DNA from: Myxococcales bacterium
Lineage (GTDB): Bacteria > Myxococcota > B64-G9
Direction of reading: 5' to 3'
NCBI GenBank assembly: GCA_012798435.1
Contig: JAAZNF010000041.1
Span: forward strand, 1 to 45,545
DNA: 45,545 nt
Positions 1-45,545 of the stretch are shown here, one piece after another; position 1 is the stretch's first letter; each line of letters starts with the position of its first letter. Made by a program: the position numbers and the translations under genes. Under the pieces are notes generated by a model. It did not search any database. It worked only from the letters and a program-made list of their open reading frames with translations, and was not told where the DNA came from.

Positions 1-1
1 C

Positions 2-122
2 GCCCCCGCCCTGGACGCCCAGGGCGGCCAGCCGGTCCTGGAGCTGGTGGAACAGGAAGACGCCCTGGGTCACCGGCGCCATTACGCCTACACCCAGCTG
101 CCCCCGGGCCCCGACCACCCCG
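2..122 (+). other. N-terminal coding stretch of the following gene, in a different frame
   Basis: Reading from base 2, this stretch is open, rich in G/C third positions and protein-like (it includes HRRHYAYTQLPPGPD). The frame starting at base 3, which continues into the next CDS, gives an unlikely Trp/Pro/Arg-rich sequence here. Dropping one base around 121-123 would join the two frames smoothly into PVPATFVLDF. I infer that this is the upstream part of the same MYXO-CTERM protein, separated by a one-base indel that is either a real mutation or a sequence error. The true N-terminus lies outside the window. Confidence 0.5.
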
Positions 123-2792
123 GTGCCCGCCACCTTCGTGCTCGACTTCTCCGACCTGGCCGCGCCCGACGGGACGGCCCGGCGCTACTTCTTGTACGTT
201 CGCGACAATCTAGCGAACGATCCCGCCGACGTCGCCGCCTTTTCGCTGGTGGATGAGCTCCACGGCACCACCCTGGCAGCCGGGGACCTGCCGCAGAGCG
301 TGGACAACGCCGAGCGATACTTCTGGGTGGACTACACCTTCTCCTCCGCCAACACTCCGCCCACCATCGGTGCCATCCCGGACCAGCTCATCCCCATGAA
401 TGGCTCGGCCGACGACGTCCCCTTCGCCGTGTCCGACGCCGAGACCGCGCCGGAGGCGCTCGCGGTGTGGGCCGAGACCGACGCCTCCTGGAACGGGCTG
501 CTGCCCGCGGCCGGGATCACCTTCGGCGGGAGCGGCGCCAACCGCACCCTGAGCATCCGCCCCGCGGGCTACCAGATCGGCAGCACGCGGGCGCGCATCC
601 GCGTCTCGGACGGCGAGGCGACGGGCGAGTCGAGCTTCTGGGTCCACGTGAGCCGGGCCGGCAACACCCCGCCCAGCGTGAGCGCCATCCCGGACCAGAC
701 CACGCCGGCCGGGAGCGCCACCGCGGCCATCCCCTTCACCGTGGGGGATGCGGAGACCCCGCTGGACGATCTGAAGATCACCCTCTCCGGCAGTGGCATG
801 CTGCTCGGCCACGAGATCGCGGGGAGCGGGGCGAGCCGCACCCTGCGCCTGTGCCCGCGCTCCGGCGTCGAGGGCAGCGAAGAACTCGCCCTGCTCGTCA
901 CGGACGGCGAGCTCACCGCCGAGCGGCGTTTCCGGCTCACCGTGACGCCCCGCGCGGCCAACACCCCGCCCTCGATATCCATCATCCCCGACCAGGCGAC
1001 GACGGAGGGCACACCCACCCCGCCCATCCCGTTCGTGCTCTCGGACGCCGAGACCGACCCGGCCTTCTTGCAGCTCTACTTCGACTGCGACGACTGGCGG
1101 CTCCTGCCTTACTCCCGGGTTTCCTTCGCGGGCCAGGGCGCCAACCGCAGCGTGACCCTGTGCCCGGCCTCCGGTAAGACCGGCACGGCCCTGATCACCC
1201 TGAGCGTGTGGGACGGACAGGAGCCCATGGGCACGACGCAGTTCCGCCTCACCGTCGGCGACGCCGCCAACACCCCGCCGACGCTGTCCGCCATCCCCGA
1301 CCAGCTCATCCCGGCCGGCGGCACCACCGGCCCCATTCCGTTCACGGTGAGCGACGCCGAGACGCCGCCGGAGTTCTTCGAGGTCACCTTCGGCTGCGAC
1401 AACTGGGACCTCATCTCCTGGAGCGGCATCCGCCTCGGCGGCAGCGGCGGCCTGCGCACGGTGGAGGTCACCCCGTACGTCGGCGAGCGCGGGACGGCCG
1501 AGATTTCGCTCCAGACCAGCGACGGGGAGTTCAGCGCCAGCGTGGCCTTCCGAGTGACGGTGGACGCGAGCCTCACCTGCGGCAACTTCGAGCTCGACCC
1601 GGGCGAGACCTGCGATCCGCCCTCCCGCTGCCCGACGAGCTGCGCCGACGTTGATCCCTGCACCGACGACACCATGAGCGGCTCGCCGGCGAGCTGCGAC
1701 GCCACCTGCCCACACGATCCGGTGATGGTGTGCCTGAGCGGTGACGGCTGCTGCCCGGCCGGCTGCCACGGCGGCAACGACACGGACTGCCCGCCGGTAT
1801 GCGGCAACTCCTACCTCGACCCGGAAGAGACTTGCGATCCGCCAACCACCTGCCCGGCGAGCTGCGATGACGGCGACGCCTGCACCGCCGACCAACTCTT
1901 GGGCGAGACCGCAGCCTGCACCGCGCGCTGCGAGAACGCTCCCATCACCTCCTGCGGCGCGGGCGACGGCTGCTGCCCCGTCGGCTGCCACGGCGGCAAC
2001 GACGCGGACTGCCCGGCGGTGTGCGGCAACAGTTACCGGGATCCAGGCGAGAGCTGCGATCCGCCGACGAGCTGCCCCACAAGCTGCGACGATGGCGATG
2101 TCTGCACCGCCGATCGGCTCGAGGGCGCGGCCGCCGAGTGCACCGCCCACTGCCTCTTCGACGCCATCAGCGCATGCGTGAGCGGCGACGGCTGCTGCCC
2201 GGCCGCCTGCGACCACGCCTCCGACGCCGACTGCTCGCCGGACTGCGGCAACGGGCACATCGACCCCAACGAGACTTGCGATCCACCGTCGAGCTGCCCC
2301 ACGAGCTGTGACGATGGCGACAACTGCACCAGCGACACCACGACCGGCAGCGCCGCGAACTGCAACGTGCGCTGCAACCATGCGCCGGTCCAGGTGTGTC
2401 AGGGGGGCGACGGCTGCTGTCCGGCCGGCTGCGAGCTGGCCGCGGACGCCGACTGCGCCCCGGTGTGCGGCAACTCGCGCGTCGATGCGAACGAGACCTG
2501 CGATCCGCCGGCGAGCTGCCCGGCGAGCTGCGACGACGGGGACGCCTGCACCGCCGACCGGCTGGAGGGCGCGGCCACCGAGTGCACCGCCCGCTGCGTC
2601 TTCGACGCCGTCACCGCCTGCGTGAGCGGCGACGGCTGCTGCCCGACCGGCTGCCGGGCGGCCCAGGACGGCGACTGCCACGAGCCGGGCGGGAAGATCA
2701 CCGGCGGTTGCGGCTGCGCCACCTCGGAGAGCGAGGATTCTCTGGCCTGGCTGATCCTGGCGCTGGCCATCGCTCTGCGCAAACGCCGTTAA
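123..2792 (+). CDS. Ig-like / Cys-rich repeat surface protein with MYXO-CTERM tag (5' partial)
   Basis: A large exported protein whose visible part starts at a GTG that is probably not the real start, since protein-like sequence continues upstream in another frame. Residues about 75-475 hold four repeats of roughly 100 residues. Each opens with a motif like ANTPPTIxAIPDQ and contains a DAET motif, typical of bacterial Ig/cadherin-like surface domains. From residue 486 there are five Cys-rich repeats of exactly 74 residues (CGN..xD..E.CDPP, then CDDGD.CT, then GDGCCP..C). The end reads ITGGCGCAT, then a hydrophobic LAWLILALAIAL, then RKRR, which is a MYXO-CTERM-type sorting tag. In the family this tag implies export, transient membrane anchoring and processing by a myxosortase. 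The ligand or enzyme role is unknown; there is no catalytic domain. Surface adhesion or structural protein is an inference. Confidence 0.85.
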   Translation: MPATFVLDFSDLAAPDGTARRYFLYVRDNLANDPADVAAFSLVDELHGTTLAAGDLPQSVDNAERYFWVDYTFSSANTPPTIGAIPDQLIPMNGSADDVPFAVSDAETAPEALAVWAETDASWNGLLPAAGITFGGSGANRTLSIRPAGYQIGSTRARIRVSDGEATGESSFWVHVSRAGNTPPSVSAIPDQTTPAGSATAAIPFTVGDAETPLDDLKITLSGSGMLLGHEIAGSGASRTLRLCPRSGVEGSEELALLVTDGELTAERRFRLTVTPRAANTPPSISIIPDQATTEGTPTPPIPFVLSDAETDPAFLQLYFDCDDWRLLPYSRVSFAGQGANRSVTLCPASGKTGTALITLSVWDGQEPMGTTQFRLTVGDAANTPPTLSAIPDQLIPAGGTTGPIPFTVSDAETPPEFFEVTFGCDNWDLISWSGIRLGGSGGLRTVEVTPYVGERGTAEISLQTSDGEFSASVAFRVTVDASLTCGNFELDPGETCDPPSRCPTSCADVDPCTDDTMSGSPASCDATCPHDPVMVCLSGDGCCPAGCHGGNDTDCPPVCGNSYLDPEETCDPPTTCPASCDDGDACTADQLLGETAACTARCENAPITSCGAGDGCCPVGCHGGNDADCPAVCGNSYRDPGESCDPPTSCPTSCDDGDVCTADRLEGAAAECTAHCLFDAISACVSGDGCCPAACDHASDADCSPDCGNGHIDPNETCDPPSSCPTSCDDGDNCTSDTTTGSAANCNVRCNHAPVQVCQGGDGCCPAGCELAADADCAPVCGNSRVDANETCDPPASCPASCDDGDACTADRLEGAATECTARCVFDAVTACVSGDGCCPTGCRAAQDGDCHEPGGKITGGCGCATSESEDSLAWLILALAIALRKRR
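1578..2687 (+). repeat. Five tandem 222-bp coding repeats
   Basis: The codon for the first Cys of each CGN motif lies at 1578, 1800, 2022, 2244 and 2466, an exact 222-bp period giving five 74-residue units. No unit has gained or lost a residue even though the DNA has diverged between units. Confidence 0.9.
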
Positions 2793-2796
2793 GCAG

Positions 2797-2837
2797 CCGC
2801 GCCGAAAAGAAAATTGCACAAGAAAAGCGCGGCGCGG
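2797..2837 (+). other. Stem-loop after the MYXO-CTERM gene
   Basis: CCGCGCCG at 2797-2804 is complementary to CGGCGCGG at 2830-2837, with a 25-base A-rich loop. There is no T tract, so it is at best a weak or factor-dependent terminator. Confidence 0.35.
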
Positions 2838-2853
2838 TCAGCCGACAAACAGA

Positions 2854-2882
2854 TTGACGCTTTCGTCCCTGGCTGGCAGTAT
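2854..2882 (+). promoter_or_regulatory. Possible sigma-70-type promoter for the nucleotidase gene
   Basis: TTGACG at 2854-2859, a 17-bp spacer, then CAGTAT at 2877-2882. The -35 is good and the -10 poor. It lies about 30 bp before the start codon. Confidence 0.4.
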
Positions 2883-2911
2883 CCGCCGGACGCTCTATCT
2901 GGAGGTTGCCG

Positions 2912-4783
2912 ATGAAAAAGATCCGAGGTTGGCAGGTGACGGTGGTGGCGGCGATTTGCGCATTGGCGCTCTCGGCCTGCGGCGGAGGAAAAGACAAGGA
3001 GCGCAGGCTCACTTTGCTGTGGACCAACGACACCCACTCCCAACTGCTGGGGACACCCAACTGCGCCTACGATTCTTCCAGGACCGGCGACGGCACCGTG
3101 GGCGGCATCGCCCGGCTGGCGGCGCTGATTTCCCAGATCAAGGGCGAGGTCTCGGCCGCGGGCGGGGAGACCATGGTCTTCTCCGCCGGAGACTTCACCA
3201 TGGGCACCATGACGGTGGCCGCGGAGCAGACCGCCGCCGATCTCAACGCGCTGAAGCGCCTGGGGTTCGACGCCGCCGCGCTCGGCAACCACGAGTTCGA
3301 CTGGGGTGTGCAGGGCCTGGTCGGCATGATCGCCCACGCCGAGCAGCCGATGGTCCCGCTGCTGTGCGCCAACATCAAGAGCGAGCAGGCCGCGGCCCAG
3401 GGCATCGCAGCCCTCATCGGGAAAGAGGGCGAGAACGACAAGCGCATCTTCCCGTACATCGTGCGCACGCTCCCGAGCGGCCTCAAAGTCGGCGTCTTCG
3501 GCCTCGTCGGCGTCGAGGCCGGCAGCGTCTCCAACACCCCGACCCTGTTCGACGGCAACCTCATCGATCTGGCCGCCAAGGGACGGGCCACGGTGGAGGC
3601 GCTGCGAGAGCAGGAAAAGGTGGACTTCGTCATCCTGCTCGGCCACCTCGGCGTCGTGATGGACGGGGACCAGGCCGGCGGGGAGAGCGTGGAGTTCGCA
3701 AAGAAGGTGTGCGGCATCGACGTGCTGCTCTCGGGCCATAACCACACCTATCAGGCCGCGCCGGCGCAGATTCCGTGCGAGGCGGATCCCCAGTGGTCCA
3801 CCGTGGTCATGGAGGCTGGCCGCTACCTGGAAAACCTGGGACGCATCGATCTCGTCCTGTCCGGAAACCGCGTCAAGTCCGCCACCGGCCAGCTCGTCCC
3901 CGTCGCCGACACCGTGGCCGGCGACAGCGCGGTCAGCACCTGGGAGAAGACGCTGGCCCAGAGCGTGGAATCTTCGCTCATCGGGAAGTTCCCCAAGGTC
4001 CCGGAGGCCGGGGCCTTCCTCACCGGCGAGTTCTGCCAGACGCTGGCCCAGGCCTCCTTCGACGTCCCGCGCCACAGCCACGAGGGCAACAACGTGCAGA
4101 ACCTGGTCTCCGACGCGGTGCGCGAGAGCTGCGGCTGCGAGATGGCCGCCATCAGCAACGGCGGCGACGTGCGCGGCGACCTACAGCGGGTGAACGGCGG
4201 CTTCCCGCTGGCGGACGTGTTCCGGGCGGTGCCGCTAGGCATCGGCTGGGACAATCTGGCGGGCTACCCGGCGGTGAAGTTCTACCTCACCCTGCAGGAG
4301 ATCGTGCTGGTGCTGGAAGCCACCACCGCCGACAAGGGGCTTTCCAACGACGACTACTTCATGTGCTTCTCGGGCTTCACGGTGTACTTCGACAGCCGCG
4401 AGGCGTCCTACGCCCGGGTGCAGAAGGTGTGGCGCAACGTGCCGCTCGACGAGTCCGGCCCGGGCGAGCTCATCTTCGACCGCTCGCAGGCCAGCCCCTT
4501 CCTCATCCCCAAGGAGACGCTGATCTCGGTGTGCACCTCGAGCTACATCGCGCAATTTTTGAAGAGCTTCAACCTCAACCCGCGCGACCAGAACGGCGCC
4601 ACGGTATCCGATCTGGCCACCCTGGTGTGCCAGGAGGGCACCCGCGAGGTGAAGCTGTGGTACGCCCTGGCGCGTAAGTTATCGCAGTCCCCCGGCGGCC
4701 AGCTCGAGAACCGCTACCGCGACGACGAGGCGGCCTTCCCCGCCTGGCGCCGCTGCCGCAACCTGGCCGACCACCCCTTGTGA
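2912..4783 (+). CDS. 5'-nucleotidase / 2',3'-cyclic phosphodiesterase family lipoprotein (UshA-like)
   Basis: Predicted metallophosphoesterase that would hydrolyse nucleotides or related phosphoesters outside the cytoplasm. The ATG at 2912 follows GGAGG at 2901-2905. A TTG six bases upstream is also in frame but would sit on the ribosome site. Residues 1-23 form a lipoprotein signal with lipobox LSAC (Cys23). Metal-binding motifs of the calcineurin-like fold are visible: NDTHS with Asp40 and His42, AGDF near 92-95, GNHEFD at 125-130, a GHLG motif, and GHNH at 275-278. The C-terminal 5'-nucleotidase domain carries NGGDVR at 416-421. The length (623 residues) is usual for UshA/YfkN-type enzymes with one copy of each domain. 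Whether substrates are nucleotides, sugar nucleotides or cyclic nucleotides cannot be told from sequence. Confidence 0.88.
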   Translation: MKKIRGWQVTVVAAICALALSACGGGKDKERRLTLLWTNDTHSQLLGTPNCAYDSSRTGDGTVGGIARLAALISQIKGEVSAAGGETMVFSAGDFTMGTMTVAAEQTAADLNALKRLGFDAAALGNHEFDWGVQGLVGMIAHAEQPMVPLLCANIKSEQAAAQGIAALIGKEGENDKRIFPYIVRTLPSGLKVGVFGLVGVEAGSVSNTPTLFDGNLIDLAAKGRATVEALREQEKVDFVILLGHLGVVMDGDQAGGESVEFAKKVCGIDVLLSGHNHTYQAAPAQIPCEADPQWSTVVMEAGRYLENLGRIDLVLSGNRVKSATGQLVPVADTVAGDSAVSTWEKTLAQSVESSLIGKFPKVPEAGAFLTGEFCQTLAQASFDVPRHSHEGNNVQNLVSDAVRESCGCEMAAISNGGDVRGDLQRVNGGFPLADVFRAVPLGIGWDNLAGYPAVKFYLTLQEIVLVLEATTADKGLSNDDYFMCFSGFTVYFDSREASYARVQKVWRNVPLDESGPGELIFDRSQASPFLIPKETLISVCTSSYIAQFLKSFNLNPRDQNGATVSDLATLVCQEGTREVKLWYALARKLSQSPGGQLENRYRDDEAAFPAWRRCRNLADHPL

Positions 4784-4830
4784 GACCCTCTCCCGAGCAG
4801 CCGACGCTCCGCTCTGTCTGAATCCACCGA

Positions 4831-4859
4831 TAAAAAATCCCGACGCCCGTTTTTGCGTC
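4831..4859 (-). terminator. Possible intrinsic terminator downstream of the minus-strand gene
   Basis: On the minus strand GACGC (4859-4855) can pair with GCGTC (4846-4842) across an 8-base loop, followed four bases later by six T residues (4837-4832). The left arm is shared with a longer hairpin at 4855-4896, so the two structures exclude one another. The position suits termination between two convergent genes. Confidence 0.45.
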
Positions 4860-4896
4860 TGGCCGCGATGCCAAGAGAGCATGCACGGCCAGACGC
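4855..4896. repeat. Intergenic hairpin repeat, family A, copy 1
   Basis: GCGTCTGGCCG at 4855-4865 is perfectly complementary to CGGCCAGACGC at 4886-4896, an 11-bp stem, with an inner ATGC/GCAT pair. The sequence CGTCT-GGCCGCGATGCC-AA.AGAGCA.GC.CGGC recurs at 40856-40896 in another gene gap. Confidence 0.6.
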
Positions 4897-4938
4897 GATC
4901 CCCGCATGACGCGGTTCCCGCTCTTCTCGGACCAAAGC

Positions 4939-5745
4939 TCAGCGGTCTTCTCGGGGCCGGGGTTCCATGTGACCGGCCGCGGCCTGGCCGATGGCGCCGC
5001 TCTGCTTGTCCATCTCGAAGTGCAAGAAGTGCCCATACCCGTCGCGGGGGGTCACCGAGAAGGAGTAGTGCCCACCCCGGTCCCGGATCTTGAGTTCGAA
5101 GTCGTCGGCCAGCGCCCGCAGGCCCATCTGCACGTTCCCGTACACCCCGAAGTCGCCGTTCGCCTTCAGGTTCCGATCGATGAATTCGACCTCGGCGGGC
5201 CGGATCCAGCGGCCCGGGCGCATCGGGGGGAAGTTCCACCAGGCGATCTCCTCGATGGCCCCGCCCTCCAACACCACCGATAAGCAGAACGTGCCCGAGA
5301 AGAAATCCTTCTCGGCGATGTACAGCAGGGTCCGCTCTTCGCGCCGTCGGGTGGTGAGGTCACGACCGGCCGCCAGGGCCTCCAGGCCGCGCGAGAGATC
5401 CAGGCGCTGGCAGAATCCGTTGCGCGGCTCGAGCAGCCACAGCTCGCCCGTCTTCCGGAGAACCTCGTCAACGCGCCGTCGCTCGGAGGCGTCGAGCTCC
5501 GGACATTCGGGATAGTCCGGCCCGCGGTGGCTCATACCGCCGTGCTTGCGGTGGATCGTCAGGGTGTAGCGAAGCGCGAACACGTCCCGGGTGGTGAGCT
5601 CGAATTCGAAGGTCCGCCACTTCTTCACCGCCGCGACTTTGAAGCGCTCCTCCAGCATGGAAAGCCCCGGCCGCCAGGCCTCGCCGAAACGAGCGAAGTT
5701 CTGCTGGATGAACTCGCGGTCCTGCGCGGTCAGCTCGCTTTCCAC
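4939..5745 (-). CDS. Unknown 268-residue cytoplasmic protein
   Basis: I do not recognise a family. The protein starts at a GTG (5745) and has no signal peptide or membrane segment. It is mixed alpha/beta with many Trp, Phe and Tyr residues and no obvious metal or nucleotide motif; phrases such as RWIRPAEVEF and FGVYGNVQMG look like an ordinary globular fold. The third-position GC is high like its neighbours, supporting real coding. It converges with the nucleotidase gene and is divergent from the small Cys-rich gene at 5861. A possible -10 (TATGCT) lies on the minus strand at 5757-5752. Confidence 0.75.
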   Translation of the reverse strand: MESELTAQDREFIQQNFARFGEAWRPGLSMLEERFKVAAVKKWRTFEFELTTRDVFALRYTLTIHRKHGGMSHRGPDYPECPELDASERRRVDEVLRKTGELWLLEPRNGFCQRLDLSRGLEALAAGRDLTTRRREERTLLYIAEKDFFSGTFCLSVVLEGGAIEEIAWWNFPPMRPGRWIRPAEVEFIDRNLKANGDFGVYGNVQMGLRALADDFELKIRDRGGHYSFSVTPRDGYGHFLHFEMDKQSGAIGQAAAGHMEPRPREDR

Positions 5746-5794
5746 GGGCCGAGCATACCACGGTGCAGTCGCGGGCGGAAAGCCGCTTTCGCCG

Positions 5795-5824
5795 TTGACA
5801 GCTCACCGTTCCCGGGTGTATGCG
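5795..5824 (+). promoter_or_regulatory. Possible sigma-70-type promoter for the Cys-rich repeat gene
   Basis: A perfect TTGACA at 5795-5800, an 18-bp spacer, and a partial -10 TATGCG at 5819-5824, about 37 bp before the start codon. Confidence 0.45.
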
Positions 5825-5860
5825 GGATGCGTTCCCCAACCCAAACCGAGGGAGGTTTTC

Positions 5861-6202
5861 ATGTCTCGTCGACTGATGATCGCGCTGGCTCTGCTCGCGG
5901 GGTTCGTGTTCCTCGCTGCCACCGGCATGACGCTCGCCGCCCGCACCTCGTGCGGCTCCGACTCCGACTGCGCGGTGGGAAAGTGCAGCAGCAGCACCTG
6001 CGGTCACTGCGGCTCGGACTCCGACTGCAAGGGCCACTCCAAGTGCTCGGGCGGCATGTGCGGCCACTGCGGCTCGGACTCCGACTGCGCGGTGGGCAAG
6101 TGCTCGAGCGGCAAGTGCGGTTCCTGCGGCTCCGACTCGGACTGCAAGGGCGGCCGCTGCTCCAGCGGCAAGTGCTCGAACGCCGCCGAGTACTACAAGT
6201 AA
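5861..6202 (+). CDS. Small secreted four-repeat Cys-rich protein
   Basis: A 113-residue exported protein. The ATG at 5861 follows GGAGG at 5851-5855; longer in-frame extensions upstream lack a ribosome site. Residues 1-27 form a signal peptide ending near LAA. The mature part is almost only four repeats of about 19-20 residues, each starting CGSDSDC and continuing with a short Gly/Ser/Lys stretch and two more Cys. Repeats alternate AVGKC and KG..KC/RC types. This spacing resembles the short Cys-rich (Dickkopf-N-like) modules found in many Myxococcota surface proteins, here standing alone. It is probably disulfide-bonded in the envelope or medium; function unknown. The WbsX-like protein just downstream opens with a related TDGDC module. 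Confidence 0.85.
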   Translation: MSRRLMIALALLAGFVFLAATGMTLAARTSCGSDSDCAVGKCSSSTCGHCGSDSDCKGHSKCSGGMCGHCGSDSDCAVGKCSSGKCGSCGSDSDCKGGRCSSGKCSNAAEYYK

Positions 6203-6258
6203 CCCCCGCGGCCGTATCTTGCCGTAAACGCTCTACCCCATCCGCCGAGACGGTTTCT

Positions 6259-6278
6259 AGCGCCACCGAACAGGCGCT
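6259..6278 (+). terminator. Weak hairpin terminator candidate
   Basis: AGCGCC at 6259-6264 pairs with GGCGCT at 6273-6278 over an 8-base loop and is followed by a short TT. It lies about 60 bp after the Cys-rich gene. The rest of this 200-bp gap holds only a -10-like TATAAG at 6359-6364 ahead of the next gene. Confidence 0.35.
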
Positions 6279-6402
6279 TTCCAGCCCCAGATCGGGCGCA
6301 GGCGCTCTTTTACGCCGGCAGGGGCGCGCGATCCCGCTCGCGCGGCGGGTCTTGCCATTATAAGATGAGCAACGCCCGCACACCGGCACAGGAGGTGTTT
6401 TC

Positions 6403-8655
6403 ATGCGCCCGCACGTCGCCAGCGTCTGCCTTGCGTTGTTCCTGCCGCTCGCCTGCGGTTGCTCGGGTGGCCAGCAGTGTCGGACCGACGGCGACTGTCC
6501 GCACCGGCAGCGCTGCTTCGAGGGGCGCTGCATCACCGATCCCTGCCAGACCCTGGTGTGCGACGATCCGCCGTCGGACGAGTGCGCGACCGCGGCCACG
6601 CTGGCGCGCTACCGCGTCCCCGGAAGCTGCGTGGAGGGGACGTGCCGCTATGACCGCGAGGAGGTTTCCTGCCCATTCGGTTGCGAAGATGGCGCCTGCC
6701 TCGAGTGCGTGCCCGACTGGCAGGACAGCACGAGCTGCACCTGTCAGCCGAGCGCGTGCGCCGGCTGCGCGGGTCAGAAGACCCAGGCCGACGGCTGTGG
6801 CCACACCCGCGAGGTGTCCTGCGATCTCCCCCCGCTGGGCTGCGCCGGGGTGTGCTGCGAAGGCGTCTGCTGCGCCGCCGGCGAGTGGTGCCAGCAGGGC
6901 CGCTGCGCCCGCGAGTTCCCGGCCCGGCGGGTGGGCATCTTCTACCTGGCCTGGCACGCCTACGCCTGGGACGCCGTGCAGCAGCTCCCGGCGAACGACC
7001 GCCCGACCATCGAGAGCGTGGTGCGCGATCCGGCCCTGACGTTCTCCGGGATGCTCAACGACCACGGGCTGATGGGGCAGGCGGCGAACTTCCACTACCA
7101 CGCCGAGCCGCTCATCGGCTTCTACTCGCTCTACCGCGCCCGGCCCGGCGAGGCGCCCTACCCGGAGCCGGACTTCGTGCCGGACTCCCCGAACGCCGCC
7201 GCGGTGGCCGAGGCCCACGCGCGCCAGCTCTGGGAGGCGGGGGTCGATTTCGTGTTCGTCGACGCCACCAACCTGCCGTTCTTCTCGCCCTTCGCCGACG
7301 TGCTGGGGTTGCGCCCGGTGGAGGTGCTGTTCGAGGAGTGGCGGGCCCTGCGCCAGCGCGGCGTCATGACCCCGCAGATCGCGGTGTGGGTCCCCATCCC
7401 GGCCAAGCCCGCCGAGCACCCCGAGTGGATCCACCTGGCCGAGCGTTTTCTCGAGCTCTACAACCGGCCCGAGTACGCCGAGCTTCTGCTCCGCGACGCC
7501 CGCACGGGAAAGAAGGTCATGTTCATCGTGGACCACGGCGGGTTGCCGCCGGACCCGGCCACCGAGGCCGTCCTCCAGTCGAACGGCGGACGACAGGACG
7601 TGCTCACGCCGCACCTGTGGGGGCTGCTCTCGGATGCCGATCTCGTCGCCGGCAAGGCGGCCTGGATGCAACCTTGCCAGACGCCGGCCGGCGCGTGGAC
7701 CACGCTGATCGCGGCCGATGTCCCCTGCGCCCAGGGTTTCACCCGCCAAAGCCCCCTGGGCACGGTGCTCTCGGTGAGCACCTCCTACCAGCTCGCCTAC
7801 GCCAGCCTGCCCTTTCAAGCCTCGGGAAAGAACGAAGGGCTGACGCTGACAAAGCAGTTCGAGACGGCGTTCGCCGTGCAGCCCGACTATTTGCTCATCA
7901 ACTCCTGGAACGAGCTCATCGCCCAGCCGCAGCCCAACCCTTACGCGGCGAACCTCGGCAACCTGGGCCGCAGCCTGGGCAAGTACTCGCCGCCGCAAGA
8001 CCCCACCACCCCCGGCCTGGACTGGCTATGGGTGGACGCCTACGGTGCCGAGTTCGTGCGCGACATCGAGCCCACCGTCGAGTACGGGACGAAGTACCTC
8101 GACCTGTTGGCCTCGTGTCTGCGGGTGTACCGCTCGGGCGTCACCGCCTGCACCCCGGAGCAGCGGGCCGCCGAGCCCTGTTGCCAGGTCGAGGAGGAGC
8201 AGGTGCTGATCTACTCGCTGCGGGTGAAGGATCCCCAGAACACCCTCTCCACCCACCACGTGCTCACCCCGGACGCGCTCGAGCGCGACACCCTGCTCGG
8301 CTCGGGCGCCTGGGAGCAGGTGTGCAACCCGGTGTACGCCCCGCCGGGCCTGTGCGCCCGCGATCGCGACCTCGGCGCCGACGGGCCGTTTGTGCTCTTC
8401 GCCCGTCCCGGCCCGGAGCGGGCCCCGCTCTACCGCTGCTGGTCGGGAGTCGACAACTTCTTCTCGCTCGATCCCGCTTGCGAGGGGCGCGAGGTGGTAC
8501 GCCTCCTCGGCTACCTCTCCACCCGGCGCTCGACGAGCAGCGCACGGCCGCTCCAGCGCTGTTACCACCCGGCCGGACCGGCGCACTTCCACTGGCTCGA
8601 CGAAGCCTGCCCGGCGGGGCGCGAGGACGCGGGCTTGCTCGGCTTCGTGCGCTGA
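6403..8655 (+). CDS. Lipoprotein with Cys-rich head, WbsX/GH99-like barrel and DUF5648-like tail
   Basis: A 750-residue exported protein starting at an ATG behind GGAGGTG. Residues 1-20 are a lipoprotein-type signal with Cys18 and Cys20 as candidate lipid sites. Residues 21-175 form a dense Cys-rich region of several short modules (TDGDC near the start). From residue 177 (RVGIFYLAWHAYAW) to about 570 there is a barrel-like domain. Features such as LLINSWNEL followed by a IEPTVEYGTKYLDLL segment resemble the WNEW...EP..YG pattern of WbsX/GH99-like glycoside-active proteins. Residues about 600-750 hold two or three repeats with PLYRCWS..DNFFS and PLQRCYHP..HFHW, as in the DUF5648 repeat of secreted proteins. 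A role in polysaccharide handling at the cell surface is inferred from these similarities only. It converges with the next gene, 21 bp away. Confidence 0.8.
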   Translation: MRPHVASVCLALFLPLACGCSGGQQCRTDGDCPHRQRCFEGRCITDPCQTLVCDDPPSDECATAATLARYRVPGSCVEGTCRYDREEVSCPFGCEDGACLECVPDWQDSTSCTCQPSACAGCAGQKTQADGCGHTREVSCDLPPLGCAGVCCEGVCCAAGEWCQQGRCAREFPARRVGIFYLAWHAYAWDAVQQLPANDRPTIESVVRDPALTFSGMLNDHGLMGQAANFHYHAEPLIGFYSLYRARPGEAPYPEPDFVPDSPNAAAVAEAHARQLWEAGVDFVFVDATNLPFFSPFADVLGLRPVEVLFEEWRALRQRGVMTPQIAVWVPIPAKPAEHPEWIHLAERFLELYNRPEYAELLLRDARTGKKVMFIVDHGGLPPDPATEAVLQSNGGRQDVLTPHLWGLLSDADLVAGKAAWMQPCQTPAGAWTTLIAADVPCAQGFTRQSPLGTVLSVSTSYQLAYASLPFQASGKNEGLTLTKQFETAFAVQPDYLLINSWNELIAQPQPNPYAANLGNLGRSLGKYSPPQDPTTPGLDWLWVDAYGAEFVRDIEPTVEYGTKYLDLLASCLRVYRSGVTACTPEQRAAEPCCQVEEEQVLIYSLRVKDPQNTLSTHHVLTPDALERDTLLGSGAWEQVCNPVYAPPGLCARDRDLGADGPFVLFARPGPERAPLYRCWSGVDNFFSLDPACEGREVVRLLGYLSTRRSTSSARPLQRCYHPAGPAHFHWLDEACPAGREDAGLLGFVR

Positions 8656-8676
8656 TCCGCCCGCTCGGGCACCCGG

Positions 8677-11600
8677 TCAATCGCCCGGCTGGAAGTTGAA
8701 CGGGTAATTGACCGTGACGACACCTCCGCCGGCCGGGGCCGGGAAGCGCAGACCACGGATGGTCTTGTCCAGGCAGGCCTCCAACCGTGGGTTGCTCTGC
8801 TTTCGCAGCGACACCCGGGCATCGATCACCGTGCCTTTCGGGCCGATGGTGAAGCGGACGTCGGCCAGCGCGGTGGCGGTGGGATCCTGCATCAACACCA
8901 GCTCGTAGCAGTGCCGGAAGCGCGCGAGGTTCATGCGGACGACTCGCTGGATGTCACCCGCGTCATAGGGTCCGGCCACGACGGGTGACTTGCCGAACAC
9001 CGGCGCCGATGACTTGCCGATCACCGGCGTCTTGGATGACGGCGAGGCCGCCGCCGGGGGCGGGCCCAGGAGGGCGATCCAGGCCGGTCCTTCGTCGAGG
9101 GGCTGGTAGCACTCGGCGCCGGCGAGCAAGCGGGCCGCCTCGCGCCAGGGGAGCTCGCGCGGCGCGTCCAGGTACAGCCTCCCCCGCGGGAACTGCAGCT
9201 TTACCTTCTGCACCGTGTCGGCGACGGCGGCCTCCAGCTCCGGGCACTCCTCCCGCGCCTGACAGGCGGCCGGCCGTTCGATGAGGATCGTCCCGCCGGG
9301 GCCGGACAGCTCGGCGCCGTCCCCGGTCGGGCGCAGGGCGACGATCAGCTCGTCCGCGCCTTCCTCGGCGGGATCTGTCTTTCGGGCCACGAGCAAGGCA
9401 CGCCGGTCGCCCTGGCCGTTACGGACCGCGAGCTCGAGGGAGAGCACCGGCTCGGGCAGCCGTTCGAGGAGTTTTGTCACCGTCTCGAACGGCGCGTCCC
9501 GGTCGACGGCGAGGAGCAGGTCCTCCCGGGCCCTCTCGGGAAGCTGCGTGGTGCCATCCGCGGCCAGGCGCGCCCGGTCCTTGCGCGGGTTGAACGCTCC
9601 GCTCGACGCGCAACCGCGCTCCACCTGGGCAAGCCGGAACCGCGGCGCCTTCTCCTCCCGCTCCTTGCGCTCGCAGGCCCGCCGGTCGCCTCTCTGACAG
9701 GCGGCGGCGAGGATCTTCAAGGCGGGCTCGAAGGCGAAATCGTCGAGGTAGAGCTCGGCGGCGAACAGCGACGATACCGCCGAGATGCGGGCCGCCGCGT
9801 CGCGGGTGTGCGCGTCCTTCTCGGCGCAGGCGAGGCTCGGCTCGAGCTCGGCGATGGCCCGCGCCAGCAGCAGGCCCTTCTGCGCCGGGTCCGCGGAGCT
9901 TATGGCGCGCAGCGCCGCACCCACCTGCACCACCAGGTCGAACAGGCAGCGGCCCCCGCTCGAGGCCTCGGCGGCCAGGCCGGGGGACTCCCAGCTCGCC
10001 TCGGCGAACGCCGGCCAGTCTCCGAGCCGCGCCGACGGCCCGCCCGCGAGCCCCAGCGCGCCCTGTATGACCAGGGCCTGGCCCACGACCCCCGCGCGCA
10101 AGCGCAGCTCCGAAAGCCCGGCGAGGATCAGGACGTCGCCCGGTGGCCCCAGCGCCCTGGCCAAGGCGGCCAGATCGACCCGAAGCTCGGCCACGAGATC
10201 TCCCGGGGCGTCGCGGCGGGCGATGAGCTTCTTGGGGTCCTGGTTGATGCCGAGGAGTGCGAACTGGCGATCGCTCAGGCTCTCGATGCTCAGCGGAACC
10301 TCGCTGCCGCGGAGGGCGCCGTTACCCTCGATGGTGCGCGCCAGCTCGCGAAGCGGTGCGAGGTCCACGCTCTTTTCGAAGTCGGCGGCCGCGGCCAGGC
10401 GGAGCTGCGACGGGCTCGTTCCCACGGCTTGCAGCACGACGGCCAGCCCCTTGGGGACGAGACTCGACGCCTGGGGTTCGGCGAAGCGGAGCATCATCTT
10501 GCCCATGCCAAACAAGTGCCGAAACGGCGAGTACCACAGGCAGAACACGCCGCACTCGCGCGGCGCCTGGAGGACATCGTCCAGCGATTTCGCGAGGCGC
10601 CCGGCCGCGGGCTCCTCGGCCGCACCCAGGGCCTTGGCGAGATCGAACGAGAGCCGCGCCTCGGCGAGCGGCGCGTCGCTGGCGGGCGCCGGGCCCTCCC
10701 GCAGCCGCCCCTCCCGGAAGATGCGCTGCCCGAGCGCGGTGAGCGAGCTCACCCGCCACAAGCGCAGCCCCCCGGCGAGCGAGAGCCCCATGGCGCTGTC
10801 GTCCATCTCGGCGCCCAGGGGCGACATCCACAGGTAGCCGGAGAGCACCTCGGAGACGCCCTGGGCCAGCAACGAGGCCCGGTAGGCGGGATCCACCTCC
10901 GAGAGAACGGACAGGACCACAGACAGCGATCGCTGGATGGAGAGCGGGCGGAACAGCCACGGACGGAGGTAGAGCGTGGCGAGGTCATCGGCCCGGCACA
11001 GCGCCTGGAAGGCCGGGGTCGCAGTGAGGGTCCGCGCCAGGGCGGGAGCAGCCGAGAGCTTGCGAAGGTCCGCCGCCTGCGGGGCCGTCCCGGAGCGGTA
11101 GAGCAGCTCCACGCGCAGGCGGCCGTCCTCCGCGAGCAGGCCGATGGCGCCCTCGTCGCCGTGCATCCGGTGGGCGAACCAGGCCTCGGCGTCCGTCTTC
11201 TCTCCCGTCGCATCCAGGCGCGAAAGCCCGCGAGCCGAAAGCAGCGTGCTCAGCGAACCCAGCAGGACCTTCGAATCCGTGGCGGGCAGCAATAGACGGT
11301 GGCGGTCCCAGAACGGCGCGGCCGACCCCGGCCCGGCCACGAGCAGCTCGGCGGCGGCGGCCAGATCGTCGCCATCGGTCTCGAAGAGCCCGAGCGCCAG
11401 CGGACGGGTGAGATCGAGCCCCTCCAGGCGTTCGGGCAACTCGGTCCCGGCGATCCGCAGGAACCGAGCGAGCGCGGCCCAGGCGTCCGGCGCCTCGCGC
11501 AGAACCTGTTCGATGCGTGCTCCCTCGGAGCCGGACCAGCGCGTCGCCCGCGCGACCCAGGACAGCAGCGACTCCTTGTCCTTCTGCCAACGCTCCGGGT

Positions 11601-11757
11601 GGAGCAGCAGCACCATGGCGTGGCGATCCCCGAGGCGGCAGGCCAGGCTGGCGGAAGGTTCCTGCTCCGGCGCGGCGCACGGGTCGGCCGGCCGCCGGGA
11701 GCAGCCGAGAGCCGAGAGCCCCAGCAGCGCCACGAAACTTCCGAGCATGATCCGCAT
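8677..11757 (-). CDS. Large lipoprotein with AgmX/PglI C-terminal domain
   Basis: A 1026-residue exported protein. The start ATG at 11757 is preceded by GGAGGAGGAGG; the frame is open 40 codons further upstream but without a ribosome site. The first residues form a lipoprotein signal with lipobox ALGC. The bulk (about 30-900) is a long repetitive alpha/beta region in Ala/Leu/Arg-rich style, reminiscent of DUF3352-like exported proteins, followed by a segment with several Cys. The last 95 residues (from DAGDIQRVVRMNLARFRHCYE to VTVNYPFNF) match the AgmX/PglI C-terminal domain, a TonB-C-like fold that occurs in Myxococcus motility and envelope proteins. The domain suggests a place in an envelope-spanning or energy-transducing complex, but no partners are encoded nearby. 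Confidence 0.8.
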   Translation of the reverse strand: MRIMLGSFVALLGLSALGCSRRPADPCAAPEQEPSASLACRLGDRHAMVLLLHPERWQKDKESLLSWVARATRWSGSEGARIEQVLREAPDAWAALARFLRIAGTELPERLEGLDLTRPLALGLFETDGDDLAAAAELLVAGPGSAAPFWDRHRLLLPATDSKVLLGSLSTLLSARGLSRLDATGEKTDAEAWFAHRMHGDEGAIGLLAEDGRLRVELLYRSGTAPQAADLRKLSAAPALARTLTATPAFQALCRADDLATLYLRPWLFRPLSIQRSLSVVLSVLSEVDPAYRASLLAQGVSEVLSGYLWMSPLGAEMDDSAMGLSLAGGLRLWRVSSLTALGQRIFREGRLREGPAPASDAPLAEARLSFDLAKALGAAEEPAAGRLAKSLDDVLQAPRECGVFCLWYSPFRHLFGMGKMMLRFAEPQASSLVPKGLAVVLQAVGTSPSQLRLAAAADFEKSVDLAPLRELARTIEGNGALRGSEVPLSIESLSDRQFALLGINQDPKKLIARRDAPGDLVAELRVDLAALARALGPPGDVLILAGLSELRLRAGVVGQALVIQGALGLAGGPSARLGDWPAFAEASWESPGLAAEASSGGRCLFDLVVQVGAALRAISSADPAQKGLLLARAIAELEPSLACAEKDAHTRDAAARISAVSSLFAAELYLDDFAFEPALKILAAACQRGDRRACERKEREEKAPRFRLAQVERGCASSGAFNPRKDRARLAADGTTQLPERAREDLLLAVDRDAPFETVTKLLERLPEPVLSLELAVRNGQGDRRALLVARKTDPAEEGADELIVALRPTGDGAELSGPGGTILIERPAACQAREECPELEAAVADTVQKVKLQFPRGRLYLDAPRELPWREAARLLAGAECYQPLDEGPAWIALLGPPPAAASPSSKTPVIGKSSAPVFGKSPVVAGPYDAGDIQRVVRMNLARFRHCYELVLMQDPTATALADVRFTIGPKGTVIDARVSLRKQSNPRLEACLDKTIRGLRFPAPAGGGVVTVNYPFNFQPGD

Positions 11758-11834
11758 GCGTGTCTCCTCCTCCTCCGAGCATGGGTTGCGGCTCGACTCT
11801 TCGCCGGCCCCGCCGCGAGCGCGGCGCACGGCCG

Positions 11835-11863
11835 AGCGTACCACGGGGCCGCGACTGGAGAAA
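11835..11863 (-). promoter_or_regulatory. Possible promoter for the AgmX/PglI lipoprotein gene
   Basis: On the minus strand TTTCTC (11863-11858), a 17-bp spacer and TACGCT (11840-11835). It lies in the 191-bp divergent gap shared with the esterase gene. Confidence 0.35.
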
Positions 11864-11948
11864 CACCGCCTGCACACGCTGTCGGCGCATTCGCGCAGGA
11901 TGCGAAAAAATGATACCCTGACGGCGCCGTGGCCCTGGAGGATTTCTC

Positions 11949-13409
11949 ATGCGACAGAAGGTTCTCATCTGGCTGGGATTGGCGCTCTTTGCGGCGTGTT
12001 CGAGCCCCGGCGCGGGCGGCGACGGGGGCGCCACGGACGACGGTAGCGCAGTGTTCGACGATGCCGGTCCGGACACGGGCGGGGACGACGGCATTGCGGA
12101 CGCCACGGTTGGAGATGATGCGCGGGACGGCACGGACGGCGGTGGCGACGAAGACGGCGGCGGAGACGGCGCTGACGACGGCTCTTCGGACAGGTGCGCC
12201 GGGATGTCCGGGTGCGCCTGCCTGAGTTCGCTGCTCGACGACCCCCAGCGCTGCGCCCCGGAGAAATCGGCGCGCCTCGCGCAGGCGGTGGAGTCGCTCG
12301 CCGCCGAGATGAAGGCCCCCTGCCAGGGCCTGGACGAGGCGATCTTCGTCTACGCGGGAGAGGCTTCGTCCGTCGCGGTCGCCGGCGAGTTCAACGCCTG
12401 GACGGGCGAGGCGCTCGAGCGTTTGTGCGGCCTGAACCTGTGGGCGCGCCGCTCTTCACTCCCGGGGCGCTACTCCGAATACAAGCTGGTGATCGACGGC
12501 GCCTGGAAGCTCGATCCGGCCAACCGCGCCTTCGCCTACGACGACTTCGCCGGCAACGTAGACGGCAAGAACTCGGTGGTCAACATCCCCGGCAGCAACC
12601 ACAGCCACCTGGAGTGGTGGCCCGGAATTTCGTCAACCGAGCTCGGCAACACACGCGATCTCTTCGTGTACGTCCCCGCCAACTACCGGCCCGAGGAGGC
12701 GCTCACCTACCCCGTGCTCTACATGCACGACGGCCAGAACATCTTCGACGATAGCAGCTGCTGCTTCGGAAACGGCGGCTGGCAGGTCAACCTGGCCGCG
12801 GACCAGGAGCTCGCCTTCGGCAACGTCGCGCCCTTCTTCGTGGTGGGGATCGCCAACACCGCCGCGCGCCTGGACGAGTACACCATGTGCGTCGACACCA
12901 GCCAGGGCGAGCCCTTCGGCGGTAAGGCCGAGGCCTACGAGCGCTTCGTGCTCGAGGTGGTGATGCCGCTCATGGAGGACTCCTACCGCATCGATCCTGC
13001 GCAGCGAGCCATCGCTGGCTCGTCGCTGGGCGGGACCATCTCCATGTTCATCGCTCTCCGGCACCCCGAGCTCTTCCGGCGCGGGGTGGGCTCGCTCTCC
13101 GGCGCCTTCTGGGTGTGCCAGGATTCGCAGCAGGCGGTGCGCGATCAGGTGAGCGCCCTGCCGGGGCGGCTCGCGCTCCCCATCTACCTCGACTCGGGCG
13201 GAGACGTGTCGAGCAACGCCGACGGGGCCGCCGACACCCTGGAGGTCCGAAATCTCCTCCAGGCCAAGGGGTTCTCGGTGTCCGACGCGCCGCCCAACCA
13301 ACCGTGCGCTGAGAACGTGGACGTTTGTTATTATCTCGAGCCCGACGCGCCGCACAACGAGATCGCCTGGCGCGAGCGGGTGTGGCGGATGATCCGTTTC
13401 CTCGAATAG
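11949..13409 (+). CDS. Lipoprotein with CBM48/E-set domain and esterase D-type hydrolase
   Basis: A 486-residue exported carboxylic-ester hydrolase candidate. The ATG at 11949 follows GGAGGA. The lipobox FAAC places the lipid on Cys17. Residues 18-85 are a very acidic Asp/Gly linker. Residues about 120-215 look like the early-set (CBM48-like) domain seen before Fes/esterase D hydrolases (SVAVAGEFNAWTG, YKLVIDGAWKLDP). The alpha/beta hydrolase domain follows: VLYMHDGQN, the nucleophile elbow GSSLGG with Ser359, and likely Asp415 (LDSGGD) and His469 (PHNE). Relatives include enterochelin esterases and feruloyl or acetyl-xylan esterases, so the substrate could be a siderophore, a plant polymer or another ester. 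Downstream is a degraded low-GC patch rather than an operon. Confidence 0.85.
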   Translation: MRQKVLIWLGLALFAACSSPGAGGDGGATDDGSAVFDDAGPDTGGDDGIADATVGDDARDGTDGGGDEDGGGDGADDGSSDRCAGMSGCACLSSLLDDPQRCAPEKSARLAQAVESLAAEMKAPCQGLDEAIFVYAGEASSVAVAGEFNAWTGEALERLCGLNLWARRSSLPGRYSEYKLVIDGAWKLDPANRAFAYDDFAGNVDGKNSVVNIPGSNHSHLEWWPGISSTELGNTRDLFVYVPANYRPEEALTYPVLYMHDGQNIFDDSSCCFGNGGWQVNLAADQELAFGNVAPFFVVGIANTAARLDEYTMCVDTSQGEPFGGKAEAYERFVLEVVMPLMEDSYRIDPAQRAIAGSSLGGTISMFIALRHPELFRRGVGSLSGAFWVCQDSQQAVRDQVSALPGRLALPIYLDSGGDVSSNADGAADTLEVRNLLQAKGFSVSDAPPNQPCAENVDVCYYLEPDAPHNEIAWRERVWRMIRFLE

Positions 13410-13440
13410 ACAATTCCCATTTTGGCGCATTTGCCTGACT

Positions 13441-13455
13441 GCCGAGCGGCTCGGC
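13441..13455 (+). other. Short perfect hairpin after the esterase gene
   Basis: GCCGAG-CGG-CTCGGC, a 6-bp stem with a 3-base loop, 31 bp after the stop codon. No T tract follows, so a terminator role is uncertain. Nothing else is recognised in 13410-13578. Confidence 0.35.
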
Positions 13456-13589
13456 GCTGGTGGGTGGGAATGGCGGGCGGGCACTCTTCGACGGGCCGGC
13501 AGCGAGGTTGTGATAGTCGAATTCCGTCCCCTTGGTTCGCTCATCATGACGACCGATTGGAGCGAAGAGAGACATTTCAAGGAGGGTGA

Positions 13590-13812
13590 ATGAAAAGGCT
13601 ATTCTTTCTTGGGGCATTTCTGGCGATCATTTTCGGGGCGCTCGGAGGCGGTGTTCACGCAAGCTTCGAACAGAACACAATCCTCCAAATGTTTTGACAC
13701 GTATTGTGTCTGCAGTGGTGTCCGTAACTGTTTCAACATGGGACGTTCTGGCGTTTGCAAGGGACCGATCCGTTGTCACGAGGAATTTCAGATTTGCATC
13801 TGCGCCTATTGA
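13590..13812 (+). pseudogene. Frameshifted gene for a secreted eight-cysteine mini-protein
   Basis: An ATG at 13590, five bases after a strong AAGGAGGG ribosome site, opens a clean signal peptide (MKRLFFLGAFLAIIFGALGG ending VHA). The frame meets TGA at 13695-13697. One frame over, starting around 13684, the sequence continues as a Cys-rich mature part of about 42 residues (KCFDTYCVCSGVRNC ... ICICAY) with eight Cys, ending at TGA 13810-13812. An extra base between about 13665 and 13690 explains both pieces. Base composition is far lower in GC than the neighbours (26 of 60 bases in 13681-13740), suggesting foreign origin. It may be a true mutation, a sequence error or, less likely, programmed frameshifting. 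The peptide matches no family I know. Confidence 0.6.
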
Positions 13813-13863
13813 AGTGCGGCTCTTTCATCCTCTGAGCGGGTGAGGAACAGCCACGAGGTTCGC

Positions 13864-14289
13864 GTGCGAAGAGGGATCGCGATCGGTGCCGGCAGTTTGG
13901 TCGCCATCGCTGGACTCCTGTCCTTGGCATTGCTGCGGCCTTCTCGTGTCTCAATGTCGCCTGCACAAACCGAATCCAATGGCGATCTTACTGAAAGCCC
14001 TCAAACAGAAGACCCTGAAAAGCCTGCTCGTCATTTCAAAGAAAACCGGCCCGATGTGCCCTGAGCCGATGCAGATGAGCTCTTATCCTATCTGGGAACA
14101 GATGTCGGCCGGCGTTCTCGCCATGCCCTCATCGGCGGGTCGTCACTGGACGAGCTCATCCAGTTTTACGATGTCGCCGCCGGAGAGTACCGCTTGTGCG
14201 GTGTTCGGATGGATTCGAAAAGTATCTCATGCCGTATATTTCAGGTCGTGGACGATTCGTCGGTCGTCGAGTTGTCGCCCGACATCTGA
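13864..14289 (+). pseudogene. Membrane-anchored protein gene interrupted by an in-frame TGA
   Basis: The frame starts at GTG 13864 behind GAGG (or at GTG 13840) with a single membrane helix (GIAIGAGSLVAIAGLLSLALL), then a polar linker to TGA at 14062-14064. The same frame stays open right after this stop for 74 more codons and reads as convincing protein (ADADELLSYLGTDVGRRS, then SLDELIQFYDVAAGEYRLCG) up to TGA at 14287-14289. The simplest reading is one gene of about 140 codons with a nonsense change, for example CGA to TGA. A selenocysteine codon is possible in this phylum, but there is no redox-type Cys/Sec motif around it. It lies 51 bp after the Cys-rich mini-gene and ends 12 bp from the convergent phospholipase D-like gene. 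Function unknown. Confidence 0.5.
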
Positions 14290-14301
14290 ATCCGTGCAAT
14301 C

Positions 14302-15828
14302 TCAGGGCCGGTCGGCAGCCTGGCGGGTGCGGGCCCAGTCGTCGAGGAAGGCCTGGAACACCCCGTCGTCCTCGATGCGCAGCATGGTCTCGTCGTTGCT
14401 CCACAGCGCCGGGCCGGTCCAGTTGTGCGAGCCGCAGAAGACCAGCCGCCGGTGCTCCGCCGAGCCCTCGAAGGGCGCGTCGATGAGCAGGATCTTGGAG
14501 TGGATGGTCCAGCCGCCGCTGCGCTCCGGGTAGGGGACCAGCGTCACTCCGCCCGCCGTCAGCGTGCTCTCGACCTGGGCGCCCAGGTTGTTGTCGTAGG
14601 TGCTGGCCACCACGGCCACGTCGCAGCCGGCCTGCCGGCGCGCCACCAGGGCCTGGGCCACGGCCAGTCGCGCGTCGGTGAAGAAGGCGGTGAGCGCCCG
14701 GATGCGCGAGGTCGAGTCGCAGGAGACGCTGTTGAGGATGGACACCACCGGATCGGTCCCGCGCCCCTTGGGGAAGTAGTACACCCGCGTCGGCCCGTCG
14801 CCGTTGTCGTAGTGGTAGAAGTACTCGTTCTCGACGTCGGCCCACAGGTCCTCGAAGGCCCGCTCGTAGCTCGCAAACAGCGCCGCGTCGCCGGAGACGA
14901 TCACCGCGTTGTTGTGCAGGTTGAGCTGGAGGCTGGTGAGGTTCTGCGAGGCCTGGAGCACCACCTTCTCGGTCCCGTCGGCGAGGCGCGAGAACAAGAA
15001 GGTCTTGTGGTGCATGATGCCGCTGCCGACGCAGGCCGTCCCCGGGGCGTCGCACAGGTGGACCCGGTCCGTGCCGAGCCCCGCCTGGAGCGTGCCCACC
15101 TCGCTGCCGAGGAGGTCGCCGGCGCCGCCGTCGAGGAGCACCCGCACGTCCACCCCGCGAAGGTAGGCGGCCACCAGCTCGTCCGCCACCCGGTCGCGGG
15201 TGAAGGTGTACATGGCCACCTGCACGCGCGAGCCAGGCGCGGCGCGCTGGATGAGATCCACGATGGCGTTCTCGACGGCGTAGTCCCGGCTGTCGTCCGC
15301 CGGCCGGGTGGAGAACACCGTGCGGAAGGCAACTCCGGGCTGCGCCCCGTCGCCGTCCGCGGCCCCGGCGTCATCGGGGAGCGTGCCGCCGTCGTCCGCC
15401 GGGCCTCCCCCGTCGTCTTCTGAAAAGCCCCCGTCATCCTCTGCGCTGCCGCCGTCGTCGGAAAAGCCACCCCCGTCATCGAGGTCCGCGCCGCCGTCGT
15501 CCGCTACCGGCCCCCCGTCGTCCTCGCCCGGCCCGCCGTCGTCTTCCAGGCTGCCGCCGTCGTCTTCGCCCGGCCCGCCGTCGTCTTCCAGGCCGCCGCC
15601 GTCGTCTCCCGCGGGCTCTCCCTCGTCCGCCTCCTCGCCCCCGTCGTCCGAAAAGACGCCTCCGTCGTCGGATGGCGCGGCGCCGTCGTCCGCTGTCCCG
15701 TCCGCCTCCTCGAAGCCGGTGTCGAGATCCTCGGCCTCTTGCGACGAGCAACCCGGCGCCATGATGGGGACCGCTCCCAGATAGGCCACCACGGTCGCCA
15801 CAAGAAAAACTGTCGAGATCCGGCTCAT
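14302..15828 (-). CDS. Phospholipase D-like lipoprotein with long Asp/Gly linker
   Basis: A 508-residue exported protein with two PLD-type half-sites, expected to act on phosphodiester bonds. The ATG at 15828 follows GAGGA; an in-frame ATG at 15855 has no ribosome site. The signal ends in APGCSS (candidate lipobox). Residues about 25-165 are nearly pure Asp/Gly/Glu with recurring DDGG. Half-site 1 is at His273-x-Lys275 (MHHKTFLF), where the usual Asp is replaced, with ASQNLT after it. Half-site 2 is a full HxKxxxxD (IHSKILLID, His443) with GSHNWT. The pairing is like cardiolipin synthase and nuclease-type PLDs, and the extracytoplasmic location argues against lipid synthesis. A surface nuclease or phospholipase role is inferred. 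The long acidic linker resembles that of the neighbouring esterase lipoprotein. Confidence 0.85.
   Translation of the reverse strand: MSRISTVFLVATVVAYLGAVPIMAPGCSSQEAEDLDTGFEEADGTADDGAAPSDDGGVFSDDGGEEADEGEPAGDDGGGLEDDGGPGEDDGGSLEDDGGPGEDDGGPVADDGGADLDDGGGFSDDGGSAEDDGGFSEDDGGGPADDGGTLPDDAGAADGDGAQPGVAFRTVFSTRPADDSRDYAVENAIVDLIQRAAPGSRVQVAMYTFTRDRVADELVAAYLRGVDVRVLLDGGAGDLLGSEVGTLQAGLGTDRVHLCDAPGTACVGSGIMHHKTFLFSRLADGTEKVVLQASQNLTSLQLNLHNNAVIVSGDAALFASYERAFEDLWADVENEYFYHYDNGDGPTRVYYFPKGRGTDPVVSILNSVSCDSTSRIRALTAFFTDARLAVAQALVARRQAGCDVAVVASTYDNNLGAQVESTLTAGGVTLVPYPERSGGWTIHSKILLIDAPFEGSAEHRRLVFCGSHNWTGPALWSNDETMLRIEDDGVFQAFLDDWARTRQAADRP
15370..15700 (-). repeat. Low-complexity Asp/Gly coding repeats
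   Basis: The DNA is a string of near-copies of CCGCCGTCGTC (plus-strand view) coding for DDGG units in the linker of the phospholipase D-like protein. Such tracts can change length by slippage. Confidence 0.75.
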
Positions 15829-15853
15829 CGCGTCCTCGGCGAAGACAACACCC

Positions 15854-15882
15854 ATTATTGTGCCATACGACGGACCTGAAAA
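15854..15882 (-). promoter_or_regulatory. Possible promoter for the phospholipase D-like gene
   Basis: On the minus strand TTTTCA (15882-15877), a 17-bp spacer and AATAAT (15859-15854), about 30 bp before the start codon. The adjacent T-rich tract at 15903-15914 lies in the shared divergent gap. Confidence 0.35.
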
Positions 15883-15989
15883 GGGTTTTTCCTTTCCCTA
15901 GCCTTCTTTTTTTTCCTTGTGCTATCCTCCCGCCAGATCTTTCAGCAAGTCATCCGTCTTATGGTTCGGATTCGACCAGGAGGGTTCCC

Positions 15990-18476
15990 ATGACCCAGCG
16001 TACCTTGTGGCTCCTGCTGCTCCTGCCACTCGTATTCAGCGAGGTTTCTTTCGCCGAGGAGACCGGCAAGGTCACCCTGCCGCTCTCCATGTGGCAGGCC
16101 ATGCGCGATCGGCTGGAGGCGGCCCAGAAGCCCGAGACCGCGCCGGTGGCGGTCAGCGCCATCGAGCGCCAGATCGAGGGCAGCTTCCGCAAGGGGCTGT
16201 TCTCGGGGACCCTCACCTACCGCTTCGCCGTGGAGGACACCCGGGGTCACGTGCGCGTGCCGGTGCTGGACGCGGGCGCGGCCATGGGCGAGGTGGCCCT
16301 GGACGGAAAGACCACCTCGCTGCTCGCCGAGGGCGGCATGTACACCGTGGGCGTGGACCAGCCCGGGGTGCACGAGCTGCGGGCGCGCTTCTTCTGGGGC
16401 CGGGAGCAGGACCGTTTCGCCCGGCTGCTCTCGTTCTCCCTGCCGCCCGCGGGGGTCACCCGCGTCTCGGTGTTGATCCCGGAATCGGACATCGAGGCCA
16501 AGCTCGCGCGCGGCGCCATCATCTCCGCCGACCCCGCGCCCGGCGGCACCCGCGTCGAGGGCGCGCTGGACGCCAGCGGCCGTATGTCGCTCTCCTGGAA
16601 CCGCAAGATCACCCACCGCTCGCGCGAGAAGGTCCAGACCGAGTTCCGCGAGCAGGTGCTGCTCACCTTGCAGGAGGCCATGGTGGACGGGCTGGCGGTG
16701 TTCGACGTCGACGTGCTGCAGGGCGAGCTGGACCGGCTGGAGCTGGTCGTCCCCGAGGGCCTGGACGTGGTGAGCGTCGACGGCGGGGCGGTGCTGCAAT
16801 GGGCGGTGGAGTCCGGCGCGGCGTCGAGCCCCGCGGCGAACGGCACCCGGCTCAACGTGCTCCTGCGCTACCTGGTCGAGCGCCACATGCGCTTCTCGGT
16901 CCGCTTCCAGTTCCAGACCGAGGAGGGCAAGCCGCTCGCGCTCAGGCTACCGCTGCCGCCACCGGAGGCCACCTTCACCGGCAACCTGGGGATCCTGGCC
17001 CCGGCCGGCTACAACGTCCAGGTGGCCGAGCGCGACGCGGAGGTGCAGGAGCTCGCGCAGCGAGAGCTGCCCCCCGAGCTCACCGATCTCACCCAGAGCC
17101 CGCTGCTGCTCGGCTTCGCCTTCTCGAAGCCGCCGCGGCTTTCGCTCTCGGTGACCCGCAACCAGGACGTGACCCTGCTCAGCACGGTGATCGACGAGCT
17201 GGAGGCCTCCTCGGTGCTGATCGAGGACGGCACCGAGATCACCAAGCTCAAATTGCGGGTGCGCAACAACCGGCGCCAGTACCTGACGGTGCGGCTCCCC
17301 GAGGGCGCCGTGCTCACCCACTCCCAGCTCGAGGGCCGGCCGGTGCGCCCGGCCGTCACCGGCAGCGGCGCCGAGGAGGCGCTGCTCTTCCCGCTGCGCC
17401 AGAGCGAGAAGGTGGGCCGCCACCAGACCCGGCTACACGTGGTGCGCCCGGACGAGACGCTGTCCGAGATCGCCAACTTCTACTTCGGCAACCCCAACGA
17501 ATTCAACCGCATCCTGGAGGGCAACCGCGATCAGCTCTCCTCGGCCGACGGGCTGTACGTGGGCCAGCAGCTGCGCATCCCGGCCTCCACCGACGTGAAC
17601 GTGGAGGAGAGCAACTTCGTCATCGAGCTGGCCTACCGGCGCGAGCGGCCGGCCCTGGGGAGCTTCGGCCGGCGGGAGCTTCTGCTCCCCAGCCTGGACG
17701 TGGAGGCGCAGAAGGCGGTGTGGCACCTGTACCTGCCCGAGCACCTGGAGGCGCTGTCCTTCGACGCCAACCTGGCCCAGTACTCCCACGTGCGCTACGA
17801 CCACTTCCGCCGGGTGCGCGACTTCCTGTACCGGGCCCTGTTCGAGCGCAACGCCTTCGCCGGCGGCGGCTACGTCAGCGTGCTCAAGCTGCGGAAGGAT
17901 CTCTACTACTCCGAGAGCGGGCGGCAGGCCTCCTCCGAGGTGGTGCTGTCGAGCTTCCCGCTGGTGGGCGAGCGCTACCGCTTCCGGCGGGCGCTGCTCG
18001 GCCGCGAGGTGCCGCGCATCCGGGTCACCTACGCCGACCAGGCCTTCGGCACCGCGGCGCGATGGCTTTCGCTGCTGCTGCCGCTGGCCCTGGGGCTTTT
18101 GCTGCTCCACGGGCGGCGTAGCCTCGGCCGCTTCGTCGGCGCGGGGGCCGTGCTGCTGCTGCTGCTCTTCGCGGGGTACTACTTCAACGGCGTCCACCGG
18201 CGCATCCTGTGGGGCGTCGACCTGGCGCTCTTGCTCTCGCTCTTGTGGATGCGGGGCCGGCCCTTCTGGCAAGGCCTGCGGCGCATCGCCTGGGAGCCGT
18301 GGCGCGTCGTCGAGATCGTGACCTTGCGCAACCTGGCCTTCCTGGTCGGTTGCTGCGTGATCCTGTGGTTCGTGCTGCTGTTCCCGCTGCTGCTCTCCAG
18401 CACCGCCGCCGTGGCGCTGTACCTGTGGTGGCGCCGCAAGGAACGCCTGCGCCGGCAGGAGGTGGCCCATGCGTAA
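15990..18476 (+). CDS. Large envelope protein with LysM domain and C-terminal membrane helices (paralog 1)
   Basis: An 828-residue protein. The ATG at 15990 follows AGGAGGG; the frame upstream is open but lacks a start signal. An N-terminal signal peptide ends near SFAEE. About 650 residues of beta-rich exported sequence follow. A LysM motif sits at residues about 481-530 (VVRPDETLSEIANFYFGN ... GQQLRIP), which normally binds peptidoglycan. From about residue 690 there are four or five hydrophobic helices ending in a basic tail (WWRRKERLRR). The neighbour at 18469 is a paralog: for example RNNRRQYLTVRLPEGA..LEGRPVRP here corresponds to RNRLRHNLNLTLPAGT..LDGRPVRP there. I know no named family; a structural or secretion-related pair linking cytoplasmic membrane and cell wall is an inference. 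Confidence 0.8.
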   Translation: MTQRTLWLLLLLPLVFSEVSFAEETGKVTLPLSMWQAMRDRLEAAQKPETAPVAVSAIERQIEGSFRKGLFSGTLTYRFAVEDTRGHVRVPVLDAGAAMGEVALDGKTTSLLAEGGMYTVGVDQPGVHELRARFFWGREQDRFARLLSFSLPPAGVTRVSVLIPESDIEAKLARGAIISADPAPGGTRVEGALDASGRMSLSWNRKITHRSREKVQTEFREQVLLTLQEAMVDGLAVFDVDVLQGELDRLELVVPEGLDVVSVDGGAVLQWAVESGAASSPAANGTRLNVLLRYLVERHMRFSVRFQFQTEEGKPLALRLPLPPPEATFTGNLGILAPAGYNVQVAERDAEVQELAQRELPPELTDLTQSPLLLGFAFSKPPRLSLSVTRNQDVTLLSTVIDELEASSVLIEDGTEITKLKLRVRNNRRQYLTVRLPEGAVLTHSQLEGRPVRPAVTGSGAEEALLFPLRQSEKVGRHQTRLHVVRPDETLSEIANFYFGNPNEFNRILEGNRDQLSSADGLYVGQQLRIPASTDVNVEESNFVIELAYRRERPALGSFGRRELLLPSLDVEAQKAVWHLYLPEHLEALSFDANLAQYSHVRYDHFRRVRDFLYRALFERNAFAGGGYVSVLKLRKDLYYSESGRQASSEVVLSSFPLVGERYRFRRALLGREVPRIRVTYADQAFGTAARWLSLLLPLALGLLLLHGRRSLGRFVGAGAVLLLLLFAGYYFNGVHRRILWGVDLALLLSLLWMRGRPFWQGLRRIAWEPWRVVEIVTLRNLAFLVGCCVILWFVLLFPLLLSSTAAVALYLWWRRKERLRRQEVAHA

Positions 18477-21144
18477 CCTCACCTCCACTCGCTTCGTCCT
18501 GCTGTTTGCGCTTCTTGCCCTGCTCGTCCCGAGCGTGGCCATCCCCCAGGAAGGTGACGAGGAAGATTCCGCCGAGCCGGCCGCGGAAGAATACGCCGCC
18601 GACGAGGAGCCGCCGCAATACGCGAGCAACGTCATGCCCAACCAGGGGATCGTCCCCCAGGTGCAGACCTTCAGCCTGGACAACGCCGCGCCGGCGCAGG
18701 CCGCGCCCGAGCCCGAACCCGCGTACGAAGAACAGACGAGAAGCTTCGGACGGCAGGCCAGCGACATCCAGTTCAAGAACATCATGGACCAGAACGAGTA
18801 CGCGCCGTCCGCGGCCTCGCCCGCGGCCCGCATGGAGGCGGGCCACTACGGATTGGGCATGGGAGCCACGGGCAAGGCCTACGGGGGCGCCGGGTACGGC
18901 AGCGGCTACGGCGGTACGCCCCCGGTCGCGGCGGAACCCCCGGTGGTGGTGCCGCTCAAGGTGTTCGAGGAACTGCGCCAGAAGATCCAGGCCCTGGTCG
19001 AGAAGCAATCCAAGCGTCAGGCCCCGGCGGTGGTGCTGGGCGCCGCGGACTACCGTGGCGAGGCGCGGCCCGGCGCGCTCTCTCTGCACCTCACCCTCCA
19101 GGTCACGCTGGGCCGGCCCGACAAGTGGAAGATCGTCCCCCTGGTCGGAGACGGCGCGGTGCTGGCGCGAGCCACGGTGGGCGGCCAGCCCATCCCGGTC
19201 TCCAGCCAGAACGGCTACCACGTGTGGGTCACCCAGCGCACCGGCGAGGTCACGGTGGAACTCGACCTTCTGGTCCCCAACCGCAAACCCCGCGGCGCCA
19301 TCGAGTACGACTTTCTGGTGGCCCGCACCCCGGTGACCCGCTTCTCCTGCCGCTTCCCGGTGGCGGGCCTGGAGCCCAAGATCGACGCCGCCATCCAATC
19401 GGCCGCCTCGCCCGCGGGCGGGGGCACCCTGCTGAACGCCACGCTGCGCCCCACCACCCGCATCCACCTGGTGGGCTTCAAGGAGATCGGGGAAGAGGCC
19501 GGCCGCCCGGCCAAGGTGTCGGCCGACACCATGAACCTGGTGTCGATCGACGAGGGCACGCTGGACGTCTTTTCGGTGGTGCGCTACCGCATCCTGTACG
19601 CCTCCACCAAGGAGTTCGCCCTGCGCATCCCGGCCGGCCTGCGCGTGGTGGCCGCCGACGGCGAGGGCGCCTTCCATTACGTGCAGGAGACGACCCCGGA
19701 GGGCACCATCCTGCGCGGCGAGACCGCCTTCCCCATCCGCAACGCCTACGAGATCTCGCTCCGCCTGCACCGCGAAACTCAGAAGGGCAGCGAGGAGATC
19801 GATCTGCCGCTGCCGCAGTGCCTGGGCGTGGATCGCCAGTACGGCTGGGTGGCGGTGGAGGTGCCCGGCAAGCTCCAGCTCACCGAGCTCCAGGTCCAGC
19901 AGGCCGAGCCGGTGGACGTGCGCCTGCTGCCGGCGGAGATGCTGGCCGGGGCGGTGAGCCCCATCCTCAAGGCCTACCACGTGCTGACGCCCGCGGCCCG
20001 CATCCGCCTGGGCCTGAGCCGCCTGCCGGAGAAGGAGCCTTTCACCGGCTCGGTGGACCGGGTGCGCGCGGTGAGCCAGGTCTCCTCGGAGGGTACGGTC
20101 CAGACCGAGATGACCATCACCCTGCGCAACCGCCTGCGCCACAACCTCAACCTGACCCTGCCCGCAGGGACGGAGGTGCTGTCCGCCACCCTGGACGGCC
20201 GGCCGGTGCGGCCCAGCCAGGACGAGAAAGGACGCATCGTCCTCCCCCTCAAGCGCTCCACCGGCGGCGAGCGGCTGCGGCCCTTCCACCTACGGATCTC
20301 GATGCGCAGCCAGGTCGGCGAGCTGGGTTGGTTCGGCCGGGTCTCGCTTTCGCTTCCCGCCCTCGACCTGCCGGTGTCCTCGCTGGCCTGGCAGGTGTAC
20401 GCGCCTTCACGCAACATCTACGGCCGCCTCAAGGGCGACATCGAGCCCCAGGAGGCGGTGGGACACGGCACCTGGAACCCGCCTCCCCAGCGCATGAGCG
20501 TCCTCGGCACCAGTGTCTCCGCCGGTCCGGTGGCCCTGGACGGCGGCGTGGCCGGAGGCGGCGGTGACGCGGGCGCCATGCCGGTGCGCCTGAACGTGGA
20601 TCGCTCTGGCACCGAGCTCTCGTACTCCCGCTACTGGATGACGGCGGGCCACCCGGTCGAGGTGAGTTTCGCCTACGCCCGCGGCTGGCTGCGCATTCCC
20701 GCCTGGCTGCTGCTGGCCGCGGTGCTCGGCGCGGCCCTGCTGCTTCTGTCCCTGCGATTCAGCGCTCCACCCTCGCGCCTGCCCTTCTGGGCCGGCGTGG
20801 TGGTGGGTCTGGGCGTGTTGTGGCCGCTGCACTGGGCCGGCGGCGTGTTGGCCATCCTGCTCGGTCTGCTGCTCGGGATCGCGGCGGTGATGTGGCAGCG
20901 CCACGGCCTGCGCCGGATGGGGCAGACGCTGGCGGAGTGGGCGCGCACGCTGTGGAGCCGCTTCCGCGCCCGGACCACCAGCGCACCCGTCAGCCCGGCG
21001 CGGATCGTGGGCCGGGTGTTGCTGGGCGCGGCGCTGCTGGTGTTCGCCCTGGTGCTGCTGGGGTCACTGCTGGATCTTCTGGGATTGCTGCTCGGGCTCG
21101 GACCGGTCTATTCCCTGGTGGGAGCGGCGGCCTTGATGTTGTAG
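18469..21144 (+). CDS. Large envelope protein with C-terminal membrane helices (paralog 2)
   Basis: An 891-residue protein whose ATG lies inside the end of paralog 1 (8-bp overlap), preceded by AGGAGG, so the two are translated from one message. It has a signal peptide (residues 1-25), an acidic low-complexity stretch, a Gly/Tyr-rich stretch (GAGYGSGYGG) near residue 145, then a helix (VFEELRQKIQALVEKQSKR) that matches the MWQAMRDRLEAAQK region of paralog 1. Beta-rich exported sequence follows without a LysM insertion. From about residue 741 four or five membrane helices close the protein. The conserved pairing suggests that the two proteins form one complex in the envelope. Function unknown. 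Confidence 0.8.
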   Translation: MRNLTSTRFVLLFALLALLVPSVAIPQEGDEEDSAEPAAEEYAADEEPPQYASNVMPNQGIVPQVQTFSLDNAAPAQAAPEPEPAYEEQTRSFGRQASDIQFKNIMDQNEYAPSAASPAARMEAGHYGLGMGATGKAYGGAGYGSGYGGTPPVAAEPPVVVPLKVFEELRQKIQALVEKQSKRQAPAVVLGAADYRGEARPGALSLHLTLQVTLGRPDKWKIVPLVGDGAVLARATVGGQPIPVSSQNGYHVWVTQRTGEVTVELDLLVPNRKPRGAIEYDFLVARTPVTRFSCRFPVAGLEPKIDAAIQSAASPAGGGTLLNATLRPTTRIHLVGFKEIGEEAGRPAKVSADTMNLVSIDEGTLDVFSVVRYRILYASTKEFALRIPAGLRVVAADGEGAFHYVQETTPEGTILRGETAFPIRNAYEISLRLHRETQKGSEEIDLPLPQCLGVDRQYGWVAVEVPGKLQLTELQVQQAEPVDVRLLPAEMLAGAVSPILKAYHVLTPAARIRLGLSRLPEKEPFTGSVDRVRAVSQVSSEGTVQTEMTITLRNRLRHNLNLTLPAGTEVLSATLDGRPVRPSQDEKGRIVLPLKRSTGGERLRPFHLRISMRSQVGELGWFGRVSLSLPALDLPVSSLAWQVYAPSRNIYGRLKGDIEPQEAVGHGTWNPPPQRMSVLGTSVSAGPVALDGGVAGGGGDAGAMPVRLNVDRSGTELSYSRYWMTAGHPVEVSFAYARGWLRIPAWLLLAAVLGAALLLLSLRFSAPPSRLPFWAGVVVGLGVLWPLHWAGGVLAILLGLLLGIAAVMWQRHGLRRMGQTLAEWARTLWSRFRARTTSAPVSPARIVGRVLLGAALLVFALVLLGSLLDLLGLLLGLGPVYSLVGAAALML

Positions 21145-21162
21145 CCGCGGCTGGCGCTCCCC

Positions 21163-22605
21163 TCACCCGCTGCGGGCCGAGAGCACCCGGCCGAGCGTGT
21201 CCGCCAGGATGGCGCGCACCTGGGAGGCTCTCTCCGGGCCGGCGCTGACCACGGGCAGGCCTCGGGCGACGAGTTCCTGCGCCAACGCATCCAGCCGGTA
21301 GGCGGCCACCGCATCGCCGCTCTGGCGCAGCGCGATCGCCGCGCAGGCCCCGGCGCGCAGCGGCCCCCACAGCGGCCGCAGCGCGCGCTCCGCGGGGAGC
21401 AGCACCACCTCGACCCGCACGTTCTCGCTGAGCACGACGCCCCCCAGCAGGCCGAACCCCAGCTCCAGCACCCGGAATATATCGGCCGGCTCGCCGCCCG
21501 GCAGGCGGGCCAACCCGGTGGCGAACTCCCGCGCCAGCGCCCCGTCCGACGAGAGCAGCACCACCCGCGCGCGCGTGGGTTGGGCGCCCGGCATGCCGCC
21601 CGAGAGCCGCAGGCGCAGCTCGAAGAGCTGGTCCTGGGGCAGCAGCGGCGCGGCCTCCTCGGCGCCCGTCGGGCCGGGCACCTCCTCGGGCCGCAGCACC
21701 CCCTTGTCCAGCAGGGTGCGGATCACACGGCAGGCCTCGAAATCGCTGACCCGGGCGTGTTCGACGAGGTCGTCCACCGTCTGGTAGAACTCCAGCAAGC
21801 GCAGGATTTCCTGGGTGGCCGGGTGCAAGCCCTCGAAGCGGCTGGCCCGCTCGGCCACCGCCCGCAGCCGGACCGGGTGGGGCGGAAGCTCGGCCCGCAG
21901 CCGTGTGAACTCGTCCGCCTGCCGGGCGCCCTCCAGTAGCAGCAGATCGGTGCCGCGGCGGATGTTGGCGTCGGAGGTGGTCCGGCCGGCGTCGAAGTTG
22001 AAGCTGCCCTCGCGCCACTGGAGCAGCCGAAACAGCGCCTTCTCGCCGCGATGCCGCCCGGTGCCGGCGTGGATCACGCTCCCCTCTCGCACGAAGACCC
22101 GCCCCTCTCCGGCGCCGCCGGTGAGGCTGAGCTCCCCGGTCTTCTTGTTGAGATGGAAGATCTGCAACAGGTCGACCAGGGAGATCTGGCTGAGCGAGCC
22201 GGTGATCTTCTGGCCGCCCTCGCGCACCTCGCGGGCGGTGGCCATCTTGCGCAAGATGCTGGCCACCAGCGAGGTGACCTCGTCGGTGTTGAAGGGCTTG
22301 CGGATGAGCGCCTCGCGGTAGCCCCACGGGCCGCTCTCGTCGACCTCGGCCCCGCCCAGGATCACCACCGGGATGTGCTCGGTGCGGGGGTTGCTGCGCA
22401 GGATCTGGATGTACTTGCGCGCGTTGATGAGCGGGCAACCGGCGTCGAACAACACCAGGTCGGGGCGGACCAGGATGGTCTTCTCCAAGGCACGGCTGCC
22501 GTCACGGGCGGCCCGCACCTCGTAGCCCTGGTCGTGCAGGGCGTTGCCCAGCTCCTGGAGCACGTGCCGATCGGGATCGGCGATGAGGATCAGCCGGCGG
22601 CTCAT
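21163..22605 (-). CDS. Response regulator with receiver and DUF4388 (PATAN) domain
   Basis: A 480-residue signalling protein. Residues 1-120 form a receiver with Asp10, the phospho-acceptor Asp54 (VLFDAG) and a conserved Lys in IRKPF. Residues about 130-230 match DUF4388/PATAN (GSLSQISLVDLLQIFHLNKK, then LFRLLQWREGSFNFD), a domain common in Myxococcota regulators and in cyanobacterial PatA. A helical region near 275-320 could be a winged-helix-like repeat. The C-terminal about 130 residues are beta/alpha and might be a degenerate GTPase-like fold (weak). There is no recognised DNA-binding domain. The start overlaps the stop of the upstream regulator by 4 bp (ATGA), so translation is coupled. 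Confidence 0.85.
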   Translation of the reverse strand: MSRRLILIADPDRHVLQELGNALHDQGYEVRAARDGSRALEKTILVRPDLVLFDAGCPLINARKYIQILRSNPRTEHIPVVILGGAEVDESGPWGYREALIRKPFNTDEVTSLVASILRKMATAREVREGGQKITGSLSQISLVDLLQIFHLNKKTGELSLTGGAGEGRVFVREGSVIHAGTGRHRGEKALFRLLQWREGSFNFDAGRTTSDANIRRGTDLLLLEGARQADEFTRLRAELPPHPVRLRAVAERASRFEGLHPATQEILRLLEFYQTVDDLVEHARVSDFEACRVIRTLLDKGVLRPEEVPGPTGAEEAAPLLPQDQLFELRLRLSGGMPGAQPTRARVVLLSSDGALAREFATGLARLPGGEPADIFRVLELGFGLLGGVVLSENVRVEVVLLPAERALRPLWGPLRAGACAAIALRQSGDAVAAYRLDALAQELVARGLPVVSAGPERASQVRAILADTLGRVLSARSG

Positions 22606-24545
22606 GGCCAGAACTGCCTCTGGAAGTTGTAGTGCGCCTGCAGCTTGGTCACCAACCCCTCCACCAGTGTGCGATCGCAACTGTGGAAGGCGCACAACGT
22701 TCCCGGCTCGAGGTGCGCCCCCAGGCAGGCGTAGCTCAGGTGCTCGGCCAGCACCAGCAGGACGCGGAAACGGTCGACACTCTCGTCGTCCACGTACACC
22801 CGGGTGATGGCCGGGTGGGCCTGCTGCCGCCCGTCGCCCGCGCGGCGCCCGATGAGGTAGCCGCGGGCACGTTCGCTGCGGTCCAGGATGCGCTCCAGCG
22901 GCCGCGGCTCGCCCCCCAGCGTGCCGCCCAGCGAGTACAGCAAGGCGCGTCGCTCGGGGAGATCCGCGGCCTGCAACGCCACCTGCTCCTCGATGCCGAG
23001 GAAGGTCGGCTCGGGCAGGAGCAGGTGCGCGGAGCCGCCGTCCTCGGCCTCCGAGAGCCGATAGGCCTCGCTGGCCCGGGGCAGCTCGACCCGATAGTCC
23101 TCCGGAGAGCCGAGCAGGAGGCTCACCGCGTCCCAGAACCCCCGGTCCGCCAGACGCAGCTTGCGGTACACGCTGACACGGGCGCGGCTCATCTCGTCGC
23201 GGCAGGTGGCCAGCAGCTCATCGAAGTCCTCGCCGTCCTGGGGAAAGCTGGCGGCGCCCTGGGTGAGCGACAGCCCGTAGTCGCGCGCCATCCGGCCCAG
23301 GAAGGCGTCCGCTTCGAACGCCTCCTGGTTCCGCCGCATGAAGCTGCGCACGCCCATGGCGTCGGTTTCCGGCAACAGTACGTAGTACTCCGGGTCCGCC
23401 ACGCGCGCCAGCACGTCGGAGTCGCGCACCACCCGGCCGAGACAGGCGGAGAGCTTCTGCGCGATCTGCCGGCACACCTCGGGCCGGAGGTGTTCGCGCA
23501 AGAAGTCGAAACGGTCCAGCACCAGGTGCACCAGGGAGAAGGCGCGGCCGTAGCGCCGGGCCTTGTAGATCTCCTTGCCGGCGTAGTCGATGAAGTACGA
23601 CAGGTTGAAGGCGCTGGTGCCCGGATCGCGCACCCCCACCCGCTCCAGCGCCTGGAAGCGGCGCGAGTTCTTGAGCGCGATGGTCGAGAACTGAGCGATG
23701 GTGGCGGCGATGTTCTGGTCGCGCTCCGAGAAGTCCTCGCGCAGCTTGTCCAGCATCAGCAGAAGCCCGATCGGCCGCTCGTCGGCGAAGAGCGGGATGA
23801 ACAGCGCCTCCGCAGATACGCGCCGCGGCATCTCCAGCACCGCGCTCGGGTCGGCGAAGAACGGCCGGCCGCTGGCCAGCGACTCCCGCAGCGCCGGCTG
23901 GGCCAGGGCGACGGTGCTAGGGTACTCCTGCGGCGAGACCAGCCCGCGGTAGCCGGCCAGGTGAAAGGCCTCGGCCGCGCCGGGGCGCGTCTCGGGGGCG
24001 CACAGCCACAGCAGGCCGCCCTGGGCCCCGGTGGCCTGGCACAGGTGGCGCAGGATCATCTCGCACAGGGTCTCGAAGTCCAGGGTGGACAGGATGTCCA
24101 GGCAGCGGCGGTACACCGTCTGGGCCTGCAGGTACTCCAGGCTCTCGTCGAGCAACTTGTTCTGGCGGTCTTGCAGGCGGCGGCGCTCGAGCAGCCGGTC
24201 CAGGGTGAGCAGCAGCTCGTCCCGGTCCACCGGCTTCACCAGGTACTCGAACACTCCCATCTTCATGCTGCGCACCGCCAGGCGCACGTCGTCCCGCTGG
24301 GTGATGACCACCACGTCCACCCAGGGGTAGAGCGCCCGCACCCGCTCGGCCAGCGCCAGCCCGTCCATGCCCTCCATGACGAGATCGGTGAGCATCACGT
24401 CCACCGTCTCGCGGGTGAGGACGCCCAGGGCCTCCTCGGCGCTCCTGGCGGTGAACACCCGGCAGGAGCGGCCCGCCAGCATGTCGGAGAACACCTTGAG
24501 ATAGAACTCCTCGTCGTCGACCAGGAGGATGCGGACCTCGGCCAT
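22602..24545 (-). CDS. Response regulator with GAF and degenerate GGDEF-like domain
   Basis: A 647-residue protein. Residues 1-120 form a receiver with DD at 10-11, phospho-acceptor Asp54 and the VKPVD lysine. A short coiled stretch (LLERRRLQDRQNKLLDE) links to a GAF-like domain (about 155-310). Residues about 325-480 have the layout of a GGDEF domain, with FNLSYFIDYAGKEIYKARRYG, but the signature is replaced by VADPEYYVLLP, so diguanylate cyclase activity is unlikely. About 165 further residues are unassigned. It probably senses a ligand and relays to the co-translated DUF4388 regulator. It lies 6 bp after dapF in the same operon. Confidence 0.82.
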   Translation of the reverse strand: MAEVRILLVDDEEFYLKVFSDMLAGRSCRVFTARSAEEALGVLTRETVDVMLTDLVMEGMDGLALAERVRALYPWVDVVVITQRDDVRLAVRSMKMGVFEYLVKPVDRDELLLTLDRLLERRRLQDRQNKLLDESLEYLQAQTVYRRCLDILSTLDFETLCEMILRHLCQATGAQGGLLWLCAPETRPGAAEAFHLAGYRGLVSPQEYPSTVALAQPALRESLASGRPFFADPSAVLEMPRRVSAEALFIPLFADERPIGLLLMLDKLREDFSERDQNIAATIAQFSTIALKNSRRFQALERVGVRDPGTSAFNLSYFIDYAGKEIYKARRYGRAFSLVHLVLDRFDFLREHLRPEVCRQIAQKLSACLGRVVRDSDVLARVADPEYYVLLPETDAMGVRSFMRRNQEAFEADAFLGRMARDYGLSLTQGAASFPQDGEDFDELLATCRDEMSRARVSVYRKLRLADRGFWDAVSLLLGSPEDYRVELPRASEAYRLSEAEDGGSAHLLLPEPTFLGIEEQVALQAADLPERRALLYSLGGTLGGEPRPLERILDRSERARGYLIGRRAGDGRQQAHPAITRVYVDDESVDRFRVLLVLAEHLSYACLGAHLEPGTLCAFHSCDRTLVEGLVTKLQAHYNFQRQFWP

Positions 24546-24551
24546 GGGCGG

Positions 24552-25385
24552 CTACTCCAGCTCCCCGCGAAAGACCACCTCGGCCGGACCGGCCATGAGC
24601 AGCGGCGCATCCAGCGCGGGCACGGTGATCCGCAGCGCGCCTCCGGGGAGCCACACCTCGATGGGCTCGCCGGCCGAAAGCAGCCCGAGGCGCACCCCGG
24701 CGGCCGCGGCCGCGCAGGCGCCCGTGCCGCAGGCCCGGGTGAGACCGCAGCCCCGCTCCCACACTCGCAGGCGCACCCGCCGCGGCCCGTCCAGCTCGGC
24801 GAAGCCCACGTTCACCCGCTGCGGGAAATCCGGGTGGCGTTCGAGGAGCGGGCCGAAGTGCGCGGCCAGCGCCTCGTCGGCGCTGCCGAAGATCACCAGG
24901 TGGGGGTTGCCCAGGCTGAGCGCGGTGGCGATGAACTCGCGCCCGCCGGCCCGAATGCTCCCCCCCACGAACTCGCCGCGGCCCGCCATGGGAACGGCGC
25001 TGCGCTCGAAGCGCGCCACGCCCATCTCCACCGTCACCTGCACCTCTCCGCCCGCTTTCTTTTCCACCACGCAGGAGCGCACCCCGGCGCCGGTCTCGAT
25101 CGGCACCGCCGGGCCCGGGTGGTAGCCGGCCTCGACGATGTGACGCGCCAGGCAGCGAATACCGTTGCCGCACATCTCGGCCTCGGAGCCGTCGGCGTTA
25201 TAGAGGTGCATGAGGAAGGGCGCCGCCCGCCCCGGCAGCAAGGTGAGCACCCCGTCCGCCCCGATGCCGGTGTGCCGGTCGCACAGCGCCACCGCCCGGC
25301 GCGACGAGACGCGCTCGCCGCCGCGGTAGGCGTCGAAGAGCACGAAGTCGTTGCCCAGGCCGTGGACCTTCCAGAATCGGATCAT
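24552..25385 (-). CDS. dapF: Diaminopimelate epimerase
   Basis: Converts LL- to meso-diaminopimelate in the cytoplasm for lysine and peptidoglycan synthesis. The 277-residue length is typical. The N-terminus MIRFWKVHGLGNDFVLFDA matches the family start. The two catalytic cysteines are Cys72 (EMCGNGIRC) and Cys219 (RACGTGAC), each in its signature. It leads an operon with two response regulators (6-bp and -4-bp spacing), which is unusual company since dapF is more often with lysA or dapA. A promoter is visible just upstream. Confidence 0.97.
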   Translation of the reverse strand: MIRFWKVHGLGNDFVLFDAYRGGERVSSRRAVALCDRHTGIGADGVLTLLPGRAAPFLMHLYNADGSEAEMCGNGIRCLARHIVEAGYHPGPAVPIETGAGVRSCVVEKKAGGEVQVTVEMGVARFERSAVPMAGRGEFVGGSIRAGGREFIATALSLGNPHLVIFGSADEALAAHFGPLLERHPDFPQRVNVGFAELDGPRRVRLRVWERGCGLTRACGTGACAAAAAGVRLGLLSAGEPIEVWLPGGALRITVPALDAPLLMAGPAEVVFRGELE

Positions 25386-25406
25386 GCCCTCGCCATTCCT
25401 GCGGCG

Positions 25407-25435
25407 ACGCTACCGGAGCCGGCGCGGAGTGTCAA
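25407..25435 (-). promoter_or_regulatory. Sigma-70-type promoter of dapF
   Basis: On the minus strand TTGACA (25435-25430), a 17-bp spacer and TAGCGT (25412-25407), about 22 bp before the dapF ATG. It is back to back with the pilT promoter. Confidence 0.6.
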
Positions 25436-25453
25436 TTCGCCGCGCCGTCCGCC

Positions 25454-25482
25454 TTGCCGACGGCCCGCCCGCGTGGTACCTT
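25454..25482 (+). promoter_or_regulatory. Sigma-70-type promoter of pilT
   Basis: TTGCCG at 25454-25459, a 17-bp spacer and TACCTT at 25477-25482, about 50 bp before the pilT ATG. Confidence 0.5.
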
Positions 25483-25531
25483 CTCTGCGGTTCTGGCGGA
25501 TCGTCACTGGACATCGCTCGTGGAGGCGTTC

Positions 25532-26731
25532 ATGGAGCTCAACGATATCCTGACCGTGGCCATGAAGGGCGGGGCCTCGGACATCCACCTCAAGGCCGGC
25601 CTGCCGCCCATGTTCCGCATCGACGGCAAGCTGGTGCCGCTCAAGGACGCGCGGCGGCTGCCTCCCGAGGACATCAGCCGCATGGCCTTCGGCATCATGA
25701 ACAACTACCAGAAAGAGCGCTTCAAGGAGATGAACGAGCTCGACCTCGCCTACGGCGTGCCGGGACTGGGGCGCTTCCGCGTCAACGTCTTCCAGCAGCG
25801 CGGCACCATCGGCATCGTGTTCCGGGTGATCCCCTTCAAGATCCTCACCATCGAGCAGCTCTTGCTGCCCAAGGTTCTGGAGAAGATCGCCCTGGAGGAG
25901 CGCGGGCTCATCCTGGTGACCGGCACCACCGGCTCCGGCAAGTCCACCACCCTGGCGGCCCTGGTCGACCACATCAACACCAACCAGACCTGCCACATCA
26001 TGACCATCGAGGATCCCATCGAGTTCCTCATCCGCGACAAGCGCTCGATCATCAACCAGCGCGAGGTGGGCGTGGACACCACCAGCTTCGCCCAGGCCCT
26101 GAAGAGCGCCCTGCGCCAGGACCCGGACGTCATCCTGGTGGGCGAGATGCGCGACCTGGAGACCATCGAGACGGCGCTCCTCGCCGCCGAGACCGGTCAC
26201 CTGGTGATGAGCACCCTGCACACCCTGGACGCCACCGAGACCATCAACCGCATCATCGCGGTGTTCCCTCCCTACCAGCAGAAGCAGGTGCGCCTGCAGC
26301 TCGGCGCGGTGCTGCGGGCCATCATCTCGCAGCGTCTCATGCCGCGGGCCGACGGCCGGGGCCGGGTGGCGGCGCTGGAGATTTTGCTCAGCACCGCCCG
26401 GGTGCGCGAGCTCATCGAGGACAAGGATCGCACCAAGGAGATTCCCGACGCCATCTCCCAGGGCAACATCACCTACGGCATGCAGACCTTCGACCAGGCC
26501 CTGATGGGGCTGCTCAAGCAGGGCCTGATCACCTACGACGAGGCGCTGCGCCAGTGCAGCAACCCGGACGACTTCGCCCTGCGCGTGTCGGGCATCGCCT
26601 CGACCTCCGACTCCAAGTGGGACCAGTTCGAGAAGGGTGGCGGCGGTTCCGGCCCGGCCGGCTCCGGCGCCCCGCCCGCGCCCGAGGCGCCTCCCACCGC
26701 CGGCGGCGACATCCCCATCGAGCGCTTCTGA
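25532..26731 (+). CDS. pilT: Type IV pilus retraction ATPase PilT
   Basis: Hexameric cytoplasmic ATPase that powers pilus retraction and twitching (S-motility in myxobacteria). The ATG at 25532 follows TGGAGG; the protein starts MELNDILTVAMKGGASDIHL as in the family. Walker A GTTGSGKST begins at residue 131; the Asp box (IEDPIE), Walker B (DVILVGEMRD) and His box (STLHTLDATETINR) follow. Total length is 399 residues; the last about 45 are a Gly/Pro/Ala-rich tail beyond the usual PilT end. No other pilus genes are in the window. recX starts 5 bp after the stop. Confidence 0.95.
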   Translation: MELNDILTVAMKGGASDIHLKAGLPPMFRIDGKLVPLKDARRLPPEDISRMAFGIMNNYQKERFKEMNELDLAYGVPGLGRFRVNVFQQRGTIGIVFRVIPFKILTIEQLLLPKVLEKIALEERGLILVTGTTGSGKSTTLAALVDHINTNQTCHIMTIEDPIEFLIRDKRSIINQREVGVDTTSFAQALKSALRQDPDVILVGEMRDLETIETALLAAETGHLVMSTLHTLDATETINRIIAVFPPYQQKQVRLQLGAVLRAIISQRLMPRADGRGRVAALEILLSTARVRELIEDKDRTKEIPDAISQGNITYGMQTFDQALMGLLKQGLITYDEALRQCSNPDDFALRVSGIASTSDSKWDQFEKGGGGSGPAGSGAPPAPEAPPTAGGDIPIERF

Positions 26732-26736
26732 ACGGC

Positions 26737-27219
26737 ATGGCGAAGAAATCCCGGCCCGATCCACAGGACGAGACCGAGCGCGCCCGGGCCCGGGCGCTAC
26801 GGCTGCTTTCGGTGCGCGCCCGCAGCCGGCACGAGCTCGTCGAGCGCCTGGTCGGCGCCGGCCACCCGCGGCCGGTGGTGGAGCGGCTGGTGCAGCGCTT
26901 CACCGAAACCGGGCTCATCGACGACGCAGCCTTCGCCGAGCAGCGCGCCCGGGCGCTGGGCACGACTCGCCGCTTCGGCCCGCGGCGGCTGCGCCAGGAT
27001 CTGCGCCGGCGCGGGATCGAACGCGAGTTGGTGGAGGCGGCAGTGGCCCGGGCCTACGGGGAGCGCTCGGCGCAGGAGATCATGCGCGAGCTGGCCCTGG
27101 CCCGCTACGGGGAGGCGCTCTTCGCCGACGGCTGCGATGCGGCCCTGCGGCGCAAGGCCCAGCGCTTCTTGCTCTCCCGCGGCTTCGAGGCCAGCGACGT
27201 GTTCTCCCTGTTCGACTGA
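26737..27219 (+). CDS. recX: Regulatory protein RecX
   Basis: A 160-residue, Arg-rich helical protein that in the family binds RecA filaments and limits their extension. The repeated three-helix pattern is visible: RALRLLSVRARSRHELVERL, ETGLIDDAAFAEQRARAL, and RFGPRRLRQDLRRRGIERE. The ATG at 26737 has a weak ribosome site but lies 5 bp after pilT, so coupling is likely. It converges with recA, 218 bp away, instead of sitting directly downstream of it as in many bacteria. Confidence 0.88.
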   Translation: MAKKSRPDPQDETERARARALRLLSVRARSRHELVERLVGAGHPRPVVERLVQRFTETGLIDDAAFAEQRARALGTTRRFGPRRLRQDLRRRGIERELVEAAVARAYGERSAQEIMRELALARYGEALFADGCDAALRRKAQRFLLSRGFEASDVFSLFD

Positions 27220-27225
27220 ACTTCC

Positions 27226-27336
27226 TGTTCCCCGCTCCTCACAGGATCGCAGCGAGCGAGAGCGCCTTCGCGCGCAAGATCTCTCACGCGCAGCCTGTAC
27301 CCGGCCTCTGCCGCCGAGGGTCTCCGAGCGCGTCGC
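27226..27336. repeat. Intergenic repeat family B, copy 1 (recX-recA gap)
   Basis: A 37-base block at 27300-27336 matches 40621-40657 at 28 of 37 positions, and both copies are preceded by TGTTCCCCG (27226-27234 and 40600-40608), although at different distances. The remainder of this gap shows only a seven-base A tract at 27425-27431, which is a T tract after recA on the minus strand. Confidence 0.35.
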
Positions 27337-27437
27337 GCCACGACAAGATCCACAATGGCTCCATCACCCCTGCCCCACGCTCCCCGTTGGCTCTCCGACC
27401 CGACCCAATCGAATCTGCGGTCTGAAAAAAAGCTCAC

Positions 27438-28561
<1,124 letters not shown>

Positions 28562-28565
<4 letters not shown>

Positions 28566-29176
28566 GTTTTCTCCCTGTTCATTTGTTCAGTATCGTAGCT
28601 CCCCAGGGGGAAGCTGTCAACAGTCGTGTACACCGGCCCGTCCGGCCGGAGCTCGGAACGGACCAGGTATACCCGATCGATCTGACATTCTCCGAGATCG
28701 CCGCCCGACTCGGCCCGAAGTTCGGCCGTGATGTCCGGGACCCGGCCGCCCTCCTTGACCCGGCCGAGGGTGACGTGCGGCGCGAAGGGCCGCTCCTCCC
28801 TGGGAAAACCCAGCGGCTCGGTCACCGCCAGGACGAGCCCGTGCAGGGTGCGTAAAAGATCGGCGCCTTCCTTGCTGCCTGCCCAGATGACGCGCGGCCG
28901 GACCGTCGACGGAAAGGCGCCCAGGCCGCTCCACCGGACCGGAAAGGGCGAGAGATCCCGGAAGGCGCCGCGCAGGCCGCCGGTGAGCTTCGGCAAAAGC
29001 CCCGTGTCCACGTCTCCGAGGAACTGCAAGGTGAGGTGGACCTGTCCGGCGCGCACCCACTTCACCCGCAGCCGGCGTCCCAGGACGCGGTCCAGGCGGC
29101 GCGCGGTCTCGAGGAGCGCACGCTCCACCTCCTCTCCCAGGTGCGCAGCGATGAATGCCCGAATGCGATCGCCCAT
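28562..29176 (-). CDS. thpR: RNA 2',3'-cyclic phosphodiesterase (2'-5' RNA ligase family)
   Basis: A 204-residue 2H phosphoesterase. The two HxT motifs are at His47-Leu-Thr49 (VHLTLQFLG) and His134-Val-Thr136 (PHVTLGRV). In the family it opens 2',3'-cyclic phosphates on RNA; the physiological role is unclear. The ATG at 29176 follows AAGGAG; a start 14 codons further up is possible but less well placed. Coupling of thpR to recA is a common bacterial arrangement (often with cinA, which is absent here). Confidence 0.93.
28575..28590 (-). promoter_or_regulatory. LexA (SOS) operator of recA
   Basis: The plus strand reads CTGTTCATTTGTTCAG. Against the motif described for Myxococcus LexA (CTRHAMRYBYGTTCAGS, recalled from the literature) it differs only at the fifth position and at the final S. 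It covers the expected transcription start of the recA promoter, as an SOS repressor site would. Confidence 0.6.
28592..28620 (-). promoter_or_regulatory. Sigma-70-type promoter of recA
   Basis: On the minus strand TTGACA (28620-28615), a 17-bp spacer and TACGAT (28597-28592), directly followed by the LexA-type operator. It lies within the thpR coding end. Confidence 0.7.
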
Positions 29177-29281
29177 TGCCGGGTCTCCTTGAAGCAGGTC
29201 TTTCGTCGCGGTCGACAACTCCTGGCGCGCCCGGCCACGGTGCTCCTTCCACTCGCGCGGGTGGTCGCCTGGCGGGTCGCC

Positions 29282-30220
29282 TCAGGACCAGCTCTCGGCC
29301 GGCGGGTCGAGAAAGCGCGGCTGGACCACCCAGCGTCCGTCGCCCGCGGCGCGCAGCCGCTCGACGTTCTTTCGCAGCTCCCGGTTGCCCCGATCGATGA
29401 TCAGGCAGAGCCTGGTGGCGACGCCAAGCATCTCGAAGTCGCCCATGGAATCGCCGGCGGCCAGGAGCGGCCGAAGCCCGATGTGCCGGTCGATGGCCTC
29501 GACCTTGCCCGCGCCCCCGGTCACCGGCATGTCGGGGTCGCGCTGGGCGGTGATGCGCCCGCCGGCCACGAGCGGGGCGATCCCCAGCACCCGCCCCGGC
29601 CCGATCCCCAGATGCTCCTCAGCGAACACCTCCACCGTCCAGCGGTTGGAGGCGGAGACGATCCAGGTCTCGACGCCGGCGCCCCGGAGGCGTGCCAGCA
29701 GGCGCGCCATGGCCGGATATGGCCGCAAGCCGTTGGCGATCTCTTGCGAGGCCCCCTCCCAGGACAACCGTTCCGCGCCCACCGGCCGGGCGAGCTCCGC
29801 CTGGAACGTCTCCCGTGAGATCTCGCGCACCCGCTGCGGGGTGAGGCCGCACAGGACCTGCGCCGCCCAGAAGTAGGCCGTCTCGCGTCCGGCGCGCGCG
29901 AGCAGCTCCTGGTAGGCTCGGATCATGTGAAAGGCCATCTCTGGCAGCCGGGCCGGATCGGCCGCGAAGCGCTCCAGCGCCGCGCGGGGCGACGAGACGT
30001 CCGCGCGCGAGAAGGGCCGCCACACCTCCTCCGAATCGAGCAACGCGTGCGCTGCAAAGAGCCCCCGCCGCGCCATGGCGTAGAACACCGCCTCGCCGGT
30101 GTCGTGGTGGACACAGGTGCCGTCGAGGTCGAAGGTGGCCACCTTGCGGCCGGCGGGGAGGGCCATGAAGAACCCGTCCAACCTCGTCGCCACTTCGGGG
30201 AGAAAACCCGCCGTGTTCAT
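29282..30220 (-). CDS. HAD-superfamily phosphatase (phosphoserine phosphatase-like)
   Basis: A 312-residue cytoplasmic enzyme. Motif I is TFDLDGTCV (nucleophile Asp31, Asp33); motif II is WIVSASN; motif IV is AAGDSMGDFEML. The large helical cap between residues about 45 and 190 and the SAS/GDS motifs resemble the PSPase-like HAD IB group (SerB, phosphatidylglycerophosphate- or phosphocholine-type phosphatases). The exact substrate cannot be assigned. The start MNTAGFLPEV at 30220 was chosen because the promoter below lies immediately upstream; longer frames read into it. Confidence 0.85.
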   Translation of the reverse strand: MNTAGFLPEVATRLDGFFMALPAGRKVATFDLDGTCVHHDTGEAVFYAMARRGLFAAHALLDSEEVWRPFSRADVSSPRAALERFAADPARLPEMAFHMIRAYQELLARAGRETAYFWAAQVLCGLTPQRVREISRETFQAELARPVGAERLSWEGASQEIANGLRPYPAMARLLARLRGAGVETWIVSASNRWTVEVFAEEHLGIGPGRVLGIAPLVAGGRITAQRDPDMPVTGGAGKVEAIDRHIGLRPLLAAGDSMGDFEMLGVATRLCLIIDRGNRELRKNVERLRAAGDGRWVVQPRFLDPPAESWS

Positions 30221-30227
30221 GGGCCGG

Positions 30228-30256
30228 ATGCTATCACAGGCCCGCCCTGCGCCCAA
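30228..30256 (-). promoter_or_regulatory. Promoter of the HAD phosphatase gene
   Basis: On the minus strand TTGGGC (30256-30251), a 17-bp spacer and TAGCAT (30233-30228), only 7 bp before the ATG, so the message would be nearly leaderless. Confidence 0.45.
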
Positions 30257-30280
30257 CGGCTTTGGCAGCGCCCGCGCCGC

Positions 30281-30309
30281 TTGACCCGACGCCCGCGCAG
30301 TCCTAGCAT
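30281..30309 (+). promoter_or_regulatory. Promoter of the M14 carboxypeptidase operon
   Basis: TTGACC at 30281-30286, a 17-bp spacer and TAGCAT at 30304-30309, about 55 bp before the ATG at 30364. Confidence 0.55.
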
Positions 30310-30363
30310 GGCGGGCGAGTCGGTTTTGGCTTGGTCCGGCAAGTCCACTTGCAGGAGAACCCC

Positions 30364-33300
30364 ATGAAAACCATGCTCCCCGTAACCCTGTTTGCCCTCG
30401 TGTCACTTCTGGCCGGCTGCTCGGACTCGAGCCGGGCGCTGTCGCCGTGGAAGAGCGGCCTTTCCGATGAGCCGGCGCTCACCCGCATCTACACCCCGGC
30501 GCCGGAGAAGCTGCGCGCCGAACTCATCCGCCGCGGCCTGGACGTCACCGGCTCGCACCACCGGTTGGGATACGTGGACGTGTACGCCACACCCGAGAAG
30601 CGCGACGCCGCGCTGCGAGATCTGACGGCTCGGGTGAGCCGGCTCGAAACCCTCGACCATCGCCGCTCGGCGCTGGCGCTTTCCGACTACCGCAACCCGG
30701 CCGAGGTGTCGGCCTACCTCGACTCCATCGCGGCCACTTATCCCAACCTGGCCCGCAAGGTGGACCTCACCCCCTCCGGGCTCTTCGAGGGCAACCACGT
30801 CTACGCCATGAAGATCTCGGACAACGTGGCCACGGACGAGGACGAGCCCACCATCCTGTTCACGAGCCAGATCCACGCCCGCGAGGTCATGACCGAGGAG
30901 ATCACCTGCGATATCGCCGACTACCTGACCTCGCGCTACGCCTCGGACCCCGAGGTCAAGCAGTGGGTGGATTCGATGGAGATCTGGGTCATCCCACAGG
31001 TCAACCCCGACGGGGCCGCCTACGTGTTCTCCACCTACAACTACTGGCGCAAGAACCGTCACCCCAACTGCGAGGTGGACAACAACCGCAACTTCGTCTG
31101 GAACTGGGCCCAGTGCCCCGGCTCCAGCGGCGACTGCGGCGACGACACCCACCACGGGGCGAGCGCCGGCTCCGAGCCCGAGACCCAGGCCACCGACGCG
31201 CTCATGGCCGAGCTGCGGCCCATGTACTACATCGACTTCCACTCCTACGGCGAGTACATCCTGTGGCCGAGCGGCTGCGAGAAGACCGAGGAGGACGACC
31301 TCTTCCGGCTGTGGGTGAGCGAGGTCAACGCCATCCTGCCCGACGACGACGGGCAGACCGGCAACTTCACCATCGGCAACACCGCCGACACGCTGTACAC
31401 CGCGCCCGGCGGCACCGACGATCACGCCTACGGCGCCTACGGCGCGCTGGGCGTGACCATCGAGATCAACCGCGACTTCCAGCCCGACTTCGCAAGCTTG
31501 CGCAACCCCACCGTGCAGCGCATGCGCAACGCCTGGCAGTACCTGATCCGCCGCACCCTGAATGGCCCCTCGGTGCGCGGGCACACCTTCGACGCCCAGA
31601 CCGGCGCGCCGGTGGTGGCCCATTACCAGTTCAGCAACCACCCCTTCACCCATGGACAATGGCCGCTACGCACCGACGCGGTGGGCCGCTTCGGCCGTGC
31701 GCTGATGCCGAACTCCGATCACGTGGTGGTGTTCACCGCCCCGGGGTACCTGCCGGCGGCGCGCTCGGTCCACGTGGGCACGGGCCCGGCCGACCTCGAG
31801 GTGCCCATGACCGCCGGGACCAACCACGCCCCGACGGTGGTGGTGGGCCCGGACCAGACGGTGAATGAAGGCGACACCGTCACCCTGGACGCGAGCCAGA
31901 GCTCCGATCCCGATCCGGGCACGGCGCTGGTGTTCGTGTGGACCCAGACCGGCGGTCCGGCGGTGGCGCTGCGAAACGCCTCCACCGCCACGCCGAGTTT
32001 CTTCGCCCCCGGGGTGAGCCAGGACACCGTGCTCACCTTCCAGGTGGTGGCCTCGGACGGTGAGCTCTCGAGCGCCCCGGCCACCACCCGGGTCACCGTG
32101 CGCAACATGTGGGACGAAAGCACGACCTTCCCCTCCGCCGACACCCCGATCTCCATCCCCGACGCCGACGACACCGGCATCACCTCCATCATCCACGTGA
32201 GCGACAACCGCCCCATCCTTTCCGCCCGGGCCCACGTGGACATCACCCACACCTATATCGGCGATCTCATCGTCGAGCTGACCTCGCCCTCGGGCACCCG
32301 CGTGGTGCTCCACGACCACGCCGGCGGCAGCACCCAGAACCTGCACGCCGAGTACGAGCTGATCCAGGTGGCGGGCGAGATGGCCGGTGGCGACTGGCGG
32401 CTGCATGTCGCGGACACCGCCGGCGGCGACTCGGGCACCCTGGACGCCTGGACCTTGACCCTGGAGCTGGTCGGCGATCCGCCCTGCCAGCAGGCCTCCG
32501 ATTGCCAACTTCCCCACACCCTGGTGGCGGACTGCGTGGCGGGCCGCTGCGAGGTGGTGACCTGCGCGGCCGGCTTCGGCAACTGCAACGGCATCCACTC
32601 CGACGGCTGCGAGACCGTGCTCGCCTCGGATCCTCTGCACTGCGGAAGCTGTGAAAACGCCTGCGCCTTCCCCCACGCCGCCGCCCTGTGCCAGAACTCC
32701 GCCTGCGTCATGGGTGCCTGCGAGGCGAACTACGGCGACTGCAACGCCTCCGCCGCCGACGGCTGCGAGATCCCGCTCGCCTCGGATCCCCTGCACTGCG
32801 GAAGCTGCGAAAACGCCTGCAGCTTCCCCCACGCCAGCGCCCTGTGCCAGACCGGCCAGTGCCGGCTCGGCACCTGCGAGGCGCTCTTCGGCAACTGCGA
32901 CGGGGTCGCCACCAACGGCTGCGAGTCCGATCTTTCTGCGGACCCGAGCCACTGCGGCACCTGTACCCGGGTGTGCAACCTGGCCCACGCCACCTCGAAG
33001 TGCGTCGCGGGCGCCTGCCAGGTGGACACCTGCCAGGGCTCGTGGGCGGATTGCGACGGCGCGGGCGCGAACGGCTGCGAGGCCGACCTCGACACCAACG
33101 TCGCGCACTGCGGCGACTGCGCCGTAAACTGCCAGGCGCTGAACGCCCAGGTGAGCTGCCAGGCCGGCGCCTGCGTCATGGGGGCGTGCCTCTCCGGCTA
33201 CGCGGACTGCGACGGGGCCGCCGCCACCGGCTGCGAGGCCGACCTGCGCTCGGACCCGCTCCACTGCGGCGCCTGCGATGCGCCCTGCGCGCTGGCCCAC

Positions 33301-34209
33301 GCCCAGGCCGCCTGCGCCTCCGGCAGTTGCCGCATCGGCCAGTGCGAGACGGGCTTCGGTGACTGCAACCACCTGGCCAGTGATGGCTGCGAGAGCGACA
33401 CCGGCAGCGATCCCCAGAACTGCGGCGCCTGCGGCACGGTGTGCGCCGTGCCCCACGCCCAGAACACCTGCGTATCCGGCGCGTGCGCCGTGGCCGGCTG
33501 CGAGCCGTCGTTCGGCGACTGCAACGGCTCCGCCGCCGACGGCTGCGAGACGTATCTCAACAACAACGACGCGCACTGCGGCGCGTGCAACCACTCCTGC
33601 GACGTCCCCCACGGCAGCGCCACCTGCCGCAGCGGCGACTGCTCGCTGCAGAGCTGCGAGGAAGGCTTCGGCAACTGCGACGGCGACTCCGACACCGGTT
33701 GCGAGGCGGAGCTGGCCTCCGACCCGCAGAACTGCGGTCGCTGCGGCAACGAGTGCACGCCGGCGCACGGGACCGGAGGTTGCGCCCAGGGCGCCTGCGT
33801 CATCGCCTCGTGCGAGACGGGGTTCGGCGACTGCAACGACACCGCCGCCGACGGCTGCGAGACCGACCTCGTTGCCGACCAGGCGAACTGCGGCGCCTGC
33901 GCGCACGCCTGCCCCGCCGGACAGGAGTGTCGCGACAGCCAGTGCGCCGAGCCCTGCCCGGACGCCGACGGCGACGGCCACCCGGCCCAGGCCTGCGGCG
34001 GCGACGACTGCGACGACACCCGGGCCGGCGTCCATCCCGGCGCCAGCGAGACCTGCAACGGGCGCGACGACGACTGCGACGGCAAGAAGGACGACGGCCT
34101 GGAGTGCAGCGAGGGTTGCGGCTGCGGCCCGGCCCGCTCCGGCGGCGCCGGCGGGCTCTTGCTCCCGTTGCTGGCCCTGGTGCTGCTGCGGCGCCGGAGG
34201 ACGGCATGA
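30364..34209 (+). CDS. Secreted M14 zinc carboxypeptidase with P-domain, Cys-rich repeats and MYXO-CTERM
   Basis: A 1281-residue exported peptidase. The ATG follows AGGAG. The signal has lipobox LAGC (Cys19). The M14 domain (about 105-410) has zinc ligands His171 and Glu174 (IHAREVMTEE) and His293 (IDFHSYGEY), with catalytic Glu367 (TIEINRDF). A short carboxypeptidase-regulatory-like segment follows, then a PKD/Ig-like domain (about 483-580) and a P/proprotein-convertase domain (about 585-705; YIGDLIVELTSPSGT, GDWRLHVADTAGGD). Residues 734 onward are nine Cys-rich repeats of 52 residues (CE..FGDCN...DGCE..L..D..HCG.C). After them comes a MopE-like acidic Cys motif (DADGDGHP..CGGDDCDDT). The end EGCGCGPAR, a Leu-rich helix and RRRR form a MYXO-CTERM tag. 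It probably digests peptides at the cell surface; the downstream genes are coupled. Confidence 0.93.
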   Translation: MKTMLPVTLFALVSLLAGCSDSSRALSPWKSGLSDEPALTRIYTPAPEKLRAELIRRGLDVTGSHHRLGYVDVYATPEKRDAALRDLTARVSRLETLDHRRSALALSDYRNPAEVSAYLDSIAATYPNLARKVDLTPSGLFEGNHVYAMKISDNVATDEDEPTILFTSQIHAREVMTEEITCDIADYLTSRYASDPEVKQWVDSMEIWVIPQVNPDGAAYVFSTYNYWRKNRHPNCEVDNNRNFVWNWAQCPGSSGDCGDDTHHGASAGSEPETQATDALMAELRPMYYIDFHSYGEYILWPSGCEKTEEDDLFRLWVSEVNAILPDDDGQTGNFTIGNTADTLYTAPGGTDDHAYGAYGALGVTIEINRDFQPDFASLRNPTVQRMRNAWQYLIRRTLNGPSVRGHTFDAQTGAPVVAHYQFSNHPFTHGQWPLRTDAVGRFGRALMPNSDHVVVFTAPGYLPAARSVHVGTGPADLEVPMTAGTNHAPTVVVGPDQTVNEGDTVTLDASQSSDPDPGTALVFVWTQTGGPAVALRNASTATPSFFAPGVSQDTVLTFQVVASDGELSSAPATTRVTVRNMWDESTTFPSADTPISIPDADDTGITSIIHVSDNRPILSARAHVDITHTYIGDLIVELTSPSGTRVVLHDHAGGSTQNLHAEYELIQVAGEMAGGDWRLHVADTAGGDSGTLDAWTLTLELVGDPPCQQASDCQLPHTLVADCVAGRCEVVTCAAGFGNCNGIHSDGCETVLASDPLHCGSCENACAFPHAAALCQNSACVMGACEANYGDCNASAADGCEIPLASDPLHCGSCENACSFPHASALCQTGQCRLGTCEALFGNCDGVATNGCESDLSADPSHCGTCTRVCNLAHATSKCVAGACQVDTCQGSWADCDGAGANGCEADLDTNVAHCGDCAVNCQALNAQVSCQAGACVMGACLSGYADCDGAAATGCEADLRSDPLHCGACDAPCALAHAQAACASGSCRIGQCETGFGDCNHLASDGCESDTGSDPQNCGACGTVCAVPHAQNTCVSGACAVAGCEPSFGDCNGSAADGCETYLNNNDAHCGACNHSCDVPHGSATCRSGDCSLQSCEEGFGNCDGDSDTGCEAELASDPQNCGRCGNECTPAHGTGGCAQGACVIASCETGFGDCNDTAADGCETDLVADQANCGACAHACPAGQECRDSQCAEPCPDADGDGHPAQACGGDDCDDTRAGVHPGASETCNGRDDDCDGKKDDGLECSEGCGCGPARSGGAGGLLLPLLALVLLRRRRTA
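32563..33966 (+). repeat. Nine tandem Cys-rich coding repeats, 156-bp period
   Basis: The first Cys codon of the units checked lies at 32563, 32719 and, after eight periods, 33811. The units are 52 codons long; the ninth is slightly shorter. Units 1 and 2 share nearly identical stretches around CGSCENAC. Confidence 0.88.
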
Positions 34210-34676
34210 TCGCCATCGATGCCCCCGGCTGGGGGACGCGGCGCATCGAGCATCTGGTCCTGGACTTCAACGGGACGCTGGCCTGCGACGGCATGCTGCT
34301 CCCCGGCGTGGACGAGCGGCTGATGCGGCTCTCCATGAAGGTCCGGCTGCACCTCGTCACCGCGGACACCTTCGGCACCGTGACCGAGGAGAGCCGGCGC
34401 TTCGAGCTGGCGCTGAAGATCATCAAGAAGGGCGCGGAGGACGCGCAGAAGGCCGAGCTGGTCCAGCGCCTGGGGCCGCTCCAGGTGGCGGCCATCGGCA
34501 ACGGGCGCAACGACGTGGGCATGCTGCGCGAGGCGGGCCTGTCGATCGCCGTGCTCGGGCCGGAGGGCGCCAGCAGCGAGGCCCTGGCGGCGGCCACCCT
34601 GGTGTGCCCAGACACCCTGAGCGCGCTGGACCTGTTGCTCCATCCGAAGCGCCTGGCCGCCACCCTGCGCCGCTAG
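34206..34676 (+). CDS. Small HAD-fold protein (soluble P-type ATPase-like phosphatase)
   Basis: A 156-residue protein whose ATG overlaps the peptidase stop by 4 bp (ATGA). Motif I LDFNGTLA carries Asp20 as nucleophile, but the second Asp of DxDGT is Asn. TADTFGT is motif II, Lys residues near KIIKKG fill motif III, and GNGRNDVGML is motif IV. This compact layout, resembling the phosphorylation domain of P-type ATPases without the membrane part, matches the COG4087-type proteins. The substrate is unknown. Confidence 0.82.
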   Translation: MIAIDAPGWGTRRIEHLVLDFNGTLACDGMLLPGVDERLMRLSMKVRLHLVTADTFGTVTEESRRFELALKIIKKGAEDAQKAELVQRLGPLQVAAIGNGRNDVGMLREAGLSIAVLGPEGASSEALAAATLVCPDTLSALDLLLHPKRLAATLRR

Positions 34677-34686
34677 CGGGGACGCC

Positions 34687-35862
34687 ATGAAAGTGAACAT
34701 CGGCAGCCAGGCCATCCGTAGCGCGCGCCAGGCCGAGGCGTTGCTGGGGCAGCTCAAGGAGGGCCTGTTCCAGACCGACCTCGAGCACCGCATCGTGTAC
34801 TGCAACGAGTACGCCGCGCGCCTGGCGAACTTCGAATCCTCGTCCAAGATGCTGGAGGCCCGCCTTCGCAGTGTGGATCTGTTCGTGGATCCGGAGGACC
34901 AGGCCCGCATCGTGGAGAACGTCATCAAGCAGGGCGCGGTGGAGAGCTTCGTGTGCCGCATGCGGAGCCCCCAGGGCGTCGAGCGCTGGATCCAGATCTC
35001 GGTGTTCCTGGCGCTGGATGACGAAGACCGGCACACCGGCTTCTGGGGGATCCTGCGCGACCTCACCGAGCAAATGGAGACCCGCCAGGCGCGCGACCGG
35101 CTCCAGCAGGAGCTGGTCGAGGCACTCAAGCGGCTGGAGAACAGCGAGCGCCTGGTGCGGCGCCAGCGCGACGAGATCCTCTCCCGCAACCGCCGGCTGC
35201 AGGAGTTCCACGCCGCGGTGGTCCACGATCTCAAGGCCCCGCTAAACTCCCTGCTGGGGTTCGTGGACATGCTTTCCGAACAGGCGAGCGGCGCGGCCGA
35301 CGACAAGATGCGCCACTGCCTGGAGCGCATGCGCTTCAACGTCTTCCAGATGGACCGCATCGTGCAGGGGTTGCAGGAACTCATGCTGCTCGACCGGGAG
35401 GCCGAGCAGCGCATGCAGGTGGACCCGGCCCAGGTCATGCGCACGGTGCTGGAGAACCGGCGCCAGCAGCTAGGGCAGGGCCGCGCCCGGGTGGAGATCC
35501 AGGAGAGACTCCCCGTGGTCGAGGTCCAGCCCACCAAGCTGTACCAGCTCCTCGACAACTTGCTCTCCAACGCGCTGAAGGCGGTGGCGACCAAGGACGA
35601 CGGACGGGTGTTCTTCGGCCGCGGCTGCGAGTCCGATCCCTCGGCCTTCTTCATCGAGGACAACGGGCCGGGCATCCCCGCGGACGAGCGAGAGAAGGTC
35701 TTCGCCCCGTTCTACCGCGTCGACCGCGGCACCCCCGGCGCCGGCCTGGGACTTTCCATCGTGCGCCGCATCGTGGAGCTGTACGGCGGGCGCGCATGGA
35801 TCGAGGCCGGCGCGGAGGGCGGAACGCGGGTGTGCTTCACCCTGCCGCTGGCCGCGCCATAG
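34687..35862 (+). CDS. PAS-domain sensor histidine kinase, soluble
   Basis: A 391-residue cytoplasmic kinase without membrane segments. A PAS domain covers about residues 15-130 (LFQTDLEHRIVYCNEYAARL ... GFWGILRDLTEQ). A coiled stretch follows, then the dimerisation helix with His180 (VVHDLKAPLNSLLGF). The ATP domain shows N box (LLDNLLSNALKAV), G1 (EDNGPGIP), an F box (FAPFYRVDRG) and G2 (GAGLGLSIV). It starts 10 bp after the HAD gene, so it is likely in the same operon. No response regulator is adjacent. Confidence 0.93.
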   Translation: MKVNIGSQAIRSARQAEALLGQLKEGLFQTDLEHRIVYCNEYAARLANFESSSKMLEARLRSVDLFVDPEDQARIVENVIKQGAVESFVCRMRSPQGVERWIQISVFLALDDEDRHTGFWGILRDLTEQMETRQARDRLQQELVEALKRLENSERLVRRQRDEILSRNRRLQEFHAAVVHDLKAPLNSLLGFVDMLSEQASGAADDKMRHCLERMRFNVFQMDRIVQGLQELMLLDREAEQRMQVDPAQVMRTVLENRRQQLGQGRARVEIQERLPVVEVQPTKLYQLLDNLLSNALKAVATKDDGRVFFGRGCESDPSAFFIEDNGPGIPADEREKVFAPFYRVDRGTPGAGLGLSIVRRIVELYGGRAWIEAGAEGGTRVCFTLPLAAP

Positions 35863-35880
35863 CTTTCTCTCGACGGAACT

Positions 35881-36558
35881 TCACAACGAGAGGAACCGTT
35901 CCAGGATGCGGGGCGCGAGAAGATCGTCGCGCACCGGCCCGGCCAGCGCCGCGGCGAATCGTCCGGCCTGATCAGGAAAATACCGGCTCGCCCGCTCCAG
36001 GAACTCGCGGCCCAGGGCGGGGGAGATCTCGGGGTGGGCCTGCACCCCGAACACCGGCAGTGCGCCCCATTGTAAAAACTGCACCTCGCAGTCCGGGCTG
36101 CGACCGGCCACCCGGAGCATCGGGTGAGCCCCGGCCGCCACCTCGTCGAAGTGCGCCGCGAAGGCGTGGTACTCGCCCGGCGGCAACAGCCACTCCCCGG
36201 TCAAGCCCAGGGAGATCCAGCCGAACTCCGGGCGGGCGGCCCGCCGCACGCAGGACGGCGACCCCAGGGCCAGCGCGATGAGCTGGTGACCGAAGCAGCT
36301 GCCGAGCACCCGCGCCCCGCGCCGCACCTCCTCCCGCAACCAGGCGGCCTCAACCAGTGCCCAGGCGGGCGGGGAGACGATGCTGCACTCGGACCCGGAG
36401 AGGATCACGTGCCGGAACTCGCCGGGCGCGGGCAGCGACTCGCCGGCCGGGGGGCGGACGCTGACGAGCGGGCCCGGCGCCGCGGCCTCCCAGTGCGCGA
36501 CCGGTCGGTAGAGGTCCGGGTAGAGAGAGTTGTCCACGACCAGGAGCTCGTCTCTCAT
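35881..36558 (-). CDS. Class I glutamine amidotransferase-like protein
   Basis: A 225-residue GATase1-fold protein, stand-alone. The triad is visible: Cys88 (VLGSCFGHQLIALAL), His175 and Glu177 (GVQAHPEIS). The group includes GMP synthase-like amidotransferases and gamma-glutamyl hydrolase-type proteins; without a synthetase partner the acceptor is unknown. It starts at ATG 36558 (MRDELLVVDNSLYPD), just after a promoter-like site. It converges with the histidine kinase gene, 18 bp apart, with a small CTCTCG/CGAGAG inverted repeat across the junction. Confidence 0.88.
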   Translation of the reverse strand: MRDELLVVDNSLYPDLYRPVAHWEAAAPGPLVSVRPPAGESLPAPGEFRHVILSGSECSIVSPPAWALVEAAWLREEVRRGARVLGSCFGHQLIALALGSPSCVRRAARPEFGWISLGLTGEWLLPPGEYHAFAAHFDEVAAGAHPMLRVAGRSPDCEVQFLQWGALPVFGVQAHPEISPALGREFLERASRYFPDQAGRFAAALAGPVRDDLLAPRILERFLSL

Positions 36559-36566
36559 GGCGGGCG

Positions 36567-36596
36567 ACGCTATCCCGACTTTTTTCGATTGTCCAA
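36567..36596 (-). promoter_or_regulatory. Promoter of the amidotransferase gene
   Basis: On the minus strand TTGGAC (36596-36591), an 18-bp spacer and TAGCGT (36572-36567), just before the ATG at 36558. Confidence 0.45.
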
Positions 36597-36649
36597 TCCG
36601 GCGCGGCGCAAGATCGTGCGCCAGATCGAACCGCCGGCCGGCTGGAAGA

Positions 36650-36679
36650 TTGACAAGCAAGGCGCACGGTTCCTACAAT
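36650..36679 (+). promoter_or_regulatory. Strong sigma-70-type promoter of the Pro-rich lipoprotein gene
   Basis: TTGACA at 36650-36655, an 18-bp spacer and TACAAT at 36674-36679: the closest match to consensus in the window. The start codon follows 37 bp later. Confidence 0.7.
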
Positions 36680-36716
36680 TCCCCCCGGCGGTCCGCGCGA
36701 CCGCAAGGAGCACCGC

Positions 36717-37178
36717 ATGCGGTCTCGATATTTCGTTCTTGCAGTCGCGCCGTTGATTGCAGCCGTCGGTTGCGCCGCACCCACCCGGGCCTGGATCCAC
36801 CCCGACGACGTGCCCAAGGTGTTCCCCTGGCCCAACAACCAGAGCCAGGTCACCGTCCGGGCGAAACCGCGCACCACCCTGGCCAACACCTGTAGCTGGT
36901 TCGGCTCCTACGAGGAAGTGACGCTGGGACCGGACACCAGTTTCTACATCACCGACGAGCTGGACAAGCAGTTCGTGTACACCCCGGTGCGCTCGCCCAT
37001 GCGGCGGCTCTCCCCGGTGAAGTCCATCGAGATCCGCTGGCCGGTCAAGGTCGTCGAGCCCGCCGCGGCCCCGCCGCCCGAGCCGCCGCCGGCACCCGCC
37101 GAGCCTGCGGCGCCGCCCCAGCCGCCACCGGCCTCCGGCAAACCGCCGCCACCCGCTCCCGCCCCCAAACCATCATGA
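36717..37178 (+). CDS. Small Pro-rich lipoprotein
   Basis: A 153-residue exported protein starting at an ATG behind AAGGAG. The lipobox AVGC puts the lipid on the Cys near residue 19. A compact middle part (about 25-110) has two Cys, and the last about 40 residues are almost only Pro and Ala (PPPEPPPAPAEP), a wall- or periplasm-spanning style of tail. I recognise no family. Confidence 0.8.
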   Translation: MRSRYFVLAVAPLIAAVGCAAPTRAWIHPDDVPKVFPWPNNQSQVTVRAKPRTTLANTCSWFGSYEEVTLGPDTSFYITDELDKQFVYTPVRSPMRRLSPVKSIEIRWPVKVVEPAAAPPPEPPPAPAEPAAPPQPPPASGKPPPPAPAPKPS

Positions 37179-37219
37179 GTATCATAGCCGCCACCTTGCG
37201 GGGGACCTCGGGATAATTC

Positions 37220-38758
37220 ATGGGTCTGCTACGAACGATCTTCTACTGCCTGCGCCTGCGCAGCCACGACAAGAAGCCGCCGGAGCGCATCGCCGAAATC
37301 CAGGCGCAGAACCTGCGCCGGCTGGTCCGCTTCGTCAAGGAGCGCTCGCCGTTCTACGCCGAGCTCTATCGAGGCGTGGACCCCGAGGCGCCGGGGTTCT
37401 CCATCCGCGACCTTCCCCCGGTGACCAAAGAAGCGCTGATGGAGAACTTCGACCGGGTGGTCACCGACCCCCGCCTGCGGCAGGCGGAGATCCAGGAGTG
37501 GATCCGGGACCGCCAGCAGGTGGGGCGCTTCTACCGCCGACGCTTCGTGGTCACCCACACCTCTGGCACCACCGGCACGCCGGGCACCTTTGTGTACGAC
37601 AAGCGGGAATGGGACTGGATCCAGGCCTTCGCCGTCACCCGCGGGGTGCGTTACAAGCCGACCTTCTTCGGCTTCTTCGCCCACGCCTTTCGCATCCTGC
37701 TCCGGCGCATTCGAGTGGCCCTGGTGAGCGTGCTCAGCGGGCACTTCGTCACCTATGTGCTGTTTTTGCTGCGCCCGCGCATCGGCGGGCTGGTATCGCG
37801 CTTTTCCTTCCTGTCCGTGGTCGAGCCGCTGGAGATCCTGGTTCAAAAACTCAACCGCTTCCGGCCCGACGTGCTGCACTGCTATCCCACCATGTTGGAA
37901 GTGCTGGCCTACGAACAGATGGAGGGCCGGCTGAACATCGCCCCCTGGGTGATCAGCTGCAGTAGCGAGCCACTCACCGGCTCGGCCCGCAAGGTCATCG
38001 AGGGCGCCTTCCCCCGCACCCAGCTCTACGAGACCTACGGCACGTCCGAGGGCGTAACCATCGCCTCGGAGTGCGCGCGGCACCGCGGGCTGCACGTGAA
38101 CACCGACTACTACATCCTGGAGAGCGTGCGCGAGGACGGCTCGCCGACCGGCCCGGGGGAGCCGAGCGACCGATTGTACCTCACCTGCCTGTTCTCGCGC
38201 ACCATGCCGCTCATCCGCTACGAACTCAACGACGTGGCGGTGTGGCTGCCGGAGCGCTGCGAGTGCGGGCTCCCCTTCCCGCTGCTCAAGGTGCGCGGCC
38301 GCAGCGACGACACCTTCTGGGTGTACGACGCCAACAAGAACCCGGTGGCCCTGCCACCCATTCCCTTCGAGGCGGTGTTTCTGGACGTGGAGGGGCTCAC
38401 CCAGTACCAGCTCATCCAGGAGGAGCGCGACCTTTTGGTGGTGCTGTTCAAGCCGCGGCTCGATGCTGACATCGCCCGGGTGGCCGAGGAGCTCAAGCGG
38501 CGGCTGAGCGCCTACCTGGAGCAGCGGGGGCTCGCGGGGTGCCTGCGCCTCCAGGTGAAGCCGGTGGAGCAGATCCAGCGCCACCCGACCTCCGGGAAGA
38601 TCCGGCAGATCTACAGCAAGGTCGAACGCCTGTACCTCCCCGGCCGGCCGCTGGGCGAGCGCCGCGCCGGGGAGGATCGGCGCCTGGTGGAGCTGTCCGG
38701 CCCGGCCGAGGAACGCCGGCAGCGGCCGCGCCGCGCCGAAGACCTGAAGACGGAGTGA
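37220..38758 (+). CDS. PaaK/CapK-type adenylate-forming enzyme
   Basis: A 512-residue ANL-superfamily protein related to phenylacetate-CoA ligase and to the CapK/coenzyme F390 synthetase group. The nucleotide-binding motif is THTSGTTGTPGTFVYD; the adenylate motif is YETYGTSEG; PLIRYELNDVA and GRSDD follow, and the C-terminal lobe ends with PTSGKIRQIYSK, whose Lys would act in adenylation. The N-terminal RLRSHDKKPPERIAEIQAQN region and the hydrophobic stretch near 155-200 fit CapK-like members tied to cell-surface polymers. The last about 45 residues form an Arg/Glu-rich tail. The acid substrate is unknown. It lies 41 bp after the lipoprotein gene and just before the small membrane protein gene. 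Confidence 0.88.
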   Translation: MGLLRTIFYCLRLRSHDKKPPERIAEIQAQNLRRLVRFVKERSPFYAELYRGVDPEAPGFSIRDLPPVTKEALMENFDRVVTDPRLRQAEIQEWIRDRQQVGRFYRRRFVVTHTSGTTGTPGTFVYDKREWDWIQAFAVTRGVRYKPTFFGFFAHAFRILLRRIRVALVSVLSGHFVTYVLFLLRPRIGGLVSRFSFLSVVEPLEILVQKLNRFRPDVLHCYPTMLEVLAYEQMEGRLNIAPWVISCSSEPLTGSARKVIEGAFPRTQLYETYGTSEGVTIASECARHRGLHVNTDYYILESVREDGSPTGPGEPSDRLYLTCLFSRTMPLIRYELNDVAVWLPERCECGLPFPLLKVRGRSDDTFWVYDANKNPVALPPIPFEAVFLDVEGLTQYQLIQEERDLLVVLFKPRLDADIARVAEELKRRLSAYLEQRGLAGCLRLQVKPVEQIQRHPTSGKIRQIYSKVERLYLPGRPLGERRAGEDRRLVELSGPAEERRQRPRRAEDLKTE

Positions 38759-38763
38759 GAGAA

Positions 38764-39084
38764 ATGAAAAGGATCCTGTGGGGGATACTGCTCCTCCTGC
38801 TGGCGGCCGCGGCGGCCTGGGCGGCGTTCGCCGTTCCCATCGGCGGCCGCACCCTGGTCGAGCGCCTGCGCGGCATCCCGGCTGCTGCCCCGGCCGCGCC
38901 CGGTCCTGCCGCCAAGGCGCCCGACGCCCCGGCAACGCCCCCCGCCAGCCCCTCCACCAGCCCCCGCGCCGACCCCGGCCAGGACAGCGACAGGCTCACC
39001 GAGCAAGACCGGCAGAACCTGGATCGGCTCCTCGAAAAACGCCTCCAGGGACCCGCGGAGGCCGGCAAGAAAGACAAACCATGA
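38764..39084 (+). CDS. Small single-helix membrane protein with Pro/Ala linker
   Basis: A 106-residue protein with an N-terminal membrane helix (WGILLLLLAAAAAWAAFAVP), a Pro/Ala/Ser-rich linker and a charged helix (LTEQDRQNLDRLLEKRL). It starts 5 bp after the preceding stop and overlaps the protease gene by 4 bp, so it is translated with both. It may anchor or regulate the protease (inference). No family is recognised. Confidence 0.75.
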   Translation: MKRILWGILLLLLAAAAAWAAFAVPIGGRTLVERLRGIPAAAPAAPGPAAKAPDAPATPPASPSTSPRADPGQDSDRLTEQDRQNLDRLLEKRLQGPAEAGKKDKP

Positions 39085-40544
39085 TCGTCCGGCGGGGGCC
39101 TTCTTTTCTCCTCGGCGCCGTGGCGATGGCGCTGATCGGTGCTCATTTCGCGGGCGCCGAGGAGGCCCCTGCGTCCGACACCCTGTGGAGGCGCCTGCCC
39201 GACGGCCCCATACCGGCGGCCACCTCCGACACCTTCGGCCGGCTGATCGAGGCCTGCCGCCCCGCGGTGGTGGCCGTGCACACCCAGGTGCGGCGCTCGC
39301 TCGTCGGGCGGACGGGCGAGGAGCCGTTCTTCTCCTTCGATCCCTGGCGCCTGTTCCCGGACTTCCCGCGCGAGTACCGCGAGGAGGGGGTCGGCTCCGG
39401 TTTCGTCATCCATCCCGATGGCTGGGTGGTCACCAACCATCACGTGGTGGCCGGAGCCAGCCAGATCCTGCTCTCCATCCCCGGTGTCTCGGGGCGCGTG
39501 CCAGCCCGCCTCGCCGGCGCCGACGAGCGCACCGACCTGGCCCTGCTCAAGGTGGACCTCCCCCACCCGCTGCCCACGCTGCCCCTGGGCGACTCGGACC
39601 TGTTCCCGGTCGGCGCCTGGGTGCTGGCCATCGGCAACCCCTTCGGCCTGGAGGCGGTGGCCACCAAGGGGATCGTGTCCGGCAAGGGCCGCAGTTTGTC
39701 GGACCTGCCCAGCGTGCACACCGGCGGCTTCGATTTCATCCAGACCGACGCGGCCATCGATCGTGGCAGCAGCGGCGGCCCGCTGCTGAACCTGCGCGGC
39801 GAGGTGGTGGGCATCAACGCCGCCATCAACAACCGGGCCCGGGGCATCAGCTTCGCGATCCCGGTGAACGTGGCCAAGGCAGTGCTGATCCAACTGCACC
39901 GGGTTGGCGAGGTGCGGCGCAGCTACCTGGGGATCAACGTCGCCGACCTGGGGTGGGATGTGGCCGACCTGCTGCGCATGCCCGAGCCCCGCGGGGTGGT
40001 CATCTCGGAGGTCAAGGCCGGCGGCCCGGCCGACCAGGCCGGCGTGAAGGCGGGCGACATCCTCCTTTCCATCGCCGGGCGCCCCGCCCGACGCGCCTCT
40101 GACATCGGCTGGCACTCCCAGACCCTGACGCCGGGAGTCCCGGTGCGGCTGGAGATGTGGCGATTGTCTGGCCCCGTGTCCCTCACGGTAGTGCCGCGCG
40201 AGCGGCCGACGGCCTCGCCGCCGCAACCTTCGGGCCGTCCTGCGCTGCCGGCGCCCTTGCCGGCCGGACCGGGCCTGGAGGTGGCGCCGCTGGACGAGAC
40301 CAGCGCGCAGGCGGCGGGCCTGCCACAGGGCCGGATGGCGCTGGTGGTGATTCGGGCGCAGGGCGAAGCAGAGGCGGCGGGTATCCGCGTGGGAGACGTG
40401 ATCCTAGAGATCGACGGCACGCCGGTCGAGCGCCGGGAGGATCTCGAGCGCCTGCTCGCCGCGCCGCCCCGCGGAGGGCTGCTTCGCCTGTTTCTCCTGC
40501 GGCAGAAGAACACCTTGTTCATCGCGCTGCGCCGCACCTGGTGA
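39081..40544 (+). CDS. HtrA/DegP-type periplasmic serine protease with two PDZ domains
   Basis: A 487-residue exported trypsin-like protease for envelope protein quality control. The start overlaps the upstream stop (ATGA). The signal peptide ends near HFAGAEE. The triad is His121 (VTNHHVV), Asp152 (RTDLALLK) and Ser231 (GSSGGPL). A first PDZ domain covers about 280-375 (YLGINVADLG, GGPADQAGVKAGDILLSI). A Pro-rich linker leads to a second PDZ (about 400-487; AEAAGIRVGDVILEIDG). Length and order match the DegP/DegQ group; degP versus degQ cannot be told, so no symbol is given. Confidence 0.95.
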   Translation: MIVRRGPSFLLGAVAMALIGAHFAGAEEAPASDTLWRRLPDGPIPAATSDTFGRLIEACRPAVVAVHTQVRRSLVGRTGEEPFFSFDPWRLFPDFPREYREEGVGSGFVIHPDGWVVTNHHVVAGASQILLSIPGVSGRVPARLAGADERTDLALLKVDLPHPLPTLPLGDSDLFPVGAWVLAIGNPFGLEAVATKGIVSGKGRSLSDLPSVHTGGFDFIQTDAAIDRGSSGGPLLNLRGEVVGINAAINNRARGISFAIPVNVAKAVLIQLHRVGEVRRSYLGINVADLGWDVADLLRMPEPRGVVISEVKAGGPADQAGVKAGDILLSIAGRPARRASDIGWHSQTLTPGVPVRLEMWRLSGPVSLTVVPRERPTASPPQPSGRPALPAPLPAGPGLEVAPLDETSAQAAGLPQGRMALVVIRAQGEAEAAGIRVGDVILEIDGTPVERREDLERLLAAPPRGGLLRLFLLRQKNTLFIALRRTW

Positions 40545-40812
40545 GGCCGCGGGCCGCGCTCCGACACCCACCCTCGCGAGCAAGACTGCGTACTGTTCGT
40601 GTTCCCCGTTGCAGGCTTCGCCCGACTTCTGCCATCGAGGGTCCTCAATCGCTTCGCGACTCGCACCACGCACCGCGGCACACCAGTGCGCGCCGCATCG
40701 GAAGATGAACATTGGTTACCCGTCTGCCAAGGCGAGGCACGGTCATGCGCCGCGCCGGAGCGAGCCTCCACACAACACTCGGACTCCGGCCGGTGTCGCC
40801 GGCAGGAAGAAC
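40545..40812. other. Non-coding gap with repeat family B, copy 2
   Basis: No convincing gene is seen here. The block 40621-40657 repeats the sequence at 27300-27336 (28 of 37 bases), with TGTTCCCCG at 40600-40608. Together with the next two entries this accounts for the 370-bp gap between the protease and the Cys/His protein gene. Confidence 0.4.
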
Positions 40813-40851
40813 ATGCAGACATGCCCTTCCTGCTCTAAAGAGATCGGGTGA
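40813..40851 (+). pseudogene. Twelve-codon zinc-ribbon-like ORF remnant
   Basis: An ATG behind AGGAAGA opens MQTCPSCSKEIG and stops at TGA 40849-40851. CPSC plus KEIG is the usual opening of small zinc-ribbon proteins, but the second Cys pair is missing, and the sequence runs straight into repeat family A. It is probably a truncated gene, or chance. Confidence 0.3.
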
Positions 40852-40855
40852 ACAA

Positions 40856-40896
40856 CGTCTGGCGGCGGGCCGCGATGCCCAAAGAGCAGGCGCGGC
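40856..40896. repeat. Intergenic repeat family A, copy 2
   Basis: This copy shares CGTCTGG, GGCCGCGATGCC, AAGAGCA-type and GC.CGGC blocks with 4855-4896, with 7 extra bases inside. CCGCG and CGCGG arms can form a short stem. AGAGCAGG at 40883-40890 is also complementary to CCTGCTCT at 40829-40836, inside the zinc-ribbon remnant. Confidence 0.5.
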
Positions 40897-40914
40897 GAGC
40901 GGCGAGCCGGGGCC

Positions 40915-41277
40915 TCAGGCCTTGGCCCCGCCCTCCGCGGGAGCAGCGGCCGGAGCCGCGGCCGGAGCGGCGGCGGGCGCGGCCGCGCCGCGACGCGCCT
41001 TGTAGTGCTCCTCGCACAGCCCGGCGCGGAAGACCTTCTTCATGCATTCTTTCTTCTCGCCGCGCTTGAGCTTCTTGGCGTTGTGCTGGCAGGTCTTGTA
41101 GCGGCCGTGGGGAAGCTCACCCTTGCGCCACTTGTGGAAGTGCGCGTTGCAGTAGCCCTTGGCCCGGTACGGGCGTTTGCAACCCTTCACCTGACAGGCG
41201 CGCGCTCGCGGGGCGCTCTTGGCGGCGACGGGTTTTTTAGCCGGGGATGCTTCCTTCTTCTCTTGCGCTTCGGTCAC
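40915..41277 (-). CDS. Small basic Cys/His-rich protein with Ala-rich tail
   Basis: A 120-residue protein starting at a GTG (41277) behind AAGGAGGAGG; the frame is open to an ATG at 41325, which lacks such a site. After a Lys/Ala-rich head it has CQVKGCKRPYRAKGYCNAHF, then YKTCQHN, KKECMKK and GLCEEHY: two Cys/His clusters of a likely zinc-binding fold. The tail is repeats of APAA ending EGGAKA. Similar short proteins are known to me from Myxococcus annotations without a defined role. Nucleic-acid binding is plausible from the charge, but unproven. Confidence 0.78.
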   Translation of the reverse strand: MTEAQEKKEASPAKKPVAAKSAPRARACQVKGCKRPYRAKGYCNAHFHKWRKGELPHGRYKTCQHNAKKLKRGEKKECMKKVFRAGLCEEHYKARRGAAAPAAAPAAAPAAAPAEGGAKA

Positions 41278-41306
41278 GTTCTTCCTCCTCCTTGGCGTGG
41301 GCGCTC

Positions 41307-41336
41307 CTTGTAGCAGAAAACCCACCTCGATTTCAA
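41307..41336 (-). promoter_or_regulatory. Promoter of the Cys/His-rich protein gene
   Basis: On the minus strand TTGAAA (41336-41331), an 18-bp spacer and TACAAG (41312-41307), starting right after the nadE stop codon. Confidence 0.5.
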
Positions 41337-41341
41337 CCCCC

Positions 41342-42976
41342 TCACGGCATGTGGCGCGCGATGGGGATCTGGCGCCCGGCCCCGAAGGCGCGCGGGGAGA
41401 CGCGCAGCACGGGCGGCGCCTGGCGGCGCTTGAACTCGCTCTTCTCCAGCATGACCACCAGCCGCTCCACCGCCACCGGGTCGTGCCCGCGCCGGATGAT
41501 CTCCTCGGGAGACAAGCCCCGGGTCAGGTAGAGATCCAGCACGGCGTCCAGCACCTCGTAGGGTGGCAGCGTGTCCTGATCGGTCTGGTTGGGGCGCAGC
41601 TCCGCCGAGGGCGGCCGCTCCAGGATTCGCTGGGGGATGATCTCCTCGGCCCGGTTGATGTGGCGGGCCAGCTCGTACACCTCGTGTTTCCACAGGTCGC
41701 CGATGGGGGCCAGGCCGCCGATCATGTCGCCGTACAGGGTGCAGTAACCGGTCGAGAGCTCGCTCTTGTTCCCGGTGGCCAACGCCAGGGCCCCCAGGCG
41801 GTTGGCGTGGGCCATCACCAGGGTCCCCCGGATGCGTGCCTGCAGGTTCTCCTCCGTGAGCGAGGTGCGCACGTCGCCCAGGTCCGGCTGCAACATGGCG
41901 CGGAACGCCTCCAACGCCGGCCCGATCGGTTCCGTCAGAAACTCGATCCCCAGCCGCCTCGCCAGCAGCTCGGCGTCGCCATGGCTGTGGGGCGAGGAGT
42001 ACTGCGAGGGCATGGCCAGCGCGCGCACCCGTTCTGGCCCCAGGGCCTCGGCCGCCAGCACCGCCACCACCGCCGAGTCTACGCCCCCGGAGAGCCCCAG
42101 CACGACCCGGGACAAGCCACACTTGGCGGCGAAATCGGCGATGCCCAGACGCAGGGCTGCCATCAGCTCCCCCGCATCCTCGACGGGGGCGGGCCGGCGC
42201 TCGGCGGTCTTGGTCACCAGATCGATCAGCAGCAAGTCCTCGCGGAAGCACTCCGCCCGCGCCAGCAGCGACCCGCTCCCATCGCAGGCCAGCGAGCGCC
42301 CGTCGAAGATCAGGCTGTCGTTGCCACCCACCGTGTTGACCAAGATCACCGGAAGGTTGAGCCGGCGAGCCAGCTCACCGATCTGCCGCTCCCGCTCCCG
42401 GCCCCGCCCGCGATGGAAGGGGGAGGCCGAGATGTTGATCAGCAGATCCATCCCCTGGCGCACCAGCTCATCCACCGGATCCACCGGGTAGCGCTCCCGG
42501 CCCGGCTCGGGGCCGTCCCAGATGTCCTCGCACACCACCAGTCCCAAGCGCAGGTCCCCGACCCGAACCACCCGGCGCTCCGCGGCCGGCTCGAAGTACC
42601 GATCCTCGTCGAAGACATCGTACGTCGGCAGGCGGGTCTTGGCTTGCACCGCCGCCACCCGACCCCCGCACAGCAGGGCCGCGACGTTGAACAGGGGCCG
42701 CCCGACCGGGGCGGGGTTGGCGCGCACCGCACCGACGATGGCCGGCACCGGACCGAGCTCGGCCGCCAATTTCTCCAGGGTCCGCTCGGCCGCCGAGACG
42801 AACTCCTTCCGGCTGAGGAGATCCAGCGGTGGATACCCGACCAGCGAAAGCTCCGGGAACACCGTAAGCTGGCCCCCCGCCGCGACCGCCCGCCGGTGCA
42901 TGTCCAGGATGCGGCGCGCGTTGCCCGCCAGGTCGCCCACCACGGGATTGAGCTGGGCCAGCGCGACGCGCATCAT
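41342..42976 (-). CDS. nadE: Glutamine-dependent NAD(+) synthetase
   Basis: Makes NAD from deamido-NAD, ATP and glutamine in the cytoplasm. The protein has 544 residues in two domains. The N-terminal nitrilase-type glutaminase shows Glu42 (FPELS), Lys113 (QAKTRLPTY) and Cys149 (VVCEDIWD). The C-terminal synthetase has the PPi-loop SGGVDSA from about residue 296, and ATGNKSELSTGYCTLYGDM. ATG 42976 overlaps the TetR stop by 4 bp; ATG 42973 (MRVALAQ) is an equally possible start. Co-transcription with the TetR-type gene suggests, without proving, shared control. Confidence 0.96.
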   Translation of the reverse strand: MMRVALAQLNPVVGDLAGNARRILDMHRRAVAAGGQLTVFPELSLVGYPPLDLLSRKEFVSAAERTLEKLAAELGPVPAIVGAVRANPAPVGRPLFNVAALLCGGRVAAVQAKTRLPTYDVFDEDRYFEPAAERRVVRVGDLRLGLVVCEDIWDGPEPGRERYPVDPVDELVRQGMDLLINISASPFHRGRGRERERQIGELARRLNLPVILVNTVGGNDSLIFDGRSLACDGSGSLLARAECFREDLLLIDLVTKTAERRPAPVEDAGELMAALRLGIADFAAKCGLSRVVLGLSGGVDSAVVAVLAAEALGPERVRALAMPSQYSSPHSHGDAELLARRLGIEFLTEPIGPALEAFRAMLQPDLGDVRTSLTEENLQARIRGTLVMAHANRLGALALATGNKSELSTGYCTLYGDMIGGLAPIGDLWKHEVYELARHINRAEEIIPQRILERPPSAELRPNQTDQDTLPPYEVLDAVLDLYLTRGLSPEEIIRRGHDPVAVERLVVMLEKSEFKRRQAPPVLRVSPRAFGAGRQIPIARHMP

Positions 42977-43572
42977 GCGTCCTTCTGCAACAGGCCGTGG
43001 CTCAACATCTCCATGCCCACCGAGAGCAGCCGCTCGGTATCCATGGACACGCCGATGGCCATGTACCCCTCCAGCGCGTCCACGATTCCCTTGAGCAGCA
43101 TGGCCACGGCCTCGGCGTCCAGCGGGCGCACCGCTCCGCTCTCGATGCCCTTCTTGATCACCGCGGCGATGGCCCGGGTGTACTCGGCCTGCAACTCGGC
43201 CAGCATGCCGCGGACCTGGGGATCGCGGCCCGCCATCTCTCCCATGACCATGAAGAAGCGCGGATAGTCGGGGCGCGAGCGGAAAAATTCCAGGTAATGG
43301 CGGGCCATCTCGGAGAGCATGAGGCCGAAGTCGTTTTCTTCCCGGGAGGCCTCGGACAAGAAGGCCGCGGACTCGCGAAACTCCTCCCGCACCAGCGTCT
43401 CGAAAATCTGGCGTTTGCTCTCGAAGTGGAAGTAGATGCCGCCCTTGCTCAGATGGGCCTCGGCGGCGATGTCCTCCATGCGGGTCGGAAAGTACCCCTT
43501 CTCGATGAAGCAGCGCCGGGCCGCGTCCAGGATCTGCTTGCGCCGCACGTCCTCGGGAAGGTGCCGGGTCAT
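42973..43572 (-). CDS. TetR/AcrR-family transcriptional regulator
   Basis: A 199-residue repressor-type protein. The N-terminal helix-turn-helix is clear (QILDAARRCFIEKGYFPTRM, then AAEAHLSKGGIYFHFESKRQ). The helical C-terminal part should bind an unknown ligand and dimerise. ATG 43572 follows AAGGAG. It leads directly into nadE. Confidence 0.93.
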   Translation of the reverse strand: MTRHLPEDVRRKQILDAARRCFIEKGYFPTRMEDIAAEAHLSKGGIYFHFESKRQIFETLVREEFRESAAFLSEASREENDFGLMLSEMARHYLEFFRSRPDYPRFFMVMGEMAGRDPQVRGMLAELQAEYTRAIAAVIKKGIESGAVRPLDAEAVAMLLKGIVDALEGYMAIGVSMDTERLLSVGMEMLSHGLLQKDA

Positions 43573-43641
43573 CCATCTCTCCTTCGGGTTCGACGCGCGG
43601 CAGACCTGCCACCGCTCGGACCGCTCGAAACCCGCGCGGCG

Positions 43642-44613
43642 TCAGGCCTTGCCCAGCCCGCTCAGGAAGCGATCGATCTCTTCCAGGGTCACCGGCCGCT
43701 CCGGGCGGGGCGGCACGATCAGCCGGCCGGCGGAGGAATCTCCAGGGGCCAACACCCCGGCGGCCCGCCGTGCGCGCACCGCCTCGGGCACCTCGAGCTC
43801 CCGGTCCAGGCCCAGGTTGCGCGCGACGTTCTCGGCCAGCGCCCGGTCCACCGCCGGACGTTGCAGCATGGCACACTCGAACAGGGCGTTGTCGCACAAG
43901 GTGTTGATCAGGCGCGGGATGCCGCGGCTCATGCGGTGGATGGCCTCGACCGCCTGGTTGGTGAACAACATGCGCCGCGCGCCGGCCATGCGCAGCCGGT
44001 GCTTGATGTAGGCCTCGGTGGACTCGGCGGTGAAGGGCTCCAGGCGGTACCGCAGCGCCACCCGCTGCGCCAGCGGGGGGTCCAGCAACAGGTTCTGTTC
44101 CAGCTCCGGCAACCCGAAGAAGACGAAGGTGATGAGCTTGCGCTCGGGGACCTCCAGGTTGAGCAAGCCGCGGAACTCCTCCATGAGCTCGCGGGACTGG
44201 AGCATCTGCGCCTCGTCGATGAGCACCACCGCCTTCTTGCCCGCCTCGTACACCTGGACCAGGCGCTGATACAGCTGACTGAGCAGGGTGAGCTTGTCAT
44301 CCGACGGGCTCTCCACGCCGAGCTGCAGGGCGATGCGGCGCAGCAGCCAGGCCGCCGTGATGCCCGAGTGGATGATGACCAGCAGTGCGGCCTCGTACTG
44401 CGACTCGGGCAGGTTGTCCAGCATGCGGCGCGCCAGGGTGGTCTTGCCTGCGCCGATGTCGCCCACGCATAGGGCGAGACCGCGCATCTGGTCCACCGCG
44501 TACATCAGGCGGGTCATGGCCTGGGTGTGTTGCACGCTGTTGTAGTAGAAGCGCGTGACCGGGGCGTTGGAGAACGGCTCCAGGCTGAGTTGGAAGTGCT
44601 CCAGGTAACCCAT
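43642..44613 (-). CDS. ExeA/GspA-like AAA ATPase
   Basis: A 323-residue cytoplasmic ATPase. The start MGYLEHFQLSLEPFSNAPV is typical of the ExeA/GspA-type family (short Y-x-x-F-x-L-x-x-x-P-F head). Walker A GDIGAGKT is at 51-58, Walker B VVLIDEAQ near 130, and a sensor-like SRGIPRLINTLCDNAL further on. Unlike full ExeA it has no membrane helix or peptidoglycan-binding domain; the last about 70 residues are a disordered linker with a short C-terminal helix. In relatives such ATPases help assemble secretion or exopolysaccharide machinery. It lies 21 bp after the TPR gene. Confidence 0.88.
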   Translation of the reverse strand: MGYLEHFQLSLEPFSNAPVTRFYYNSVQHTQAMTRLMYAVDQMRGLALCVGDIGAGKTTLARRMLDNLPESQYEAALLVIIHSGITAAWLLRRIALQLGVESPSDDKLTLLSQLYQRLVQVYEAGKKAVVLIDEAQMLQSRELMEEFRGLLNLEVPERKLITFVFFGLPELEQNLLLDPPLAQRVALRYRLEPFTAESTEAYIKHRLRMAGARRMLFTNQAVEAIHRMSRGIPRLINTLCDNALFECAMLQRPAVDRALAENVARNLGLDRELEVPEAVRARRAAGVLAPGDSSAGRLIVPPRPERPVTLEEIDRFLSGLGKA

Positions 44614-44634
44614 GCGGCGTTCCCCGACACCTCG

Positions 44635-45545
44635 TCACATGTACGAGATCTTGCGGCCCCCGGGCGGCACCGGGGGCTTGGCCCCCTTGGGCTCCGGCGG
44701 CGTGCGCGGCTCCTCCGCCTCCGGGCGGCTCACCGCGCCTGACTGGACCAGCTTCTGGATGCGTTCCGTCACGTCGCGGAACTTGGGATCTCGTTTCGAA
44801 ACCTTGTTGAAGTAGAACAACGCCTCGCCCTTGTCCTTGAGGAGCTCATAGGCCTGGGCCATTTCGAAGTACACCGCGGTGGCCTGATCCTCGGCGATGC
44901 CCGGAGAGTGCAGCGCGTCCTTGAAACGGTTGATGGCGTCGCTGTACTGGTTTTTCTCCAGCAGGCACAGGCCCACCATGGTGAGCGCGGTCGGCCGGCG
45001 TCCGGCATCCGCGGCCGCCACGGAGAACTCCGAGATGGCGTCATCCAGCAGCCCCATCTCCTTGTAGGCGATGCCCAGATCGAAGTGCGTGGCCGAGTCT
45101 TCCTTCTCCACCACCTTGGCCACGCCCTTCTTGAACTCCGAGAAGACGTCCTCCACGCTGTACTGGAACTCGTCGTCCAGGGCCAGGGCGGCGGGTTCCG
45201 AGCTCACCTCACGCTCCAACTCGGCCGCCAGGTCGAAAGAACCGGTCTCGGGGGCCGCCGCGGGCGCACCCTCCTGGGAGCTGCGCAGTTTTTCCTGTCG
45301 CTCGCGAATCCCGGGGTGACCGGGGTAGCGCGCCGCCAGGGCCTCGAGCGACTCCGCCGCCTCGTCGAACAGGCTCTGCTGAATGAAGAAGTCCACCTCC
45401 TCGAGGCTCTCCTCCAGATCGGCGGGCTCCTCCGCCTCGGCGGGCGCCTTCTCGGGCGGCGGCGGGGGCGACGCCTTGGCGACCTCCGGCCGGGCCGGTG
45501 GCGCCGCGGCGCTCTGGGGAGTCGCTCCGGTGGGCGGGGCCGGCG
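44635..45545 (-). CDS. TPR-repeat protein (N-terminus beyond the window)
   Basis: The reading frame runs off the window end, so this is a C-terminal part of about 302 residues. It opens with a Pro/Ala/Glu linker, then helical repeats: VDFFIQQSLFDEAAESLEAL, HFDLGIAYKEMGLLDDAISE, ALTMVGLCLLEKNQYSDAIN, YFEMAQAYELLKDKGEALFY. The end is Pro/Gly-rich (PPVPPGGRKISYM). Its pairing with the ExeA-like ATPase suggests a scaffold for the same envelope machinery. Confidence 0.88.
   Translation of the reverse strand, partial: PAPPTGATPQSAAAPPARPEVAKASPPPPPEKAPAEAEEPADLEESLEEVDFFIQQSLFDEAAESLEALAARYPGHPGIRERQEKLRSSQEGAPAAAPETGSFDLAAELEREVSSEPAALALDDEFQYSVEDVFSEFKKGVAKVVEKEDSATHFDLGIAYKEMGLLDDAISEFSVAAADAGRRPTALTMVGLCLLEKNQYSDAINRFKDALHSPGIAEDQATAVYFEMAQAYELLKDKGEALFYFNKVSKRDPKFRDVTERIQKLVQSGAVSRPEAEEPRTPPEPKGAKPPVPPGGRKISYM

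What the first reader, a model, noticed from the sequence alone, without database searches (positions are those of the whole stretch)
13590..13812. Secreted eight-cysteine mini-protein split by a frameshift
A textbook ribosome site and signal peptide lead into a stop, while the neighbouring frame carries a short segment with eight Cys in about 42 residues. One extra base restores a single small secreted disulfide-rich peptide. Such peptides can be toxins, bacteriocins or protease inhibitors, and this one matches nothing I know.
Basis: partly seen in the sequence, partly recalled or inferred. Interest (0 to 1): 0.6.

Follow-up and report, generated by a model that had tools for sequence, protein, structure and literature searches.

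The report
Broken gene for secreted disulfide mini-protein
A short, compositionally foreign stretch of this bacterial genome most likely carries the broken remains of a gene for a small exported protein held together by four disulfide bonds; one unbroken look-alike turned up in an unrelated sulfur bacterium, but what either does is unknown.

Summary
At 13590-13697 a strong ribosome site (AGGAGG, 13580-13585) and a good Sec signal peptide run into TGA after 35 codons. The +1 frame carries eight Cys in 38 residues (CX4CXCX5CX8CX5CX6CXC) and stops at 13812. The site lies in an 892-nt island (13410-14301, GC 0.55, GC3 near 0.5), the only such stretch in a 45-kb contig of GC 0.70.

Neither piece has a relative among 195 genomes of the phylum, IMG/VR, phages, plasmids, Pfam, NCBIfam, PHROGs or PDB. 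It is a distant match and borderline beyond the cysteines.

Best reading: a recently acquired or young orphan gene for a secreted four-disulfide mini-protein, now broken here. An assembly indel is the main rival and needs reads. A prfB-like +1 site (TTT TGA C) sits at the stop, but the SD-like element is missing, and slipping there would lose the first cysteine that Thiofilum keeps. Function is inference only. Interest is modest.

The parts
13410..14301 (.). 892-nt low-GC island (GC 0.55) between an esterase gene and a PLD-family gene
   Evidence: only such stretch in the 45-kb window; GC3 about 0.5 versus mostly 0.85-0.95 in host genes; no DNA match in its own genome beyond itself or in nine relatives
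13580..13585 (+). Shine-Dalgarno AGGAGG
   Evidence: read directly
13590..13697 (+). Signal-peptide ORF, 35 aa, ending at TGA 13695-13697
   Evidence: hydrophobic core mean Kyte-Doolittle 2.67 over 15 residues; likely cleavage VHA|S by inspection
13669..13812 (+). Cys-rich segment in the +1 frame: CX4CXCX5CX8CX5CX6CXC, stop TGA 13810-13812
   Evidence: aligns over all eight Cys with Thiofilum P0006
13692..13698 (+). TTT TGA C, resembling a prfB-type +1 slippery stop, without an upstream SD-like element
   Evidence: read; motif elements from PMC12421855
13840..14064 (+). Possible downstream ORF, GTG start, one transmembrane helix, 74 aa, ends in TGA
   Evidence: no family or relative
14065..14289 (+). 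Same frame continued after the TGA: 74 residues without a stop, no early start codon
   Evidence: single-sequence AlphaFold pLDDT about 80 for residues 31-70, pTM 0.48; a competing frame is equally open

Best explanation
The island carries the remains of a horizontally acquired or young orphan gene for a Sec-exported mini-protein of about 45 mature residues with four disulfide bonds. Intact, it would work like this: the signal peptide sends it through Sec, signal peptidase cuts near VHA|S, periplasmic thiol oxidation makes four disulfides, and the compact mini-protein acts outside or in the envelope. In this genome a one-base frame offset between the signal peptide and the Cys-rich part makes translation stop at TGA 13695, so no Cys-rich product is expected. 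Shown here: the ORFs, stop, frame offset, Cys spacing, island composition, and one unbroken look-alike. Inferred: origin, decay, export, disulfides, activity.
For: Strong ribosome site plus signal peptide directly ahead of an evenly spaced 8-Cys segment. An unbroken protein in Thiofilum flexile has a signal peptide and identical spacing of all eight Cys plus shared CSG, M, VC and IC positions; BLASTP pairwise E 2e-4, tblastn against two Thiofilum stretches E 6e-5. It scores above all 86 chance matches of the same spacing. The island is the only low-GC stretch of the contig, with host-atypical GC3, and is absent from relatives, which fits recent acquisition. A second frame just downstream is also cut by an in-frame TGA, which fits decay.
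Against: Only one relative, found by a pattern that already demanded seven of the Cys and an MK start. Beyond Cys the match is borderline (permutation P 0.03-0.06). The Pfam, NCBIfam, PHROGs and PDB searches are empty. Frame openness is not informative here: a third frame is also open across 13586-13843 and a competing frame is open downstream. No read data, so an assembly indel is not excluded.
Confidence: 0.5

Rival explanations
1. The gene is intact in the organism and the frame break is a base-level error of this draft assembly (129 contigs).
For: Draft genome in 129 contigs; small indels are a common kind of assembly error (general knowledge); an unbroken look-alike exists.
Against: The large neighbouring genes in the 45 kb are long and unbroken with high GC3, so errors do not look frequent here; a second frame in the same island is also interrupted.
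Confidence: 0.22
2. Chance: a short signal-like ORF next to a Cys-dense wrong frame in non-coding DNA; the Thiofilum match is coincidence of Cys spacing.
For: Wrong-frame Cys-dense stretches are common in this contig; 0.7% of island shuffles reach 8 Cys in 42; no relatives in the phylum; 5 of 30 loop identities only.
Against: Requires the coincidence of ribosome site, signal peptide, evenly spaced Cys at the right distance, a first Cys at X4 and an X8 loop that also match Thiofilum, and a score above 86 chance matches.
Confidence: 0.22
3. Programmed +1 frameshift at TTT TGA C (13692-13698), as in prfB: Phe-tRNA slips on TTTT past a weak stop, so the secreted peptide is made at a regulated level.
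For: TTT TGA C has the run of T before a TGA followed by C; 21 surveyed genomes use a poly-T version in prfB (PMC12421855).
Against: No purine-rich SD-like element upstream (sequence there is TCCTCCAAATG), which that paper reports as hyper-conserved; no unusual RNA structure at 13560-13720 (z 0.20); slipping there skips the Cys at 13690, leaving seven Cys, while Thiofilum has eight in one ordinary frame.
Confidence: 0.05

Closest known systems
Thiofilum flexile DSM 14609 hypothetical protein (L151:1243-1536, P0006)
   Same: Signal peptide; all eight Cys with identical spacing; CSG after the second and third Cys, M, VC and IC shared; similar start-to-first-Cys distance
   Different: Unbroken; has a 24-residue Pro-containing tail after the last Cys; 25 of 30 loop residues differ; sits among other small Cys-containing ORFs
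prfB programmed +1 frameshift site (PMC12421855)
   Same: T-run followed by TGA C
   Different: No SD-like element upstream; TTTT instead of CTTT; would lose one Cys
LDL-receptor class A domain
   Same: C-x-G-x-x-[DN]-C piece; weak phmmer hit of the Thiofilum protein, E 2-4
   Different: Not significant; the acidic Ca-binding residues (known from the family, not tested) are not seen in the window segment; eight rather than six Cys; profile search empty

Membership tests
Secreted 8-Cys mini-protein like Thiofilum P0006 | Sec signal peptide at the start | tested here: met
   (by sequence and hydropathy, no SignalP available)
Secreted 8-Cys mini-protein like Thiofilum P0006 | Cys spacing CX4CXCX5CX8CX5CX6CXC | tested here: met
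Secreted 8-Cys mini-protein like Thiofilum P0006 | Sequence similarity beyond the cysteines | tested here: inconclusive
   5 of 30 loop residues, permutation P 0.03 (identity) and 0.06 (score)
Secreted 8-Cys mini-protein like Thiofilum P0006 | One continuous reading frame | tested here: not met
   TGA at 13695 between signal peptide and Cys segment
prfB-type programmed +1 frameshift | Slippery pyrimidine run plus TGA C | tested here: met
   TTT TGA C at 13692-13698 (poly-T variant described in PMC12421855)
prfB-type programmed +1 frameshift | Purine-rich SD-like element about 3 nt before the slippery codon | tested here: not met
   TCCTCCAAATG precedes the site
Any Pfam, NCBIfam or PHROGs family | Profile match above the curated cut-off | tested here: not met
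Bacteriocin, toxin or protease inhibitor | Demonstrated activity, or homology to a tested member | not testable with these tools
   no homolog of known function found

The most novel reading that the evidence does not exclude
The stop is not damage: a prfB-like +1 slip at TTT TGA C makes a secreted disulfide mini-protein from two frames, giving a natural use of this recoding site outside release factor 2.
Probability: 0.04. Interest if true: 0.65.

Novelty: new member of a known kind. Interest (0 to 1): 0.27.

Why it matters
If the Thiofilum match is homology, the two sequences define a very sparsely spread family of four-disulfide secreted mini-proteins shared by two phyla and missed by all family libraries tried. 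Such proteins are small enough to express and solve. The broken copy would also show how such genes come and go in low-GC islands of GC-rich genomes. As it stands it is a likely pseudogene of unknown function.

Tried and rejected
Empty searches: tblastn of the Cys segment in 195 phylum genomes, plasmids and phages; 8-residue pattern scans of genome contigs and viral contigs; the weak hits were read in context and dropped as wrong-frame or unrelated. The 7-Cys spacing in viral contigs gave only low-complexity or chance matches. A 2-sequence profile in 195 phylum and 369 class genomes found only the two known members. Downstream pieces: nothing. Structure models are low confidence (mean pLDDT 64.5 and 64.8) and Foldseek found nothing. 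Rfam, promoter, terminator and repeat scans of the island: nothing beyond chance. My error: searches used patterns with a wrong gap length and count for nothing; the corrected pattern was run, with no further member. The 85-aa frame 13586-13843 was rejected as a gene because its GTG directly abuts the AGGAGG.

Full report
Observation. The window has AGGAGG at 13580-13585, ATG at 13590 and a 35-codon ORF with a Lys-Arg start, a long hydrophobic core and an AXA-type cleavage site (VHA|S), ending at TGA 13695-13697. The frame shifted by +1 is open for 72 codons across the same place and ends at TGA 13810-13812. It holds eight Cys in 38 residues with spacing CX4CXCX5CX8CX5CX6CXC. The frames overlap for about 100 nt, so where the change lies is not determined by the sequence.

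Chance. Cys-dense segments are not rare in this GC-rich contig. By my reading, seven wrong-frame segments in long ORFs reach 8 or more Cys in 42 residues, mostly with CC runs. In Markov shuffles of the island itself, 0.7% give at least 8 Cys in 42 stop-free residues in any frame. So the count alone is weak evidence; the position behind a ribosome site and signal peptide, and the spacing, carry the case.

Setting. The segment lies in an 892-nt gap between an esterase gene with a glycogen-recognition-like module (11949-13409) and a PLD-family gene (14302-15855, minus strand). The gap has GC 0.55 against 0.70 for the contig and is the only such stretch in 45 kb. GC at third codon positions is about 0.5, against mostly 0.85-0.95 in host genes. 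The island DNA is single copy and absent from the relatives searched. Downstream, in the frame of the Cys segment, are two further 74-residue stretches separated by a TGA. The first has a transmembrane helix. The second gives a partly confident single-sequence model. Their coding status is uncertain because another frame is as open.

Relatives. The Cys segment has no relative among 195 genomes of the phylum by tblastn or by a two-sequence profile, none in plasmids or phages, none by 8-residue patterns in GTDB contigs or IMG/VR, and no family match. One of these encodes, in one frame, a signal peptide and a Cys core: Thiofilum flexile L151:1243-1536 (Thiotrichales). The first Cys (X4) and the X8 loop, which the scan did not fix, also match, as do CSG, M, VC and IC. 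BLASTP pairwise E is 2e-4, but this counts Cys the search had selected. Permuting loop residues gives P 0.03 by identity and 0.06 by score; against 86 chance matches of the same spacing it ranks first. I take homology as likely, not shown. No third member was found in 280 relatives of Thiofilum, 369 genomes of its class, or viral contigs.

Why is it split? Decay of an acquired or orphan gene fits the foreign composition, the lack of relatives nearby and the second interruption downstream. An assembly error fits equally well at the base level and cannot be excluded without reads; neighbouring genes are unbroken. Programmed frameshifting was tested against the described prfB elements (PMC12421855). 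TTT TGA C is present, and a poly-T variant is known, but the SD-like element is missing, no special RNA structure is predicted, and a slip there would drop the Cys at 13690 that Thiofilum keeps.

Function. If intact, the most likely mechanism is Sec export, signal peptide removal, oxidative folding to four disulfides and action outside the cytoplasm. This is inference from the anatomy. No result here points to a target. Toxin, bacteriocin and inhibitor are all guesses.

Method note. Searches had a gap-length mistake and are void as evidence.

Noticed in passing
window 13840-14289: Two 74-residue stretches in one frame split by TGA; the first with a transmembrane helix, the second with a partly confident beta-rich model and no relatives.
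   Followed up: partly
L151:188-1536 (Thiofilum flexile): Row of four small Cys-containing ORFs, at least three with signal-like starts, ending in the eight-Cys protein; the 6.6-kb stretch is present identically at the ends of two contigs.
   Followed up: partly
window 14302-15855 (-): PLD-family protein with a long (DDGG)n-type low-complexity stretch after its signal region.
   Followed up: no
window 1629-1754, 5945-6070, 6643-6768, 32641-32766: Cys-dense stretches in open frames; by frame arithmetic three of them (1629, 6643, 32641) are in frame in large host proteins, so Cys-rich proteins are not rare in this genome.
   Followed up: no
window 13681-13686: TCCTCC inside the signal-peptide ORF is complementary to the gene's own AGGAGG; the predicted fold pairs it elsewhere and is not more stable than shuffles.
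   Followed up: yes
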